The notes beneath the pieces are model-generated. The model ran no database searches and was not told the origin of the DNA. It saw nothing but the letters and a program-made list of their open reading frames with translations. The position numbers and the translations under genes are program-made. DNA of 61,862 nucleotides from Runella sp. (GTDB taxonomy: Bacteria > Bacteroidota > Bacteroidia > Cytophagales > Spirosomataceae): contig JALQYJ010000039.1 of NCBI GenBank assembly GCA_023254175.1, forward strand, positions 1-61,862, given 5' to 3'. Shown here one piece after another: positions 1 to 61,862 of the stretch (positions are counted from its first letter, which is position 1; every line of letters begins with the position of its first letter).

Positions 1-7
1 GATCTCG

Positions 8-1276
8 TCAGGCCGCCAAGGGCTGCGTCGATAGCACCTTGCCGTAATCACGGGCTGAAATGCATTTAAAAAGCACTGTGAACACCCACACACATCTAAG
101 GAAAGAGGGATGAAGCCAAGATGGAAATACGGTAGTTGGATGAAGCCCATTCAAGGCAGGTTGGGCAATATCTGACCAAAGGCCACACTGCAACAGCAAC
201 GACAATGAACCTTCTACCACCGACTTTTGAAATAACAACATTCGTTTGACATCCGCGTGATGGATAATCAACGTCTGAGGTTGCGTAGGGTCTTTGGCCA
301 CGATGGGTCTGCCTTGCGGGCGTTCTTTGGCATACGCCAACGAAGCGTGGTAGGCCGCCGTACCGATAGCCGCCGCGTTGGTACCTACCCCCACACGGGC
401 TTCGTTCATCATCTGGAACATATAACTCAGTCCTTTATGCTCCTCTCCCACCAAATAGCCAAAACATTCTGCATCCGAACCAAACATCAAGTGCGCAATA
501 GGCGCCCCTTTGTAGCCCATTTTATGATATACCCCCGCCGTAGTGACATCGTTAGGCACCAGCCCTTCAGTCGTGACGCGTTGCTGAGGCACCACGAACA
601 ACGAGATTCCTTTGGTTCCCGCAGGCCCTCCTTTTATTTTGGCCAATAATAAATGAACCACATTTTCGCACGCGTCATGGTCACCGCATGAGATAAAGAT
701 TTTCTGCCCTTGTATTTTGTAGATACCTGCGGTTTCGGTAGGCTCGGCGCTGGTAGAAATATCTGACAACGAGCTTCCTGCGTTGGGCTCAGTCAAGGCC
801 ATGGTTCCTTGCCACCGACCGTTGTACATGTTGGGTGTATAAGTATCAATGAGTTCAGAAGAGCCAAAACTCCGAATCAAGTTGGCGGCCCCCGTAGTCA
901 AAAATGGGTACACACTAGCCGAATAATTGGCGGCTTGAAAAATAAACGCTGCCGCGTTATGAACCGTCACGGGGAGTTGCTGCCCGCCTTCTTCGTAACG
1001 AAACGTGGCATTTATCCAGCCATCTTCCCCAAACCGCCGCATGATGGCTTTCATCCCTTCGTGAACACGGATTTTTCCATCAACCAGTTGGGGTTCGTTT
1101 CGGTCCATCTCGGTCAACAAGGGGCGCAGCATTTTATCAGCGATTTGCTCGGCAGCATCCAGTACCATGTCAAACGACTCCCGATTGTGGTCCTGGAAAT
1201 ACGGATATTTTGCCAACTGCTCTACATTAAGGAGCTGATATAGGTTAAACTGAAGGTCGCGTTTTGAGAAAAACAT
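8..1276 (-). pseudogene. Acyl-CoA dehydrogenase, C-terminus replaced/truncated
   Basis: Flavoenzyme of fatty acid beta-oxidation (acyl-CoA to trans-2-enoyl-CoA). The start is placed at the ATG at 1276, because the family normally begins MxFSKR; a longer frame to 1339 adds residues unlike the family. N-terminal, middle and FAD-binding regions are readable, including MALTEPNAGSSLSD and KIFISCGDHD. Family members of this type usually run to about 570-600 residues, but this one stops at 422. After SLLLQCGLWSDIAQ (about position 175) the remaining 50 residues do not resemble an acyl-CoA dehydrogenase, and the C-terminal alpha-helical domain is missing. This could be an insertion or rearrangement junction, a frameshift or an assembly edge. 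It lies downstream of fadD on the same strand, which fits fatty acid oxidation. Family assignment is firm; functionality is doubtful. Confidence 0.7.
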
Positions 1277-1309
1277 ACAGCGAAAATAATCAGATTTGTG
1301 GTTAAATGA

Positions 1310-1337
1310 CAAAAAGAAAGTCGGCCCAACGACCGAC
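1310..1337 (-). terminator. Rho-independent terminator after fadD
   Basis: GTCGG (1320-1324) pairs with CCGAC (1333-1337). Read on the minus strand the hairpin is followed by a T-rich run. It lies about 30 bases past the fadD stop and separates fadD from the acyl-CoA dehydrogenase. Confidence 0.5.
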
Positions 1338-1365
1338 ATTCTTGACTACCGAGTAATGGATAGCT

Positions 1366-3078
1366 TTACGATTTTGCTTCATCCCGTAAGGCTTTCCGCA
1401 GAATTTTACCTACGTTGGTTTTAGGCAACTCAGTACGGAACTCAATGTGTTTAGGACATTTGTAAGCCGTCAAGTTTTCGCGGCAATAGGCCATAATTTG
1501 CTCCTTGGTAAGATTCTCGTCTTTTTTTACGACAAAAATCTTCACTGCTTCGGTTGTTTTTTCGTCAGGAACACCAATACAGGCTACTTCCAATACCCCT
1601 GAGCATTGTGATACAACGTCTTCGATTTCGTTGGGGTACACATTGAAGCCCGACACAAGAACCATGTCTTTCTTACGGTCTACGATTTTAAAATAGCCGT
1701 CGGTATCCATCACTCCCACATCTCCTGTTTTGAACCATTTACGACCGTCTACGGGGTCGGTGTACATTACTTTAGCAGTTTCATCAGGGCGATTATAGTA
1801 ACCTGGCATCACTTGCGGCCCATACGCACAAATTTCACCGGCTTCGCCTACATCTGCCCACGAACCATCTTCCCGCATGATACGCATTTCCGTACTTGGA
1901 AACGGAACTCCAATGGTTCCGACTCGGTTGTCGGTTGTTTTCAACGGATTAGCAGAAAGTACAGGCGACGTTTCCGACAAGCCGTAACCTTCAGTGGGCA
2001 AGTTACCTGTTAGTTTATACCAACGTTCGGCCACTACTTTTTGAAGTGCCATTCCGCCCGCCGAAGTAATTTTTAAACCACTAAAATCCACTTCGCCAAT
2101 TTTTGGGTGATTCATCAAGCCGTTGTACAGGGTGTTCACGCCCGTAAAGGTGGTTACTTTGTATTTTTTAAGGTCTTTGATAAACGCCTCCATATCACGA
2201 GGATTGGTGATAAGCAAGTTCATTCCACCATTTTTGAGGGCAGAAAGAGCGTTGCATGTTAGCGCATACACGTGATACAACGGCAAAGCCGCTACGATAA
2301 CGTTGGTTTGTCCTTCAGGAATCGTATTCAGCATTGGGCTCAAGTAAACGCAGTTGGCTTCTACGTTGGCGATGATGTTTCGGTGAGTCAACATAGCTCC
2401 TTTTGAGACGCCCGTTGTCCCACCTGTGTATTGAATAAAAGCCAAGTCCGAGCTTCGTAAATCAGGTTTTTGGTATTCGGCAGCGGCACCTTTACTCAAC
2501 GCATCCGTAAACGACTTTGCCGTTGGGAGGTGATACGTTGGCACCATTTTCTTGACATTTTTCACCACAAAGTTGACAAGTTGTTTTTGACCAAAGCCCA
2601 ATAAATCACCAATTTCAGTGACCAGCACATGCTCAATATTGGTATGTGGAAGCACTTTTTCTAGGTTAAAAGCGAAGTTGGCCAAAATTACAATGGCTTT
2701 TGCCCCCGAATCTTTAAACTGATGCTCCATTTCACGGGGCGTATAAAGCGGATTGGTATTGACCACCGTGAGGCCTGCCCGCAACGCCCCAAACATAGCG
2801 ATAGGATACTGCAAAACATTAGGCATCTGAATCGCAAGGCGGTCGCCTTTTTGAAGTCCAATGCTCTGCAAATAGGCGGCAAAATTGCGCGACTGCTTGT
2901 CAAGCTCGGCATAGGTAATTTCTTTGCCCATGCAAGAGTACGCCTTGCGCGAGGCATATTTTGTAAACCCTTCGTCAATCATTTCTAACAACGAAGAATA
3001 GACATCTGGATTAATTTCAAAGGGCATTCCCGCTGGGTAAAATTTTAGCCACGGGTGAGTATCTCTAGTAACAGCCAT
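1366..3078 (-). CDS. fadD: Long-chain fatty acid-CoA ligase
   Basis: Activates fatty acids to acyl-CoA with ATP (AMP-forming, ANL superfamily) and so feeds beta-oxidation or lipid synthesis. The 570 residues match full FadD length. Motifs seen: the P-loop-like YTGGTTGVSKGAMLTH, GYGLSETSP, the hinge region KTGDVGVMDTDGYFKIVDRKKD and the C-terminal catalytic lysine region NVGKILRKALRDE. Start ATG at 3078, with a TATCTTTG -7 box 40 bases upstream. An acyl-CoA dehydrogenase follows on the same strand beyond a terminator, which fits a lipid-degradation context. Chain-length preference cannot be read from the sequence. Confidence 0.93.
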   Translation of the reverse strand: MAVTRDTHPWLKFYPAGMPFEINPDVYSSLLEMIDEGFTKYASRKAYSCMGKEITYAELDKQSRNFAAYLQSIGLQKGDRLAIQMPNVLQYPIAMFGALRAGLTVVNTNPLYTPREMEHQFKDSGAKAIVILANFAFNLEKVLPHTNIEHVLVTEIGDLLGFGQKQLVNFVVKNVKKMVPTYHLPTAKSFTDALSKGAAAEYQKPDLRSSDLAFIQYTGGTTGVSKGAMLTHRNIIANVEANCVYLSPMLNTIPEGQTNVIVAALPLYHVYALTCNALSALKNGGMNLLITNPRDMEAFIKDLKKYKVTTFTGVNTLYNGLMNHPKIGEVDFSGLKITSAGGMALQKVVAERWYKLTGNLPTEGYGLSETSPVLSANPLKTTDNRVGTIGVPFPSTEMRIMREDGSWADVGEAGEICAYGPQVMPGYYNRPDETAKVMYTDPVDGRKWFKTGDVGVMDTDGYFKIVDRKKDMVLVSGFNVYPNEIEDVVSQCSGVLEVACIGVPDEKTTEAVKIFVVKKDENLTKEQIMAYCRENLTAYKCPKHIEFRTELPKTNVGKILRKALRDEAKS

Positions 3079-3117
3079 TCAGATTTTAGGTTGATGTTTA
3101 GAAAAAATTGTATACTA

Positions 3118-3125
3118 CAAAGATA
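3118..3125 (-). promoter_or_regulatory. -7 promoter box (TATCTTTG) for fadD
   Basis: Minus-strand TATCTTTG matches the Bacteroidota primary-sigma -7 consensus TAnnTTTG and lies 40 bases upstream of the fadD start. No convincing -33 box was identified. Confidence 0.45.
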
Positions 3126-3272
3126 TAAACGAAGTTAGAGCGAAGAAGTTTTAGGTATGACTTTTCACAATAAAAAGTAATTTTAAGGTCTTTCCCAATA
3201 CATTCATGACGACAAAACTGCCAGAAACGTCTATTCAAAAAAAATCTATGTAGTTTAAAGTATTTTTTTGAG

Positions 3273-3716
3273 TTGTTCGTCTACCCAATTAACCACTTAC
3301 ATTCAACATTAGCAACGGCACGGCAAACTATTGTTCAGGCCATCAAAAAGTACAGCAAGCAACTTTTTGGCTTCATCCGTCAGCGCGTCAGCAGCGACGA
3401 AGATGCCGAAGATATTTTACAGGACGTTTGGTACCAACTGAGCAGTCAGCCCGAAGTAGGAACCATTGAACAAGTAGGAAGTTGACTGTATCGAGTGGCT
3501 CGGAATCACATTGTAGATAATTGCAAGCAGCGCCCCGAAACCCTCGACGATTACGACTACGAAAATGAAGAAGGCAAAATCGTTTTCAAAGATTTGCTAC
3601 TCACCAACGATGGCATTCCCGAAAGCAACTACCTCCGGGAGCTATTTTGGCAACAACTTATGGAGTTTGATATCCATGTATCATCATCACGGAAAATGTG
3701 GGCACAGACACCTTAG
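3273..3716 (+). pseudogene. ECF sigma-70 factor remnant, nonsense mutation plus lost 3' half
   Basis: Residues such as FIRQRVSSDEDAEDILQDVW followed by LYRVARNHIVDNCKQRPE are sigma-70 region 2 (core RNA polymerase and -10 recognition). The frame is cut by TGA at 3483-3485, exactly where the family has Trp (GSW-LYRVARN); reading continues in frame past it, so this is a simple TGG-to-TGA change or sequencing error. After ELFWQQL (about 3660) the region 4 helix-turn-helix is absent and the frame runs into unrelated residues overlapping the Hsp20 gene. Two independent lesions make a working sigma factor unlikely. The 5' end is uncertain (TTG at 3273). Confidence 0.75.
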
Positions 3717-4059
3717 AGGTGATCAATACCAAGTACCTGTCAATGTATTAAGAACCGAAAACAGCTACGAAATCTTCGTTATCGCCCCCGATCGTGCCAA
3801 AGAAGATTTGAAAATCAGCCTCAAAGGCAACAAATTGACGATTGCGTATCAGGCCAAAGAAAACATTCAAGAAAACCAACAGTGGATTCTCAACGAGTTT
3901 ACCAAGGCTTCGTTTGAACGCACCTTTATGGTCGACGACACCATTGAGTCGGAAGGTATCAAAGCCGAATACCAAAACGGCGTCCTGCAAGTAACGTTGC
4001 CTTTTGTGCCTGGGAGAGATTTTGCTTCTCGTTTCCTACATAAACTCACTCAGCTCTAG
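3676..4059 (+). CDS. Hsp20/alpha-crystallin small heat shock protein, with an altered 5' end
   Basis: Small heat shock protein that holds unfolding proteins in the cytoplasm. Starting at ATG 3676 it has 127 residues: a His-rich head (MYHHHGKCGHRH), then an alpha-crystallin beta-sandwich (VPVNVLRTENSYEIFVIAPD, FERTFMVDDTIESEGIKAEY, NGVLQVTLPF). The head looks foreign to the family: it resembles the beginning of a small His/Cys-rich membrane protein that, as I recall, sits between sigma factor and hsp20 genes in relatives. A deletion may have fused that head to the Hsp20 body (inference). The gene starts exactly where sigma homology ends. The last about 14 residues overlap the 3' end of the convergent uup gene by 24 bases, and the usual ending is not recognised. 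Product may still be made. Confidence 0.6.
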   Translation: MYHHHGKCGHRHLRGDQYQVPVNVLRTENSYEIFVIAPDRAKEDLKISLKGNKLTIAYQAKENIQENQQWILNEFTKASFERTFMVDDTIESEGIKAEYQNGVLQVTLPFVPGRDFASRFLHKLTQL

Positions 4060-5910
4060 CCAGCGCATTTCTTTCTCTTCCAACTCTTCGGTAATGCGCT
4101 CCACTGCTTTGGCCCACACGGCAAAATCCTCGTGCGAGCCAACGCCACCGTTCATTTTTTCAACAAAATCCGCTTTTTGACTTTCCAACTTCACCATGTC
4201 GCTTTCCAACGTCTCAAATTCACGTTGTTCTTTAAACGATAGTTTGCGCTTAGCGGTTGTTGGGGCAGGCGTGGTCTCAGCAGCTTGCAGACGAGGGACT
4301 GATGAAGGTTTAGCGGCGGCGGCTTGCTCTTTATTTTCGGCCAAGAAGTTGCGGTAGTCGGTATAGTTTCCTGGAAAATCACGGATGTGGCCGTTGTCTT
4401 CAAACACAAACAAGTGATCCACCAAACGGTCAAGGAAGTAGCGGTCGTGGGAAACGATGACCAGACACCCTGGAAAATTCATCAAAAACTCTTCGAGCAC
4501 ATTCAGCGTTGTGATGTCAAGATCGTTGGTGGGCTCATCGAGAATCAAAAAATTAGGCTCATGCATCATGACACGCAAAAGCTGCAAGCGACGTTTTTCG
4601 CCCCCGCTCAATTTTTCAATCATTGTTCCTTGCTTATTGGGCGGGAACAAAAATGCCTGTAAATACTGCGAAGCCGTCACAGTTTGTCCCGTCCCTAAGC
4701 GAATCACCTCGGCCACGTCTTTGACCCAATCCACCACCCGTTGGCCATCTTTGTATTCCAAATCCGATTGTGTGTAATAGCCAAACTGCACAGTATCGCC
4801 GCGTACCACTTGGCCGTTGTCGGGACGAAGTTCGCCCGTAATCATGTTGAGCAACGTTGACTTTCCTGCACCATTTTTCCCCACAATACCGATACGGTCG
4901 CCTTTTTTGAAGGTATATAAAAAATTGTGGATGATGGTTTTATCACCGTATTTTTTACCGACGCTATGTAATTCTACAATCTTACTTCCCAAACGCGTCG
5001 ATTTGATATTTAGCTCAATTTGGTTGTCGTATTTACGTTGGTGTGCCTTTTCTTTGGTGTCTTCAAAGGCATCGACGCGGTACTTGGCTTTGGTTCCTCG
5101 GGCTTTGGGTTGACGACGAATCCAGTCGAGTTCTTTGCGGTATAAATTTCGCGCTTTGTCGATTTCGGCGGCTTCTACGGCTTCACGCTCCGCTTTTTTC
5201 TCCAAAAAGTACGCGTAATTGCCTTTGTAAGTATATAAACTTCCGTTATCGAGTTCGACAATGACGTTGCACACCGTATCCAAAAAATAACGGTCGTGCG
5301 TTACCAACAGAAGCGTGGTGTTTTGGGTATTAAGGTAATTTTCGAGCCACTCCACCATGCTCAAGTCGAGGTGGTTGGTAGGTTCATCCAGAATCACCAA
5401 ATCAGGACTTTCAATAAGCACTTTGGCCAATGCAACGCGCTTGCGCTGCCCGCCCGACAGTGTCCCAATTTTTGCCTCAACGTCATAAATGCCTAATTTC
5501 CCCAAAATTTCCTTAACCTTTGCCTCAAAATCCCAGCCTTGCAGCGAATCAACTTGTTCAATGGCACGTGCCAACACCGCATCGTCGCCTAGTATCAGCG
5601 CGCGTTCATATTCTTTGACTGCCGTAGCTACAGGGTTTTTTCCCGAAAAAAGTACTTCCATAATAGGTAGCTGACCGTCAAAATCAGGCGCTTGGTCGAG
5701 GTATCCCACTCGAATGTCTTTTCGAACACTCACCACCCCTTCGTCTGGCGGAGTGAGTCCCGCCAAAATGGTCATCAACGTCGTTTTTCCCGTACCATTG
5801 GCTCCAATAAGCGCCACTTTATCGCCTCGACTTAGCCCCAACGTCATGCCTTTGAACAGCCACTTATCGCCAAAGGACTTCGATATATTTTCTGCAGATA
5901 GGTAATTCAT
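4036..5910 (-). CDS. uup: ABC-F family ATPase, Uup-like
   Basis: Soluble ABC-F protein (624 residues from ATG 5910) that acts on ribosomes or DNA structures rather than in transport. Two complete ATPase cassettes are seen: Walker A GANGTGKTT and GKNGAGKST, signatures LSGGQRKRVALAK and LSGGEKRRLQLLR, Walker B LVILDEPTNHLD and FLILDEPTNDLD. There are no membrane segments. The linker between cassettes is charged (ARGTKAKYRVDAFE), and the C-terminal tail, residues about 550-624, is a Lys/Glu-rich coiled coil typical of Uup and absent from EttA. The start is chosen at MNYLSAENISKSFG; the 23-residue upstream extension is unlike the family. A TACCTTTG box ends five bases upstream of the ATG, so the transcript may be leaderless. 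Confidence 0.88.
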   Translation of the reverse strand: MNYLSAENISKSFGDKWLFKGMTLGLSRGDKVALIGANGTGKTTLMTILAGLTPPDEGVVSVRKDIRVGYLDQAPDFDGQLPIMEVLFSGKNPVATAVKEYERALILGDDAVLARAIEQVDSLQGWDFEAKVKEILGKLGIYDVEAKIGTLSGGQRKRVALAKVLIESPDLVILDEPTNHLDLSMVEWLENYLNTQNTTLLLVTHDRYFLDTVCNVIVELDNGSLYTYKGNYAYFLEKKAEREAVEAAEIDKARNLYRKELDWIRRQPKARGTKAKYRVDAFEDTKEKAHQRKYDNQIELNIKSTRLGSKIVELHSVGKKYGDKTIIHNFLYTFKKGDRIGIVGKNGAGKSTLLNMITGELRPDNGQVVRGDTVQFGYYTQSDLEYKDGQRVVDWVKDVAEVIRLGTGQTVTASQYLQAFLFPPNKQGTMIEKLSGGEKRRLQLLRVMMHEPNFLILDEPTNDLDITTLNVLEEFLMNFPGCLVIVSHDRYFLDRLVDHLFVFEDNGHIRDFPGNYTDYRNFLAENKEQAAAAKPSSVPRLQAAETTPAPTTAKRKLSFKEQREFETLESDMVKLESQKADFVEKMNGGVGSHEDFAVWAKAVERITEELEEKEMRWLELSEFM

Positions 5911-5914
5911 ACCG

Positions 5915-5922
5915 CAAAGGTA
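5915..5922 (-). promoter_or_regulatory. Possible -7 box (TACCTTTG) touching the uup start
   Basis: Minus-strand TACCTTTG, matching TAnnTTTG, ends five bases before the uup ATG. If used, transcription would begin at or next to the start codon, giving a leaderless mRNA. It could be a chance match. Confidence 0.3.
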
Positions 5923-6002
5923 GTAAGCATTCAGTAACCAAACCGATTTTCCGACTTTATACTTTCGTCCAACATTCATTTTAACACCCTCTCAACATCC
6001 CC

Positions 6003-7307
6003 ATGAATCGTCGCACCTTTATCCAAAGTTCCGCCGTTGGCGCTACTACCACGCTTTTTTCGCCTTACGTCATTGCCGCGCCCCGTGCTTCTAAATACCG
6101 TACCGCCCTCATCGGCACAGGCTGGTGGGGAGGAAATATTCTTCGGGTAGCCATGGCGGCAGGTCAATCTAAAGTTGTTGCCTTGTGCGACGTGGATCAA
6201 AATCAGCTTACTAAAACCGCCGCCGAAGTAGAAAAGCTCAGCGGCGATAAGCCTAAACTCTACCGTGACTTCCGCGAGCTTTTGGCAAACGAAAAACCCG
6301 AAATCGTCATCGTCGCTACGCCCGACCATTGGCATCCGCTGATTTGCATTGCAGCCGTGCAGGCAGGAGCGAACGTCTATGTCGAAAAACCGATTAGCCA
6401 TACCATCAACGAAGGCAAAGCCATGGTAGCAGCCGCTCGAAAAACAGGTAAGATTGTTCAAGTAGGTACACACCGTCGGGTATCGCCCCACAACCTCTCG
6501 GGGCGCGATTTCATCCGTTCGGGAAAAGTGGGCAAAATAGGGATGGTTCGGACGTTTGTACATTACGGCGGCGGCCCAGGCCAAGTAACACCCGACTCCG
6601 AAACACCCCAAGGGCTTGATTGGGACATGTGGTGTGGCCCTGCTCCATTGCGACCTTTTAATGCCAAAATTCACCCCCGTGGATTTCGTCAGTTCTTAGA
6701 TTATGCCAACGGACAGTTGGGCGATTGGGGCATTCACTGGCTCGACCAAATGCTTTGGATTATGGAAGAAAAATACCCCCGAAAAGTCTTTTCAACGGGT
6801 GGACGCGCCATCAAAACCGATAATACTGATTCTCCCGACCACCAAGTGGCAGTGTATGAATTTGAGAATTTCACAGCAACTTGGGAACACCGTCAATTTG
6901 CGGGAAACAACGCTGAAAAAACGCACCCACAACAGGCCGTAGGCTGCTATTTTTACGGAACAGAAGGTACTTTTCACATGGGCTGGCTCGACGGCTGGAC
7001 GTTTTACCCGACCGACTCAAAGAAGCCTATCATTCACGAAGATGCCAAACTTGACATGCCCGACCAGCAAAATATTGCTAACCTGTGGGCCGATTTTTTG
7101 ATGTCAATTGAAAAAAATCAACCGTCGGTATGTGACATTGAGCTGGGCTACCGCTCTACCAACATGGCGTTGCTCGGAATGCTTTCGATGAAAGCAGGGC
7201 GAAGTATTGAGTGGGATGGTGAAAAAGGGCTCATCAAAAACGACCCCGAAGCCAATAAACTCCTCGAACGCCCCTACCGCAAAGGCTGGGAATATCCAAG
7301 AGTGTAA
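6003..7307 (+). CDS. Tat-exported Gfo/Idh/MocA family oxidoreductase
   Basis: NAD(P)-dependent sugar or polyol oxidoreductase of the Gfo/Idh/MocA family, 434 residues. It begins with a twin-arginine signal (NRRTFIQ, then a hydrophobic stretch to about residue 26), so export to the periplasm is likely. The Rossmann motif GTGWWGGN (about 38-45), ATPDHWHP (106-112) and catalytic-region EKPISH (128-133) are visible, followed by the alpha/beta C-terminal domain. Substrate cannot be read from the sequence. It is followed on the same strand by a GH43 glycosidase 200 bases later, suggesting both act on plant-type glycans. A similar paralogue lies at 16895-18262. It is divergent from uup. Confidence 0.88.
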   Translation: MNRRTFIQSSAVGATTTLFSPYVIAAPRASKYRTALIGTGWWGGNILRVAMAAGQSKVVALCDVDQNQLTKTAAEVEKLSGDKPKLYRDFRELLANEKPEIVIVATPDHWHPLICIAAVQAGANVYVEKPISHTINEGKAMVAAARKTGKIVQVGTHRRVSPHNLSGRDFIRSGKVGKIGMVRTFVHYGGGPGQVTPDSETPQGLDWDMWCGPAPLRPFNAKIHPRGFRQFLDYANGQLGDWGIHWLDQMLWIMEEKYPRKVFSTGGRAIKTDNTDSPDHQVAVYEFENFTATWEHRQFAGNNAEKTHPQQAVGCYFYGTEGTFHMGWLDGWTFYPTDSKKPIIHEDAKLDMPDQQNIANLWADFLMSIEKNQPSVCDIELGYRSTNMALLGMLSMKAGRSIEWDGEKGLIKNDPEANKLLERPYRKGWEYPRV

Positions 7308-7509
7308 TTTGAATTTATAAAATCATTCTTAATCAATCAGGTTAAACGTATTAAAAAACAGCCTCGGAGAAGCAATAAATAGTGATTTTTTATTTTAATG
7401 TGTTTAACCTGTTAATCAATGAAATTCCCTAAGGTATAACAGCCAAACAACTTGCAGCTGCGACCAACATAAACAAAACTCCCCATTGGGTTAGGGGGCT
7501 TTTTATCCA
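7308..7509 (+). other. Intergenic region before the GH43 gene
   Basis: AT-rich, no coding frame seen. A short GC-rich stem (CCCC ... GGGG, about 7482-7499) followed by CTTTTTAT may terminate the upstream oxidoreductase, but it ends only a few bases before the GH43 start. No TAnnTTTG box was recognised. Confidence 0.3.
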
Positions 7510-8532
7510 ATGAAAAAAATCGTATTTCTGATTCTTTTACCACTCCTTATCCACGCCCAAACGTTCAAAAATCCGTTGTTACCGGCTGGAGCAGACCCGT
7601 GGTCGATTTACAAAGATGGGTTTTACTACTACATGCACACCACAGGCAAAAATCTGAGCATTTGGAAAGTAAAAAACTTGACCGAACTTGCTTCTGCCTC
7701 ACCGACGGTGGTTTGGACACCACCTGCGACGGGGCCTTATTCCAAGGAAATTTGGGCACCTGAGTTGCATTTTCTCCAAAACAAGTGGTACATCTATTTC
7801 GCGGCCGATGATGGCCACAACCGCAACCACCGATTATTTGTACTTGAAAATACCTCGGCAGACCCAACGCAGGGAACATGGAACATGAAAGGCCAACTTA
7901 AAACACCACAGGATAAATGGGCGATTGATGGCTCGGTATTTGAGCACAAAGGGCAGTTTTACCTGACGTGGTCGGGGTGGGAAGGCGACGAAAACGGCCA
8001 ACAGTCGATTTATTTGTGCAAAATGAGCAACCCGTGGACCTGCCTAGGCGAACGAATCAAAATCTCTGAACCTCAGTTTTCGTGGGAAAAACACGGTACT
8101 ATCAGCCGTCCTGGCCCCGACGATAAGCCGCTGGTGTTGGTCAACGAAGGCCCTCAGTTTTTGAAAAGCCCTAACGGTCGGGTCAATATCATTTTTTCTG
8201 CCAGCGGCTGTTGGACAGACTTCTATTCGTTAGGGATGATCTACGCTTCTCCCAACGATGATTTGATGAAACTTACCTCGTGGAAAAAACACCCAACGCC
8301 CGTGTTTTGGGCCGAAAATACCAAAGGTACGCACGCAGCTGGCCACAATAGTTTCTTCGAATCGCCCGATAGGCGTCAAAACTGGATTCTTTACCACGCT
8401 AACAGCGAAGCAGGTCAGGGATGCGGCGGTAAGCGTTCGCCTCGAATCCAATCATTTACGTTTTTGAAAGACGGCACGCCCTCCTTTGGTTCGCCTGTTT
8501 CTACCAACCAAGAATTGACAGCACCGAAGTAA
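7510..8532 (+). CDS. Glycoside hydrolase family 43 (arabinosidase/xylosidase type)
   Basis: Secreted glycosidase of 340 residues, probably cleaving alpha-L-arabinofuranosyl or beta-D-xylosyl links in plant polysaccharides. It has an N-terminal signal peptide (MKKIVFLILLPLLIHAQ). The five-bladed propeller signatures of GH43 are present: the catalytic base in AGADPWS (Asp29), the pKa modulator in WAIDGSVF (Asp140) and the general acid in VNEGPQFL (Glu213). IWAPELHFL is also typical of the family. There is no carbohydrate-binding module. A strong bidirectional terminator follows. The exact substrate is not determinable here. Confidence 0.88.
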   Translation: MKKIVFLILLPLLIHAQTFKNPLLPAGADPWSIYKDGFYYYMHTTGKNLSIWKVKNLTELASASPTVVWTPPATGPYSKEIWAPELHFLQNKWYIYFAADDGHNRNHRLFVLENTSADPTQGTWNMKGQLKTPQDKWAIDGSVFEHKGQFYLTWSGWEGDENGQQSIYLCKMSNPWTCLGERIKISEPQFSWEKHGTISRPGPDDKPLVLVNEGPQFLKSPNGRVNIIFSASGCWTDFYSLGMIYASPNDDLMKLTSWKKHPTPVFWAENTKGTHAAGHNSFFESPDRRQNWILYHANSEAGQGCGGKRSPRIQSFTFLKDGTPSFGSPVSTNQELTAPK

Positions 8533-8541
8533 TCATATCTA

Positions 8542-8603
8542 TTTGAACCATATAAGACATAGTAAGAAAATATAAGGCTAATAATGTCTTAATATGGTTC
8601 AAA
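8542..8603. terminator. Bidirectional terminator between GH43 and the DUF885 gene
   Basis: Arm TTTGAACCATATAAGACAT (8542-8560) is the reverse complement of 8584-8603, with one extra base in the right arm. The roughly 19-bp stem encloses a 23-base loop. A-rich and T-rich flanks on both sides suit termination of both converging genes. Confidence 0.75.
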
Positions 8604-8607
8604 AAAT

Positions 8608-10365
8608 CTACTTCATCACAGGAGGCACATAAAACTTCCACGAAGACTTATAATCGGGCGAAAGCTTTTTGTTGGTCATCACGGCGCGTACCATGTCCAC
8701 GGGCAATGAATTTTGCTGCATGATGGCATCGTGAAACTGTTTGTAAGTCATCTTTTTGGAATCAACTAGCTCTTTTTTAAGGGCATAAAACTGGAACGCT
8801 CCCGTCATATACGCCAACTGATAGAGCGGCTCGTACCCACCCACAAACGAACGGCGCACCTCTCCCTCGGCATTGGCACGCTCGTGCCCTACCCTATCCA
8901 CCAAAAAGTCAATACACTGCTGCGGCGTCCATTTTCCCAAGTGGTAATTGAGCGAGAAGATAATCCGAGCGCAACGGTGCATTCGCCAAAATAACATCCC
9001 TACGCGATCTTCGGGCGACTGTGGGAAGTTCATATCCCACAAAATCATTTCCCAATACAAAGCCCAGCCTTCGGTCCAAAACGGCGTACGGAAACGACGG
9101 TATGTTTTGTAGCGATTGTTCATAAACCCTTGTAAATGGTGTCCCGCAATCAGTTCGTGATGAACGGTGGCACGCGAAAAGTGAGGGTTATTTCCCCGCA
9201 TACTCATTAATTTATCTTCGTGCGACATGGCAGCCGTAGGGTACGAAATCAGAATCGTTTCTCCTCCCAAGAAGAACGGACTAAACTTCTGACGCTCTGC
9301 CGACATCATCGCCATCCGCCAGGTTTCTTCCGCAATTGGCGGAATCGTAATCAAATCATTCTTTTTAAGAAAATCAACTGACTCATTATAAAGTCTCAAA
9401 ATCATGGCAGGTTGTTCGCCCACGGGTACCATCGAGTTTTTTACTTTTTCTTGGGCTTTTTTCCAATCATCGCCAAAACCCATTTCGCGCGATGCTTTGA
9501 GCAACTCACGGTCGCACCACGCAAATTCTTTGTTGGCAATATCAATGAGTTCTTCGGGCGTGTAAGAAATAAATTCAAATTCGAGCTGTCGGATGAGTTC
9601 ATCGCGTCCCACGGCCACGCCATTGATACCACTTCCATCATCTTTTGTTTGAGCCACCGGTTTGGCTTTTTTAGCAAAAAATGACGCATACGACGTCAAT
9701 GTGCTATCAAGTTTTTGGTACGGCTGTGGCACCCACCACGTAAAATCGGGGTCGTAGGCATTATAAAATTCAAACACACTTTTCATCGCAGACTTTAGCC
9801 CCGTGGCCGTTCCTGAGGCTCGGTCGGCCAAAATTGGGTCAATCTTATCGAGTTTTTCAACCATTTTTCGTGCTTCAGTCACCTCACGTGCCAAGGCATT
9901 CAACTCAATAGCTATTTTTTCACCCTCCACCGAAGTCCCACGACGGCGCGATTTTTCTAGGGCATAAATACGGTCGGCAAACGGGAACCACGCCTGAGTC
10001 TGCGAAACTTCACTAGCTTCTTTGGCCAGCTCCCGTAAGTCCACCTGCAAATTGCGCTGAAATAACAGGTAATCAACCTGACTATCAACGGGTAATTTAT
10101 CAAAATCCAGTTTTTTTAGTTGTTGGAGGTAATCGGTCGAAAGCCGTTCCAGACGCTGTCGGCGCTCGGGAGAGTTTTCGATAACGTAAAAACGGATTAG
10201 GCTTCCTCGGTCGGCGGCGTAATTGGCCATTAAATGATGCACGTCGCTCGTTTGTTTGTACAAAGAAGAGAGAGGAGCGGGTTGTGCCAGTACGATTACA
10301 CTGGTACTTAACAACAACGACACACTCAGCAACATAGGTCTAAGTTGGAGCATAGAAAAGGGCAA
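8608..10365 (-). CDS. DUF885 family secreted metallopeptidase-like protein
   Basis: 585-residue protein with an N-terminal hydrophobic signal (about residues 8-28, ending at VLAQPAP). It belongs to the DUF885 family, an all-helical fold related to zinc carboxypeptidases and oligopeptidases. The metal-binding motif HHELIAGHHLQG sits around residue 400, and WTEGWALYWE contains the usual third ligand region. The likely role is peptide hydrolysis in the periplasm; the substrate is unknown. Two ATG codons near the 5' end (10365 and 10353) are both possible. It converges on the GH43 gene through the shared terminator. Confidence 0.82.
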   Translation of the reverse strand: MPFSMLQLRPMLLSVSLLLSTSVIVLAQPAPLSSLYKQTSDVHHLMANYAADRGSLIRFYVIENSPERRQRLERLSTDYLQQLKKLDFDKLPVDSQVDYLLFQRNLQVDLRELAKEASEVSQTQAWFPFADRIYALEKSRRRGTSVEGEKIAIELNALAREVTEARKMVEKLDKIDPILADRASGTATGLKSAMKSVFEFYNAYDPDFTWWVPQPYQKLDSTLTSYASFFAKKAKPVAQTKDDGSGINGVAVGRDELIRQLEFEFISYTPEELIDIANKEFAWCDRELLKASREMGFGDDWKKAQEKVKNSMVPVGEQPAMILRLYNESVDFLKKNDLITIPPIAEETWRMAMMSAERQKFSPFFLGGETILISYPTAAMSHEDKLMSMRGNNPHFSRATVHHELIAGHHLQGFMNNRYKTYRRFRTPFWTEGWALYWEMILWDMNFPQSPEDRVGMLFWRMHRCARIIFSLNYHLGKWTPQQCIDFLVDRVGHERANAEGEVRRSFVGGYEPLYQLAYMTGAFQFYALKKELVDSKKMTYKQFHDAIMQQNSLPVDMVRAVMTNKKLSPDYKSSWKFYVPPVMK

Positions 10366-10377
10366 GTTTGTGAATGA

Positions 10378-10641
10378 ATGTGTGAATTTAGGCCAAATTC
10401 TTCATACTATTGCGCACGGCGCTGCATTTTAGACCCTATCTTCGATGTACTGGCCTACTTTGCTTGGCTACAAAACGACCCTACTTCTTTTAACATTTTT
10501 AATTCGGATGGAATAGGCACTCATTATCAGCTATTTTCGGATCTCAAAAATGTTTTGCTTTACCCGCGTTCGGCAGGTTTTACGGAAGAATCGAAAGTAC
10601 GCTTGACACAAAAAGTGATTGCTAATTTGACATCTTTATAG
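10378..10641 (+). CDS. Uncharacterised reading frame or gene fragment
   Basis: An 87-residue open frame of normal-looking composition (for example NSDGIGTHYQLFSDLKNVLL and EESKVRLTQKVIANL). I do not recognise a family. The first about 17 residues look non-coding, and the rest reads like the C-terminal part of a longer protein, so it may be a remnant. It starts 12 bases from the divergent DUF885 gene and has no obvious promoter or start signal. Confidence 0.25.
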   Translation: MCEFRPNSSYYCARRCILDPIFDVLAYFAWLQNDPTSFNIFNSDGIGTHYQLFSDLKNVLLYPRSAGFTEESKVRLTQKVIANLTSL

Positions 10642-10804
10642 GCAAACGCCGTACCTGCAGTTACTCCCAACCGCAGCAGGGTTTCTCAAAACCTGTTATT
10701 GAAAAATACGCGTCGAAAACGCTAGGACGTATTGCCCCCGAACTGTGATTCAGGGGCAGAGGCGCTTGGCGAGCCTACGGTTATAAGTAACCGCAGCATA
10801 CTTC
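10642..10804. repeat. Cluster of inverted and direct repeats
   Basis: Non-coding. Hairpins: CGGTTA/TAACCG (10778-10793), TGCCCC/GGGGCA (10733-10758) and an imperfect CAGGGTTT/AAAACCTG near 10676. AACCGCAGCA occurs twice (10669-10678 and 10789-10798), 120 bases apart. It may be an extragenic repeat element or a mobile-element scar, and may also act as terminator for the minus-strand M42 gene, though no T-run is seen. Confidence 0.4.
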
Positions 10805-11875
10805 TTATTTAATATATCTAAAATCCTCGTTTCCTTTGAGTTGAACCAGCACCTCGTACATGAGGTTGATTACATTTTGCACGTCGTCTTTGTGGACGGT
10901 TTCCACGGTGGTATGCATGTATTTCAATGACAATGAAATTAAGGCTGAAGCAACTCCTTCGGTCGCATAGGCAAAAGCGTCGGTATCCGTGCCCGTCGAG
11001 CGACTTACGGCTTGGCGTTGGAACGGAATCTTTTTGTCTTCCGCTACCCCAATCATCATGTCCAACACATTGTTTTGCACCGCAGGGCCGTAACACAATA
11101 CAGGCCCACTGCCACACTTCATGTCTCCTTGTTCTTTTTTCTTGTACATCGGCGATTGCGTATCGTGCGTTACGTCGGTACAAATAGCCAAATCGGGTTT
11201 CAGGCGACGCACAATCATCTCGGCTCCGCGCAGTCCAATCTCTTCCTGAACGGCATTGACAATGTAGAGCGTAAACGGAAGTTGAACATTATTTTCTTTC
11301 AAACGACGCGCCACTTCTGCAATCATAAACCCACCCATGCGGTTATCCAACGCACGTCCTACGTAATAACGATTATTCATTTCAAACAACCCATCCGAAA
11401 ACGTAGCGACCGTACCCACGTGGATACCCATTTCTTCCACTTCTTTTTTGCTGCTGGCCCCTACATCAATCGTCAAATCAGCCACTTTGGGGGCAGTGTC
11501 TTTGGCGAGGTCACGCACGTGAATGGCAGGCCACCCAAAAACTCCCTTAACCGTACCCTTTTTTGTGTGCAAATTGACCCGCATCGACGGCGCAATCAGC
11601 GCGTCAGAGCCACCGTTGCGGATAACGTAGATGTAGCCATCTTCGGAGATGTAATTTACAAACCAAGAAATCTCGTCCGAGTGAGCTTCAATCACCACTT
11701 TGTACGGCTGTTCGGGATTGATGATACCCACGGCCGTTCCGTACGTGTCCACGAGGTAATCGTCAATGTAAGGCTTCAAGTAATCTAGCCAAATTTGTTG
11801 CCCCGACGATTCAAAACCCGTCGGAGAAGCGTTATTTAAGTAATTATAAAGAAATTCGGTGCTTTTGTCTGACAT
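10805..11875 (-). CDS. M42 family metallopeptidase (glutamyl aminopeptidase/endoglucanase-like)
   Basis: Cytoplasmic dinuclear metal aminopeptidase that trims N-terminal residues from peptides; 356 residues from ATG 11875. Metal-site residues in the usual order: His65/Asp67 in EAHSDE, Asp177 in GRALDNR, Glu211-Glu212 in VQEEIG, Asp234 in CTDVTHD and a late His in YMHTTVE. The start at 11875 (MSDKSTEFLY) fits the family and is supported by a TAAATTTG box 42 bases upstream, which would fall inside the longer possible frame reaching 11935. Members were once called endoglucanases; peptidase activity is far more likely. Confidence 0.88.
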   Translation of the reverse strand: MSDKSTEFLYNYLNNASPTGFESSGQQIWLDYLKPYIDDYLVDTYGTAVGIINPEQPYKVVIEAHSDEISWFVNYISEDGYIYVIRNGGSDALIAPSMRVNLHTKKGTVKGVFGWPAIHVRDLAKDTAPKVADLTIDVGASSKKEVEEMGIHVGTVATFSDGLFEMNNRYYVGRALDNRMGGFMIAEVARRLKENNVQLPFTLYIVNAVQEEIGLRGAEMIVRRLKPDLAICTDVTHDTQSPMYKKKEQGDMKCGSGPVLCYGPAVQNNVLDMMIGVAEDKKIPFQRQAVSRSTGTDTDAFAYATEGVASALISLSLKYMHTTVETVHKDDVQNVINLMYEVLVQLKGNEDFRYIK

Positions 11876-11916
11876 GATGTTTTTGCTATTTAACTCACTA
11901 CTCATTTTTATGAATA

Positions 11917-11924
11917 CAAATTTA
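11917..11924 (-). promoter_or_regulatory. -7 promoter box (TAAATTTG) for the M42 peptidase
   Basis: Minus-strand TAAATTTG, matching TAnnTTTG, 42 bases upstream of the chosen start. It helps decide that start. Confidence 0.45.
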
Positions 11925-11972
11925 ATGAAGCGCATGATAAGCTCCTGCTGATATTCTACTCAGAACCAAAAT

Positions 11973-13514
11973 TTACGCTTTTTTTCGTCGGTAAAGGCGA
12001 ACGCCTTCCACTTCTTCTACCAACGTATAATGCGCCCGAACGTATTTTGCAATGATTGGAAATTTTTCGTGGCGATAGTTCACATTGTCAGGAACATAAA
12101 TGGTTGACACATTCGTGGTCATCGCGTCCATAAACAACGCAGGTTTATTTTGGTCTAAATCATCAATCAATTCGCGTTGACGATGCGTTTGCAAGGGGCT
12201 CTCGGTATAAATCCAGTACGAGTGAGGGAGGCGATTACCCGCAGGCAAGTGTTCGTACACAAAAAAACGATCGGCATACCCCCAAATCGTCATTGTTTCG
12301 TTGGCAAAAATATTTGCGCGTATTGCCTTGCTTATCATTTTGTCTGACTCAGGCAGTAGGGGAATCGTTCCCAAAGGAAATTCGACCACATTTCTGGCAC
12401 CTTCTAAGGCGATTGCTAAGAGGGCAACTGTCCACAAGCTAGAAAACATTTTTTGGGAAAAATACAAAGAGCAAAAACTCGCCAAAATAACCGCAGGGAC
12501 AAACAAAAACAATAAATAATGGTCAAACGGATTTCCTGCTTGTAAAACGGCGTATAAACTTACCAAGGCCACTCCCACCGCAAGGCCAATCACGGAGCGG
12601 GAAACCGCCACGCGCCGCGAAGGACATCGTAAAAACTGAACAATCCCTGTCGTGATGAATACAAGTTGAACTATCCAAAAAACACGGGTAGCGGCAGGCT
12701 GAAACACAAATCGCCCAACGGTAAGTGGACTAAAACGGTGGCTGGTTTCTAGTTTTGAATGAACAGTAGAAAAAGAGTAATAATAATAGTTCCAGAAATA
12801 ATCATTCCAGAATGTCTCCAGTTGGTCGTAGTAATAATAGTACCCATTTACCAGCGAAAGAGGTAAAATACCTCCCCCTATCAACGCCAAAAGACGTTTC
12901 CGTTGTTGGGTTTTGAGTAGAAAAAAAGCAAGGAAAAGCGCCAAAATCAGCCCCATTGGAATGGTTTGAAACTTGGCAAATGGCAAAAGACCCAACCACA
13001 CCCCCAAAAGGAAATAGCACCACGAAGGATAAACGTTGTCTTTCAGTTTGATAACCGCCCAGAAACCCACCGTCAACATCAGAATACAAACGTGTTCTGA
13101 ATTGTAGGTCATAAAACTAGGCCATAAATGAAACGCTTGGAAAAAAAGCAGAGGAGCGGTAAAAAGAAATGACCGGGCGGAGGAAAACCAATGTTTAAAC
13201 ATCAGAAAAACAAACGTCAACGTCGGGACCCACAGCATGACTCCAATCCCGTCGGCCAGTGCCCAATCGACTTTGATACCTGCCATTTCGGCCAACGCCA
13301 AAGGGAGTACCGTGAGTGGGCGGCTGTCGGAATAATTGAGTAAAGTCCACAGCGGACGATCAGAATGCGCTGTACTAATGGCCGAACTAATCCACGTACT
13401 CGTATCTACATCTAATTCGGTAGAAATTTGGTAAAACCATCTAAAAGCTATGAATACAAGTAAACTGCTGACGAAGAGCACATTCCACCAATTATCAGCG
13501 CCTTTTAACCTCAT
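11973..13514 (-). CDS. Polytopic membrane protein, GT-C glycosyltransferase-like
   Basis: 513 residues with roughly ten hydrophobic segments and an acidic first loop (ELDVDTSTW). This matches the GT-C fold of PMT/ArnT-type transferases, which use polyprenyl-phosphate sugars on the outer face of the inner membrane. The C-terminal about 120 residues are soluble (periplasmic). It is last in an operon with a GtrB-type GT2 that would make the lipid-linked donor; its ATG overlaps the methyltransferase stop by 4 bases (13511-13514), indicating translational coupling. No specific family name is certain; a flippase-like role is an alternative. Confidence 0.6.
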   Translation of the reverse strand: MRLKGADNWWNVLFVSSLLVFIAFRWFYQISTELDVDTSTWISSAISTAHSDRPLWTLLNYSDSRPLTVLPLALAEMAGIKVDWALADGIGVMLWVPTLTFVFLMFKHWFSSARSFLFTAPLLFFQAFHLWPSFMTYNSEHVCILMLTVGFWAVIKLKDNVYPSWCYFLLGVWLGLLPFAKFQTIPMGLILALFLAFFLLKTQQRKRLLALIGGGILPLSLVNGYYYYYDQLETFWNDYFWNYYYYSFSTVHSKLETSHRFSPLTVGRFVFQPAATRVFWIVQLVFITTGIVQFLRCPSRRVAVSRSVIGLAVGVALVSLYAVLQAGNPFDHYLLFLFVPAVILASFCSLYFSQKMFSSLWTVALLAIALEGARNVVEFPLGTIPLLPESDKMISKAIRANIFANETMTIWGYADRFFVYEHLPAGNRLPHSYWIYTESPLQTHRQRELIDDLDQNKPALFMDAMTTNVSTIYVPDNVNYRHEKFPIIAKYVRAHYTLVEEVEGVRLYRRKKA

Positions 13515-14281
13515 ACGTTCTTAGGAACCATTATCACAAAAACCGAACTTCCAAAAGGGCCTTTGCCCATGATACGTTCTTCGATTTTTACCAACCAATA
13601 CAGCGTATTATTGATGAAAGACGGCGGAACTGCCACATCAGACGACTCTTTACTGAGGTCAATCCACCCCCGCTTCATCTGAAACCGTTGCCATGCCCGT
13701 ACTGCCATAATGAGTGGCGATAAAAAGAAACTCCAGTAGGTGGCGTAGGTCACTTCCAAATCAGCGGCTTTTGCCAACCTTTGCATGTCTTCCTTGACAA
13801 ATCTTTTTTGCCCTCCCACCACTACATCATGCACTCCCGCAAAAGCAGCATGGGCGTTATTGTTAGTAATAAAAATGCCATTTGGGGTCAATTTAGCCTT
13901 AATTGCGGTTAAAACATCCACAATGACTTCGTCAGAAAAGTACGTAAAAACATCATTGCAGATAATAACGTCAAATTTTTTTTCGGGTTTATAAGCCACA
14001 AGTTTGGTTAGGTCAAAGTACGTCACGTCCAAGCCTCTCGACTGCGAAAACTTGACGCCATCTTCCGAATAATCAAACCCTTCAATGGCTTTAAAACCTT
14101 GTTCTTTTAAATGAATCAACATTCCGCCCGTTCCGCATCCTGCGTCCAAAATTGTAAGATTTATTGGATTCGTAAAATGTTGTTTGATACGCTCGGTTGC
14201 CTTTTGGTGCAGCACTTTGTACCACCACAATTGGCGTTCAGCGTTGAACATCCGTTCGTATTCGTCCTGTTTACCTATCAT
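13511..14281 (-). CDS. Class I SAM-dependent methyltransferase
   Basis: 256 residues. Motif I ILDAGCGTGG (residues 44-53) binds S-adenosylmethionine; FDVIICNDVF and TPNGIFITNNN are motifs II/III. It lies within the putative amino-sugar operon, so the likely substrate is a nucleotide- or lipid-linked sugar or glycan (inference). It overlaps the downstream membrane protein by 4 bases. A basic, aromatic segment near residues 180-200 (FLSPLIMAVRAWQ) might associate with membrane. Confidence 0.78.
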   Translation of the reverse strand: MIGKQDEYERMFNAERQLWWYKVLHQKATERIKQHFTNPINLTILDAGCGTGGMLIHLKEQGFKAIEGFDYSEDGVKFSQSRGLDVTYFDLTKLVAYKPEKKFDVIICNDVFTYFSDEVIVDVLTAIKAKLTPNGIFITNNNAHAAFAGVHDVVVGGQKRFVKEDMQRLAKAADLEVTYATYWSFFLSPLIMAVRAWQRFQMKRGWIDLSKESSDVAVPPSFINNTLYWLVKIEERIMGKGPFGSSVFVIMVPKNV

Positions 14282-14313
14282 CGCAATCGCGTTAAAAATG
14301 CTTATTTTTTTAT

Positions 14314-15234
14314 CTACGACTCCTTAGTAACTACCATTTTCTCCACGTACTGTGGCAAGCCGCTTTGGGTCATAAAAATACGGCCGATGTACTCGCCCAC
14401 AATCCCCAAACTCGTCAAAATCAATCCACTAAAAAAAGTAAGCAGAATGAGTACCGAATTGAGAATGAAAAATTCGGAATGTATGGCGTACAGAATTAAG
14501 TCCGTCATTACAGCCAACAGAGAAACTCCTGAAAACGCCAATCCCGTAGCCGTTAACAAACGCAAAGGTTTGAGCGAATACCCAAACAAAATTGTCATAA
14601 AGAGCGAGGTAAGTTTACGCAAAGTGTATCCCGACTGCCCTTCTTCGCGGGCATTGTGCGACACCTGCACTCGTCCCACGTTACGGGTGACTCTAAAAAT
14701 CAGGCCATCGATGTACGGATACGGGCCTTTGTAGTTGATAATTTCTTGAACGACAGCTTGATTAATCAACTTGAAACTCGACAAGTACAAATCGTTGGGT
14801 TTTTCGAGTAGCCAAGTCGTCACCCGATTGACCAACCAACTGCCAAAATTCCGAAACCATGAATGTTTTTTGGTAGCGTAGAATGAATACACCACGTCGT
14901 AGCTTCCTTGTTGGGCCGTTTCAACGAGTTTTAAAATTTCGGTAGGAGGATTCTGAAAATCGTCGTCGATTATCACACAATAATCACCCGAAGCATGGTT
15001 CAAGCCACACATAACGGCATTGAACTCGCCCGAATTACGACGCAGCGATATAAACTTTACCTCCGCCAAACGCTTTGCTAATTCGGTGCATACTTCTTCT
15101 GAACAGTCGCGACTGCCGTCGTTGACCAACACAACTTCGAGGGTAGTTCGATCTAACGTTTCCAGTACATGCTCAACGAGTCGATTAATCGTTTGCTCAC
15201 TGTTATACACGGGAATGATAACCGACAGCAGCAT
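14314..15234 (-). CDS. GT2 polyprenyl-phosphate glycosyltransferase (GtrB/ArnC-like)
   Basis: Transfers a sugar from a nucleotide donor to undecaprenyl phosphate. The GT-A domain starts at [11 protein letters not shown]; the metal-binding acidic run is [10 protein letters not shown] (residues 88-97). Two C-terminal hydrophobic hairpin helices (about residues 220-285) are the hallmark of the GtrB/DPMS subgroup. Start ATG 15234 is preferred; an earlier in-frame start at 15270 is possible. The gene overlaps the 3' end of the aminotransferase by 32 bases or more. With the GT-C membrane protein it forms an Arn- or Gtr-like pair. Confidence 0.85.
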
Positions 15235-16330
15235 GGGGTTGATAGACAGATTGGTTGATGATTTGAACAATATGGCGTGCCTCTTCGTCGGTAAGTGCAG
15301 GGTTCAAAGGAAGGCTAATCACCTCATTATGAATCTGCTCTGTAATTGACAAGCTCAAATGATTGTATTCCGAATACGCTTTTTGCTTGTGCGGAGGCAC
15401 TGGATAATGCACGGTGGCTTGAATGCCATTATCCATCAAATAATCAATAAATTGCTCGCGTTTGGGGTGACGAACCACAAACAAATGCCACGCATCTTCG
15501 TAGAGCGTTTTGAGAGTTGGCAGCACCAAATCAGGATGCTTTATTTCAGACAAATAAAAGCGCGCCAATTCGCGGCGGCGCTTATTTTCGGTTTCTAAGT
15601 ACTTCAGTTTTACATTTAAAATCGCCGCTTGTAATTCGTCCAAACGGCTGTTGGTTCCTACATAATCGTTGTAGTACTTGATAGTCGAGCCATAATTACG
15701 CAAACTGACAATTTTACGAGCCAAATCGGCATCGTTGGTCGTAATCGCTCCCGCATCGCCAAGTGCCCCAAGATTTTTGGTAGGATAAAAACTAAACGCT
15801 GCGGCATCCGACAGGTTACCTGCTTTATATCCTTGGTACGTTGCCCCATGAGCTTGCGCGGCATCTTCCACGATTTTGAGGCCGTATTTACGCGCGATAT
15901 CCCAAAGGGGCTTCATATCACAACATTTTCCATAGAGGTGTACTGCGAGAATTGCCTTGGTACGTGGGGTAATTTTTTCTTCAATCTTGCGAGGGTCAAT
16001 GTTGAACGTTTTGGGGTCTGGTTCCACCCAAATCGGGGTCAGTCCCAAGGTCGTCACCGACAGAATCGAAGCGATATACGTATTGGCAGGAACAATCACT
16101 TCACTTCCTTCGGGAAAATCAAAAGCTTTAAAAATGAGTTCTAGGGCGTTAAGTCCATTGGCGACTCCCAAGCAATAGGAAGTTCCACAATATTCGGCCC
16201 AATTTTCTTCAAACGACGTTACTTCTTTTCCCAACACATACCATCCCGACTCCGCCACGCGTTGCATCGCTTCCGCTATTTCAGCCTGATAGGGCTGATT
16301 TGTACGTTTAAGATCGAGATGAAGTATCAT
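15203..16330 (-). CDS. fdtB: PLP-dependent sugar aminotransferase (DegT/DnrJ/EryC1/StrS family), FdtB-like
   Basis: Transaminates a keto group on a dTDP-deoxyhexose. At 375 residues the length is typical. The PLP lysine is in [15 protein letters not shown] (Lys185) and the pyridine-nitrogen Asp is in VEDAAQAHG (Asp156). The neighbour fdtA-like 3,4-ketoisomerase, overlapping by 4 bases, points to dTDP-3-amino-3,6-dideoxyhexose (Fuc3N or Qui3N) as product. Which epimer is made cannot be told by eye, so the symbol is provisional. The N-acetyltransferase (FdtC/QdtC) that usually completes the pathway is absent here. Confidence 0.85.
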
Positions 16331-16692
16331 GGTTTTTCAAAGAAATAGTCGTTCTTATCGTAGTATTGATTTGACATCACCAACAAGACCGCATCTGGCG
16401 TAAATTCATCCATAATGTGCCAATCACCAGGTTGTAAAATGAGGGTTTGTGAAGGAGAGTTAAGAATAAAAGTATCTTCTTGCCCACCATGAGTTACCCT
16501 AACTCGACAGCTTCCTGCCACTGCAACGAGCGCATTCCAAGCATTTAGATGACCGTGTTTTGCACGTTCTTGATCACTAGGAACTCCATAGATATAAAAC
16601 GCTCTTTTTATATCTCCTGGTAACATTTTTTCAAAAACGGTTAACCTACCTTCTTCCTTACCAAAGGTACTTAGCTCAATCAACTGGGGCAT
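16327..16692 (-). CDS. fdtA: dTDP-4-keto-6-deoxyglucose 3,4-ketoisomerase (WxcM/FdtA cupin)
   Basis: Short cupin (121 residues) that moves the keto group from C4 to C3 of dTDP-4-keto-6-deoxy-D-glucose. The active-site histidine pair is in KHGHLNAWN (His46/His48), matching the FdtA/QdtA pattern; GDWHIMDEF closes the barrel. It is first in an operon of five genes with overlapping ends (ATGA at 16327-16330). FdtA and QdtA are close relatives that differ in product stereochemistry, so the exact sugar is uncertain. Confidence 0.85.
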
Positions 16693-16894
16693 AATGGGGT
16701 AAAGTAACGCTGCTATATTAAAAGAGTATTAAAAATTCCCCTAAATAAACACAAAATTTTTGAATTCTCACTTCTAAACCCAGTGTACATGCGATATTTT
16801 AAACCTAAGGTTAGAAACGTTTTATGTAGTTTAAGCCTCAAAAAGCATTAAAAAAAGACCCTTACAGCCTACTACTAAACTCTTGTACAGACTA
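16693..16894. other. Intergenic region, AT-rich, with a short direct repeat
   Basis: Separates fdtA from the downstream end of the oxidoreductase; no coding frame seen. ACTACTAAACTC occurs at 16871-16882 and 16891-16902, the second copy overlapping the end of the oxidoreductase gene. The fdt operon promoter must lie here, but no clear TAnnTTTG box was found. Confidence 0.35.
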
Positions 16895-18262
16895 CTAAAC
16901 TCGGTTTGGAGCAGGGTGTGTCCAAGGCCCTCGATACGGGCGGGCTAAGCGTTTGGTTGCTTCCTCATCACCAATAATAATCCTCTTTTTAGGATCATAT
17001 ACCAATGAACGTCCTAGCTCCATCGACATATTTGCAAGTATACAGCTAGCAGTTGAAATATGCCCTTCTTCAATATCGGCCACTGGGCGAGAGTTGTTTT
17101 CAATAGCCGCAATAAAATCTAGCATGTGCAAACGCGTCGCAGGGGCAGCATTGAGTTCGATTCTTTCTTCAGTAAGGTCTTCGGGGTATTTTTCTTTTTC
17201 ATAAACCACGCCTTTGTGAATTTTTTCTCCTTTGCCATTAGGGATAAAATCGTAGGCCATGGTGCTTCCCCAAAGAGTACCTTTTTCGCCATAGAGCGTA
17301 AACGACCACGGATAGTCTGGATTATTGGGGGTTCCCCACGTCCGATGTTGCCAAACACAGTTCAATTCGTCGTATTCAAAAATCGCCGACTGCGTATCCG
17401 ATATGTTTGACTTCCCTTCTTTTTGCACATAAATACCTCCCGACGACGTAATACGCTTAGGCCAGCCCAATTTCAACATCCATCGTACCGTATCAAACAT
17501 ATGGATACACATATCACCCATGATGCCATTGCCATATTCTTTAAAAGTTCTCCACCAACGAATATGCGGCAATCCATCATACGGGCGCATCGGCGCAGGG
17601 CCTGTCCACATTTCATAGTCAAAAAAGTCGGGCACAGCTTGCACGGGCGGATTTCCGTTGTTACGCATGTGGTAATAGCAGCACATTTCAACGTGCGATA
17701 TTTTTCCCAATAATCCCGCATCTACGATGTTCTTTTTGGCTTCAATCAAGTGTGGCGTACTCTTACGTTGTGTTCCTACTTGCACCACACGGTTGTACTT
17801 GCGAGCGGCGGCTACCATCGCTTCGCCTTCCATTACATCCACGCTAATTGGTTTTTGTACGTAAACGTGCGCTCCCGCTTTAACGGCATCAATCGCTTGC
17901 ATGGCATGCCAGTGGTCTGGACTGCCAATCAGCACAATATCAAGCTTGTTTTCAGCGAGCATCTTGCGATAATCTCCATACAAAAGAGGCACTTTCCCTG
18001 ATTTTTGGCGTTGGCTTACCAATTTTCCAGCGGCGTCGAGCATATTTTTGTCAACGTCACAAAGAGCCACTACCTCTACCGAAGCCACTTGAATAAGGCG
18101 AAACAAGTCACTTTTTCCGTACCATCCCGTTCCAATCAACCCAACACGGTAGGTTTTGGCAGGATTAATCAAATTAAAACCATTGGCATCTAGGGTGGAT
18201 AGGGCTATCGAAGCAGAAGCACCTTGAAGAAATCGACGGCGATTGAGGTGAAGATTATACAT
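16895..18262 (-). CDS. Tat-exported Gfo/Idh/MocA family oxidoreductase
   Basis: 455 residues; N-terminal twin-arginine motif NRRRFLQ with a hydrophobic stretch, so periplasmic. Rossmann motif GTGWYGKSD at residues 44-52. In place of the usual EKP catalytic motif it has QKP (YVQKPIS), a substitution also found in some family branches. Paralogue of the 6003-7307 gene, with the same C-terminal ending (RLARPYRGPW versus LERPYRKGW). Substrate unknown; probably a sugar or sugar lactone. No operon partner is evident. Confidence 0.87.
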   Translation of the reverse strand: MYNLHLNRRRFLQGASASIALSTLDANGFNLINPAKTYRVGLIGTGWYGKSDLFRLIQVASVEVVALCDVDKNMLDAAGKLVSQRQKSGKVPLLYGDYRKMLAENKLDIVLIGSPDHWHAMQAIDAVKAGAHVYVQKPISVDVMEGEAMVAAARKYNRVVQVGTQRKSTPHLIEAKKNIVDAGLLGKISHVEMCCYYHMRNNGNPPVQAVPDFFDYEMWTGPAPMRPYDGLPHIRWWRTFKEYGNGIMGDMCIHMFDTVRWMLKLGWPKRITSSGGIYVQKEGKSNISDTQSAIFEYDELNCVWQHRTWGTPNNPDYPWSFTLYGEKGTLWGSTMAYDFIPNGKGEKIHKGVVYEKEKYPEDLTEERIELNAAPATRLHMLDFIAAIENNSRPVADIEEGHISTASCILANMSMELGRSLVYDPKKRIIIGDEEATKRLARPYRGPWTHPAPNRV

Positions 18263-18329
18263 GAGCAGAAAGTCGGGTTATGAAATCATTGGTACTGTTA
18301 CATAAAGACTTTCTCCACCTTTGCTTACT

Positions 18330-20057
18330 CTATACGTCCCAGTTACGATAGCTTTGAAACACGTCGCCGTTCTGAATAGGATTGGTACAAATTTCTAATA
18401 GTTTGGGCGCACTGTCTTCTTTTAAAAACGCAGCCCATACCTCCGAAAATGAATTTTGCGAATCGTCTCTCAATGTCAAATACCTCAAGCCAGCATCTTC
18501 GGCTGTATGACGGGCAGAGGTATGATGTCGCGTTTCAAAATATTGCTCCAATTCAGGTTGAGCCGACGGCCCATCTATCAGCCTGAAAATATTCCCTCCG
18601 TTGTTGTTAAAAAGTACAATACGCAGGTTTTTAGGAAGGTGAGGATGCCAAAGTGCATTACGGTCGTAGAAAAACGAAACATCGCCCGTCAACAAAAACA
18701 CCAACTTATCGGTCATCATCGCCGAACCCACGGCCGTGCTTGTGCAACCATCAATCCCACTCGTACCACGATTAGCAAACACTTCGACTTGGGTACTCGC
18801 TCCAACTAAGTTTGCGTAGCGTACAGGCATACTATTCGCCAAATGCAGGACGCAATTTTGGGGCAACGAACGCATGATAGAATCAACCAATGTGAACTCG
18901 TTCCAACGGGTTTCTTGACGAAAAAACTGAGCAAGTTTCCGCTGGGCATGGCGCTCAGCTTGCAACCATTTTTCGCGGTACTGAGCTCGTTCTTCGCTGT
19001 CATCGTCTTGATGAACAAACTGCTGATAATCCATATCCTCCAGCAATTTTTGAAAAAAGTAAGCTGGCTCCACAGGCACCTGCAACGACAAAGTTTGAAA
19101 AGTATCTATCAGTTGCTCAGTCGGTTTGATGTGCCAATGACGCGCAGGAGCCAACTTGCGTAGAAACAGCTTCAGGTTTTTAGAAATAAACGAGTCGCCT
19201 ATGGTAATCAATAAATCGGGCTGTAAATCAGCCAATTGTTCATAGTTCTTTACCCGTAAAAACACATCATGGTGACGTACAAAATCTTCGTCGGCAGGGA
19301 TATTTGAAATAATATCTCCCAAAACAGGTACGCCCATTTCTTCGCTAAACTCCTTCAATACCTTCCACAAAGCCGATTGAGGTGGAAGCTGGCCCACCGC
19401 AATCAGTACGCGAGGGGTATTTTCAAATTCGTTTTGCAAACGGTGCCACGTTTCCGTTGAAAGGGTCGACTGCGTTTCAAGGCGCTCAATCAAACGCACA
19501 TTTCGGTCGTAGGTAATTTTTTCATCAGCCGTAGGATAAAACGGTTCGCGAATCGGCACATTGATGTGCACTGGCCCTTTGGGGTACGCTTGGGAGAGAT
19601 TTATTGCTTCATTGAGCACTCGTTCGATATACCAATTAGTATCAGGATGGGTATAATCCGCAGGAAGTTCAAACGACTTTTTAACATGCTTACCATACAA
19701 CTCATTTTGGTAAATCGTCTGACCATCTTGTTGATGTATCCATTCTTTGGGTCGGTCGGCGGTCAAAATCAGTAATGGAATTTCTTGAAAAAACGCCTCC
19801 ACTACCGCAGGGGCAAGGTCATAAGCCGCACTACCTGAGGTACATACCAAGGCTACCGTTTGGCCGCTGTACTGAGCCATTCCCATTCCTACAAAAGCCG
19901 CTACTCGTTCGTCGGGAATCACTTTTGTTTTTATGCCACGGTGGCGCGCAAACGCCAAGGTAAGCGCTGCACTCCTCGACCCTGGCGAAATCACTACTTG
20001 TTGTACTCCTTTACGAGCGCAGAGTTCGGCTATGTTGTTGATGGACTGAAGTATCAT
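18330..20057 (-). CDS. menD: SEPHCHC synthase (menaquinone biosynthesis)
   Basis: ThDP-dependent enzyme joining 2-oxoglutarate and isochorismate in menaquinone synthesis. At 575 residues it is full length. SPGSRSAALTLAFA and VIPDERVAAFVGMGMAQ (catalytic Glu region) mark the Pyr domain; LTGDVSFFYDRNAL followed by LFNNNGGNIF is the ThDP/Mg site of the PP domain. Its ATG overlaps the stop of the upstream Lrp-type regulator by 4 bases (20054-20057), so the two are co-translated. No other men gene is in the window. Confidence 0.93.
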   Translation of the reverse strand: MILQSINNIAELCARKGVQQVVISPGSRSAALTLAFARHRGIKTKVIPDERVAAFVGMGMAQYSGQTVALVCTSGSAAYDLAPAVVEAFFQEIPLLILTADRPKEWIHQQDGQTIYQNELYGKHVKKSFELPADYTHPDTNWYIERVLNEAINLSQAYPKGPVHINVPIREPFYPTADEKITYDRNVRLIERLETQSTLSTETWHRLQNEFENTPRVLIAVGQLPPQSALWKVLKEFSEEMGVPVLGDIISNIPADEDFVRHHDVFLRVKNYEQLADLQPDLLITIGDSFISKNLKLFLRKLAPARHWHIKPTEQLIDTFQTLSLQVPVEPAYFFQKLLEDMDYQQFVHQDDDSEERAQYREKWLQAERHAQRKLAQFFRQETRWNEFTLVDSIMRSLPQNCVLHLANSMPVRYANLVGASTQVEVFANRGTSGIDGCTSTAVGSAMMTDKLVFLLTGDVSFFYDRNALWHPHLPKNLRIVLFNNNGGNIFRLIDGPSAQPELEQYFETRHHTSARHTAEDAGLRYLTLRDDSQNSFSEVWAAFLKEDSAPKLLEICTNPIQNGDVFQSYRNWDV

Positions 20058-20515
20058 ATAGGTATCGCCGTCGTGCTTTTCACTTCCGACATCACAAAAA
20101 AACTGCTTATGTGCGAAATGGCCTTAAAACTGGCTAATTTTTCTTGGTAAAACGCGTGGTAACTCTCCACGTCCGTTGCTACGATTTTGATGAGGTAATC
20201 AAACGTCCCCGACACGACGCAACATTCTACCACCTCGGGCATTTGAAGCATAGCTTCGTTGAACTCGCGAAAGTTTTCGTGCTGTTGTTTATCGAGGGTT
20301 ACATTACAGTAAACCACCAAGCCTTTGTTTAGTTTCTTACGGTTCAGCAGAGTTACGTATTTTTCAATGACCCCTTCTCGTTCTAACTTCTTGATACGGT
20401 CGTGAACTGGCGTAATGGAAAGGTTAATCTGCCTCGCAATTTCTTTTATGGTGAGCTGGGCATTGGTTTGCAACAGCCTCAAAATCTGCAAATCGGTGTC
20501 GTCAAGATAAACCAT
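20054..20515 (-). CDS. Lrp/AsnC family transcriptional regulator
   Basis: 153 residues from ATG 20515. The N-terminal winged helix-turn-helix (LDDTDLQILRLLQ, ITPVHDRIKKLEREG) is followed by the RAM ligand-binding domain (GTFDYLIKIVATD). It is divergent from ald, the classic arrangement for AldR-type regulators that respond to alanine. Two palindromic AT-rich sites lie in the shared 196-base gap. It is also translationally coupled to menD, which could bring menaquinone synthesis under the same promoter. The start is chosen because MVYLDDTDLQIL matches the family. Confidence 0.9.
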   Translation of the reverse strand: MVYLDDTDLQILRLLQTNAQLTIKEIARQINLSITPVHDRIKKLEREGVIEKYVTLLNRKKLNKGLVVYCNVTLDKQQHENFREFNEAMLQMPEVVECCVVSGTFDYLIKIVATDVESYHAFYQEKLASFKAISHISSFFVMSEVKSTTAIPI

Positions 20516-20569
20516 AATAAAGGGGGGAGAACATTTTTCGTCTTTCAATTAAAATATACTTCAATAATA

Positions 20570-20582
20570 GAAAAATTTTATC
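20570..20582. promoter_or_regulatory. Candidate Lrp-type operator 1 (lrp/ald intergenic)
   Basis: GAAAAATTTTATC is a near-perfect palindrome preceded by TTCAATAATA. A second copy lies 61 bases away with the same preceding sequence (TTCAATAACA), a spacing near six helical turns, as expected for Lrp-family octamers that wrap DNA. Confidence 0.45.
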
Positions 20583-20630
20583 TTTTTTTCTATAAATAAG
20601 TTTTATTTTCTTATTTATTTTTCAATAACA

Positions 20631-20642
20631 GAAAATATTTTC
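20631..20642. promoter_or_regulatory. Candidate Lrp-type operator 2 (GAAAATATTTTC)
   Basis: Perfect 12-bp palindrome eight bases upstream of the ald -7 box, so it would sit between the -33 and -7 elements. It is paired with the site at 20570-20582. Confidence 0.5.
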
Positions 20643-20650
20643 GTTAGCCG

Positions 20651-20658
20651 TAGTTTTG
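20651..20658 (+). promoter_or_regulatory. -7 promoter box (TAGTTTTG) for ald
   Basis: Matches TAnnTTTG, 53 bases upstream of the ald start and just downstream of the palindrome at 20631-20642. Confidence 0.45.
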
Positions 20659-20711
20659 TGTCGTATTCCAAAAATCAACTTTCTAACATCAATTCTAAAC
20701 CATTTACGACA

Positions 20712-21842
20712 ATGATTATCGGCGTACCCAAAGAAATCAAAAACAACGAAAACCGCGTAGCGTTGACTCCCGCAGGAGTAGCAGAATTTCGTAAAAACGG
20801 CCACACTGTTTACGTACAGTCGACGGCAGGGGTAGGAAGTGGATTTGAAGATGCAGAATACGAAAAAGCAGGTGCTACGATTCTTCCAGCGATTGAAGCG
20901 GTGTACGCAATCGCCGAAATGATTGTAAAAGTAAAAGAGCCGATTGCGTCAGAATACGCATTAATTAAAGAAAATCAATTGTTGTTTACGTACTTTCACT
21001 TTGCATCATCAGAACCTCTGACCCATGCCATGATTGAGCGTAACGCAGTATGTTTGGCTTACGAAACCGTAGAAAAAGCAGATCGTTCGTTGCCACTTTT
21101 GGTGCCAATGTCGGAAGTAGCAGGGCGGATGGCGATTCAAGAAGGTGCCAAGTATTTGGAAAAACCAATGGGTGGGCGCGGAATTCTACTCGGCGGTGTT
21201 GCAGGCGTAAAACCTGCCAATGTCTTGATTTTGGGCGGTGGAATTGTAGGGACTCAGGCCGCCAAAATGGCGACAGGATTGGGTGCCAATGTAACAATTG
21301 TGGATGTGAGCTTGAATCGTTTACGCTACTTAGAAGATATACTTCCTGCCAATGCTGATACTGTGATGTCAAACGAATATAATATTCGTCAATTGGTTTC
21401 ACAGTCTGACCTAATCGTCGGAGCAGTGTTAATTCCTGGTGCAAAAGCCCCTCACCTCATCACACGTGATATGCTCTCGTTGATGAAAAAAGGGACGGTG
21501 TTAGTAGACGTAGCCGTTGACCAAGGCGGATGTATTGAAACTTGTGCCCCAACTACACACGAAAATCCAACGTACGAAATCGAAGGTATCGTTCACTATT
21601 GCGTAGCAAACATGCCAGGTGCCGTACCATACACCTCTACCCTTGCTTTGACTAACGCAACACTGCCTTACGCAATTCAGTTAGCCAACAAAGGCTGGCA
21701 AATAGCTTGTGCGCAAAGCGAGGAACTGAAAAAAGGCTTAAACGTCGTTAATGGCAAGATTGTTTACAAAGCCGTTGCCGATGCTTGGGGCTTACAATAC
21801 ACCCCCCTCGAGGAAGTATTAACTCCAGAACTGGTAGGTTAA
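20712..21842 (+). CDS. ald: Alanine dehydrogenase
   Basis: Interconverts L-alanine and pyruvate plus ammonia using NAD. It has 376 residues from ATG 20712; MIIGVPKEIKNNENRVALTP is the canonical start, so an 18-residue upstream extension is rejected. Substrate-site regions KVKEP and TYFHFA and the NAD-binding motif ILGGGIVGTQAAKMA are all present. It is divergent from an Lrp-type regulator and followed by a strong terminator, so it is monocistronic. Likely induced by alanine through the regulator (inference from the arrangement). Confidence 0.95.
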   Translation: MIIGVPKEIKNNENRVALTPAGVAEFRKNGHTVYVQSTAGVGSGFEDAEYEKAGATILPAIEAVYAIAEMIVKVKEPIASEYALIKENQLLFTYFHFASSEPLTHAMIERNAVCLAYETVEKADRSLPLLVPMSEVAGRMAIQEGAKYLEKPMGGRGILLGGVAGVKPANVLILGGGIVGTQAAKMATGLGANVTIVDVSLNRLRYLEDILPANADTVMSNEYNIRQLVSQSDLIVGAVLIPGAKAPHLITRDMLSLMKKGTVLVDVAVDQGGCIETCAPTTHENPTYEIEGIVHYCVANMPGAVPYTSTLALTNATLPYAIQLANKGWQIACAQSEELKKGLNVVNGKIVYKAVADAWGLQYTPLEEVLTPELVG

Positions 21843-21869
21843 TTTTTTATAAATTGAGATTGATGTCTG

Positions 21870-21900
21870 AAAAGGCCGAGCTCTGGTTCGGCCTTTTTTA
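21870..21900 (+). terminator. Rho-independent terminator of ald
   Basis: AAAAGGCCGA (21870-21879) pairs with TTCGGCCTTTTT (from 21887), ending in a T-run. It lies 28 bases past the ald stop. Confidence 0.85.
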
Positions 21901-21930
21901 TTGAAATACAAGGCCAATAACCTTCCCTAT

Positions 21931-21964
21931 AAAAAAACATGGCCCCGCTCCAATGAAACGGGGC
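21931..21964 (-). terminator. Terminator of the MazG-like gene
   Basis: GCCCCG (21942-21947) pairs with CGGGGC (21959-21964). On the minus strand the stem is followed by ATGTTTTTTT, and it lies past the stop at 22031. Confidence 0.7.
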
Positions 21965-22030
21965 TAATACCAAATTACCCTACTCTATTATTGTATTTAA
22001 TTTTTATCAAAATTCACACAGCGATATAAT

Positions 22031-22498
22031 TTAGTACTTTAAGACACCTTCTAAATCGGCAGGTGAGTAAAAAATAGATTTAAGCGTTTTGTTGTCGGAG
22101 GTACGGTACACCAAATATTTGTCTGCATCTTTAACGTAATAACATTCCGTGCCTTTTTCTTGGAAGTGTTGTACAGTTGCCTTGGCTTCTTCTTCGGTGT
22201 TACAAGCCTTGCTCATGTTGGAGCGTTGCACTTCATCAAACAATACTTTGAACTGTTCTCCCAAACCAAATTCAAGTACTGCTCCCGACAATACATACTG
22301 AATATCGGCAAGTGCATCGGCTACTCCAACAATGTCTTTTTCCAAAATAGCCACTTCCAATTCTTTGAGTTCTTCTGCAATAAGCGCAACACGCAATTTA
22401 CAGCGGTCTTCAGAAGGAATTTGGGGAGTAGCAAGAATAGGGTGTTTGAAGGTACGATGAAACTCCGCGACTTGATTGAGACAGTCTAATTTTTCCAT
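22031..22498 (-). CDS. MazG-like nucleoside triphosphate pyrophosphohydrolase
   Basis: 155 residues of the all-alpha NTP-pyrophosphatase superfamily, which hydrolyses nucleoside triphosphates to monophosphates, often house-cleaning non-canonical ones. The metal-binding EExxE motif is in IAEELKELEVAI and the downstream acidic motif in VADALADIQYVL. The C-terminal part (YYVKDADKYLVYRTSDNKTLKS) is an extra domain seen in phage and bacterial members. Its own promoter (TACTTTTG at 22533-22540) and terminator make it a single-gene unit. Confidence 0.82.
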   Translation of the reverse strand: MEKLDCLNQVAEFHRTFKHPILATPQIPSEDRCKLRVALIAEELKELEVAILEKDIVGVADALADIQYVLSGAVLEFGLGEQFKVLFDEVQRSNMSKACNTEEEAKATVQHFQEKGTECYYVKDADKYLVYRTSDNKTLKSIFYSPADLEGVLKY

Positions 22499-22532
22499 AG
22501 TTAGGACTCGTATATTATTGACTAATGTAGCC

Positions 22533-22540
22533 CAAAAGTA
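22533..22540 (-). promoter_or_regulatory. -7 promoter box (TACTTTTG) for the MazG-like gene
   Basis: Minus-strand match to TAnnTTTG, 35 bases upstream of the start. Confidence 0.4.
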
Positions 22541-22713
22541 GCAAAATTTTGGCTAGGGAAGCCTATTTCTGCAAAACCTACTCTACTAACTCGGAAGTTG
22601 CCTGTTGAAATTCACGAAATAAGTACCCGAAAAATGGTTCATTCGTCGAAAAATACAAAGGGGGGGCACAGAAAAATTATACTTAAAGTTGAAAAACAAT
22701 CCCTCAATACCTC

Positions 22714-23448
22714 TTATGATTCGCTTTTTACGGAGCTGGCACCTGAGGTATTAGAACGAACCGAGGCAGTTCCGCGGTAACGTACACTACTTGCCCCACT
22801 TGCTTCTACCTCCATTTTTCCATTGACATTGATACGTACATTACTTGCGCCTGACACATCCAAAAATGCTTCTTTTACGGTAAAATCATACGCTCTAATC
22901 GAAGTAGCCCCCGAAATATCGCCTTCGATGCGGCTGGCGCTCCCCGTCAGGGTAATGCTAGAAGCCCCCGAAACATCCATAACTACCTTCTGCGCTTTTA
23001 CTTGAATGTCCGACTTCGAAGCCCCAGAAATATCTAAATCGAGGTTGCCTAAATCGTTAAAGCCTGTTACTTTCGAGGTGGTTGCTCCTGACAAATCTAA
23101 AGCTTTCAGCGTTGGCATCGAAATAGTTACTACCACTCGCTTACGATTTCGGTTCCAGCCAAACGAGTCTTTGTAACGAATGCGAAGTTTACCCGATGCT
23201 ACATCCGCCTCTAGCTCTTCAAGGTCTTGTTTACGGCCTTCTACTTTCACCGAATAATTTCCTTTGATTACCGATATTTCAAACGCACTCCCTAACGACA
23301 AGCGGTCGAAGTTTTTTAGGTCGTACCTACGCATGATTCGGTTATCATCTTGCCCTGTGGCACGCTCCGACGAAAATGAGCAAGCGATCATGACAAAAGC
23401 ACTTGCTACAAGCGCAAGCATCCATTGATTTCTGAAGATTGTTTTCAT
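22714..23448 (-). CDS. DUF2807 (head GIN domain) exported protein
   Basis: 244 residues from ATG 23448. A hydrophobic N-terminus ends in VMIACSF, a possible lipoprotein cleavage site (Cys). The body is a DUF2807 beta-helix with seven SGA[ST] turns (LSGAT, ISGAS, VSGAS, ISGAT, VSGAS, ASGAS, TSGAS) at roughly 20-residue spacing. Such proteins are common in Bacteroidota; their function is unknown, possibly adhesive or structural on the cell surface. The downstream end lies near 22714 with no clear terminator. The longer upstream extension is rejected as lacking a signal peptide. Confidence 0.82.
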   Translation of the reverse strand: MKTIFRNQWMLALVASAFVMIACSFSSERATGQDDNRIMRRYDLKNFDRLSLGSAFEISVIKGNYSVKVEGRKQDLEELEADVASGKLRIRYKDSFGWNRNRKRVVVTISMPTLKALDLSGATTSKVTGFNDLGNLDLDISGASKSDIQVKAQKVVMDVSGASSITLTGSASRIEGDISGATSIRAYDFTVKEAFLDVSGASNVRINVNGKMEVEASGASSVRYRGTASVRSNTSGASSVKSES

Positions 23449-23531
23449 GTGATTATTAGTACTTTTAAAACGGATTCGTATGGTATTTTTCAATAAGATG
23501 TGCCAAAATGACCCAACGTTGCATTTTAGCT

Positions 23532-23539
23532 CAAAGTTA
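23532..23539 (-). promoter_or_regulatory. -7 promoter box (TAACTTTG) for the DUF2807 gene
   Basis: Minus-strand TAACTTTG fits TAnnTTTG, 84 bases upstream of the start. Confidence 0.35.
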
Positions 23540-23718
23540 TTTTTCGAAAGATATACTACTTTGCCATTTTTCCCGTTTTGTGCACACTTGTGCGTCCTAA
23601 TTAACTATGTACGCAAAGTCGTGGCACAAAAAATGGCAAATTTTTTATCACAATATACTGACTTACAGCTTAGTATCAAATTGATAAATACTTTTTCAAG
23701 TAATTATACGATTCTGAT

Positions 23719-23726
23719 TACTTTTG
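23719..23726 (+). promoter_or_regulatory. -7 promoter box (TACTTTTG) for the sugar isomerase
   Basis: Fits TAnnTTTG, 37 bases upstream of the ATG at 23763. Confidence 0.45.
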
Positions 23727-23762
23727 TAAAAAGTTCAACCTATCAATTTATCCTTTGAACCA

Positions 23763-24629
23763 ATGAACCGTAGAACCTTTCTTCAAAGCACAGCGGGACT
23801 TAGTGCTCTCTCCATGCTCGGGTTAGAAGCCCACCCCAACGCCAAATCTGTAGGATTACAACTCTACACCCTTCGCGAAGACATTCAGAAGCAAGGAATT
23901 GAGAAAATTTTGGCCGAAGTTGCCAAACTTGGTTATAAAAAAGTCGAAAATTTCGGATATAATCAGGGTAAATTTTTTGGTAAAACACCTACCGAATACC
24001 GCAAACTCCTTGATGATAATGGCCTTAAAGCCATCAGCGGCCACTACATGACGGCACGTTCTAACTCGTTTGGGGTGATGGACGGCTTGACCAGAAACTG
24101 GGATAAAGTAATAGAAGATGCCGCTGTGGTTGGACAAGAATACGCTGTAATTGCGTATTTGATTGACAACGAACGCAAGCCAGAAGACTATAAGCAACTT
24201 TTCGACCAGTTGAACAAAGGCTCGGAAGTAGCAAAAAAAGCAGGACTTACCCTTGGCTACCACAACCACGATTTTGAATTTACCCAAAAAATCGATGGCG
24301 AAAAACCGTACGATTTGTTGTTAAAAAACACCAACGTCATCATGGAAGTGGACTTGTATTGGGTAGCCAAAGCAGGCGAAAATGCCAACGAATACTTTTC
24401 AAAATTCCCAGGTCGTTTCCCACTTTGGCACTTAAAAGACATGGCTAAAACCGAAAAGAAAGAGTTTGCGGAAGTAGGCTCAGGAAGTATCGACTTTGGT
24501 GCACTCTTCAAGAATGCAAAAAAAGCAGGTTTAAAGCACTATTTTGTAGAACAAGACGTGTGTCAGCGTCCGCCACTCGAAAGCATCAAAATCAGCATCG
24601 ACAACATCCAAGCCGCGAAGTGGGGATAA
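23763..24629 (+). CDS. Tat-exported sugar phosphate isomerase/epimerase (xylose isomerase-like TIM barrel)
   Basis: 288 residues. Twin-arginine signal NRRTFLQ with a short hydrophobic stretch, then an AP endonuclease 2/xylose isomerase-like barrel. Metal-ligand candidates are in GYHNHDFEF, IMEVDLYW, LWHLKDM and FVEQDVC. The probable role is isomerising or epimerising a sugar in the periplasm, matching the exported oxidoreductases elsewhere in the window; the substrate is unknown. A perfect terminator hairpin follows, shared with the converging ftsI. Confidence 0.86.
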   Translation: MNRRTFLQSTAGLSALSMLGLEAHPNAKSVGLQLYTLREDIQKQGIEKILAEVAKLGYKKVENFGYNQGKFFGKTPTEYRKLLDDNGLKAISGHYMTARSNSFGVMDGLTRNWDKVIEDAAVVGQEYAVIAYLIDNERKPEDYKQLFDQLNKGSEVAKKAGLTLGYHNHDFEFTQKIDGEKPYDLLLKNTNVIMEVDLYWVAKAGENANEYFSKFPGRFPLWHLKDMAKTEKKEFAEVGSGSIDFGALFKNAKKAGLKHYFVEQDVCQRPPLESIKISIDNIQAAKWG

Positions 24630-24683
24630 GTTTTCGGTTTGGTGCTTTTGGTTTCTAAAAACCTCGTAAACGCTCAATATAAC

Positions 24684-24724
24684 AACAAAGCTTGACGAGA
24701 ACATCGCCAAGCTTTGTTATTTAA
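24684..24724. terminator. Terminator between the sugar isomerase and ftsI
   Basis: AACAAAGCTTG (24684-24694) and CAAGCTTTGTT (24708-24718) form an 11-bp perfect stem with a 13-base loop, followed by ATTT. It lies between converging genes, so it may serve both. Confidence 0.75.
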
Positions 24725-24753
24725 AGCGTCATTCGTTCCTCGTCATTCGCCTT

Positions 24754-26952
24754 CTACCTCAGCACCAGCGAATACACTCCGCCTTGGCGCGCATACGAAA
24801 CCACTTTCCCTCGCCCCGAGTATTTAACCTTAAATCCGTGATTTTCGAGCAGGTACAACGCATCTCGTAGCGACATCCCTTTTAAGTTTGGCACTTTTTC
24901 GGGGTCTGTATCACGGTTAGCCCACGCAATTTTGTCACCTTCTTTTTTTGCCTCTACCCAGCCATCAACATTTACGGGCGCCTCAATGTCCATTTCCTCC
25001 GCCACAATACGAATATCATCCGAATGCCCCGCCCGCAGCTGTTTCTGCATTTCTGAAGTTTTGTTTTTTTGCTTCGTCAACGGCGGGTGCATTTTTATGT
25101 CGTAGCCAATAATGCGATCAGCCACTTCTTTAAACACAGGCGCCGCCACACTTCCTGCGTACAACTGCTCCATGCTAAACCCACGCGGACTATCGACCAC
25201 AATGAGACAACTATAACGCGGCTCATCGGCAGGAAAATAACCAATGAATGATGTGTTGTACAAACCAGGCAAATAGCGTCCATTCACCAACTTTTGCACC
25301 GTACCTGTTTTACCCGCGATTTTGTAATGCTCATTTCGGATGTTTGTGGCCGTACCGTGATCAACGACCCCTTCCAAAATCGTACGAGCTTTTTTCAAGG
25401 AAGTTTCGGACGCAATCCGTTCTTCGCTCTTAAACACAGGGTATTCCTGAATAATTTTATCGGCGTCTTTCACTTGCTTCACAATCATGGGGCGTACCCA
25501 ATAACCGTCATTAGCAATGGCATTGTAAAAAGATAACATTTGAAGAGGGGTCAACTCTGACTCGTAGCCATAGCTCATGTACGTCAACGAGGTTTTGCTC
25601 CAGCGTTTATCTGACGGAATTCGAATTCGTGGCGCAGGCTCTCCTTTCATATGAATACCCGTAGGTTCGCGCAAATGAAAGCGTTTCAAGTATCCTACGT
25701 ACTTATCGCCGTGCGCGTAGAAATAATCTTTCATAATAAGATGCACTCCGACGTTTGATGACTTTTCAAACACTTGCTGAGCCGTAATACTTCCGTGACC
25801 CATTTTTTTGGTGTCCCGAATCACCGCCGAACGATATTTAGCTACTCCGTTACCCGTGTGGTACATCTTGCCCAGTGGAAGTCCCTCTTCAAACGCCGCC
25901 AACATTGTAGGCAACTTGAACGTAGAACCTGGGTTACTAAGTCCTGCAAGGGCATAATTATAGGTTTCGCTGTAAGTCGAATCCGACGAACGCGACAAGT
26001 TGGCAATGGCTCGAATTTCGCCCGTTTGCACTTCCATCACAATCACACATCCATACGATGCATTGTAGCGCTCCAACGTATTTCGAAGGGCAGTTTCGGC
26101 AATGTCTTGAAAATTGACATCTATCGTCGTATGTAAATCATAGCCATTGACGGGCTGTACTTTTTCATCGTCGTCGTTGGGCATAAACGTTTGGTCGTCC
26201 AGTACTCGATACAGGCCAATCCCAGGTGTGCCTGCCAAGCGTTGGTCAAAACTAGCCTCTAACCCAAACGACCCGTGTCTGGTCTTTTTATCTAAATCAC
26301 CTACCGTTCGTTCGGCCAATGACCCAAACGGGTTGTAGCGTTCATAAACCACCATAAGTTTTCCGCCACGGCTACGCCCTGTGGTAGCAAATCGACGAAA
26401 AAACGGCCAGCCTTTCCAGGTCCCTTTTACTTTTTTCTTCGTTTTTTTATCATAAACCATCCCTGTAAAAGACTGATTCAGAATAATATTATACTCGCGG
26501 TACGTTATTTTCCGTTTCACAAGGCGAATATTACGATTGCCTTTCTTCTCGTTTTTTTCAAACTCATGACGCGCAAAAACCATCTCTCGGCGGTAGTCTT
26601 CGGCGGTTCGTTGTTTGAAAAAATTGGCCAACAGCGTCGCAACAGAGTCGACACGGCTGTAAAAATAGGTACTGTCCGAAACAGTAGGGTCAATCGATAC
26701 CTCAAAGTAAGGCAATGAAGTCGCCATCAAACTGCCATCGTTAGAATAGATATTTCCGCGCATCGCCTGAATCGTATCAATGTGCACCGTTTTCGACATA
26801 TGCTCAATCCACGGCTTACCTTTATAAGTAGCAAAGTGCTGAATATAGAAAATACGATAAATCACCACTGCTCCCAGTAGAATCAGAACGGATGCCACTA
26901 CCCATGAGCGGCGAGATATATCATCACGAATATTTTTGGGTCGGGAAAGCAT
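24754..26952 (-). CDS. ftsI: Division-specific penicillin-binding protein with PASTA domain
   Basis: Septal peptidoglycan transpeptidase, 732 residues. One N-terminal membrane helix (about 18-38), then the PBP dimerisation domain, then the transpeptidase domain with SxxK in NPGSTFKLPTM (about residue 340), SxN in FEKSSNVGVH (about 397) and KTG in IAGKTGTVQK (about 548). The C-terminus (about 685-732) holds a PASTA-like domain (VPNLKGMSLRDALYLLENHG). It is third in the order rsmH-ftsL-ftsI, but the usual next genes (murE, mraY, murD, ftsW, murG) do not follow: a convergent sugar isomerase gene does. Confidence 0.93.
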   Translation of the reverse strand: MLSRPKNIRDDISRRSWVVASVLILLGAVVIYRIFYIQHFATYKGKPWIEHMSKTVHIDTIQAMRGNIYSNDGSLMATSLPYFEVSIDPTVSDSTYFYSRVDSVATLLANFFKQRTAEDYRREMVFARHEFEKNEKKGNRNIRLVKRKITYREYNIILNQSFTGMVYDKKTKKKVKGTWKGWPFFRRFATTGRSRGGKLMVVYERYNPFGSLAERTVGDLDKKTRHGSFGLEASFDQRLAGTPGIGLYRVLDDQTFMPNDDDEKVQPVNGYDLHTTIDVNFQDIAETALRNTLERYNASYGCVIVMEVQTGEIRAIANLSRSSDSTYSETYNYALAGLSNPGSTFKLPTMLAAFEEGLPLGKMYHTGNGVAKYRSAVIRDTKKMGHGSITAQQVFEKSSNVGVHLIMKDYFYAHGDKYVGYLKRFHLREPTGIHMKGEPAPRIRIPSDKRWSKTSLTYMSYGYESELTPLQMLSFYNAIANDGYWVRPMIVKQVKDADKIIQEYPVFKSEERIASETSLKKARTILEGVVDHGTATNIRNEHYKIAGKTGTVQKLVNGRYLPGLYNTSFIGYFPADEPRYSCLIVVDSPRGFSMEQLYAGSVAAPVFKEVADRIIGYDIKMHPPLTKQKNKTSEMQKQLRAGHSDDIRIVAEEMDIEAPVNVDGWVEAKKEGDKIAWANRDTDPEKVPNLKGMSLRDALYLLENHGFKVKYSGRGKVVSYARQGGVYSLVLR

Positions 26953-27064
26953 AATTTAATCTATTAAAAGGGTAAAGTGGGGAGTAATTAGGAATTGGGA
27001 GGTGAGAATTGGGTACCACAAACCCAAAACAAGAAACCACAAACGGGAAGTTCAGAACCTCAAT

Positions 27065-27451
27065 TTACTCCTCCACGACAATCCGCTGCGGAGTTTTACG
27101 GCTTTCTTTGAGGCCAAACTTTTCTACTTTTGGAGCCAACTCCGATTGTTTCCCCATCTTCATGTAATTGGCCTTCAAGATAGTATAACCAGCGCGTAAA
27201 TTATTAACCTCTTCGTTGGCACGGCGAAGTTGGCGCATTTGGCGTTCGGCATTGATACGGAAGAAAACCGTTATCAAGCCCAAAACCAACAAAAAAAGCG
27301 AACCGTCGATGTACTTTATAGGAAACTGCTTTTCGCCCGTTAGGCGCTCAATGTTGAACCATTGGCTCAGCCACCCCAGCACCCTGCTATTGCCCACTTT
27401 TACCTTTTTTTGCGGGCCTTTTTTTTGGTCACTAATAACGTTAACTGCCAT
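27065..27451 (-). CDS. ftsL: FtsL-like division protein
   Basis: 128 residues: basic cytoplasmic head, one membrane helix (about 51-66, GSLFLLVLGLITVFF), then a heptad-rich periplasmic coiled coil (RQMRQLRRANEEVNNLRAGY). Size, topology and position between rsmH and ftsI identify it as FtsL-like; sequence conservation in this family is low. It bridges FtsB/FtsQ and FtsI in the divisome. It starts 23 bases after rsmH ends. Confidence 0.82.
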   Translation of the reverse strand: MAVNVISDQKKGPQKKVKVGNSRVLGWLSQWFNIERLTGEKQFPIKYIDGSLFLLVLGLITVFFRINAERQMRQLRRANEEVNNLRAGYTILKANYMKMGKQSELAPKVEKFGLKESRKTPQRIVVEE

Positions 27452-27474
27452 GATGGATTAGAATAGTTTTTGTT

Positions 27475-28377
27475 TTATAGCTTTTCGGCCACCCGCAATT
27501 TTGCACTGCGCGCGCGCGAATTTTGAGCAACTTCTTCGGGGGTAGCTTCAATAGGCTTGCGGGTAATCGACTGGAGTGGCTTGAGATCATTGCCAAAAAA
27601 GTCTTTTTCTACTTCGCCAAAAAACTTCCCTTTGGCAATGAAGTTTTTCACTAAACGGTCTTCTAACGAATGATAAGACATCACCACCAAGCGCCCCTGA
27701 GAGCGAAGTACGTCGGCCGATTGGGTCAAAAACTCTTGCAGAGCGCCCATTTCATCGTTTACTTCAATCCGTAATGCCTGAAACACCTGAGCAAAATACT
27801 TATTTTCTTTTCCGCGAGGAGCATAGCGTTGCAACGCCGCTTTCAAGTCGCTGACGGTGTCTATGGGCCGATTGGCACGCGCAGCCACGATAGCTTGTGC
27901 TGCCGTTTTGGCGTTTTGCAATTCGCCGTACATCCCCAAAATCCGATGAAGCTGTTCGATACTGTACGTTTCCAAAACATCACGAGCGGCAGTACCCGTT
28001 CGAGGGTTCATGCGCATATCCAACGAAGCCTCGAAGCGCGTCGAAAAACCTCGTTCTGGCGTGTCAAATTGGTGCGAAGACACTCCTAAATCGCCCAAAA
28101 TACCATCTACTTGCTTAACGCCGTGCAAACGAAGGTATTTTTGAAGGTAACGAAAATTAGCATCCACAAACGTTAATCGCTTATCGTTGATAGCCTCGGC
28201 ATTGGCTCGGGCGTCGGGGTCTTGGTCAAAGGCAAACAAGCGGCCTTTTTCACCCAAACGCGCCAAGATAGCCTTTGAGTGACCTCCACCGCCAAACGTC
28301 ACATCTACATACACGCCTTCGGGCTGTATGTCTAATCCATCTAAACACTCTTCCAATAAAACTGGGTTATGATACAT
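27475..28377 (-). CDS. rsmH: 16S rRNA (cytosine1402-N4)-methyltransferase
   Basis: Methylates C1402 of 16S rRNA. 300 residues from ATG 28377; MYHNPVLLEECLDGL is the canonical start, so the 22-residue upstream extension is rejected. SAM-binding motif VDVTFGGGGHSKAIL, then DGILGDLGVSSHQFD, MRMNPRTG, and the C-terminal VVMSYHSLEDRLVKNF and NSRARSAKLRVAE. It heads a shortened dcw cluster. The usual upstream gene mraZ is missing; a divergent LytS/LytR pair lies there instead. Confidence 0.94.
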   Translation of the reverse strand: MYHNPVLLEECLDGLDIQPEGVYVDVTFGGGGHSKAILARLGEKGRLFAFDQDPDARANAEAINDKRLTFVDANFRYLQKYLRLHGVKQVDGILGDLGVSSHQFDTPERGFSTRFEASLDMRMNPRTGTAARDVLETYSIEQLHRILGMYGELQNAKTAAQAIVAARANRPIDTVSDLKAALQRYAPRGKENKYFAQVFQALRIEVNDEMGALQEFLTQSADVLRSQGRLVVMSYHSLEDRLVKNFIAKGKFFGEVEKDFFGNDLKPLQSITRKPIEATPEEVAQNSRARSAKLRVAEKL

Positions 28378-28404
28378 CTGATTTTTGCTAGTTGCCTTTG
28401 CGTT

Positions 28405-28420
28405 TTCACGCGTGCGTGAA
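28405..28420. promoter_or_regulatory. Palindrome in the rsmH leader
   Basis: TTCACGC-GT-GCGTGAA, a perfect 7-bp inverted repeat, lies between the -7 box (28432-28439) and the rsmH start (28377). It could be an operator or an mRNA hairpin controlling the division cluster. Confidence 0.5.
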
Positions 28421-28431
28421 TCGCTCCGCCA

Positions 28432-28439
28432 CAAATTTA
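28432..28439 (-). promoter_or_regulatory. -7 promoter box (TAAATTTG) for rsmH-ftsL-ftsI
   Basis: Minus-strand match to TAnnTTTG, 55 bases upstream of the rsmH start. Confidence 0.45.
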
Positions 28440-28524
28440 ACAACTTGTTGAGAAGAGGGATAACGATTAAACTTTCTTTTTTCTAGAAAAGTATACTTCT
28501 TTCCTGCTACCGAACTTTCTTTTT

Positions 28525-28635
28525 ATGCTAACACCTCACGTCATCAAGCCGTTGATTGCCAAAGAATCAGGTTTGTATTTTATCGGTAAATTTTCAAAAA
28601 CTGCCGATTATCCCCTTGGTTGTTTTTATTTTTAA
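28525..28635 (+). CDS. Possible 36-residue leader or chance reading frame
   Basis: ATG at 28525, TAA at 28633; sequence MLTPHVIKPLIAKESG and onward. It ends 33 bases before the lytS-like start on the same strand. No family recognised. It could be a short upstream peptide or simply open by chance. Confidence 0.2.
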   Translation: MLTPHVIKPLIAKESGLYFIGKFSKTADYPLGCFYF

Positions 28636-28668
28636 GTAAGATTGCTCCATCATACTGTTAAGAACTAC

Positions 28669-29790
28669 ATGTTACTCAATCCGAATAGAAAAAACCTGCC
28701 CCTTGTCATTCACTTATTGGCATGGGCACTCATATCGGGATTAGTATTGATGCCTCCGTTTGGGGGGCGCATTACGGTCCCCGATGAATACTGGATTAAA
28801 CAATGGGTGCTTTTGGCAATGCTTATTGGAAGCTTTTATCTAAATGCCAAGGTACTCATTCCCAAACTACTTTTTAAGAACCACACCTTGTGGTATGTGG
28901 CTTCCATTGCGACGGTGGTATTCGTCATTTACTGGACCATCCAAGGGGTAGAATCGTGGTTACATCTGCCCGAATTGTGGCACAAAGCCGTTCGCCCTGA
29001 CAAAAAATGGGACGGCGGTGGGCGTGGGCGTCGCTTTGATTCGTTTACGCTTCTTTATTCGTTATTGTCGCTGGGAGCAAGTACAAGCTTGACGATGGTT
29101 CAAAAGTGGCAAAAAGACGCGCGGATTCGTGAACAACTCGAACAAGAAAAACTTACTTCAGAGTTATCTTTTTTGAAGGCTCAGATTAACCCCCACTTTT
29201 TTTTCAACACTCTCAATAACATCTATGCGTTGACCATGCTCGACGTAGAACACGCCCGTGAGGCCCTTCATCGGCTTTCGCGCATGATGCGGTATGTGTT
29301 GTACGAGACCCAAGAAGGAACCGTTCGGTTGAGCCAAGAAATTGCATTTTTGCAGGACTACATCCAGCTCATGCAGTTGCGTTTAACAGATAAAGTAAAA
29401 GTAACTTTCGAAAAGCCTGAGCCGTACCACGATGTATCGATTGCCCCCATGCTTTTGTTGCCTTTTTTAGAAAATGCGTTCAAACATGGCGTCAGCGCTA
29501 CCCAACCCAGCGAAATTTTTGTAGGTTTGAAACAAGAAGGCGCTGCCTTACGAGTAGAAGTAAAAAATACCCTATTTTCGGGAAAAGGGCCTACGTTGGA
29601 CGAAAGTAACGGGATTGGGCTAGTAAATACGCGACGCCGTTTAGATTTACTTTATCCGAATCAATACCGCCTAAATATTACCGAACAAACTCCTTCCAAC
29701 GAGTACTTGGTGGTATTGGTACTTCAAACACCCCACATAAAGTCATCTACCCAAACTCCTCATTATGAACCTGAACTGCATAGCCGTTGA
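28669..29790 (+). CDS. LytS/YehU-type sensor histidine kinase
   Basis: 373 residues from ATG 28669 (a TTG nine codons upstream is also open). About four N-terminal membrane helices (residues 10-145), a short coiled coil, then the His_kinase domain (PF06580 type): phosphoacceptor region FLKAQINPHFFFNTLNNIYA and ATPase motifs LPFLENAFKHG and NGIGLVNTRRRLDLLYP. It overlaps its response regulator by 26 bases, so the two are coupled. The signal sensed is unknown. It is divergent from rsmH. Confidence 0.9.
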   Translation: MLLNPNRKNLPLVIHLLAWALISGLVLMPPFGGRITVPDEYWIKQWVLLAMLIGSFYLNAKVLIPKLLFKNHTLWYVASIATVVFVIYWTIQGVESWLHLPELWHKAVRPDKKWDGGGRGRRFDSFTLLYSLLSLGASTSLTMVQKWQKDARIREQLEQEKLTSELSFLKAQINPHFFFNTLNNIYALTMLDVEHAREALHRLSRMMRYVLYETQEGTVRLSQEIAFLQDYIQLMQLRLTDKVKVTFEKPEPYHDVSIAPMLLLPFLENAFKHGVSATQPSEIFVGLKQEGAALRVEVKNTLFSGKGPTLDESNGIGLVNTRRRLDLLYPNQYRLNITEQTPSNEYLVVLVLQTPHIKSSTQTPHYEPELHSR

Positions 29791-30511
29791 TGACGAACCT
29801 CTCGCGTTGGGATTGGTCAGTGTCTTTATCGAAAAAACCCCTTTTCTCAACCTTTTAGGCAAATATTCCAGTGCGGTTGAAGCACTTCAAGGGCTACATG
29901 ACCAAAAAGTTGACCTCATTTTTTTGGACATCCAAATGCCCGATTTAACGGGTATTGAGCTTGCACGAGTGTTGGGACAAGCCCAGCAAAGCAGCATCGG
30001 CCCTCGCATTATTTTTACGACAGCCTTCAACAATTTTGCTATCGAAGGCTATAAAGTAGATGCGTTGGATTATTTGCTTAAACCTTTCAATTACGAAGAG
30101 TTTCTTCGGGCAGCCAACAAAGCTAAAGCCTATTTTGAACTAATCAATCGCCCTGCCGCGGCACCGACTCCGCCTGCCGACAAGCCTGAAGAAGATTCGC
30201 TCTTTCTAAAGGTTGAATATCAGCTGGTTCGGATAGCTTTTAAAGACGTTTTGTACATCGAAGGGCTGAAAGACTACGTCAAAGTTCATCTTCAGGGGAG
30301 CACTAAACCCATTTTGTCGCTCACGAGCCTTAAAGCACTAGAAGACAAACTTCCTGCCCGCAAGTTTATGCGGGTACATCGGTCGTTTATCGTTTCATTG
30401 GACAAAATCTCCAGCCTTACCCGAAACAGCATTCAAATTGGCACCGTAACTATCCCCGTCAGTGACCAGTACAAAGATGCCTTTAATGTTTTTTTGAGCA
30501 AATGGACGTAG
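29765..30511 (+). CDS. LytTR family response regulator
   Basis: 248 residues. Receiver domain with acidic pocket AVDDEP, phosphoacceptor Asp in LIFLDIQMPDLTG and the conserved Lys in LLKPFNYEEF; the LytTR DNA-binding domain follows a Pro/Ala-rich linker (about residues 130-248, KDVLYIEGLKDYVKVH, FMRVHRSFIVSLDKI). It pairs with the overlapping upstream kinase. Targets are unknown. It converges on the sialidase gene with only 10 bases between. Confidence 0.92.
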   Translation: MNLNCIAVDDEPLALGLVSVFIEKTPFLNLLGKYSSAVEALQGLHDQKVDLIFLDIQMPDLTGIELARVLGQAQQSSIGPRIIFTTAFNNFAIEGYKVDALDYLLKPFNYEEFLRAANKAKAYFELINRPAAAPTPPADKPEEDSLFLKVEYQLVRIAFKDVLYIEGLKDYVKVHLQGSTKPILSLTSLKALEDKLPARKFMRVHRSFIVSLDKISSLTRNSIQIGTVTIPVSDQYKDAFNVFLSKWT

Positions 30512-30521
30512 CTAAGCTCGG

Positions 30522-31634
30522 TTACTTAAAATCGTCAAATGATAGCTCTTTAAAAACGATGCTTTCGTAGGGACTTTTCTTTCCCGCTTCATAAAAACAC
30601 GCTAAGTTTCCATTGGGGAGTATAGCTAAGTTAGAATAAGCCGAAGGGCCTTCATAAACTACTTGGCTTTGCTTCCACGACTTTCCTTGGTCGTACGAAA
30701 GTCGCACCGTTAGATTGACCCGTGTTTTTTGATGGGCAGGATTAGAAAAGGCTAAAAAAGGTTTTCTCCCTTTTTTGCCGTACCAAAGCAAACTTGCTTG
30801 GCAAACAGGTTCAATCAGGGTAGTGTCTCGTTGCAGTTCTGACCACGTTACACCACCGTCTTTGCTCATTGCAACCTGGCGCACCCGCACCGACGTATAA
30901 TTACGCATATTAAGCATCAACGTTCCTTTGGGCAACTCGGCCACACTGCACTCATTTACTTGGTCGGAAGGCGTAGTTCCTCCCAACTTCCACGTCTGCC
31001 CTCCATCGTCGGAATAAATACTGTGCGAAAAATATTTTTTGGTATTGGCCTCAATGTGGTCGCAAGGAATCACCAATCGTCCTCTGTATTTTTTGGACTG
31101 CATCTGAATCCCGTTGCAAGGGCCTGTTGCGTACCACGTCCAATTGGGAAGTTTTACATCTGAGGTAATTTCACTAGCTTTCGACCAACTTACCCCATCG
31201 TCGCTGGACGAAAGCACAAAAATACGACGCGTATCTTTACTGATTTGGTCGATGATTTGCTTTTCGTGGTCGCTGCCCAGGTTCCACGTTGAGAGTAGTA
31301 CGATGTTTCCAGTTTTTTGGTCCACCACGGGAGCGGGATTTCCACACGTATTATCGGCGTCGTCCCAAACAATACTCATTTCAGACCACGTTTTACCGCC
31401 ATCCTTAGAGCGTTTTAGTACCAAATCAATATCGCCCGCGTCGTTGCATCCCTTTCTACGAGCTTCTGCAAAAGCTAGCAGCGTTCCCTTTGGGGTCGTT
31501 ACCATAGCAGGAATACGAAAGCATTGATAGCCGTTGTCGCCTGCTTTAAAAAGGGCGTTTCCTTCTTGCCCAAAAGCTGAGAAAGAAACCATAATTACCA
31601 AGCTTATGCCTAGCCGTTTTAACAAATTAATCAT
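30522..31634 (-). CDS. nanH: Exo-alpha-sialidase (GH33)
   Basis: Removes terminal sialic acid from glycoconjugates. 370 residues with a signal peptide (MINLLKRLGISLVIMVSFSAFGQ). FRIP motif at residues 39-42 (arginine of the triad), the acidic region AGDIDLVLKRS and five Asp boxes: SKDGGKTW, SSDDGVSW, SDDGGQTW, SKDGGVTW, SYDQGKSW. The PSAYSNLAIL segment carries the likely nucleophilic Tyr. Last gene of a nanA-nanM-nanH operon, overlapping the kelch gene by 8 bases. Confidence 0.9.
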   Translation of the reverse strand: MINLLKRLGISLVIMVSFSAFGQEGNALFKAGDNGYQCFRIPAMVTTPKGTLLAFAEARRKGCNDAGDIDLVLKRSKDGGKTWSEMSIVWDDADNTCGNPAPVVDQKTGNIVLLSTWNLGSDHEKQIIDQISKDTRRIFVLSSSDDGVSWSKASEITSDVKLPNWTWYATGPCNGIQMQSKKYRGRLVIPCDHIEANTKKYFSHSIYSDDGGQTWKLGGTTPSDQVNECSVAELPKGTLMLNMRNYTSVRVRQVAMSKDGGVTWSELQRDTTLIEPVCQASLLWYGKKGRKPFLAFSNPAHQKTRVNLTVRLSYDQGKSWKQSQVVYEGPSAYSNLAILPNGNLACFYEAGKKSPYESIVFKELSFDDFK

Positions 31635-32754
31635 GATATAATAAAAATGGTCGTTTTAACCATATTACCCGTGGCGTGCGAGTACCTGGGCGTGCTTCTC
31701 CACCAGGAAGGACATAATTTCCCCTCCAAGGGACCAACGAGGTGGTTACGGGTAGATACGTACTTTCGTTGGGGTGAGTATTGGCATCTGAGCGAATATT
31801 GATGGGGAAAGAAGCCAGCGTTTCCCAACGATTTGTTACAATCGAAAACTCCAATACATCCGTACTAAACCCTGGATGCTTGTCTTTGAGGACGTGAGTT
31901 TGGCTGACCCACTCGCCCGTATCTCCTCCCAATACTACGACTTTATTTCCCACAACTAGCGCTGGGCTAGCCGCCGCCACGGTGGCACGAGGTAAGTCAG
32001 ATAAACGCTCCCATTGCCGTTTTACGGGGTCAAAACGGTATATTTCTTTCAAATATACCCGACTAACCACACCTGCAGCTTTGTCGTGAATCAATGCTGC
32101 TCCCGATATTAAATAAAACTTCCCTTCCGCAATGGCTGCTACACTGAGCATTCGTCCCTCTCCTTCCCAAGTCGGCAAGGCTTTCCAAACGCGCGGTGAC
32201 GCGGCTAAGTCCAAGGCATAAAATTTCTTGAGCGCTTCGGGTGAATTAGGCATTTCTAAGCCTCCTGCAACGTACACTACATCTCCTATCAAAGCTCCAC
32301 AGGCATTGGCTATTGTACATGGAAAATCGGGTAATGCTTCGAATGCTATTTGACTATTTTTCCAGCGCATCAGAAACGCCTCTGCCGTATGCCCCGACTG
32401 ATTGCTTCCACCCACGCACACCACGGCATCGCGCCACGATGCTGTCACGGCATATCCCAACGGGCAAGGAAGTACACCTACTTTTTTCCACTGACTTTGA
32501 GGCGTTTCAAGTAAATAAATAGCGTCGTACCACGTTTTGGCTGCCCCAGTCCAAGGGCGGCCGCCGTTGGGAAAATTACTTCCTCCTGCCACCAACAACC
32601 CTCCATTAGAAACCCCTGCAAGTGACCCTGCAAACCCATCTCTATCTGGAATGGGCGGTAGGTTTTCTACTATCATACGTTTTTGCGCAAACAGAAGATT
32701 TACCGTAACAAAAACGGCTATAAAAAACAGGAAACTACGCTTTACTAGGTACAT
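31627..32754 (-). CDS. nanM: Kelch-repeat N-acetylneuraminate epimerase-like protein
   Basis: 375 residues; signal peptide (about 1-23, ending LLFAQ) then a six-bladed kelch propeller with repeated VAGG, VGGS, VAGG, ISGA, LGGD motifs and PGGEARPGTRTP near the end, a pattern shared with NanM. NanM converts alpha to beta sialic acid released by sialidase, in the periplasm. The position between nanA and nanH supports this. It overlaps nanA by 20 bases and nanH by 8. The symbol is by homology and context. Confidence 0.8.
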   Translation of the reverse strand: MYLVKRSFLFFIAVFVTVNLLFAQKRMIVENLPPIPDRDGFAGSLAGVSNGGLLVAGGSNFPNGGRPWTGAAKTWYDAIYLLETPQSQWKKVGVLPCPLGYAVTASWRDAVVCVGGSNQSGHTAEAFLMRWKNSQIAFEALPDFPCTIANACGALIGDVVYVAGGLEMPNSPEALKKFYALDLAASPRVWKALPTWEGEGRMLSVAAIAEGKFYLISGAALIHDKAAGVVSRVYLKEIYRFDPVKRQWERLSDLPRATVAAASPALVVGNKVVVLGGDTGEWVSQTHVLKDKHPGFSTDVLEFSIVTNRWETLASFPINIRSDANTHPNESTYLPVTTSLVPWRGNYVLPGGEARPGTRTPRVIWLKRPFLLYHD

Positions 32755-33694
32755 CTGTCAATGGAAAACGATCCGATTTCGCACTTCGAAGGGCTTCCCA
32801 AAACCCTATATTTTCTAAGTCATTTTGTAGGGCTTCATACTGATGTTGAGTCAGAGTTATTAACGGTAAGCGGCATCCTCCTACCTCATACCCCAACATT
32901 TTCATAATGGCTTTTTGAGCAGGAATGGGGGGGTACTTTACAAAAGCACGCACCATGTCAATCAGCAAATTCATAGTGGCGCGAGCCTTTTCATGTTGCC
33001 CTTGCTCAAAATCACGCATCACACTCAAATACAAAGGCGCTGCAAAATTGTAAGTACTACCAATTGCAGCTTTCGCACCCGCAGCCAAGGCTGAAAGTAA
33101 CATTTCGTCGAATCCAAACAAAATATTGAAGCGATGTCCAAAATGATGAACACAGGCTTGGTACTCCCAAATCGTGTTGGCAGTGTATTTAATCCCGTGC
33201 AAATTAGGAATTTGTGCCTCTGCCAGCTCCAAAAATCTCAACATATCCATTCCTATGCCTGTCAAAACTGGGACATGGTAATAGTAAAAAGGGAGGGTAG
33301 GCGCTGCTGCTGCAATCTCAGCCATGCAGTCCACTAAATTTTCAACTGACGAAGGTTTGAAATAAAATGCTGCTACTGCCGACGCCGCATCAGCCCCAAT
33401 TTCATACGCGTGTTGCATCAATATCTTCGACTCTGCAATGCTAGAATGCCCTACGTGTACCCATATTTGAAGTCGTTTGTTGGCTGCTTTGACAAACGCC
33501 TCCGCCACCATCATACGCTCCTGTAGGGTGAGATTAGGGCCTTCGCCGTTGGAGCCGCACACAAACGCGCCCGTTACACCATCAGCAATGAGATTATCAA
33601 CCAAAGCCGGTACTAAATCGAGATGTAAACTTCCGTCGGGAAAAAGCGGGGTAAATGGAGCGGAGAAAAGCCCCTTTATGGGTTTTAGTTGCAT
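32735..33694 (-). CDS. nanA: N-acetylneuraminate lyase (DHDPS family)
   Basis: Splits sialic acid into N-acetylmannosamine and pyruvate. 319 residues, TIM barrel. The Schiff-base lysine is in HGIKYTA (Lys169), the catalytic Tyr in FYYYHVP (137-139), and the substrate carboxylate loop reads GSNGEG in place of GSTGE. Context (sialidase and NanM-like neighbours) separates it from dihydrodipicolinate synthase. First gene of the operon, with a TATTTTTG box and a palindrome directly upstream. The C-terminus overlaps the kelch gene. Confidence 0.88.
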   Translation of the reverse strand: MQLKPIKGLFSAPFTPLFPDGSLHLDLVPALVDNLIADGVTGAFVCGSNGEGPNLTLQERMMVAEAFVKAANKRLQIWVHVGHSSIAESKILMQHAYEIGADAASAVAAFYFKPSSVENLVDCMAEIAAAAPTLPFYYYHVPVLTGIGMDMLRFLELAEAQIPNLHGIKYTANTIWEYQACVHHFGHRFNILFGFDEMLLSALAAGAKAAIGSTYNFAAPLYLSVMRDFEQGQHEKARATMNLLIDMVRAFVKYPPIPAQKAIMKMLGYEVGGCRLPLITLTQHQYEALQNDLENIGFWEALRSAKSDRFPLTDVPSKA

Positions 33695-33709
33695 TTCCGA
33701 ATTATTACA

Positions 33710-33721
33710 TATTACGTAATA
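33710..33721. promoter_or_regulatory. Candidate operator of the nan operon (TATTACGTAATA)
   Basis: Perfect 12-bp palindrome one base downstream of the -7 box on the minus strand and 16 bases before nanA, so it covers the expected transcription start. The position suits a repressor. No regulator gene for it is in the window. Confidence 0.5.
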
Positions 33722-33722
33722 G

Positions 33723-33730
33723 CAAAAATA
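33723..33730 (-). promoter_or_regulatory. -7 promoter box (TATTTTTG) for the nan operon
   Basis: Minus-strand match to TAnnTTTG, 29 bases upstream of nanA. Confidence 0.5.
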
Positions 33731-33871
33731 TAAAACCCGTACGTACCGTCTCTAAAATATGCAAAAAACTTTTAGCGTTGGCTTTGCACCCAAGTACAAA
33801 GCATTGAAAAGAGGACTTAGTCATTGATACTTTTATAACAATGACCAAGTCCCCCTTAAATAGTTACACCC

Positions 33872-36343
33872 TTATTTTACGCTCAGTAAATACGTTTTAT
33901 TTTTCTGCGTTTTTAATTGCAACACGTACCCATCGGTAGTTTTCTTGGAAGAGGTTTTAGTGCCCTGTACAGTCACAGGCTTATTAGTAAGAAGACGCAG
34001 TTCTTCGCCATTTATCGATTTGATTTGGGCATGAGTCAGTGTATTTTTTTCCCATTGCATCGACACTTCAAACCCTCCGCGCCCACGTAAACCACTGACT
34101 TTGCCCGATGGCCAATTGGTAGGTATCGCAGGCAATAGGTGCAGTTTATCTTGATGACTTTGGAGAAGCATTTCGGCCATGCCCGCTGTTCCTGCAAAAT
34201 TACCGTCTATCTGAAAAGGTGGGTGAGCGTCGAATAAGTTAGGGTATGTTCCTCCGCCACGACTCATGATAGTCCCTGTTTCATTCGTGTATTTTAATAA
34301 TTCCCGAACCAATGTATAGGCATGATTACCGTCCTGCAATCGAGTCCAAAAGTTGATTTTCCAGCCTTTACTCCAGCCCGTTCCTTCGTCGCCTCGTAAT
34401 TCTAAAGTCCTTTTAGCTGCATTGAAAAACTCAGGTGTTTCTTTCGTAATTTGACGCCCAGGATGTAAGCCAAACAGATGCGAAACGTGACGATGGTACG
34501 GGTCTGTCTCTTTGAAGTCTTTCGACCACTCTAGCAACTGACCTTTGCTACCAATCTGCAACGGCAACAGCTTGTTTCGCTTGGTAATCAGTAACTCTCT
34601 AAATTCTTTATCTTGGCCTAACACCGTTGAGGCATCAATGAGGTTGGTAAACAAATCCCAGATAATCGACATATCCATCGTAGTTCCTACTGATACTCCT
34701 TGCTGCTTGCCAGCTGCATCAAAAAACTTATTTTCAGGCGTGGTAGAAGGAGCCGTTACGAGGTAGCCGTCTTTGGTTGTCACCAACCAATCAAGAGTAA
34801 AAAGAGCGGCTTCCTTCATGACAGGGTACGCTTTTTCGGCCAAAAACTTTTTGTCGCCCGTAAACCTGTAATGCTCCCACAAATGTTGGCATAACCAATT
34901 CCCTCCCATGGGCCAGTTGGCCCAGACAGGGTCACCTGCACCTACGTCGCCCACGGCATTGCTCAACGCCCAAATGTCGGAATTATGGTTCGCTACCCAT
35001 CCTTTGGCGCGGTAATAATCGTAGGCTGTTTCGTGACCTGTTTTGGCCAAATGTTGAATCCAGTCTAACAGTGGCTGATGCATCTCCGACAAGTTAGTCA
35101 CCTCCGCAGGCCAGTAATTCATTTCGGTGTTTATATTGATGGTATAGTTCGAACTCCAAGGAGCGCGAAGCTCTTTGTTCCAGATTCCTTGCAAGTTGGC
35201 AGGAGGCCCACCAGGGCGCGACGATGAAATCAACAAATAGCGACCGTACTGAAAATAAAGCACTTCCAAGGCAGGATTGTAACGCCCATCGGTATATTGC
35301 TTGAGTTGTTCGTCGGTTGGAACGGGAGAGGTATTGGCATTCAACGTGTCTTTAATCGTCAGTTGGCAACGGTTAAAATACGATTGATACTCGCTCTGAT
35401 GTTGTTTCAATAAGGTCGTATAAGGCTGTGATAAGGCTTTGGTAAGGAAACTCGCCGCCAGCTGTTTTTCGTCTTTCCCGTCTTTATCAGGGCATTTATC
35501 ATACCCATTAAAACTAGTAGCAGCCACGATATATAAAACTACTTCACTGGCTTTGTCAATGTGAATACCTGCGGTATCGGTTTTCACCGTACCATCTTTA
35601 GCTACGGCCTTGATTCGGTACTGAAAACGCATTCCGTTGCAGCCTTGAGTGTCTTCATAAATAATGGGTTGGCGACCTTTGGGGTTATAATAGGACGGGT
35701 CTACTTTCGCAGGGGCTTTTCCGTTGACTACCAGTTCGGTGTTATTCAGCGGTTGTTTTTGGATACGTAGCTGCGAGCGCGTGCTAATATCGAGGTTTAG
35801 TTGTTTCGATTTATTTGCGCTCAAACGTACTACAAACACGTTAGCTGGTGCCGAAATGAAACCCTCCCGTACGTAAGTAACCCCGTCCAAAGAGAAACGG
35901 GTGGTGGAAATGGCTTTTGAAATATCGAGGTCGCGGTAGTATCCGCTTGGAGTTCCGCTCGTAAAACGGTGTTTTATCATCAAATCAGCCAAAGGCAAAT
36001 ACGACTCCGTATACAGGCCCTGCATTTTTTTGGTAAGTTCATTGGCCTTCGAATAATCCTCTTTTTCCAGCAATGCCTCGCGAATGACGCTGAGGTATTG
36101 GTGGGCGTCGGGGTTTACGTTTTTTTTGAGCGGCCCACCCGACCACAGCGTCGATTCGTTCAACTGTATTAATTCTTCGTTAACTCCCCCAAACACCATC
36201 GCACCGATACGACCATTGCCCAGAGGAAGCGCTTCTACCCAGTGTTCGGCAGGTTTAGCGTACCATAAGCGTTGAGTTGCTTGTCCATGCGAATGAAATA
36301 CCGAAAACGACAAAAAAAATAGAGTTGATAATAACCGATTCAT
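33872..36343 (-). CDS. GH95 alpha-L-fucosidase
   Basis: Inverting glycosidase removing alpha-1,2-linked fucose; 823 residues from ATG 36343, with signal peptide ending SHGQA. N-terminal beta-sandwich ([30 protein letters not shown]), then an (alpha/alpha)6 barrel ([44 protein letters not shown]) and the C-terminal [20 protein letters not shown]. Full family length. It lies just upstream of the nan operon on the same strand and is divergent from an AraC regulator that probably controls it. Together with the sialidase it can strip capping sugars of mucin-like or milk-type glycans. Confidence 0.92.
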
Positions 36344-36482
36344 AGTGAGCAAAAAATACGTTTTATCTCTACAAAGTAATGGTATTTTTTATCTACTATA
36401 AATTAGGAAATTATCAAGATTATAAGCTATTTTAGCTACATATACCTATATAATGTTCTATCTGTAGTTAATTTTTTTCAAA

Positions 36483-37355
36483 ATGAAACCCCAGCTTCTA
36501 CAAGTAACCATTAGTCCAAATCGCTCCTTTAGCCTTCGCCGCGACGCCATTCCCAACATCAACAACCGTTGGCATTGCCATAAAGAAGTGGAACTTGTCT
36601 ATTTCCACCGTGGCAGTGGTACTCAGTTTGTGGGAGACAGTATCCGACGGTTTAAGCCTGGCGATGTGGTGCTTGTAGGGGCTAATTTACCGCACTATTG
36701 GCATTTTGACCCTACCGAGAAAGACGAGTTTTCCAAAGAAAATGAGCCTTTCTCGTCGGTCATTCATTTTACAGAAGATTTTTGGGGAAGCCAATTTTTG
36801 CAACTTCCCGAGAATAAAATGCTTAAAAATGTGCTTGATAAGGCAAAAAGGGGCATCTCTTTTTCGGAAGAACTTAGCCAACAAGTAGCTCAGCAAATAG
36901 AAGTCATTTTCGCCACGGAGGGCACTTACCAGCTCATCGCCCTAATTCAGTGCTTATTGCTCGCCCAACACTGCGACGAAAACGATTTTTTATCCTCCCT
37001 TAGTTTTCAATACGATGCCTCCGATCTAGAGAATGAGCGCCTTCACGGTATTTATAAATTCACTCTTCAGAATTTTCATAATAAGATAAAACTGCAAGAA
37101 ATTGCGTCGTTGGCAGGGCTCACACCCAACTCTTTTTGTCGCTATTTCAAACACCGAACAGGCAAATCGTATTCGCAGTTTTTGCTCGAAATACGGGTAG
37201 GAAACGCCTGTAAGTTACTCATTAACACGCCCATGACCATCAAGCAAATTTGTTTTGAAAGTGGTTTCAACAACTTTACTTGTTTTTATAAGCAGTTCAA
37301 GAACATTACAGGTATGAGTCCGTTTTCGTACCAAAAAGCCCACGCAGATAGATAA
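36483..37355 (+). CDS. AraC family transcriptional regulator
   Basis: 290 residues: N-terminal cupin sensor (HCHKEVELVYFHRGSGTQFV, KPGDVVLVGANLPHYW) and C-terminal double helix-turn-helix (LQEIASLAGLTPNSFCRYFK, TIKQICFESGFNNFTCFYKQFK). It is divergent from the GH95 fucosidase across 139 AT-rich bases, so it probably activates that gene on binding a sugar. Ligand unknown. Confidence 0.9.
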   Translation: MKPQLLQVTISPNRSFSLRRDAIPNINNRWHCHKEVELVYFHRGSGTQFVGDSIRRFKPGDVVLVGANLPHYWHFDPTEKDEFSKENEPFSSVIHFTEDFWGSQFLQLPENKMLKNVLDKAKRGISFSEELSQQVAQQIEVIFATEGTYQLIALIQCLLLAQHCDENDFLSSLSFQYDASDLENERLHGIYKFTLQNFHNKIKLQEIASLAGLTPNSFCRYFKHRTGKSYSQFLLEIRVGNACKLLINTPMTIKQICFESGFNNFTCFYKQFKNITGMSPFSYQKAHADR

Positions 37356-37447
37356 AAGGGAATGACGAAGTACGAACGAGCGAATGATGCACGCTGGACC
37401 CAACTTGTAATTGAAACCTATACAGCCTAACGTCTCCAACGCGAGTC

Positions 37448-38905
37448 TTAACTCAAAATACCCTTCACCAACTTCCCATGCACGTCTGTAAGGCGAAAAC
37501 GACGGCCTTGGTATTTATAAATCAACTGCTCGTGGTCAACGCCCATCAAGTGCAGCAAAGTCGCTTGAAAATCATGGACATGGACGGGATCTTTGACAAT
37601 ATTGTAGCTAAAATCATCGGTTTGTCCGTACGAAAATCCTGACTTCACGCCTGCCCCTGCCATCCACATCGTAAAGCAACGCGGGTGGTGGTCGCGGCCG
37701 TAATCGTTGGCGGCCAATTTTCCTTGTGAATACACCGTTCGGCCAAATTCACCTCCCCACACAACTAAGGTATCTTCGAGCAGTCCTCGACGCTTGAGGT
37801 CAATCAACAGCCCCGCCGTGGCTTGGTCAATTTGTTTACACTGCTTGGCCATACTTTTGGGCAACGACCCGTGGTGATCCCAGCCTTGGTGGTAAAGCTG
37901 CACAAAGCGAACGTCTTTTTCCAACAATTTACGCGCCAACAAACAATTGGCCGCATAGCTTCCCTTGTCGCGGCTGCCAGGGCCGTACAGGTCAAACACC
38001 TCGTCGGGTTCTTGGCTGGTATCCATCACTTCGGGCACGGAAGTTTGCATCCGATACGCCATTTCATACTGCGCAATGCGGGCATTTACTTCGGGGTCGC
38101 TCCAAGCGTCGTTTTGCAAGCGGTTGAGTTGGCTCAAATACCCCAACATTTGCTCGCGGTCGGTGCCATCGTAGCCTTCGGGGTTATTGAGAAACAACAC
38201 GGGGTCTTTTCCCGACCGAAACTGCACACCTTGGTATTCGGACGGCAAAAAGCCATTTCCCCACAGCCGCGCATACAAAGGCTGGTCTTTGGATGCATCT
38301 TTGGACACCAATACGATAAAAGCAGGCAAGTTCTGATTTTCAGAGCCTAAGCCGTAGCTTACCCACGACCCAATCGACGGACGTCCAGGCAACTGATGAC
38401 CCGTTTGAAAAAATGTAATGGCGGGGTCGTGGTTGATTTGTTCGGTATAAACTGACTTTATCAAACACAATTCGTCCACCACCTGCGCCGTGTAAGGTAG
38501 CAACTCACTTACCCACGTGCGCGTGCTTCCGTGTTGTTTGAAACCATACACACTCGGGGCAATCGGCAACGAAGCTTGGTTGGCACTCATTCCCGTCAGG
38601 CGTTGCCCCTTCCGAACCGAATCAGGCAAAGCCGCCCCCAGCATCGACTGCAATTTGGGCTTGTAATCAAAGGTTTCAAACTGCGAAGGCCCACCTGCCA
38701 TAAACAAGTAAACCACCCGTTTGGCTTTGGGCAAAATCGGCGTTGCTCCAAAACTTGGCGTTCCTAACAAACTACCCAACGCCAACGCCCCCAGTCCCGA
38801 GGCCGTTCGCTTGAGAAAATCGCGGCGGTCGAGTTGTTGGTTCAAACCCGAAAATTCGGGGGTATGCAATCGAAAAGGTTCATCGTGATGCGGTGTCATG
38901 GGCAT
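37448..38905 (-). CDS. DUF1501 Tat-exported protein
   Basis: 485 residues from ATG 38905, which overlaps the upstream gene's stop as TAATG. Twin-arginine signal DRRDFLKRTASG followed by a hydrophobic stretch. The body has the alkaline-phosphatase/sulfatase-like fold of DUF1501 (VYLFMAGGPSQFETFDYKPK, LYHQGWDHHG, VVWGGEFGRT, GRDHHPRCFTMWMAG). In Planctomycetota and Cytophagales these genes almost always follow a PSD1/DUF1553 gene, as here. Function unproven; possibly hydrolysis of sulfated or complex polysaccharides. Confidence 0.88.
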   Translation of the reverse strand: MPMTPHHDEPFRLHTPEFSGLNQQLDRRDFLKRTASGLGALALGSLLGTPSFGATPILPKAKRVVYLFMAGGPSQFETFDYKPKLQSMLGAALPDSVRKGQRLTGMSANQASLPIAPSVYGFKQHGSTRTWVSELLPYTAQVVDELCLIKSVYTEQINHDPAITFFQTGHQLPGRPSIGSWVSYGLGSENQNLPAFIVLVSKDASKDQPLYARLWGNGFLPSEYQGVQFRSGKDPVLFLNNPEGYDGTDREQMLGYLSQLNRLQNDAWSDPEVNARIAQYEMAYRMQTSVPEVMDTSQEPDEVFDLYGPGSRDKGSYAANCLLARKLLEKDVRFVQLYHQGWDHHGSLPKSMAKQCKQIDQATAGLLIDLKRRGLLEDTLVVWGGEFGRTVYSQGKLAANDYGRDHHPRCFTMWMAGAGVKSGFSYGQTDDFSYNIVKDPVHVHDFQATLLHLMGVDHEQLIYKYQGRRFRLTDVHGKLVKGILS

Positions 38906-41900
38906 TAGCGTTTGGTGATGGTAGCATCGGAATTTAATATGGTATTGGCCACGACGGCGTAGGCTGCCACTTGGGCAGGTTCGAGCGTGGTATCTATTTT
39001 TTTTAAGCCTGTTTTTAGCCAACCCTTTGTTTTGGCGGGGGTTGTTTTAAAGCTCTGGTATTGAGTCGCATATAATTTATCCAACAACTGTACTTCCTTT
39101 TCGTTAGGTTTTTTTCCCGTCAATTGTCGGTACGCCCATTCAATCGCTTCGGCAGTCTGTTTTTGGCGGGCCATTTGCTCGCCCATCACCCGCGAGGCTT
39201 CCACGTAGGTGGGGTCGTTGAGCGTGACCAAGGCTTGCAAGGGTGTATTGGTGCGTTGTCGGCGTACGATGCAGCTACTACGCGTGGGGGCATCAAACGT
39301 CCCCAAGGTCGGATTAGGTACGGAGCGTTTGACAATCACGTACAGGCTGCGGCGGTAAATGGCATCGGTTGTATCCATTTTGTAGGTCATGCTGTTGATT
39401 TCCCACAAGCCATCGGGCTGGTACGGTTTTACACTTTTACCCCCAATTTTATTGTTCAATAACCCACTAGCCACCAAGGCATTGTCGCGCAGCATTTCGG
39501 CAGTTAGGCGAGTGGCGGGGCCTCGTGCCAATAAGCGATTTTCGGGATCACGCTCTCGCAAGGCGGCCGTTGTGCGCGAATCTTGGCGGTAGGTAGCCGA
39601 CATCACCATCAATTTTACCAATCGTTTAACATCCCATCCGTAATCCTGACAGAATGTGACAGCCAACCAATCCAGCAGTTCAGGATGAGAAGGCAATTCA
39701 CCTTGATTTCCAAAGTCTTCCGTCGTTTTTACCAAGCCTGTCCCAAAGAAATTTTGCCAATAACGATTCACCGCCACGCGTGCCGTCAGCGGATGGTTGA
39801 GGTCGGTCAACCATTGTGCCAATCCAAGGCGGTTTTTGGGAAGGGTGACGGGGAAAGCCAAGACCGCTGAGGGGGTATTGGGAAACACTTCGGGGCCAGG
39901 CGCGTCGTATTGCCCGCGTTGTAGCAAGTACGAGCGTTTGGGCGTTGGCATTTCCTGCATTACCATGATTTCAGCAATGTGTCGCGTGGAATCGCTAAAA
40001 GCCGTTCGTTGTTGTTGGAGAATTGCCCGTTCGGCAGCTACTGCCGCATCCACGGCCGACACGTAATAGTCTTTCAGCACCGCCCGCTCTTCCTGCGACA
40101 GCACAACAACAGGTTTATCCACAATGACTTGCCAAGTAGCTTTGTTGGCCAATATTTTTATTTCAAAAGGGGTCAACGTTCGGTTATACACCGTCACGTC
40201 GTCCACTTTTCCTCCTTTGAAGCCTAATCCACGCCACCAGCCACCGATTTGTAGCCCCGTTTCGTTTTTGGCATCGTAAAAAATAATGTCTTTGTACAAC
40301 TGATCCATCACCGTTTCCATCGCCAGTTCGGTGCCATCCATAAACAATTTAAAACCATTGGCTTTGGACGAACCGTCGTAGGTCATGGTCAACTGCACCC
40401 AACGGTCGCGGGGAATGGGTTGATTGCTTTGTCGCGTGATGGCATTGGACGGCGCCGTGTGCGCCATGCAAATCTCAATACGGTTGTTTTTGACATACAA
40501 ATGAAACCCCTTGAAATTGTACAACCGCTCGGCATTGCTTTTGTGAAAAATCACACCTTCTTTAAACTCTTTGGGAAACCACGCCCAAATCCCAACCGAA
40601 AACGGCTCTGATTTTCGGAATACACCCACAGGCCGCAAATCGGCGTACGAATCGCCGTTGAGTTCCAATACTTGTCCACGGGCGGTTTTAGAAAAAATAG
40701 GCTTATCGGCATCGCCCGCGTCACGTTTCATTTTGCCTTTGTGCGAAGGATTTACCGTATTTCTTAACGAATCTTCAAACGTAAAAAAGCCTTGCAGCCC
40801 TACCTGTGGCACGGTTTGGGTTCTCAGCTTTTGCGGCTCTCCCTTTCCCAACCACACCTGAAAAGAAGCCTCGGAAGCATCTACGGTTTGGGCCAGTTTG
40901 GCTTCCTGTTCTTTTATCGACGACTGCATGAAACGGATTAACTCCTCTTGCTTTTCGGTAGGCAGCAGCAGCGTAGGCGTGGGCAAATCGTCATTCCAAG
41001 ATATTTGTCCCGCTTCGCGCACGTTGTTGAAAAAGCTGTAGAGTTCGTAGTAGTTTTTTTGAGAAATAGGATCATATTTATGGTCGTGGCAACGCGCACA
41101 ACCCAGCGACAACGCCATAAACGCATCGCCTAAGGTATTGGTACGGTCCATGACGTATTCGGTCTGGAATTCTTCTTCCACAATCCCCCCTTCCATATTT
41201 TGTTGGTGGTTTCGGTTAAAGGCCGTCGCAATCAGTCTATCGCGACTTGGGGTATTTCCCGTAGGCCCTTTCATCAAATCGCCCGCCAATTGCTGGTGGA
41301 TGAACGCATCGTAGCGCATGTTTTGATTGAAAGCATTGATAACCCAGTCGCGGTAAGGCGACATATCACGCAACCGATCAACGGTATAGCCGTGAGAATC
41401 AGCATAGCGGGCTACGTCCAGCCAATCGGTGGCCATTCGCTCGCCAAAATGCAGCGATGCCAGCAGTCGATCCACTTGTTTTTCGTAAGCATTGGGACTT
41501 TTATCGGCCAAAAAAGCGTCGATTTCGGCAATGGTTGGAGGCAATCCCGTTACATCCAACGACACCCGCCGCAGCAACAACTCTTTGGGCGCTTCGACCG
41601 AGGGCATCAATCCTTCACGTACCAAACGTTGTCCAACAAAATAATCAATTTCATTAACAGGCGTGTAGCCACTGAACGCGTTCGGGCTAGGGACGGCTTT
41701 TTTCTCAGGTTTCACAAACGCCCAGTGGGGCTTGTACACCGCTCCCATTTTTACCCATTTGAGTAAAACGGCTTTTTCTTCGGCCGTCAGGGTGAGGTGC
41801 GACTGCGGCGTCGGCATTCGATACTCAGGGTCGTTAGACAAAATGCGGTGCACCAACTCACTTTTGGCCAAACTACCTGGCTTGACGGCTACTTTTCCAG

Positions 41901-42159
41901 GATTTTCGGGCAAGGCGCCGTAGGCAGCTTGTGCCACGTCGAGGCGTAAACCCGCCTTTTGTTTGGCTTTGTCGGGGCCATGGCAGGCAAAGCATTTGTC
42001 CGAAAGCACAGGCTTTACGTGTTGGTTGTAATCCAATTCAGCGGGGAGTTTGTCATAAGCAGCGGCCACCTCCTCGGGCACTTTTACGCCGTCAATGGTT
42101 TTGGTGGGAGGAAACCAAAAAGGCACGCTGGCCAAGAAAAAAAGGAGAAACCTCATCAT
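38905..42159 (-). CDS. PSD1/DUF1549-DUF1553 cytochrome c protein with LamG domain
   Basis: 1084 residues, exported. Domains in order: signal, planctomycete cytochrome c (CFACH at 56-60, MPTPQSHLT later as possible Met ligand region), DUF1549 (about 160-390, with RDWVINAFNQNMRYD and a CARCHDHKYDP motif adding a second CxxCH), LamG-type beta sandwich (about 490-670), DUF1553/PSD1 (about 790-1060). It probably acts as a haem-containing periplasmic enzyme or scaffold for polysaccharide attack; no activity is established. It starts 2 bases after the upstream gene's stop. Confidence 0.87.
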   Translation of the reverse strand: MMRFLLFFLASVPFWFPPTKTIDGVKVPEEVAAAYDKLPAELDYNQHVKPVLSDKCFACHGPDKAKQKAGLRLDVAQAAYGALPENPGKVAVKPGSLAKSELVHRILSNDPEYRMPTPQSHLTLTAEEKAVLLKWVKMGAVYKPHWAFVKPEKKAVPSPNAFSGYTPVNEIDYFVGQRLVREGLMPSVEAPKELLLRRVSLDVTGLPPTIAEIDAFLADKSPNAYEKQVDRLLASLHFGERMATDWLDVARYADSHGYTVDRLRDMSPYRDWVINAFNQNMRYDAFIHQQLAGDLMKGPTGNTPSRDRLIATAFNRNHQQNMEGGIVEEEFQTEYVMDRTNTLGDAFMALSLGCARCHDHKYDPISQKNYYELYSFFNNVREAGQISWNDDLPTPTLLLPTEKQEELIRFMQSSIKEQEAKLAQTVDASEASFQVWLGKGEPQKLRTQTVPQVGLQGFFTFEDSLRNTVNPSHKGKMKRDAGDADKPIFSKTARGQVLELNGDSYADLRPVGVFRKSEPFSVGIWAWFPKEFKEGVIFHKSNAERLYNFKGFHLYVKNNRIEICMAHTAPSNAITRQSNQPIPRDRWVQLTMTYDGSSKANGFKLFMDGTELAMETVMDQLYKDIIFYDAKNETGLQIGGWWRGLGFKGGKVDDVTVYNRTLTPFEIKILANKATWQVIVDKPVVVLSQEERAVLKDYYVSAVDAAVAAERAILQQQRTAFSDSTRHIAEIMVMQEMPTPKRSYLLQRGQYDAPGPEVFPNTPSAVLAFPVTLPKNRLGLAQWLTDLNHPLTARVAVNRYWQNFFGTGLVKTTEDFGNQGELPSHPELLDWLAVTFCQDYGWDVKRLVKLMVMSATYRQDSRTTAALRERDPENRLLARGPATRLTAEMLRDNALVASGLLNNKIGGKSVKPYQPDGLWEINSMTYKMDTTDAIYRRSLYVIVKRSVPNPTLGTFDAPTRSSCIVRRQRTNTPLQALVTLNDPTYVEASRVMGEQMARQKQTAEAIEWAYRQLTGKKPNEKEVQLLDKLYATQYQSFKTTPAKTKGWLKTGLKKIDTTLEPAQVAAYAVVANTILNSDATITKR

Positions 42160-42161
42160 GA

Positions 42162-43628
42162 CTATGATTGCGTTTTCGTGGTTTTATTGGTATCGGGCAA
42201 CGTGAATCGTTGCTGTCCATCTTCTATTTTCAACGTTGGTTTGGCGCGTTTGAGCCGTTCAATTCCTTGTGGTGTTACCTTGGTTTTCCACAGATAGACC
42301 ACCTTTAATTGTGGATAAGTTGCTAATTTTTGAATACCTTCATCGGTCACAGCCGTACCATATAAATTTAGCTGCTCTAATTTCGGCAACTGCTTCAATT
42401 CGACCAACGCCGCATCCGTGATTTGTGTATTTTCCAGATTGAGTCGATTGAGATTAGTCAACGCGCTCAGGGGTTTTAATTCATCGTCACGCACGGGCTG
42501 GTTGGAAAGGCGTAACCGTACCAACTGACCTTGCACGCGGCTCAATTCTTTCAACATCGACGGCTGGTACGCTTTTACATTCACAAAATTAGCCGCTACG
42601 TAGCCCGTTCCTTGCTGCACGGGCGTCAGCGTCACCTGTTGTTGCTGAAAATACGCCACTGTCGATGCAGTAGGTGCGTCGGTTGGTTTCGCCAATATCG
42701 ACGTTTCAACACTTACTAAAGCCGACGTTTCTTTTTGCAGAGAAATCGCACTATCCGCAACCAAGTTAGGTAAGGTAAGGGGCAGAATAGGCAAAGCTTC
42801 CACCGCTGAGAGTACCTGATTATGAACAACTTCCACTTCTTCCTTAAACGAGGCTCCCTTCGCAATCCAATGGTGCAGAATCGCTACTTCTTGGGAAGTC
42901 AATTGGCGTTTACCTTTGGGTGGCATGTGCATTTCGTCGTCGTGCGGCAGCAGCAAGTAGCTAAACAATTTACTTTTTTGCGGATTTCCCGCGACCAATA
43001 CGGAGCCATTTTTACCCCCTTTTTGGATTAACGCCTCGTTATCAAGTCGTAAACCTCCCTTCTTTTTCTTTGCCGAATGGCAACTGTAACAGTTTTTTTC
43101 TAAAATAGGCACCACTTGGTCGCGGTACAAAAACGTGCGCCGTACTTGGGGCTGATTGGCCGCCACCGACGAATCTTGTTTTACCACTTCAGGCGCAATG
43201 ACTACCGCAGTCGTATCGGATGCCTCAGTGCTTCGATTACTAAACGACAAATAGCCTTCACCGTGCGTCAGGTTGCCGCCATAATGCCCCGTGATGGTCA
43301 GCAAAATCACCGTTACTAACGCCAATAACCAACGGTAGTTTGCAAACGCGTATGCCAAAAAACTTAATGCTGTCGTTGCCAATCCCGTCCATTGGTGTAC
43401 CTGCACGGCCTCCGCCTCGTAGTCGTCCGAATGCGCTAATAACCATCCTGCCCCGCACGACAACAACGCAGCCACTGCCCCCGTTAACCAGGCCAATGTC
43501 ACCGCCGTACCTACTTCTACTTTTCGGATTTTGCCATATATCATTAGCCCAAAAGCAAACAAAAGGATACCAATTGGCAAATGAACCAGTAAAGGGTGAA
43601 AACGGCCAAAGAATTCGGCTATGGTCAT
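42162..43628 (-). CDS. Membrane cytochrome c protein (DUF2231-like) with leucine-rich repeats
   Basis: 488 residues. Four to five N-terminal membrane helices (to about 118, with conserved FHPLLVHLPIG), a planctomycete-type cytochrome c domain (CYSCH at 180-184, MHMPPKGKRQL as distal ligand region), then leucine-rich repeats (LNRLNLENTQITDAAL, LEQLNLYGTAVTDEG) to the C-terminus. First gene of the three-gene operon with the PSD1 and DUF1501 genes. It may anchor the complex and pass electrons. Confidence 0.85.
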   Translation of the reverse strand: MTIAEFFGRFHPLLVHLPIGILLFAFGLMIYGKIRKVEVGTAVTLAWLTGAVAALLSCGAGWLLAHSDDYEAEAVQVHQWTGLATTALSFLAYAFANYRWLLALVTVILLTITGHYGGNLTHGEGYLSFSNRSTEASDTTAVVIAPEVVKQDSSVAANQPQVRRTFLYRDQVVPILEKNCYSCHSAKKKKGGLRLDNEALIQKGGKNGSVLVAGNPQKSKLFSYLLLPHDDEMHMPPKGKRQLTSQEVAILHHWIAKGASFKEEVEVVHNQVLSAVEALPILPLTLPNLVADSAISLQKETSALVSVETSILAKPTDAPTASTVAYFQQQQVTLTPVQQGTGYVAANFVNVKAYQPSMLKELSRVQGQLVRLRLSNQPVRDDELKPLSALTNLNRLNLENTQITDAALVELKQLPKLEQLNLYGTAVTDEGIQKLATYPQLKVVYLWKTKVTPQGIERLKRAKPTLKIEDGQQRFTLPDTNKTTKTQS

Positions 43629-43962
43629 AGCACTACAAATCGTTAATGATTGATGGAAATGATGAGTAAGAATTTGTAAAAGGCTCTACTAACCAAAATT
43701 TAGAAGACGCTTAATCCTACTCTACTCTTTTTAGATATTCCTTAATAAAGCCTCTTTAAGTAAATAGAATGATAATGTGTTGACCCTAAACATGCCGTCT
43801 TTTTGAGTGATAGAAACGGGACTTGAAGTTAGTAATTTGTAACTTTGGTTTCTTCTGTATTAAGTGCTAAAGCACGAGTTAATTGTTACCCGTTCAGCAC
43901 CAACGAATCATATTAAAACAAATACCCTGAAATTTTTGCTCTAGTCCTTCAAAGGTATTTAG
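43629..43962. other. Non-coding region upstream of the PSD1 operon
   Basis: AT-rich with many stops on both strands. Only a small palindrome, GTGCTAAAGCAC at 43864-43875, stands out. The promoter of the 42162-43628 gene should lie here, but no TAnnTTTG box was recognised. Confidence 0.3.
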
Positions 43963-44082
43963 TTAATAAACCTTATCAGTAGCCGCCAAATGCAACAAAG
44001 ACGCCCCGAAGGTCGGGATTGTCAATCCTGTTGACATCAATGTACCTAGTCTCAAAAATTTACGTCTGTCTAGTGATTCTAT
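43963..44082 (-). pseudogene. Orphan Tat signal peptide, gene remnant
   Basis: 39 codons reading IESLDRRKFLRLGTLMSTGL and ending at ATDKVY-stop. This is a textbook twin-arginine signal (DRRKFLRLG, hydrophobic stretch, small residues) like those of DUF1501 or Gfo/Idh proteins, but nothing follows it. No ATG is at the right place; the frame continues upstream into the hppA terminator, which cannot be coding. Probably the 5' end of a deleted exported-enzyme gene. Confidence 0.5.
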
Positions 44083-44116
44083 GATGGTTGCAATTAAAAG
44101 ATAAAGGAAAAACTTA

Positions 44117-44152
44117 ACAACAAAACCCCGCTTTAAGGCGGGGCTTTGTTGT
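44117..44152 (-). terminator. Terminator of the pyrophosphatase gene
   Basis: CCCCGC (44126-44131) pairs with GCGGGG (44138-44143), extended after one mismatch by ACAACAAA/TTTGTTGT. On the minus strand it is followed by a T-rich run. It lies 22 bases past the hppA stop. Confidence 0.8.
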
Positions 44153-44173
44153 ATTCTGAAAGAATCGAAAACT

Positions 44174-46402
44174 CTATTTAGCAGCCATTTGACCAACCGA
44201 TGCCGCTTTAACAAATGCACTCGCCTTGGTTGTATGTACTGAGCTTACTTGGTTGCTTTCTTTCGTTGCGCTATGCTCGTGATTACCATTTACGGCAATG
44301 TACGGAGCAATTACCAACGATACAATAGACATTAACTTAATCAAGATGTTCATGGAAGGACCCGAGGTATCCTTGAATGGGTCACCTACGGTATCACCCG
44401 TTACCGAAGCTTTGTGCGGCTCCGATTTTTTGTAGAAAGTCTCGCCGTTGATTACCACACCTTTTTCAAACGATTTTTTAGCGTTGTCCCAAGCACCCCC
44501 TGCGTTTGATTGGAACATCCCCATCAATACACCCGATACAGTTACCCCTGCCAACAAACCTCCTAGTACTTCAGGCCCCATAGTGAAGCCTACAAGCACA
44601 GGTGTAACGAGGGCAATAGCTCCTGGTAAAATCATTTGCTTGATTGACGCTTCGGTTGAAATCGCTACGCATTTTTCATATTCTGGCTCTGTCTTGTATT
44701 CCATAATGCCTGGAATTTCGCGGAACTGACGACGTACTTCGTTTACCATTTCCATAGCCGCTTTCCCTACCGCTGAGATAGCCAACGCACTAAAAATAAA
44801 CGGAATCATACCTCCTACAAACAGACCCGCCAACACATCAGCTTTATAAATATCAATTTGAGAAATTCCTGCAATTCCTACGAAAGCCGCAAACAACGCC
44901 AACGAAGTCAACGCCGCTGAAGCAATCGCAAATCCTTTACCCGTTGCAGCGGTTGTATTACCTACGGCATCCAAGTTATCGGTACGTTCGCGTACTTCTG
45001 AAGGCAGCTGTGACATTTCTGCAATACCACCCGCATTATCAGCGATAGGTCCGAAAGCATCAATCGCCAACTGCATGGCAGTAGTGGCCATCATCCCTGC
45101 AGCTGCAATAGACACCCCATACAAACCAGCAAACTTATACGACAAGATGATACCCGCCGCCAATACGATGATAGGCAACACGGTTGATTCCATACCTACC
45201 GCCAAACCTCCGATAATATTGGTCGCGTGACCTGTTCCTGACTTTTCAATGATTGAATTTACAGGACGCTTACCCATAGCGGTATAGTATTCTGTAATGT
45301 ACGACATCAACGCACCCACGATTAAGCCCACTACAATCGAATAGAACACTCCGTTTGATGTAAATTCAAATCCACGGAGAACAAGGCTTTCGGGCAAAAT
45401 ATTTTTCACAAGGAAGTACGACGCAACAAACGTAATACCAATCGACGCCCAGTTACCGATGTTCAACGCGTTTTGAACAGAAGCATTTTCGTTACTAATA
45501 CGCACGAAGAAAGTAGAAACCAACGACGCCAATAAACCAACCCCTGCAATCAACATCGGAAGAAGAACAGGTGAGAATCCGCCGTAGTTATCGGTTACGT
45601 CAATTTCTTGTCCTAATACCATCGTAGCCAAAATAGTAGCCACGTACGAACCGAACAAATCAGCACCCATCCCTGCTACGTCACCTACGTTATCACCTAC
45701 GTTATCGGCAATAGTCGCGGGGTTACGAACGTCGTCTTCAGGAATTCCTGCTTCTACTTTACCTACAAGGTCAGCGCCTACGTCAGCGGCTTTGGTGTAG
45801 ATACCACCACCTACTCGCGCAAACAATGCGATAGACTCGGCTCCCAAAGAGAAGCCCGCCAATACCTCAATTACTTTCTTCATTTCGACAGAAGTAAGTG
45901 GTTGGCCTGCGGCAAACATTTGATAAAATACAATAAATAAACCACTTAACCCTAAAACGGCTAAGCCTGCCACTCCCATCCCCATTACTGAGCCTCCCGT
46001 AAAAGATACGTTGAGGGCTTTGGCAAGCGAGGTACGTGCCGCCTGTGCCGTACGAACGTTGGCTTTGGTAGCCACTTTCATACCGATGTAACCTGCCGTA
46101 GCTGAGAACACCGCTCCAATCAAAAATGCAACTGCAATCAATGGAGAAGAGTGAATTTCGATGCCATTGGCTTCAGTTTGGCTACCCAAATACGCCAAAA
46201 TTAAAGCGGTCGGAATAGCGAAGTACGCCAAGATTTTCCATTCAGCTTTCAAGAAAGCAATGGCTCCATCGGCAATATAACCCGACAGCTTTTTCATGTT
46301 GTCATCTCCAGCTGGCTGGCTCGAAACCCAGTTAAAGCGCCAAGCTGTGTACAGAAGCCCAATAGCCCCAAACGCAGGGACGAGGTAAACGATACTATTC
46401 AT
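44174..46402 (-). CDS. hppA: Membrane-bound ion-pumping pyrophosphatase
   Basis: Couples hydrolysis of pyrophosphate to pumping H+ or Na+; 742 residues with about 16 membrane helices. Substrate-site motifs: [42 protein letters not shown] and [14 protein letters not shown]. At the position that separates K+-dependent from K+-independent enzymes it reads [10 protein letters not shown] (Ala, not Lys), which points to the K+-dependent class. Ion specificity is not decided by eye. A -7 box and terminator frame it as a single-gene unit. Confidence 0.94.
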
Positions 46403-46448
46403 GCTAAGAGTTAGAAAGTTTAGTTGAATATTTATACAAAAAGTGGGG

Positions 46449-46456
46449 CAAATATA
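46449..46456 (-). promoter_or_regulatory. -7 promoter box (TATATTTG) for hppA
   Basis: Minus-strand match to TAnnTTTG, 47 bases upstream of the hppA start. Confidence 0.45.
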
Positions 46457-46943
46457 GCAGAACGTGCTTCATTTCCCCAACCCAAATCTTAGTTAATTGC
46501 TGATTGTGCATCGCTATTGTACAACTTTTAAGCTTCTTACTCTAGTCATAAGCCTCCTACAAACAAGTTTTCAGGAATTTTCACACTCATCCGAGCAAGA
46601 TTGCGTTAATTTTGGACTTAGAAAGACATATACCTTTCCTGAAAATAGCGATTGCTCATGGAACAACTACTGATAAAAAAATTTAAGGCCATTATCACGA
46701 TTACGAATTCAAGGGCGTGGATGCCGTGCTATTTGACGATATATCCTCACAAATTAGCAACGAATTTGACGAACTCCTAAGTACTGGCTCACAATATGAA
46801 TTTTAACGTAATGCTTATCTGCTTATTCTGCTCCTGTTTTACCCAACAGGCCATATCGTTACTGTTACACCCCATTTAGCACCTATCCGCTTCCGCTTTC
46901 AAATAGAAAACCGTAACTTTGGATAAGAAATTTAGATTCTACT
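46457..46943. other. Gene-poor region with coding debris
   Basis: Many stops in all frames. The only protein-like stretch is 46690-46806. Otherwise nothing recognisable. With the MNT-HEPN remnant that follows, this looks like a decaying region between hppA and dnaE. Confidence 0.4.
46690..46806 (+). pseudogene. Short protein fragment, unknown family
   Basis: 38 codons beginning HYHDYEFKGVDAVLFDD and ending at GSQYEF-stop, preceded directly by a stop codon in the same frame and with no start codon. Composition is protein-like (acidic, ordered), so it is probably the 3' end of a lost gene. Family not recognised. Confidence 0.35.
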
Positions 46944-47075
46944 ATGCAATCTCTGACAACCATCGTTCAATATTTAGAAAACCCACTATTTTTCCAAACC
47001 TATAATTTGGGAAAAATTGGCATTTTTAGCTCAGTAGAACGTGAAGAGGATGCAAATGACTTAGACTTATTTTAG
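46944..47075 (+). pseudogene. MNT nucleotidyltransferase fragment (antitoxin of an MNT-HEPN pair)
   Basis: 43 residues from ATG 46944. LGKIGIFSSVEREEDANDLDLF matches the minimal nucleotidyltransferase pattern GxFGSxARGE...NDxDL; the first Gly of the active-site GS is changed (SS for GS) and the Arg-Gly is altered. It stops at TAG 47073, right after the catalytic acidic motif, so the rest is missing. The frame shifts directly into a HEPN-like C-terminus. Confidence 0.6.
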
Positions 47076-47312
47076 CATGGCTTCAGATAAAGAGTTTTCG
47101 TAATCGAGTAGGTCACAACTACATTAGTATTGAATTATTTATTGCATTTGACATTCTTCAAAACGAGTTACCTACATTGAAACGCCAATTAGAACAAATT
47201 ATACGTGTGGAAATGTTAGATGGTAATTTTGATAGAGAAGAATACAAACTCGCTCAAAATAGTGAATACTATACTCATATTGACTATAAAACATTGAATA
47301 ATCTCCCCAATT
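47060..47312 (+). pseudogene. HEPN domain C-terminal fragment (toxin of an MNT-HEPN pair)
   Basis: The open frame from 47060 contains the HEPN RNase motif RNRVGH (47099-47116) followed by NYISIELFIAFDILQNELPT and LKRQLEQII, the usual end of DUF86-type HEPN proteins. The N-terminal half is missing, and the frame joins the MNT fragment with a short overlap in another phase. After LEQII about 40 residues do not match the family and the frame runs into dnaE, so the original stop is lost. A deletion between the two genes of a toxin-antitoxin module explains this. Confidence 0.55.
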
Positions 47313-50300
47313 ATGCAATTCTCCCACCTCCACTGCCACACCCAATATTCCCTACTCGACGGGGCGGCAGATATAAAAAAACTGTTTAAAAAGGCCAAAG
47401 CCGACGACATGCCCGCCATCGCCATTACCGACCACGGCAATATGTTTGGCGTATTTGAGTTTGTGGCCGAAGGGCATAAACAAGGCATCAAACCCATCGT
47501 GGGTTGCGAGTTTTATTTGGTGGAAGACCGCCACAAAAAACAGTTTACCAAAGAACAAAAGGACGTTCGCCGCCACCAGTTATTGTTGGCCAAAAACGCC
47601 GAAGGCTACCGCAACTTGGCCAAACTCTGTTCGCTGGGCTTCATCGAAGGTATGTATGGCAAATACCCACGCATCGACAAAGAACTGCTGGTCAAGTACC
47701 ACAAAGGACTCATCGCTACGACTTGTTGCATCGGGGCAAGTGTACCACAGGCAATCATCAAAAAAGGTGAGGAAGCAGGCCGCCGAGAGTTTAAGTGGTG
47801 GCTCGATTTGTTTGGAGAAGATTATTACGTCGAAATCCAACGACACGGTATCCGCGACCAAAATATCGCTAACGAAGCACTCCTAAAATATGCCAAAGAG
47901 TTTAATGTCAAGGTGATATGCTCCAACGATAGCCACTACGTAGAGCAAGACGACGCCAACGCCCACGATATTTTGTTGTGCGTCAATACGGGTGATAAAC
48001 AATCTACGCCTACCAACAAGGACTTTGACGACGAGAATCCGATGCCCAAAGGCACGCGCTTTGCATTTTTCAACGATGAGTTTTATTTCAAAACCAAAGA
48101 CGAAATGCTCAAAACGTTCAGTGATCTGCCCGAATCGCTGGACAATACGCAAGAAATCGTTGATAAAGTAGAGTTGTTAAAGCTCAATCGGGATATTTTA
48201 TTGCCCAACTTCCCCATTCCTGAAGAGTTCAAAAAGCACAGTATTTCGCAAATGATTGAGTTCAACGGCAAAATGAAAGAACTCACCGCCGACGTACTCA
48301 ACCAATGGGAATACCTCAAACACTGGACCTTTGAAGGTGCACGGAAGAAATACAAAGAAATTACGCCCGAAATCGAAGAACGACTCACCTTTGAGCTGAA
48401 TACCATTAAAAATATGGGTTTTCCTGGCTACTTTCTTATTGTAGCCGACTTTATCCAAGCAGGGCGAGACATGGGCGTGCTTATCGGCCCTGGACGGGGG
48501 TCGGCAGCAGGGAGCGCCGTAGCGTATGCCATCGGAATTACCAACATCGACCCCATCAAATACGACCTGCTTTTTGAGCGTTTCTTAAACCCCGACCGTA
48601 TCTCCATGCCTGATATTGATACGGACTTCGACGACGAAGGCCGCCAACGGGTGATTGATTACGTGGTGCAGAAATACGGTAAAAATCAGGTGGCTCAAAT
48701 CATCACCTACGGTACAATGGCCGCTAAATCGTCGATTAAAGACGTAGCGCGGGTAATGGACTTACCGCTGCAAGAAGCCAATGCCGTGGTGAAACTTGTG
48801 CCCGATAAGCCAACTTATGGCATGAACCTCGACAAGGTTTTCAAAGTACCGCTCGAAAAAATGGCGGAAGTCGTGACTACCGACGAGGTAGAAAACCTGA
48901 AGAAATTACGTGAAATGCTCAAGGGCAACGACCTGACAGCCAAAGTCCTTAAAGAAGCTCAAAAACTGGAAGGGACTGTTCGAAACGTAGGTATTCACGC
49001 CGCAGGGATTATCATTGCCCCTTCTGATTTAACCGACCTGATTCCCGTTAGTACCTCCAAAGAATCGGAGTTATTGATTACCCAATACGAGGGAAAAATC
49101 ATTGAAGATGCGGGAGTCATCAAAATGGACTTTTTGGGGCTTCGTAACTTGACCATCATCAAGGAAGCCCTTCGGATGATTGAGGCCAACCACGGAGTTA
49201 AAATTGACATTGACTACATTCCACTCGACGATGTCAAGGTATTTGAACTCTTCCAACGAGGGGATACCAACGCCGTATTTCAATTTGAATCCGACGGAAT
49301 GAAGAAGTACATGCGCGAACTCAAACCTGACCGCTTTGAAGACCTCATCGCCATGAACGCCCTGTATCGCCCAGGCCCGATTGCGTACATTCCTAACTTT
49401 ATCAACCGTAAACACGGCCGTGAAAAAGTAGAATACGACCTACCCGAAATGGAGGAGTATTTAGCTGATACGTACGGAATTTGTGTGACAGGCGATACGC
49501 TTATTCACGATGCAAAAACGGGAGAACGAGTACGGATTGAGAGCCTTGCCAATCGCGTTGGAGAGTTCTGGGTACAAGGCATCAACGATGATTTATTACC
49601 TGAATCAGCTCCTATTACGCATTGGGTATGCAATGGTGAAAAAGAAGTCCTCGAAATACGTCTACGTAATGGCAGTAAGGTAAAACTTACACCTGACCAT
49701 AAAATATTAACCGAAACAGGCTGGCAAGAAGCGAGTAGTTTACAAGTAGGAAGTGTGATTGCAACTCCTCGGAAGTTATTCGTTGAAAATGAACAAGACT
49801 ATGACCGTGATAAATTACGGGTTTTAGCCTACATTCTTGCCGACAGTTCGTTGAGCGGTTTTGATGATACGGCAGATTTTGAACGTTTGGAACCCCGAAC
49901 TTTACAACAAGTTCGCGACATAACAAGAGTAATGGTAGCAGGAACCGAGAAAACGCACTACCATGAAACCAATTCGCTGGTGGTACAATTGAGAGAATGG
50001 GGACTCAAAACAATGAAGGGAGGCTGCCGCTCTGATGAAAAATTTGTTCCAGAATTTATATTTGGATTAACGGAAGACGCCATCGCCTTCTTTCTTGCAT
50101 CGTTATGGGACTGCGATGGGTATATTGGCAAAGATTTGAATCATTTTAAAACGATTTCTCCCCAATTAGCCAATGATGTAAAAACCTTACTTCTTCGCTT
50201 AGGAATTTATTCGGTGACTTATCAATCAACCTATCATAATAATCGTCGGAACCAAGAAATGACGGCCTATCAGGTCAACGTTTATAACCTCAAGGCATTT

Positions 50301-52220
50301 GCCGAATTAATTGGCCCTCACCTCGTCGCTAAAAAAATACAAAACACACATCTATCAGGCCACCAAGTGCATGATAATATCTCCCGTGCGTTGTTTTCAG
50401 ACGAACTAGGCCAAGTTTGGAAAGGCTCTGGTCGTGGGCTTATGGATAAATATAGCTTCGACCGTCAACATCTTTTATCGCAAAAAGCTCGCAACTACCC
50501 CCGTATTTCGTTAAAAGCGGTGTTGCCATTAATAGAAAAACTTCCACTTAATCAATCCGCTCGTCTAGCCAAAATCCGATGGGACGAAATTGTGGAAATC
50601 AAAGCCATTGGTAAAGAAAAAGTATATGATATTACAGTAGCAGGAATTCACAATTTTGTTGGAAACAACATCATTCTCCATAATTGTACGTATCAAGAGC
50701 AAATTATGCTGCTTTCGCAGAAAATGGCAGGCTTTACCAAAGGGGATGCTGACGTTTTGCGGAAGGCCATGGGGAAAAAGCAGATTGAGGTACTGAACAA
50801 GATGAAAAGTAAGTTCATTGAGGGAGGAAAAAAGAAGGGACTCGACGAGAAAAAACTCGATAAAGTCTGGACCGACTGGGAAGCTTTTGCCTCTTATGCC
50901 TTCAACAAATCACACTCAACTTGCTACGCCTTTGTAGCCTACCAAACGGCTTACCTCAAAGCTCATTACCCTGCCGAATACATGGCGGCGGTCTTGACGA
51001 GCTCACTAGGAAACATCGAAAAAATCACATTCTTCCTCGAAGAATGTAAAGCCCTCGGAGTTCCTGTACTAGGCCCCGATGTCAACGAATCGGAACGCCG
51101 TTTTGGGGTAAACAAACGCGGCGAAATTCGTTTTGGATTGGGAGGTATTAAAGGAACAGGCGACGCCGCCGTAGAAAGTATCATCGAAGAACGAACCAAA
51201 AACGGCCCTTTCAAAGACCTTTTTGACTTTATTACTCGTGTCAATCTACGAACTGTCAATAAAAAAACCATCGAATCGCTCGCGTACGCAGGCGCCTTCG
51301 ACTTGTTTGAGGAATACCATCGCGCTCAATACTTTACGGCGGTTGATGGCGAACAGCAAAACTTAATTGAAAAATTAATCAAATACGCCAACGCCGTTCA
51401 AGCCGACAAATCCAATGCACAAGCGTCGTTGTTTGGCGGCTTTGGTGGAAGTGGCGCCGATATTGCCAAACCTAAGGCACCTAACGTCGCACAATGGAGT
51501 GACATTGAGCGGTTACGATATGAGAAAGACGTAGTTGGGTTTTATATTTCAGGACACCCGCTTGATATGTATCGTTTGGAATTGACCAACTTCTGTACCT
51601 GTACCCTCGATAAAGTGATGCTTACCTCAGAATCGACGGGTACCAGCGACAACGAAGACAGCGATACACCTGCCGTTGCCAACGTTGAAATCGGCGGGCG
51701 ACCACTTTTGTTTGGGAAAGATATTACCGTGGCAGGCATTGTAAGTAGTAGTCAAGTTCGAACTACCAAAACGGGCAACCCTTTCTGTATCTTCAAACTC
51801 GAAGATTATGCGGGGTCGATGGAAATGGCACTCTTTGGAGAAGATTTTGTAAAGTTTTCGGCTTACGTCCAAATGGGGCATTTCTTATTTGTCAAAGGCA
51901 AAATCCAAAACCGCTGGAAACAAGAAGACCAGTACGAATTCAAAATTACCTCCATGCAATTGTTGAGCGAAGTACGCGAAAAGCTCACGAAAGAAATCAA
52001 ACTACAGTTGGATTTAGATTTACTAGATAGTGGGCTGGTAATGAAGCTCAATCAGGCTGTACAAGCCTACCCTGGCCACTGTGCCCTTACGGTCTCAGTG
52101 GTAGACCATGAAAGTAGAACCGAAGTAAAACTGCAATCAAGAACGCACCGAGTAGCCCCCTCCAACGAATTTTTTAAACTAATTGGAGCGATGGGAGGAG
52201 TTAATTTTTCAGTCAATTAA
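47313..52220 (+). CDS. dnaE: DNA polymerase III alpha subunit with in-frame intein
   Basis: Replicative polymerase; 1635 codons including a 401-residue intein (residues 724-1124), leaving a 1234-residue mature protein. N-terminal PHP domain (FSHLHCHTQYSLLDGAADI, AITDHGNMFG), catalytic palm with DIDTD Asp residues 434, 436 and 438, then GRGSAAGS, ALYRPGP, and after the intein YQEQIMLLSQKMAGF, FNKSHSTCYAF, a helix-hairpin-helix and an OB domain (VAGIVSSSQVRTTKTGNPFC) near residue 1470. The intein breaks the sequence between TYGI and CTYQEQ, close to the active site. The site is not the one used by the split cyanobacterial DnaE intein, which lies at FNKSHST. Confidence 0.95.
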   Translation: MQFSHLHCHTQYSLLDGAADIKKLFKKAKADDMPAIAITDHGNMFGVFEFVAEGHKQGIKPIVGCEFYLVEDRHKKQFTKEQKDVRRHQLLLAKNAEGYRNLAKLCSLGFIEGMYGKYPRIDKELLVKYHKGLIATTCCIGASVPQAIIKKGEEAGRREFKWWLDLFGEDYYVEIQRHGIRDQNIANEALLKYAKEFNVKVICSNDSHYVEQDDANAHDILLCVNTGDKQSTPTNKDFDDENPMPKGTRFAFFNDEFYFKTKDEMLKTFSDLPESLDNTQEIVDKVELLKLNRDILLPNFPIPEEFKKHSISQMIEFNGKMKELTADVLNQWEYLKHWTFEGARKKYKEITPEIEERLTFELNTIKNMGFPGYFLIVADFIQAGRDMGVLIGPGRGSAAGSAVAYAIGITNIDPIKYDLLFERFLNPDRISMPDIDTDFDDEGRQRVIDYVVQKYGKNQVAQIITYGTMAAKSSIKDVARVMDLPLQEANAVVKLVPDKPTYGMNLDKVFKVPLEKMAEVVTTDEVENLKKLREMLKGNDLTAKVLKEAQKLEGTVRNVGIHAAGIIIAPSDLTDLIPVSTSKESELLITQYEGKIIEDAGVIKMDFLGLRNLTIIKEALRMIEANHGVKIDIDYIPLDDVKVFELFQRGDTNAVFQFESDGMKKYMRELKPDRFEDLIAMNALYRPGPIAYIPNFINRKHGREKVEYDLPEMEEYLADTYGICVTGDTLIHDAKTGERVRIESLANRVGEFWVQGINDDLLPESAPITHWVCNGEKEVLEIRLRNGSKVKLTPDHKILTETGWQEASSLQVGSVIATPRKLFVENEQDYDRDKLRVLAYILADSSLSGFDDTADFERLEPRTLQQVRDITRVMVAGTEKTHYHETNSLVVQLREWGLKTMKGGCRSDEKFVPEFIFGLTEDAIAFFLASLWDCDGYIGKDLNHFKTISPQLANDVKTLLLRLGIYSVTYQSTYHNNRRNQEMTAYQVNVYNLKAFAELIGPHLVAKKIQNTHLSGHQVHDNISRALFSDELGQVWKGSGRGLMDKYSFDRQHLLSQKARNYPRISLKAVLPLIEKLPLNQSARLAKIRWDEIVEIKAIGKEKVYDITVAGIHNFVGNNIILHNCTYQEQIMLLSQKMAGFTKGDADVLRKAMGKKQIEVLNKMKSKFIEGGKKKGLDEKKLDKVWTDWEAFASYAFNKSHSTCYAFVAYQTAYLKAHYPAEYMAAVLTSSLGNIEKITFFLEECKALGVPVLGPDVNESERRFGVNKRGEIRFGLGGIKGTGDAAVESIIEERTKNGPFKDLFDFITRVNLRTVNKKTIESLAYAGAFDLFEEYHRAQYFTAVDGEQQNLIEKLIKYANAVQADKSNAQASLFGGFGGSGADIAKPKAPNVAQWSDIERLRYEKDVVGFYISGHPLDMYRLELTNFCTCTLDKVMLTSESTGTSDNEDSDTPAVANVEIGGRPLLFGKDITVAGIVSSSQVRTTKTGNPFCIFKLEDYAGSMEMALFGEDFVKFSAYVQMGHFLFVKGKIQNRWKQEDQYEFKITSMQLLSEVREKLTKEIKLQLDLDLLDSGLVMKLNQAVQAYPGHCALTVSVVDHESRTEVKLQSRTHRVAPSNEFFKLIGAMGGVNFSVN
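49482..50684 (+). other. DnaE intein with LAGLIDADG homing endonuclease domain
   Basis: Self-splicing protein element of 401 residues inside dnaE. It starts at Cys (CVTGDTLIHDAKTG, block A), block B has the TxxH histidine (KLTPDHKILTETGW, intein residue 73), block F is VYDITVAGIHNFVGNN, and it ends in His-Asn (IILHN) followed by Cys as first extein residue, so all splicing residues are intact. Two DOD/LAGLIDADG motifs, LAYILADSSL (Asp at intein residue 121) and FLASLWDCDGYI (Asp at 212), lie 91 residues apart. Both acidic residues are kept, so the endonuclease may be active. The region looks more AT-rich by eye than the flanking dnaE. Confidence 0.93.
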
Positions 52221-52311
52221 TCGCTGCGCTGTCATCGCTTTCAATCATGACAGCGCAGCCTTGATTGGCAATTACTTCCGCAGTTTTTCGTTTATTAGAA
52301 AAAAACGCATT

Positions 52312-53805
52312 ATGAAATATCTTCTCTACAGCCTTTTTGCGCTTTTATTTGCACCAAACTTAAAGGCACAGAATGCCCAAATTACCCTCAAAATGGCTCC
52401 CGAAGCGGCCAATTTTTCGGTATCGTTGGTAACAGAAAAAGTAAAATTTCAACCTTCGCCTGCCATTGGTTTAGCCGACGTTGAGTTTCTAAATATTGGT
52501 TATTTTGAAATTACAAACCAAAAAGTAGCCAATGCGGAAGTGGAGCTTAGCGAACCTCAGTTGGTTCGGCTTCAAATCATTCCGACTGCTGCAGGAGCTA
52601 TGTCTTACCAGCCTATCAACCAGAGTTTTAATCGGGTATTGTTTATTAGTCCTAACGACAAGCTGACGGTGACAATTCATCCCAACAAGTCGCTGACCTT
52701 TGAGGGAACAAACGCCCATTACCAAGAATTTTTGCGGGATTACTTCAAAGAAAATCTGTACGAATACTTACCTGTATTTGGCTACAAACCTACCAAAAAC
52801 GACAACAGTAGCATCTTACCAAAGGTAGACAGCCTGCAACAAGCCCGTTTACAACGCTTGCAAACCATAAAAAGCCAACAGCCTATCACTGAAGCCTTTG
52901 ATGCGTACATCACGGCGACTATCAATACCGAAGCGTATTTGACTCGTCAATTGGTGTTGGATAAAAAAATTCGTGAAAGTCAGGGAGTTCAGTTGAAGTC
53001 GAATCAGCGCCAAGAAATTGAAAATCTTACGCTCCAAAACTTCAAAATTTTGCCCGATGCAGCCCTTATGAGTGAGCAATATCGCCGCGAATTGGCCAAT
53101 TATATCCTTATTCCAATTACAAAAAAATACCCAACTGATTCGGCACAACGCTACATTTTGTCGAGCGAAGCGTTACAACTAGCCTACCAAGAAAGCGACG
53201 AACAACTACGAGACTATCCCAAACAGCGGGCCTATTTGCTCTCGCATTGGGTTGATTATGCCGTGACCTTTAGAAGCGATATGACCGCGGCGCATAGTTT
53301 GTTAGAAAAATTTGAGCGAACCTACCCTTCTTCCGAGCTTATTCCGTATTTCAAACAAAGTATTACAGCCAAGGAAGGAATGTACGTCGGAAAAGCGGCC
53401 CCTAACTTCTCTCTCAAAGACCGCGAAGGCAAAGAAGTAACTCTCCAAAGCCTCCAAGGCAAACCAATTTGTATCGCCTTTTGCTTTAATTTAAAGCAAC
53501 ATGAGCTTATTTTTAAACCACTCGAAGAAGCTTACAAAGGTCGTCTCACGTTTGTTTACCTCAATGTTACCCCCAGTACTTCGTTTGAACTTTGGCAATC
53601 GTTGACCGAAAACCGTCCGAATGTTGTTCACCTTTGGGGTTCCGACGAAGACGCCAAAAAATTAAAAGAAACCTACGCAACCACTATGGGCTTTCCGTTC
53701 GTAGTGATAGATGCGCAAGGAAAGATTGTCGAACGTTGGATTCCACAAGAATTTCCTGATAACAAAACGCTTCAAAAAGAGTTAAGTGGATTGGTAAAGA
53801 AGTGA
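52312..53805 (+). CDS. Exported thioredoxin-fold protein lacking CXXC (TlpA/DUF4369-like)
   Basis: 497 residues from ATG 52312 with a signal peptide (MKYLLYSLFALLFAPNLKAQ). The C-terminal about 135 residues are an AhpC/TSA-type thioredoxin fold (VGKAAPNFSLKDREGKEVTLQSL, FPFVVIDAQGKIVERWIP). Where TlpA proteins have WCxxC, it reads CIAFCFNLKQH, so the redox motif is lost. The N-terminal domain is a beta-rich DUF4369-like region and the middle is helical. It may be a non-redox chaperone or binding protein. It begins 91 bases after dnaE. Confidence 0.72.
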   Translation: MKYLLYSLFALLFAPNLKAQNAQITLKMAPEAANFSVSLVTEKVKFQPSPAIGLADVEFLNIGYFEITNQKVANAEVELSEPQLVRLQIIPTAAGAMSYQPINQSFNRVLFISPNDKLTVTIHPNKSLTFEGTNAHYQEFLRDYFKENLYEYLPVFGYKPTKNDNSSILPKVDSLQQARLQRLQTIKSQQPITEAFDAYITATINTEAYLTRQLVLDKKIRESQGVQLKSNQRQEIENLTLQNFKILPDAALMSEQYRRELANYILIPITKKYPTDSAQRYILSSEALQLAYQESDEQLRDYPKQRAYLLSHWVDYAVTFRSDMTAAHSLLEKFERTYPSSELIPYFKQSITAKEGMYVGKAAPNFSLKDREGKEVTLQSLQGKPICIAFCFNLKQHELIFKPLEEAYKGRLTFVYLNVTPSTSFELWQSLTENRPNVVHLWGSDEDAKKLKETYATTMGFPFVVIDAQGKIVERWIPQEFPDNKTLQKELSGLVKK

Positions 53806-53821
53806 TTGGTTTCGTGAAAAG

Positions 53822-53858
53822 AATCGCCGCTAAGGGTAACCATGCGGCGATTTTTTTT
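53822..53858 (+). terminator. Terminator between the thioredoxin-fold gene and the M23 gene
   Basis: AATCGCCGC (53822-53830) pairs with GCGGCGATT (53844-53852), followed by eight Ts. It may also serve the converging M23 gene. Confidence 0.85.
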
Positions 53859-54600
53859 ATCGTATTATTTCAGCACTAGCCAACCAATCGTACGTATTTA
53901 CAGGGTGAGGAAGCGCTTCGGGCGTCAATTGAAGATACATCATGTGAAGGTGAGTACCTGAGCGCGCCTTGACGGCGTTGAGACCAGTACGGCCTACTTC
54001 CGCTATTTTTTGTCCAAGTGCTATTTCATCGCCTGCTTCTACCATTACTTTACTGTGGTGAGCATAATAAAATAAGCCATCAAGACAGGGGTCATAAATC
54101 CACACAAAATTGCCACCTCGGTACAAGCTTTCGGGGACCCAGTTGGTTTCCGTCGCCACTACAATTCCTGGACGCATCGCCAACACATCCACGGGTTTAT
54201 CAGTTTGGTCATCAACACTGTCTTGGTTACGGTCATACACAAAAATATCGTGTGCGGGATGGCTACCTTGTACTTTATGATCAAACAAATTAAAACCCCT
54301 CGGACGAAAACCCGAGCCGTACCCTCCGATATTACTGGCATCATAATCACGCAAAGGAAACACAAATCGAATAGAATCCATGCAGTTTTGCTGACGGTAA
54401 GGTTGCGTTACCTGACGCAATTCTCTCAAAATGGCCTGAAAACGCAATTGAGCAGAATCTGGTGACAGTGTTTGCTCTCGAATCTGCATATTCAAATCCT
54501 GAAAAGCCATCCCCAACGTTATCATTTGTTCGCGCGGGGCATCCGAACGAGCCGCTAGTAATCCTAAAATTAGAATGATAAGTACGTTAAACTTCTGCAT
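53857..54600 (-). CDS. M23 family metallopeptidase (LytM-type)
   Basis: 247 residues, signal peptide (about 1-18). Zinc-site motifs of M23 are visible: SHPAHDIFVYD (His and Asp), YYAHHSKV and GTHLHMMYLQ (HxH). Probably cleaves peptidoglycan cross-bridges or peptides in the periplasm. The N-terminal about 75 residues (DLNMQIREQTLSPDSAQLRF) are a helical region without a recognised fold. It converges on the thioredoxin-fold gene. Confidence 0.87.
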   Translation of the reverse strand: MQKFNVLIILILGLLAARSDAPREQMITLGMAFQDLNMQIREQTLSPDSAQLRFQAILRELRQVTQPYRQQNCMDSIRFVFPLRDYDASNIGGYGSGFRPRGFNLFDHKVQGSHPAHDIFVYDRNQDSVDDQTDKPVDVLAMRPGIVVATETNWVPESLYRGGNFVWIYDPCLDGLFYYAHHSKVMVEAGDEIALGQKIAEVGRTGLNAVKARSGTHLHMMYLQLTPEALPHPVNTYDWLASAEIIR

Positions 54601-54619
54601 CTAAACGAGTTAATGTGGG

Positions 54620-55516
54620 TTACTTCTTGCCTAAAAAAGCTTGCATCATTGTCCACTCTCTGCCAGGAGCATCAGCTGTAAACGTTTCTAAACAACCTCT
54701 GTCCTGTAAAGTGATGTAGCAAGTTCGCCCTTTTTTACCTCCAAAACAAATATTAGACACACTTTTACCTTTTGTTTTAATGGTTTTAATGATTTTACCA
54801 TCAGGGGCTACAACCGCTACTTCTCCCTTTCCATGTCGCGTGATATACAAGTTTCCGTTGGCATCGCAACGCAACCCATCCATTCCTCCATCCGCAAATT
54901 GTATCAATAAACGTTTGTTAGACAAGCTACCATCCACTCCAATATCGAACGCCCAAACATTACGTTGTACACTTTCATTGACGTACAACGTCCGCTCATC
55001 GGGGCTCACATCAATGCCATTAGTGGTTCCCATTGAAGGAGCTACAATCTTTGCTTTGCCTTCGGGCGACACGTGCCAGACCTGTCCCGTACCCGCTTTC
55101 CAATTAGGGTCCGAACAAAAAATGTGCCCTTTGCTCGTAATCGACAAGTCATTGGGCTGGTTCATACGTGGCTCGTGGCAGTGAACGCTCACTTGCTTTG
55201 TGGTAAGATTGACTTTCAGCACCTTATGACCTGTAAAATCAGCAACATAAAAAGTAGTAGCATCTCCAAAACGTATTCCATTTCCTGTGCTTCCTTTGGG
55301 TAAGGTCAAAAAAATCGACGTTTTGTTGCGTTTGGGGATTTGAGCAATAGTTCCGTCCATAGCGTAATTGACAGCATAAACATTGCCATCTCCGTCCACC
55401 GACGGACCTTCACAGTTATTGGTAAACTCATGTTCACGGGTAAAGTCAGAGGTTTGAGCAAGGAGTCCGAACCCTGATAACGTAGTGAAAATCGTTGAAA
55501 GAAAAAAAAGACGCAT
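54620..55516 (-). CDS. SMP-30/gluconolactonase family protein
   Basis: 298 residues with signal peptide (ending LLAQT). Six-bladed propeller of the SMP-30/gluconolactonase/LRE family: NNCEGPSVDGDGNVYAV (metal-binding Glu), RMNQPNDLSITSKGHIFCSDP (Asn/Asp), TTNGIDVSPDERTLYV and GGMDGLRCDANGNLYI. Hydrolyses a sugar lactone in the periplasm, perhaps the product of the exported Gfo/Idh oxidoreductases (inference). It ends 20 bases before the M23 gene on the same strand, suggesting a two-gene unit. Confidence 0.87.
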   Translation of the reverse strand: MRLFFLSTIFTTLSGFGLLAQTSDFTREHEFTNNCEGPSVDGDGNVYAVNYAMDGTIAQIPKRNKTSIFLTLPKGSTGNGIRFGDATTFYVADFTGHKVLKVNLTTKQVSVHCHEPRMNQPNDLSITSKGHIFCSDPNWKAGTGQVWHVSPEGKAKIVAPSMGTTNGIDVSPDERTLYVNESVQRNVWAFDIGVDGSLSNKRLLIQFADGGMDGLRCDANGNLYITRHGKGEVAVVAPDGKIIKTIKTKGKSVSNICFGGKKGRTCYITLQDRGCLETFTADAPGREWTMMQAFLGKK

Positions 55517-55560
55517 AGGTTAGTAGGGTTTAAAATACTGTAAAGATTGAGGATTGGCTC

Positions 55561-55602
55561 AAAATAAAAAACTTTCCAAGTGACGAACACCTGAAAAGTT
55601 TT
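55561..55602 (-). terminator. Terminator of the TlpA-like gene
   Basis: AAAACTTT (55568-55575) pairs with AAAGTTTT (55595-55602). On the minus strand the stem is followed by TTTTTATTTT. Confidence 0.6.
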
Positions 55603-55642
55603 CATGTTTTATTTTTCTAGGAAAAAAAAACGCGAAGTTCGC

Positions 55643-56761
55643 CTAGTTATTTACTTTCAGCACTTCTTCCAATTTTTTCTCAAGGGCCTCTCCACGAAGG
55701 TTTTTACCGATAATTTTCCCGTCTTTATCCAACAAAAATGTTGCAGGAATAGCGTTCACACCATACGTTTGCGCCGCGGCCGATTGCCAATACTTCAAAT
55801 CAGAAACATGACTTGGCCAAACTAGCCCATCTTTCTCGATAGCCTTAATCCAAGAGGTTTTATCTTTATCGAGCGATACGCTAAAAATCTCGAAGCCTTT
55901 GTTTTTGAAGCGATTATAGGCTTTCACAACGTTAGGGTTTTCTTGGCGACAAGGCCCGCACCACGACGCCCAAAAGTCAATCAAAACTACCTTTCCGCGA
56001 AGCGACGACAAGTTTAGTGGCTTATCACTTGTGGTATTAAGCGTAATTTCGGGGGCAGCATCCCCAATCTGAATTCCACGCATACGCTTGGCATTTCCAG
56101 CAAAAATCTGTCCTTGCTTCATAGTAGGGCGTTCTTTTTCAAACTTCTTTGCCAGTTCGAAAATCGTATTTATTTCCATCTCAGGATTGAGGAAATTAGT
56201 AGCAAACAAAGCCGCCAACGAAGTCCCCATTTCTGGAATCATTGCTTTTACTTTGGCCGTAAAGTCCTTGCTTTCAGTTTCAAATGCCTGCTGAATTTCG
56301 GCTATTTTCTTAGTATCTTTTTTCTGTTCCGCTTTGGCATACTCATCTTGCCACTTTACCGACTTTTCAGACATCACTTTGTACATTCCTAGTAATTTCT
56401 GGTAGTAGTCGTTGTTGGCTGAGCCTTTGATTAGGGCTGCTCCATTTTCCGTTCCGTCTGCAGTAACTTCAATATTTTCACCACCTTCAATCAACACAAT
56501 AAAGCGCTGTTTTTTGGCAATGTTGACCTGATAAACAGTTCCTTCGTCAAGTTCTTTCCGCTTAAACGTAAAACGCTTATCACTTCCTACAGTTATTGAG
56601 TCTAGTACCACCAAAGGCTGAGTACCAGGGATTTCGAGATATACTTTATCGTTGGTTTGCAAGGTTTTGGCAGTCCCCGATATCGTAAAATCTTTGGGCG
56701 TGCTTTGGGCGAAAAGGGAAAGGCTCGCCAATAATGCCGAGGCAGTCAATAGTTGTTTCAT
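55643..56761 (-). CDS. TlpA family thiol-disulfide oxidoreductase with DUF4369
   Basis: 372 residues from ATG 56761; signal peptide MKQLLTASALLASLSLFAQ. N-terminal DUF4369 beta domain (FTISGTAKTL, VYLEIPGTQPLVVLDS), helical linker and C-terminal thioredoxin fold with intact WCGPC (VLIDFWASWCGPCRQENP) and cis-Pro loop VNAIPATFLLD. Reduces disulfides in periplasmic proteins or cytochromes. Contrasts with the CXXC-less relative at 52312-53805. A TACCTTTG box lies 60 bases upstream. Confidence 0.9.
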   Translation of the reverse strand: MKQLLTASALLASLSLFAQSTPKDFTISGTAKTLQTNDKVYLEIPGTQPLVVLDSITVGSDKRFTFKRKELDEGTVYQVNIAKKQRFIVLIEGGENIEVTADGTENGAALIKGSANNDYYQKLLGMYKVMSEKSVKWQDEYAKAEQKKDTKKIAEIQQAFETESKDFTAKVKAMIPEMGTSLAALFATNFLNPEMEINTIFELAKKFEKERPTMKQGQIFAGNAKRMRGIQIGDAAPEITLNTTSDKPLNLSSLRGKVVLIDFWASWCGPCRQENPNVVKAYNRFKNKGFEIFSVSLDKDKTSWIKAIEKDGLVWPSHVSDLKYWQSAAAQTYGVNAIPATFLLDKDGKIIGKNLRGEALEKKLEEVLKVNN

Positions 56762-56820
56762 TGTTGTGCGAATGTTTGCCAATAGTAAACGAAAAAAAAC
56801 CGCTTTTGTTGCGTGTTTGA

Positions 56821-56828
56821 CAAAGGTA
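56821..56828 (-). promoter_or_regulatory. -7 promoter box (TACCTTTG) for the TlpA-like gene
   Basis: Minus-strand match to TAnnTTTG, 60 bases upstream of the start, next to the terminator of the preceding operon. Confidence 0.45.
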
Positions 56829-56830
56829 CA

Positions 56831-56867
56831 AAAATGCTGCCAGTCATTCTGACAAGCAGCATTTTTT
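56831..56867 (-). terminator. Terminator of the PspC/LiaF-like operon
   Basis: AAAATGCTGC (56831-56840) pairs with GCAGCATTTT (56856-56865), T-rich on both sides. It lies past the stop at 56899. Confidence 0.8.
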
Positions 56868-56898
56868 CGTATACTAATAAAAAAGGTAAGATATCGGC

Positions 56899-57906
56899 TT
56901 AATATCGGTTCACTTCCAACGAAGAGATACCACCTTCGTACGAAATTTTGATTTTTTTCTTCGCCGAATTATAGTTAGGCGTGCGGTATAGACCACTGCT
57001 GATTTTTTCAAAATTGTCGAGGTCTTTTGAATTTAGTGCTCCGTCGATTTTAAATTCACATCCTACTGATTCTGGAATGTTGATTTCGATGGATGCAACC
57101 CCTGCTTCGATGTCAATTTGAGCGTCGTTCTCGACGTTTTCACCAAGTTTCAAGCCCACTTCAGCAGCACCTGCTCCTAGTTTCACTTTTTTCACCTTAT
57201 ACGATGACAGGTCAAAATTACCTTTTCCAGCACCAAGCCCTAAATCAAAAGTCCATACAGGTTTGTCACTCAAACGCATCTCCACCTGATTATTCATCTG
57301 GTCAAAGTCACGAATACGAATTTTCTTACGGCCTGTGCTATCTTTGCTTTCCATTTCGAAGTCTACCACGCTTGTTTTGGCACTTTCATTTCGTTTTGAC
57401 GTCATAATATAATTACCAAACTCCGTTTCAGCATCTGCTTCTATTAATTGTGAAGTAGTCCCTTCAATAGTAAACTCCCCAGCTCCAGCACCAAATTTCA
57501 GTGTCGCATCAGCAATATTTTCTGAAAATGGTTCTGAAAAATGCGTTTTTTCATCCTTTGAGTGCGTTTCTGAGCGCTCTTCGTTCTCGTTATAGTGATT
57601 ATCATCGTCGTCATCAAAATCATCTATATTGAACTCAATGCCATTCTCATCCCAATGACGGATTTTTTTGTTTGCTCCGTTGATGATTGCCGAAGGAATT
57701 GCTAAGGCTATCAAAATAGCAGCTACTACCCCCGACCATGATTGCTTAAGTAACAAACTTCCCCCTGCCAGTATCAATAAAACAGGCCAAAAACGAAGTG
57801 TAATACCCCAATCGATATGGTACCAACCAAGAGACTTAGCCAAAAGCAGCAGTCCCAAAGCCAAGAGAATTGAGCCCCAAACAAGGGCATTAGACGATTG
57901 TTTCAT
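56899..57906 (-). CDS. LiaF-like membrane protein with toastrack C-terminus
   Basis: 335 residues. Three short hydrophobic helices at the N-terminus (about 8-75, LiaI/LiaF-like), a very acidic linker (DDFDDDDDNHYNENEERSE), then a beta-helical domain (DATLKFGAGAGEFTIEG, LGLGAGKGNFDLSSYKVKKVKLGAGAAEVGLKLG) like the C-terminal domain of LiaF/DUF2154 proteins. In Firmicutes LiaF restrains an envelope-stress kinase; here no such kinase is adjacent. Last gene after a PspC gene and a small membrane gene. Confidence 0.75.
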   Translation of the reverse strand: MKQSSNALVWGSILLALGLLLLAKSLGWYHIDWGITLRFWPVLLILAGGSLLLKQSWSGVVAAILIALAIPSAIINGANKKIRHWDENGIEFNIDDFDDDDDNHYNENEERSETHSKDEKTHFSEPFSENIADATLKFGAGAGEFTIEGTTSQLIEADAETEFGNYIMTSKRNESAKTSVVDFEMESKDSTGRKKIRIRDFDQMNNQVEMRLSDKPVWTFDLGLGAGKGNFDLSSYKVKKVKLGAGAAEVGLKLGENVENDAQIDIEAGVASIEINIPESVGCEFKIDGALNSKDLDNFEKISSGLYRTPNYNSAKKKIKISYEGGISSLEVNRY

Positions 57907-57918
57907 GATGTTATACGA

Positions 57919-58089
57919 TTAAGATAGATTTTTGATTTTATCTTTGAAAATGAGTAAAGCTCCACCCACAATCAGGATAATAGGTAAGAAATAACGCTCA
58001 AAGTCAAACCAATCAAATAATTCACGCATCAACAAAAGGCCGCCAATTATTACGAGGAGAACTCCCCAGAAAGTGCTTCGATAATTCAT
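57919..58089 (-). CDS. Small LiaI-like membrane protein
   Basis: 56 residues: MNYRSTFWGVLLVIIGGLLL, then MRELFDWFDFERYFLP and a second helix IILIVGGALLIF, ending KDKIKNLS. Two membrane helices, as in the N-terminal part of LiaI/LiaF (DUF5668-like). It lies between pspC and the LiaF-like gene on the same strand, 12 bases from the latter, so it is a genuine operon member. Confidence 0.75.
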   Translation of the reverse strand: MNYRSTFWGVLLVIIGGLLLMRELFDWFDFERYFLPIILIVGGALLIFKDKIKNLS

Positions 58090-58136
58090 GGAAAACAAAG
58101 ATTTAGAGGTTTAAAAGAGTAGATTTTTTATCAGTA

Positions 58137-58733
58137 TTAAGCGTTAGGCCCTTCAGGCTTTTTGTCCTCTTTAGGCTCGCCTGAAGCAGCAGCAGTTGGT
58201 TCTGTAGTACCCGAAGAAGCAGGAGGTTGCCAAGAAGAGATAGGAGCCGAATCAGTCCATGAAGGCGTTACACGGTCATTATCCACTGATGAAGTTGGCG
58301 TTCCGCTTTGAGAGTTATTAATGTTTCTAAAGATTAAAAATAAGCCAATTCCAATCAAAATTGCGGCAGGAATAAACTTTTGCAAGTGCATCCAATAGAA
58401 CAAACGGTCAAAAAGCATAAATCCACCAATCAAAAGTAGGCCATACCCTACAACCTGTATCCCAAGGTTACTGGTTTTTGTAGGCGCCATATCGTCTGGA
58501 TACTGCCAGTCGTTTTCCATACTAACAGCAGGAGTGGAAGATTCTCCTACAGGCAAGGCTGCCCAAAGGATGATATACAATAGAACGATTAGAAATCCTT
58601 TCGAAAAAATCATTAATATGATGAGAATGACACGCATTAGGGCTTTGTCCATTCCAAAATAATCGGCAAGCCCAGCAGCTACACCACCTAAAACGGCTTC
58701 ACTTTGTATACGACGTAATGGCTTATTATTCAT
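58137..58733 (-). CDS. pspC: PspC domain protein
   Basis: 198 residues. The PspC domain (LRRIQSEAVLGGVAAGLADYFGMDKALMRV with one membrane helix) senses inner-membrane stress in the phage shock response. Two more helices follow (about 90-140), and the C-terminus is a Ser/Pro/Thr-rich disordered tail (QPPASSGTTEPTAAASGEPK). First gene of the operon, with a TACCTTTG box 66 bases upstream. Confidence 0.88.
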   Translation of the reverse strand: MNNKPLRRIQSEAVLGGVAAGLADYFGMDKALMRVILIILMIFSKGFLIVLLYIILWAALPVGESSTPAVSMENDWQYPDDMAPTKTSNLGIQVVGYGLLLIGGFMLFDRLFYWMHLQKFIPAAILIGIGLFLIFRNINNSQSGTPTSSVDNDRVTPSWTDSAPISSWQPPASSGTTEPTAAASGEPKEDKKPEGPNA

Positions 58734-58798
58734 GGCTATAATTATTTATAAGATGAAATCTTTATGGTTTTGCTTACCTTTCGATTTTATTGTTGATT

Positions 58799-58806
58799 CA
58801 AAGGTA
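58799..58806 (-). promoter_or_regulatory. -7 promoter box (TACCTTTG) for the pspC operon
   Basis: Minus-strand match to TAnnTTTG, 66 bases upstream of pspC. Confidence 0.45.
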
Positions 58807-58893
58807 CTATGTATTACAAGGTAATAAAATATTTTTTACGACCAACGGTTAAAGAATAAAATGAATGGAAAATTTTGGGGATGAGAAGAAAGC

Positions 58894-59361
58894 CTACAGT
58901 GTCAGTTTTTTTTCAAAATAGACGACATCCGCTTCAGGGTTGAAGTTATAAGGAGAGATTTGCTGAAAGCCGTAAGACGTGTATAGTTTTACGGCAGCTT
59001 CCAAGCGTTGTAGGCTGTCTAAACGCATGGTATAATAACCCAACGATTGGGCTGTTTGGAGCGCAACGTCCATCAATTCCTGCCCCCAACGCTTTCCTCG
59101 ATAGCTCGGACGGATATACATTCGTTTCAATTCACAAATGCCTTCTTCTAATTTTCGCAAAGCGGCACAGCCTACAAAATTGCCATCTTCTTCCACCAAC
59201 CACAATTCGCCCACAGGGGGGCCATACATGGTTGGAAGAACGTGAAGTTCGTTGTCAAACTTCTGAAACTGCAAATCAATACCAAGACTAACGGCGTATT
59301 CTTTGAAAAGTTCGACAGCCTCATGGTAGTGTTCAGAAGTTCGAGCAACGATGATATTCAT
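58894..59361 (-). CDS. GNAT family N-acetyltransferase
   Basis: 155 residues. The acetyl-CoA binding motif is in MYIRPSYRGKRWGQELMDVA (RGxRxG/A), with FVGCAALRKLEEGICELKRM before it and KLYTSYGFQQI after. Substrate unknown. Its start is 3 bases after the thrC stop, so it is probably co-transcribed with thrC. Confidence 0.87.
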   Translation of the reverse strand: MNIIVARTSEHYHEAVELFKEYAVSLGIDLQFQKFDNELHVLPTMYGPPVGELWLVEEDGNFVGCAALRKLEEGICELKRMYIRPSYRGKRWGQELMDVALQTAQSLGYYTMRLDSLQRLEAAVKLYTSYGFQQISPYNFNPEADVVYFEKKLTL

Positions 59362-59364
59362 AGT

Positions 59365-60666
59365 TTATCCTAACAAATAGGCTTTAAAATCAGCAAAATG
59401 TTTGGTCATAGGGGTCGCTACTTTTTCTTTACTGAGTAAATCCGACAAACGCGTAGGTATTTCGACATCACCAGTACCCAACGCATCTTCTACTACATTC
59501 AAAAATTTAGCATAATGTGCTGTTGATAAAAAAACACCTGCCACCTCTTTTTGGGTTAGGTTTGTGTACTCTTTCAACCCCAAATAAGCCACTGCCGTAT
59601 GTGGGCACATCAAGTAACCCGTTCTATCGTACACTTCACGCATAGCAGCTTTAGTTTGATCATCATTAAACCAAAAACCCGAAATATCTTGTTTCACTTT
59701 GGCCCATTCATCCCCAAAAAAGCGAGTCATCCGCACAAAATTACTTGGATTACCTACATCCATTGCATTTGAAACTGTTTCAACCGAAGGCACTGGCTCA
59801 TAATTTCCGTTCGATAAATAGTTAGGAACGACGTTATTACGGTTAGTAGTAGCAATAAAATGCTCCACGGGCAAGCCCATACGATACGCTAGAAGCCCTG
59901 CACTTAAATTTCCAAAGTTTCCACTAGGTACCGAAAAAACAACAGGTAGCCCCAAATGCTTTGTCTGCGCATACGCACGGAAATAATAGAACGACTGCGG
60001 AATGAGACGCGAAATATTGATGGAGTTGGCCGAAGCTAGGTTGTATTTTTTATTGAGTTCATCGTCTAAAAACGCTTTTTTTACAAGTGCTTGGCAATCA
60101 TCAAACGTACCGTCTACCTCCAAGGCATTTACATTGCTACCCAACGTCGTCAACTGTTTTTCTTGAATATCGCTGACCTTTCCACTTGGGTACAAAATCG
60201 TTACGTTGATGCCTGGTACATTGTAAAATCCTTGTGCTACCGCACCGCCGGTATCTCCTGAAGTAGCTACTAAAATTCGGATTTCTTGCTGCGAACGTAC
60301 CAAAAAATAGGACATCAACGAAGCCATAAAGCGCGCACCAAAATCCTTGAAAGCCATTGAAGGCCCATGGAATAGCTCCAAACAATACGTTTTATCCTCA
60401 ATCGGTAGAACAGGTGCATCAAAATTAAACGCTTGTTCTATAATTCGCTGAATATCGGCCTCAGGAATATCGTCACTCAGAAGCGTTTTTGATACTTCAA
60501 ACGCAATTTCATTAAACGAACGTTGTTCGATATTGGCTAAAAAATCGGATGAAATACTTGGAATATATTCGGGCATATACAACCCATTATCGGCAGGAAG
60601 GCTACGAAAAACAGCTTCTTCTAACGAGGCTTTGAGCTGTGCATTTTTGGTACTATATAAAATCAT
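59365..60666 (-). CDS. thrC: Threonine synthase
   Basis: PLP enzyme converting O-phospho-L-homoserine to threonine. 433 residues; the PLP lysine is in FHGPSMAFKDFGARFM, with the phosphate-binding loop VATSGDTGGAVAQGF and VPSGNFGNLSAG. Full family length. The rest of the threonine operon is not in the window. It is divergent from rhaT across 263 bases. Confidence 0.94.
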   Translation of the reverse strand: MILYSTKNAQLKASLEEAVFRSLPADNGLYMPEYIPSISSDFLANIEQRSFNEIAFEVSKTLLSDDIPEADIQRIIEQAFNFDAPVLPIEDKTYCLELFHGPSMAFKDFGARFMASLMSYFLVRSQQEIRILVATSGDTGGAVAQGFYNVPGINVTILYPSGKVSDIQEKQLTTLGSNVNALEVDGTFDDCQALVKKAFLDDELNKKYNLASANSINISRLIPQSFYYFRAYAQTKHLGLPVVFSVPSGNFGNLSAGLLAYRMGLPVEHFIATTNRNNVVPNYLSNGNYEPVPSVETVSNAMDVGNPSNFVRMTRFFGDEWAKVKQDISGFWFNDDQTKAAMREVYDRTGYLMCPHTAVAYLGLKEYTNLTQKEVAGVFLSTAHYAKFLNVVEDALGTGDVEIPTRLSDLLSKEKVATPMTKHFADFKAYLLG

Positions 60667-60863
60667 TGGAAGGTAATACGCAATGCGTGTTAATTTTTAC
60701 AAAATTGAGAGTCCAAAATTACGCCGCTCATCCCCTTCATGCAAGAACTTCCTCATTTTTACGCTATAAAGTAGTTTAAAAGCACCTAGAAATAACGCGT
60801 AAAAGTGATCAAAAAAAAATCTTTTACATGACAGTCAAGGACAGTTGGGGCTATACAGCTCCC

Positions 60864-60894
60864 TAAATTTGTACAATTTATTGTATTAATACAA
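60864..60894 (+). promoter_or_regulatory. rhaT promoter with two palindromes
   Basis: -7 box TAAATTTG at 60864-60871, overlapped by palindrome TTGTACAA (60869-60876) and followed by the 14-bp perfect palindrome TTGTATTAATACAA (60881-60894). A TTG at 60845-60847 may be the -33 element. The layout suggests regulation at the transcription start. Confidence 0.5.
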
Positions 60895-60929
60895 TTTTCA
60901 ACTCTTTACTAACTCAAAAATCGTTTCTC

Positions 60930-61862
60930 ATGGAGTCTATTTTAGGCGTTATTTTTCACTCAATAGGTGGATTTGCCTCGGGTAGTTTTTATATGCCCTA
61001 CAAAAAAGTCAAGGGATGGTCTTGGGAAAGCTATTGGATTATTGGTGGATTATTTTCGTGGCTCATCGTTCCTCCTTTAGCTGCTTGGCTCACCATACCA
61101 GGTTTTAGCGAAATCATCAAATCAACTTCGCCAGAAGTCATTAAGTACACTATTTTCTTTGGACTTTTATGGGGAATCGGTGGGCTCACCTACGGCTTAG
61201 GAGTTCGCTATTTAGGTATGTCATTAGGCAACTCTGTCACATTAGGATTTTGCTCTGCTTTTGGCTCGTTGTTACCTGCCATTTTTTATGCAGTATATCC
61301 AACCCAAGGCAAAGTATCAATAATAGATATGATTAATTCACCCAGTGGCCAAGTAGTTTTGTTAGGTATTGCTGTTTGCTTGCTTGGGATTTTTATTTGT
61401 GGAAAGGCAGGAATGATGAAGGAAAACGAACTATCAACCGAAGAAAAACAAAAAAGTGTCGCAGAATTTAATGTTGGGAAAGGCTTGATTGTTGCTATCG
61501 TTTCAGGAACGTTAAGTGCCTGTTTTAATTTTGGCATCGAAGCTGGCAAACCAATGGCTGACGCAGCCGTTGCAACTGGATTAAATCCACTTTACCAAAA
61601 TAACGTTATCTATGTCGTCTTGCTTTGGGGTGGTTTAACTACCAACTTTATTTGGTGTATGATACTTAATAATCGTAATAAATCATTTGGTGACTACTTG
61701 AACGCTGCTACCCCACTAGCAAAAAATTATTTATTTTCGGCGTTAGCAGGAACTACCTGGTTTTTGCAATTTTTTTTCTACGGAATGGGCGAAAGTAAGT
61801 TAGGAAATGGCGCAAGTTCATGGATTCTTCACATGGCAACTATTATTTTAACTGCTAATTTG
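60930..61862 (+). CDS. rhaT: L-rhamnose/proton symporter (cut by the window end)
   Basis: 311 codons visible from ATG 60930 and still open at the window end. MESILGVIFHSIGGFASGSFYMPYKKVKGW is characteristic of RhaT, and LLWGIGGLTYGLGVRYLGMSLGNSVTLGF and GIEAGKPMADAA follow. About nine membrane helices are readable of the usual ten. It brings L-rhamnose (or a related deoxysugar) into the cytoplasm; no rhamnose catabolic gene is visible here, but they may follow. Two palindromes cover its promoter. Confidence 0.92.
   Translation, partial: MESILGVIFHSIGGFASGSFYMPYKKVKGWSWESYWIIGGLFSWLIVPPLAAWLTIPGFSEIIKSTSPEVIKYTIFFGLLWGIGGLTYGLGVRYLGMSLGNSVTLGFCSAFGSLLPAIFYAVYPTQGKVSIIDMINSPSGQVVLLGIAVCLLGIFICGKAGMMKENELSTEEKQKSVAEFNVGKGLIVAIVSGTLSACFNFGIEAGKPMADAAVATGLNPLYQNNVIYVVLLWGGLTTNFIWCMILNNRNKSFGDYLNAATPLAKNYLFSALAGTTWFLQFFFYGMGESKLGNGASSWILHMATIILTANL

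Follow-up and report, generated by a model that had tools for sequence, protein, structure and literature searches.

A dnaE intein with a damaged LAGLIDADG domain in Runella, and altered insertion sites in intein-free members of the genus

Barzel et al. 2011 (PMC3229294; cited here together with Gogarten and Hilario 2006, PMC1654191) describe a homing-endonuclease cycle of active (Z), decayed (Y) and empty (X) alleles, in which a host can escape by a target-site change (X') only if it bears the cost of a changed conserved motif. Precedents for patchily distributed inteins with empty relatives are found in the PRP8 intein paper (PMC1508164) and a survey of Halobacteria (PMC4071816). In a survey of the PolIII alpha subunit (PMC3919608), inteins were excised before the analysis, and the dnaE intein described in Thiomargarita nelsonii (PMC4853749) carries neither a LAGLIDADG nor a homing endonuclease domain. 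Passages of PMC2814812, PMC5874633 and PMC3359363 contain nothing on the insertion site described here. No paper on a Runella with an intein was found in the open-licence literature, though absence from print is not claimed. Runella is an environmental genus, partly in culture.

The solved splicing domains nearest by sequence to the intein described here are those of inteins at the DnaB site (DLRESG/S; Ssp DnaB, PDB 1mi8 and 6frg). These have the same overall plan, but are found in another host gene and at another target, share about 30 % identity and form a separate group in the tree. The cyanobacterial split DnaE inteins (Ssp and Npu) share the host gene but gave weaker sequence matches than the DnaB inteins. 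They are split in two at a site, FNK/C, about 75 residues downstream of the one in Runella.

The window, which is the whole 61 862 nt stretch analysed, includes a single open frame of 1635 aa that is dnaE with an in-frame insert. The product contains the Pfam domains PHP, DNA_pol3_alpha, finger, HHH and OB, and scores above the cut-off for NCBIfam NF004226. A search of the window genome gave a single dnaE match. The insert, residues 724–1124 of the precursor, is flanked by ...ADTYGI and CTYQEQ... and interrupts the Pfam finger domain. In an alignment with the E. coli alpha subunit, in which the catalytic aspartates are residues 401, 403 and 555, the junction corresponds to I683/I684. The original prediction located 401 extra residues between TYGI and CTYQEQ at 49482–50684, and this is exact to the base. 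The features, with the basis for each assignment, are:

47313–52220, forward strand: dnaE, DNA polymerase III alpha subunit (1635 aa precursor; 1234 aa once spliced)
49470–49481, forward strand: TYGI, last four residues of the N-extein, within the finger domain of the polymerase (Pfam, alignment)
49482–50684, forward strand: class 1 intein, 401 aa, Cys1 ... His-Asn/Cys+1 (profile matches; missing in 9/13 Runella dnaE)
49482–49781, forward strand: N-terminal splicing region, residues 1–100, with Cys1 and block B TPDH at 49689–49700 (NCBIfam, match to 6frg/1mi8)
49782–50342, forward strand: LAGLIDADG endonuclease domain, residues 101–287, damaged (Pfam, alignment; fold match from a 419 aa orthologue)
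49821–49847, forward strand: LAGLIDADG motif 1, VLAYILADS, residues 114–122 (Asp121 retained; Ser replaces the Gly after it)
49875–49880, forward strand: deletion point, 54 nt (18 aa) missing relative to orthologues (alignment)
50094–50120, forward strand: LAGLIDADG motif 2, LASLWDCDG, residues 205–213 (D210/D212 present)
50571–50684, forward strand: C-terminal splicing region, residues 364–401, with YDITV, HNF and NNIILHN (NCBIfam, comparison with DnaB inteins)
50685–50687, forward strand: +1 codon TGT (Cys), the C-extein nucleophile (Thr in 17/17 non-Runella genomes of the column test)

The insert is not a normal DnaE domain. In eight of the 13 Runella genomes, a full-length frame crosses the site uninterrupted, and a ninth empty genome (G002), in which dnaE is divided between contigs, is continuous across it. 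The site was also rightly distinguished from that of the split inteins. FNKSHST, the stretch that is the cyanobacterial split-intein site, is uninterrupted about 75 residues downstream of the insert, and the host gene is undivided.

The insert matched Pfam Intein_splicing (6.8e-24), TIGR01445 intein_Nterm (8e-11) and TIGR01443 intein_Cterm (1.2e-4), and its splicing region matched the solved DnaB mini-inteins 6frg (1.4e-21) and 1mi8. Both of the matches obtained when the window genome was searched with PF14890 belong to it. Cys1, T70-P-D-H73, H400-N401 and Cys+1 are all present, so that the claim of intact splicing residues holds. A class 1 cis-splicing intein is recognized as an in-frame insert with Cys or Ser at position 1, a block B TxxH, a C-terminal His-Asn and Cys, Ser or Thr at +1 that is missing from orthologous hosts; all of these features were found here, with nine of the 13 Runella empty and no dnaE match to the intein in any of the 209 other genomes of the family. 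On these features, the insert is classified as a class 1 cis-splicing-type intein with a LAGLIDADG domain in a genus of the Bacteroidota, and the profile matches and residues bear out the original prediction to this extent. Because the splicing residues are present, the precursor most likely splices by the standard class 1 pathway. This would involve an acyl shift at Cys1, transfer to Cys+1 and cyclisation of Asn401, and would yield an active polymerase bearing Cys where Thr is native.

The intein is real, correctly located and ordinary in kind, and the genus shows intact-looking, decayed and empty states. The best explanation, to which we assign a probability of about 0.8, is that it is an old class 1 intein in the TYGI/(T)VYQEQ finger motif, long resident in Runella, in which splicing is kept and the endonuclease is decaying.

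The embedded LAGLIDADG endonuclease would formerly have spread the element to dnaE alleles that lacked it. Both motifs of the window copy retain their catalytic Asp residues, as had been noted (D121 in LAYILADS, D210/D212 in LWDCDG). However, the match to Pfam LAGLIDADG_3 (1.3e-13) covers only residues 201–278, and the window intein is 401 aa long versus 419 aa in the three Runella orthologues. The 18 aa are absent, in frame, directly behind motif 1 and from the window copy only. The missing segment (of the type DFVSKDPxLxxAYT) is kept in all eight other inteins at or one codon from the site, namely three from Runella, four from genus g36 and one from a Paenarthrobacter plasmid. In the R. limosa sequence, TTTG borders the missing stretch on both ends, as slippage would predict. 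The residue following the motif 1 Asp is Ser in the window copy and Gly in 3/3 Runella orthologues, and that following motif 2 is Tyr in the window copy and His in 3/3. The change of Gly to Ser in motif 1 was rejected as sole proof of inactivity, because Ser occupies the corresponding position of motif 2 in L037, a related DnaB intein.

A structure search with a model of a 419 aa orthologue matched endonuclease-bearing inteins (7qss, 1.8e-21). In this model, the segment covers most of strand 132–135 and of helix 138–152, and in the model of the 401 aa form residues 123–162 are below pLDDT 50; both models are modest (mean pLDDT 70 and 67), with block means around the deletion below 62. While the two motifs with catalytic Asp were found in the window copy, intact DNA-binding strands and helices in both half-domains were not, model confidence being low there.

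Changes since the window and R. limosa copies split were polarised using the other two Runella carriers (G011 and G005) as outgroups. The window intein has accumulated 22 amino acid changes and the R. limosa copy 6 (12 unresolved; binomial p=0.004); the endonuclease plus linker accounts for 16 of the changes in the window copy and 3 of those in the R. limosa copy. On the window branch, the N-terminal splicing region has six changes, mostly conservative, and none was resolved in the C-terminal splicing region. Third-position changes in the intein number 64 and 56 (62 unresolved), and the amino acid and third-position counts differ (Fisher p=0.019). In the exteins, amino acid changes are 3/3 and 11/7 (window/R. 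limosa), and relative to the combined 14 to 10 the intein excess of 22 to 6 does not reach significance (Fisher p=0.14). For the three intact copies, pN/pS is 0.125–0.157 for the endonuclease and 0.144–0.191 for the splicing region, indicating that they are about equally constrained. As the endonuclease is constrained in the intact copies, and is shortened and fast-changing in the window copy, it has been maintained within Runella, and the window genome is probably losing it. We consider the window endonuclease to be probably inactive, although both motifs still have their catalytic Asp and changes in this region may be tolerated by some active LAGLIDADG enzymes. Homing would need a cut of an empty dnaE, a step probably lost in the window genome. 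With the endonuclease under relaxed constraint after the loss of 18 residues, the element would probably be kept only because it splices.

The description of a full-length intein does not stand, as 18 of 419 aa, all from the endonuclease, are gone. The description of a complete homing element is contradicted by this deletion after motif 1, by the change of the motif Gly to Ser and by the 22 versus 6 changes. The lesson from the window is a modest one, namely that intact motifs are no proof of an intact homing element.

Inteins at the same codon were found in 4/13 Runella genomes and the remaining 9/13 are empty. The carriers are the window genome (G000), R. limosa DSM 17973 (G004), Runella sp. 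CRIBMP (G011) and the metagenome-assembled Spirosomataceae bacterium Prado035 (G005). The last three inteins share the splicing residues and are 90, 79 and 77 % identical to the window copy, respectively, but are 419 aa long and have the first endonuclease half intact. Across the family, 6/222 genomes match the intein, and the four with matches in dnaE are all Runella. The matches in G018 and G216, and additional ones in G004 and G005, are 32–34 % identical and are in DnaB.

Outside the family, the same site is filled in 4/120 genomes of g36, a genus of another family in the same order. These inteins (in G447, G971, G948 and G968) are at SQGI/CVYQEQ, are 418–419 aa long and have the same endonuclease. 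The G447 and R. limosa copies share 56 % identity. The native +1 residue of g36 is Met. A further intein is in dnaE of plasmid pYJN5-1 of Paenarthrobacter sp. YJN-5 (GenBank accession number NZ_CP053545.1). It is 418 aa long, shares the motif 2 signature LWDCDG.IG and KTIS, and has 32 % identity with the intein of R. limosa. However, it lies one codon further downstream (TYGVF/CFQES), in an actinobacterial plasmid polymerase, and has a long branch. In a tree of 29 inteins (root arbitrary), a 100/99 branch separates the nine that are at or one codon from the TYGI site from the DnaB-site inteins and two other DnaE-site groups. The window intein thus belongs, by codon and by descent, to a TYGI-site group; the place of the plasmid member in this group, one codon off and with a branch of 3.16, is unsure.

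By parsimony, the distribution in Runella may reflect either 4 gains or 6–8 losses of the intein. The dnaE and gyrB+parE trees both place the window genome with G010, G001 and G004. Use of rpoB as the species marker was rejected, as two fragments from the window genome disagree and G005 had no match, and gyrB+parE were used instead. The dnaE of G006 and G008 nests in the clade of the window genome, and both gyrB+parE and rpoB put these two genomes elsewhere. From this conflict, whole dnaE alleles appear likely to move within Runella, and such movement would be a route for both gain and loss of the intein.

What most merits attention is that the insertion site is altered throughout the genus. 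Across the 13 Runella genomes, the +1 residue is Cys in 6 (the four carriers, where it is expected, and the empty genomes G010 and G003), Ser in 4, Asn in 2 and Ala in 1, and is never Thr. The +2 residue is Thr in 11/13, and G006 and G008, which have Asn at +1, keep Val. In 17 non-Runella genomes, those with the best-scoring dnaE loci, Thr occupies +1 and Val +2 without exception. Of 27 more genomes from the family and order (G018 and G022 were left out), 26 were readable (G025 gave no site), with TV in 15, MV in 8, MI in 2 and FI in 1. Hence, +1 varies order-wide too, and is Thr in 32, Met in 10 and Phe in 1 of the 43 non-Runella genomes read, with C, S, N or A in none of them.

Among 448 columns that are invariant in the 17 outgroup genomes, 13 vary in Runella. 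The +1 column is the sole one of these with four states, and is one of two at which all Runella depart from the outgroup. Changed columns make up 4/19 within 14 residues of the site versus 9/429 elsewhere (p=0.0013), or 4/19 versus 7/429 when only the nine empty genomes are considered (p=0.0006), where the 14-residue width was picked after the list was seen and the sequences are related by descent and not independent. The exact T-V pattern was found in 190/222 family genomes, which is 190/209 of the non-Runella (19 misses) and 0/13 of the Runella. The pattern of an empty site with Cys+1 was found in 2/390 genomes of the order, namely G010 and G514 (in a 23-residue frame that is not DnaE), with G003 outside this sample, and in 0/120 genomes of g36. 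In contrast to Runella, g36 has kept its native Met-Val in 52/55 sampled genomes, the exceptions being carriers G447 and G968, and G978 (82 % complete).

An altered +1 residue at an empty site may reflect past occupancy, target escape or unrelated drift. We tentatively suggest, at somewhat less than even odds, that this intein was formerly common in the dnaE of Runella and that the nine empty species bear the marks of a contest in an otherwise invariant finger motif. Cys would have been left by precise loss in two of them. In the other seven, Ser, Asn or Ala (with Tyr changed to Gln too in one) would be either drifted scars or target changes that block re-invasion. Alleles with Ser, Ala or Cys have Thr at +2 and Ile at +7 in common with the carriers, which links them. 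If the suggested history is true, the genus holds at one codon all the alleles that homing-endonuclease models predict, namely Z (intact), Y (decayed), X (empty) and X' (escape). One small genus supplies candidates for every allele state at one codon of an essential replicase, so that the cleavage, the splicing and the polymerase cost associated with each +1 residue could be measured directly.

Less probable, and in our view unlikely, is that the empty alleles were never occupied, with the constraint on +1 and +2 relaxed for another reason and a chance Cys opening the site to four gains. A single base separates each of the Ser, Asn and Ala codons (TCG/TCA, AAC and GCA) from a Thr codon, an observation in favour of target change or relaxed constraint. 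Relaxation unconnected with the intein sits poorly with the clustering of changed columns at the site, measured over a width set post hoc. Four gains are also cheaper in events than 6–8 losses, and the retention of Val at +2 in G006 and G008 fits sites that were never filled. However, the T-V pattern of most of the family is absent from all Runella, and g36, which also has an intein at this site, has largely kept its native residue. Codon parsimony for the ancestral +1 residue gave a tie of Cys and Ser. Thr joins the tie on both gyrB+parE topologies but needs one more step on the dnaE maximum-likelihood tree, and this result too is compatible with sites that were never occupied. Cys alone is best as the ancestor only if G011 is placed beside three Ser genomes.

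It had also been proposed that the element reflects a fairly recent transfer. We regard it as improbable that a complete, active homing intein has recently arrived in the window Runella by horizontal transfer. The patchy distribution, the retained catalytic Asp and the filled site in g36 would suit a newcomer, whereas the 18 aa deletion by motif 1 and the faster amino acid change would not. In addition, intein dS exceeds N-extein dS in 6/6 carrier pairs and C-extein dS in 4/5 computable pairs (the exception is G004-G011, and G000-G011 is saturated). For the least diverged pair, the window genome and R. limosa, intein dS is 1.67 and that of the exteins 0.81 and 1.14; dS values above 1 are near saturation, and the other carrier pairs, being near it, are less informative. 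Sliding third-position identity of the exteins revealed no co-conversion dip beside the site. The nearest non-Runella inteins found were those in g36, the G447 copy being at 56 % identity to that of R. limosa, though a donor outside the sample is possible. Unrooted, the inteins group as ((G000,G004),(G005,G011)), in keeping with the host trees. As intein divergence mostly equals or exceeds that of the host gene and does not drop near the site, the evidence agrees with an intein that is old in Runella and not newly arrived, whether through long residence or through old gains from unsampled donors.

Base composition, proposed as a check for foreign origin, does not single the intein out. The GC content is 0.414 and GC3 is 0.352, against extein GC3 of 0.562 and 0.475, a difference that would suit a recent arrival. 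However, GC3 in the 30 window ORFs of at least 300 codons, dnaE included, is 0.341–0.586, and in 4/4 carriers intein GC3 (0.28–0.42) is below that of its own exteins. As the intein lies inside this range, its composition is no mark of foreign origin and that explanation was rejected. A scan of viral contigs for a reservoir gave 48 pattern matches, none related. Four records were obtained in a phage scan (annotated as terminase, RecA and DnaB helicase) and four in a plasmid scan, one of them in dnaE.

That the insert or its shortened form is an assembly or binning artefact from a mixed bin is very improbable, as the 199 contigs of the window genome and its two rpoB fragments (contigs C198 and C113), which differ at 264/933 overlapping positions, are outweighed by the one continuous 1635-codon frame of insert and exteins, the same insert at the same codon on separate contigs of three further genomes, and the agreement of dnaE with gyrB+parE on the position of the window genome, though the 54 nt deletion may come from a collapsed or chimeric read stack. 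The discordant rpoB fragments suggest that there is some foreign sequence in the window bin.

Other inteins were noted during the searches. R. limosa, G005 and G018, which is from another genus of the family, each have two dnaB inteins, one at the P-loop (MGK/T) and one at DLRESG/S. None was detected in dnaB of the window genome by profile and sequence search, which a divergent P-loop intein might escape. The plasmid pYJN5-1 dnaE intein (L189) is at 3501–4754 of NZ_CP053545.1. Unsplit DnaE inteins, mostly large enough to hold an endonuclease, are found at FNK/SHS (FNR/SHS in some), where the cyanobacterial intein is split, in genomes of the phylum (L193, L194, L162, L165, L166 and L170); five are 379–446 aa long and L170 is short. 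A third nearby DnaE site, LRR/SMGKK (MRR/SIGKK in L164), is occupied by inteins of 419–423 aa in four genomes of the phylum (L160, L161, L163 and L164).
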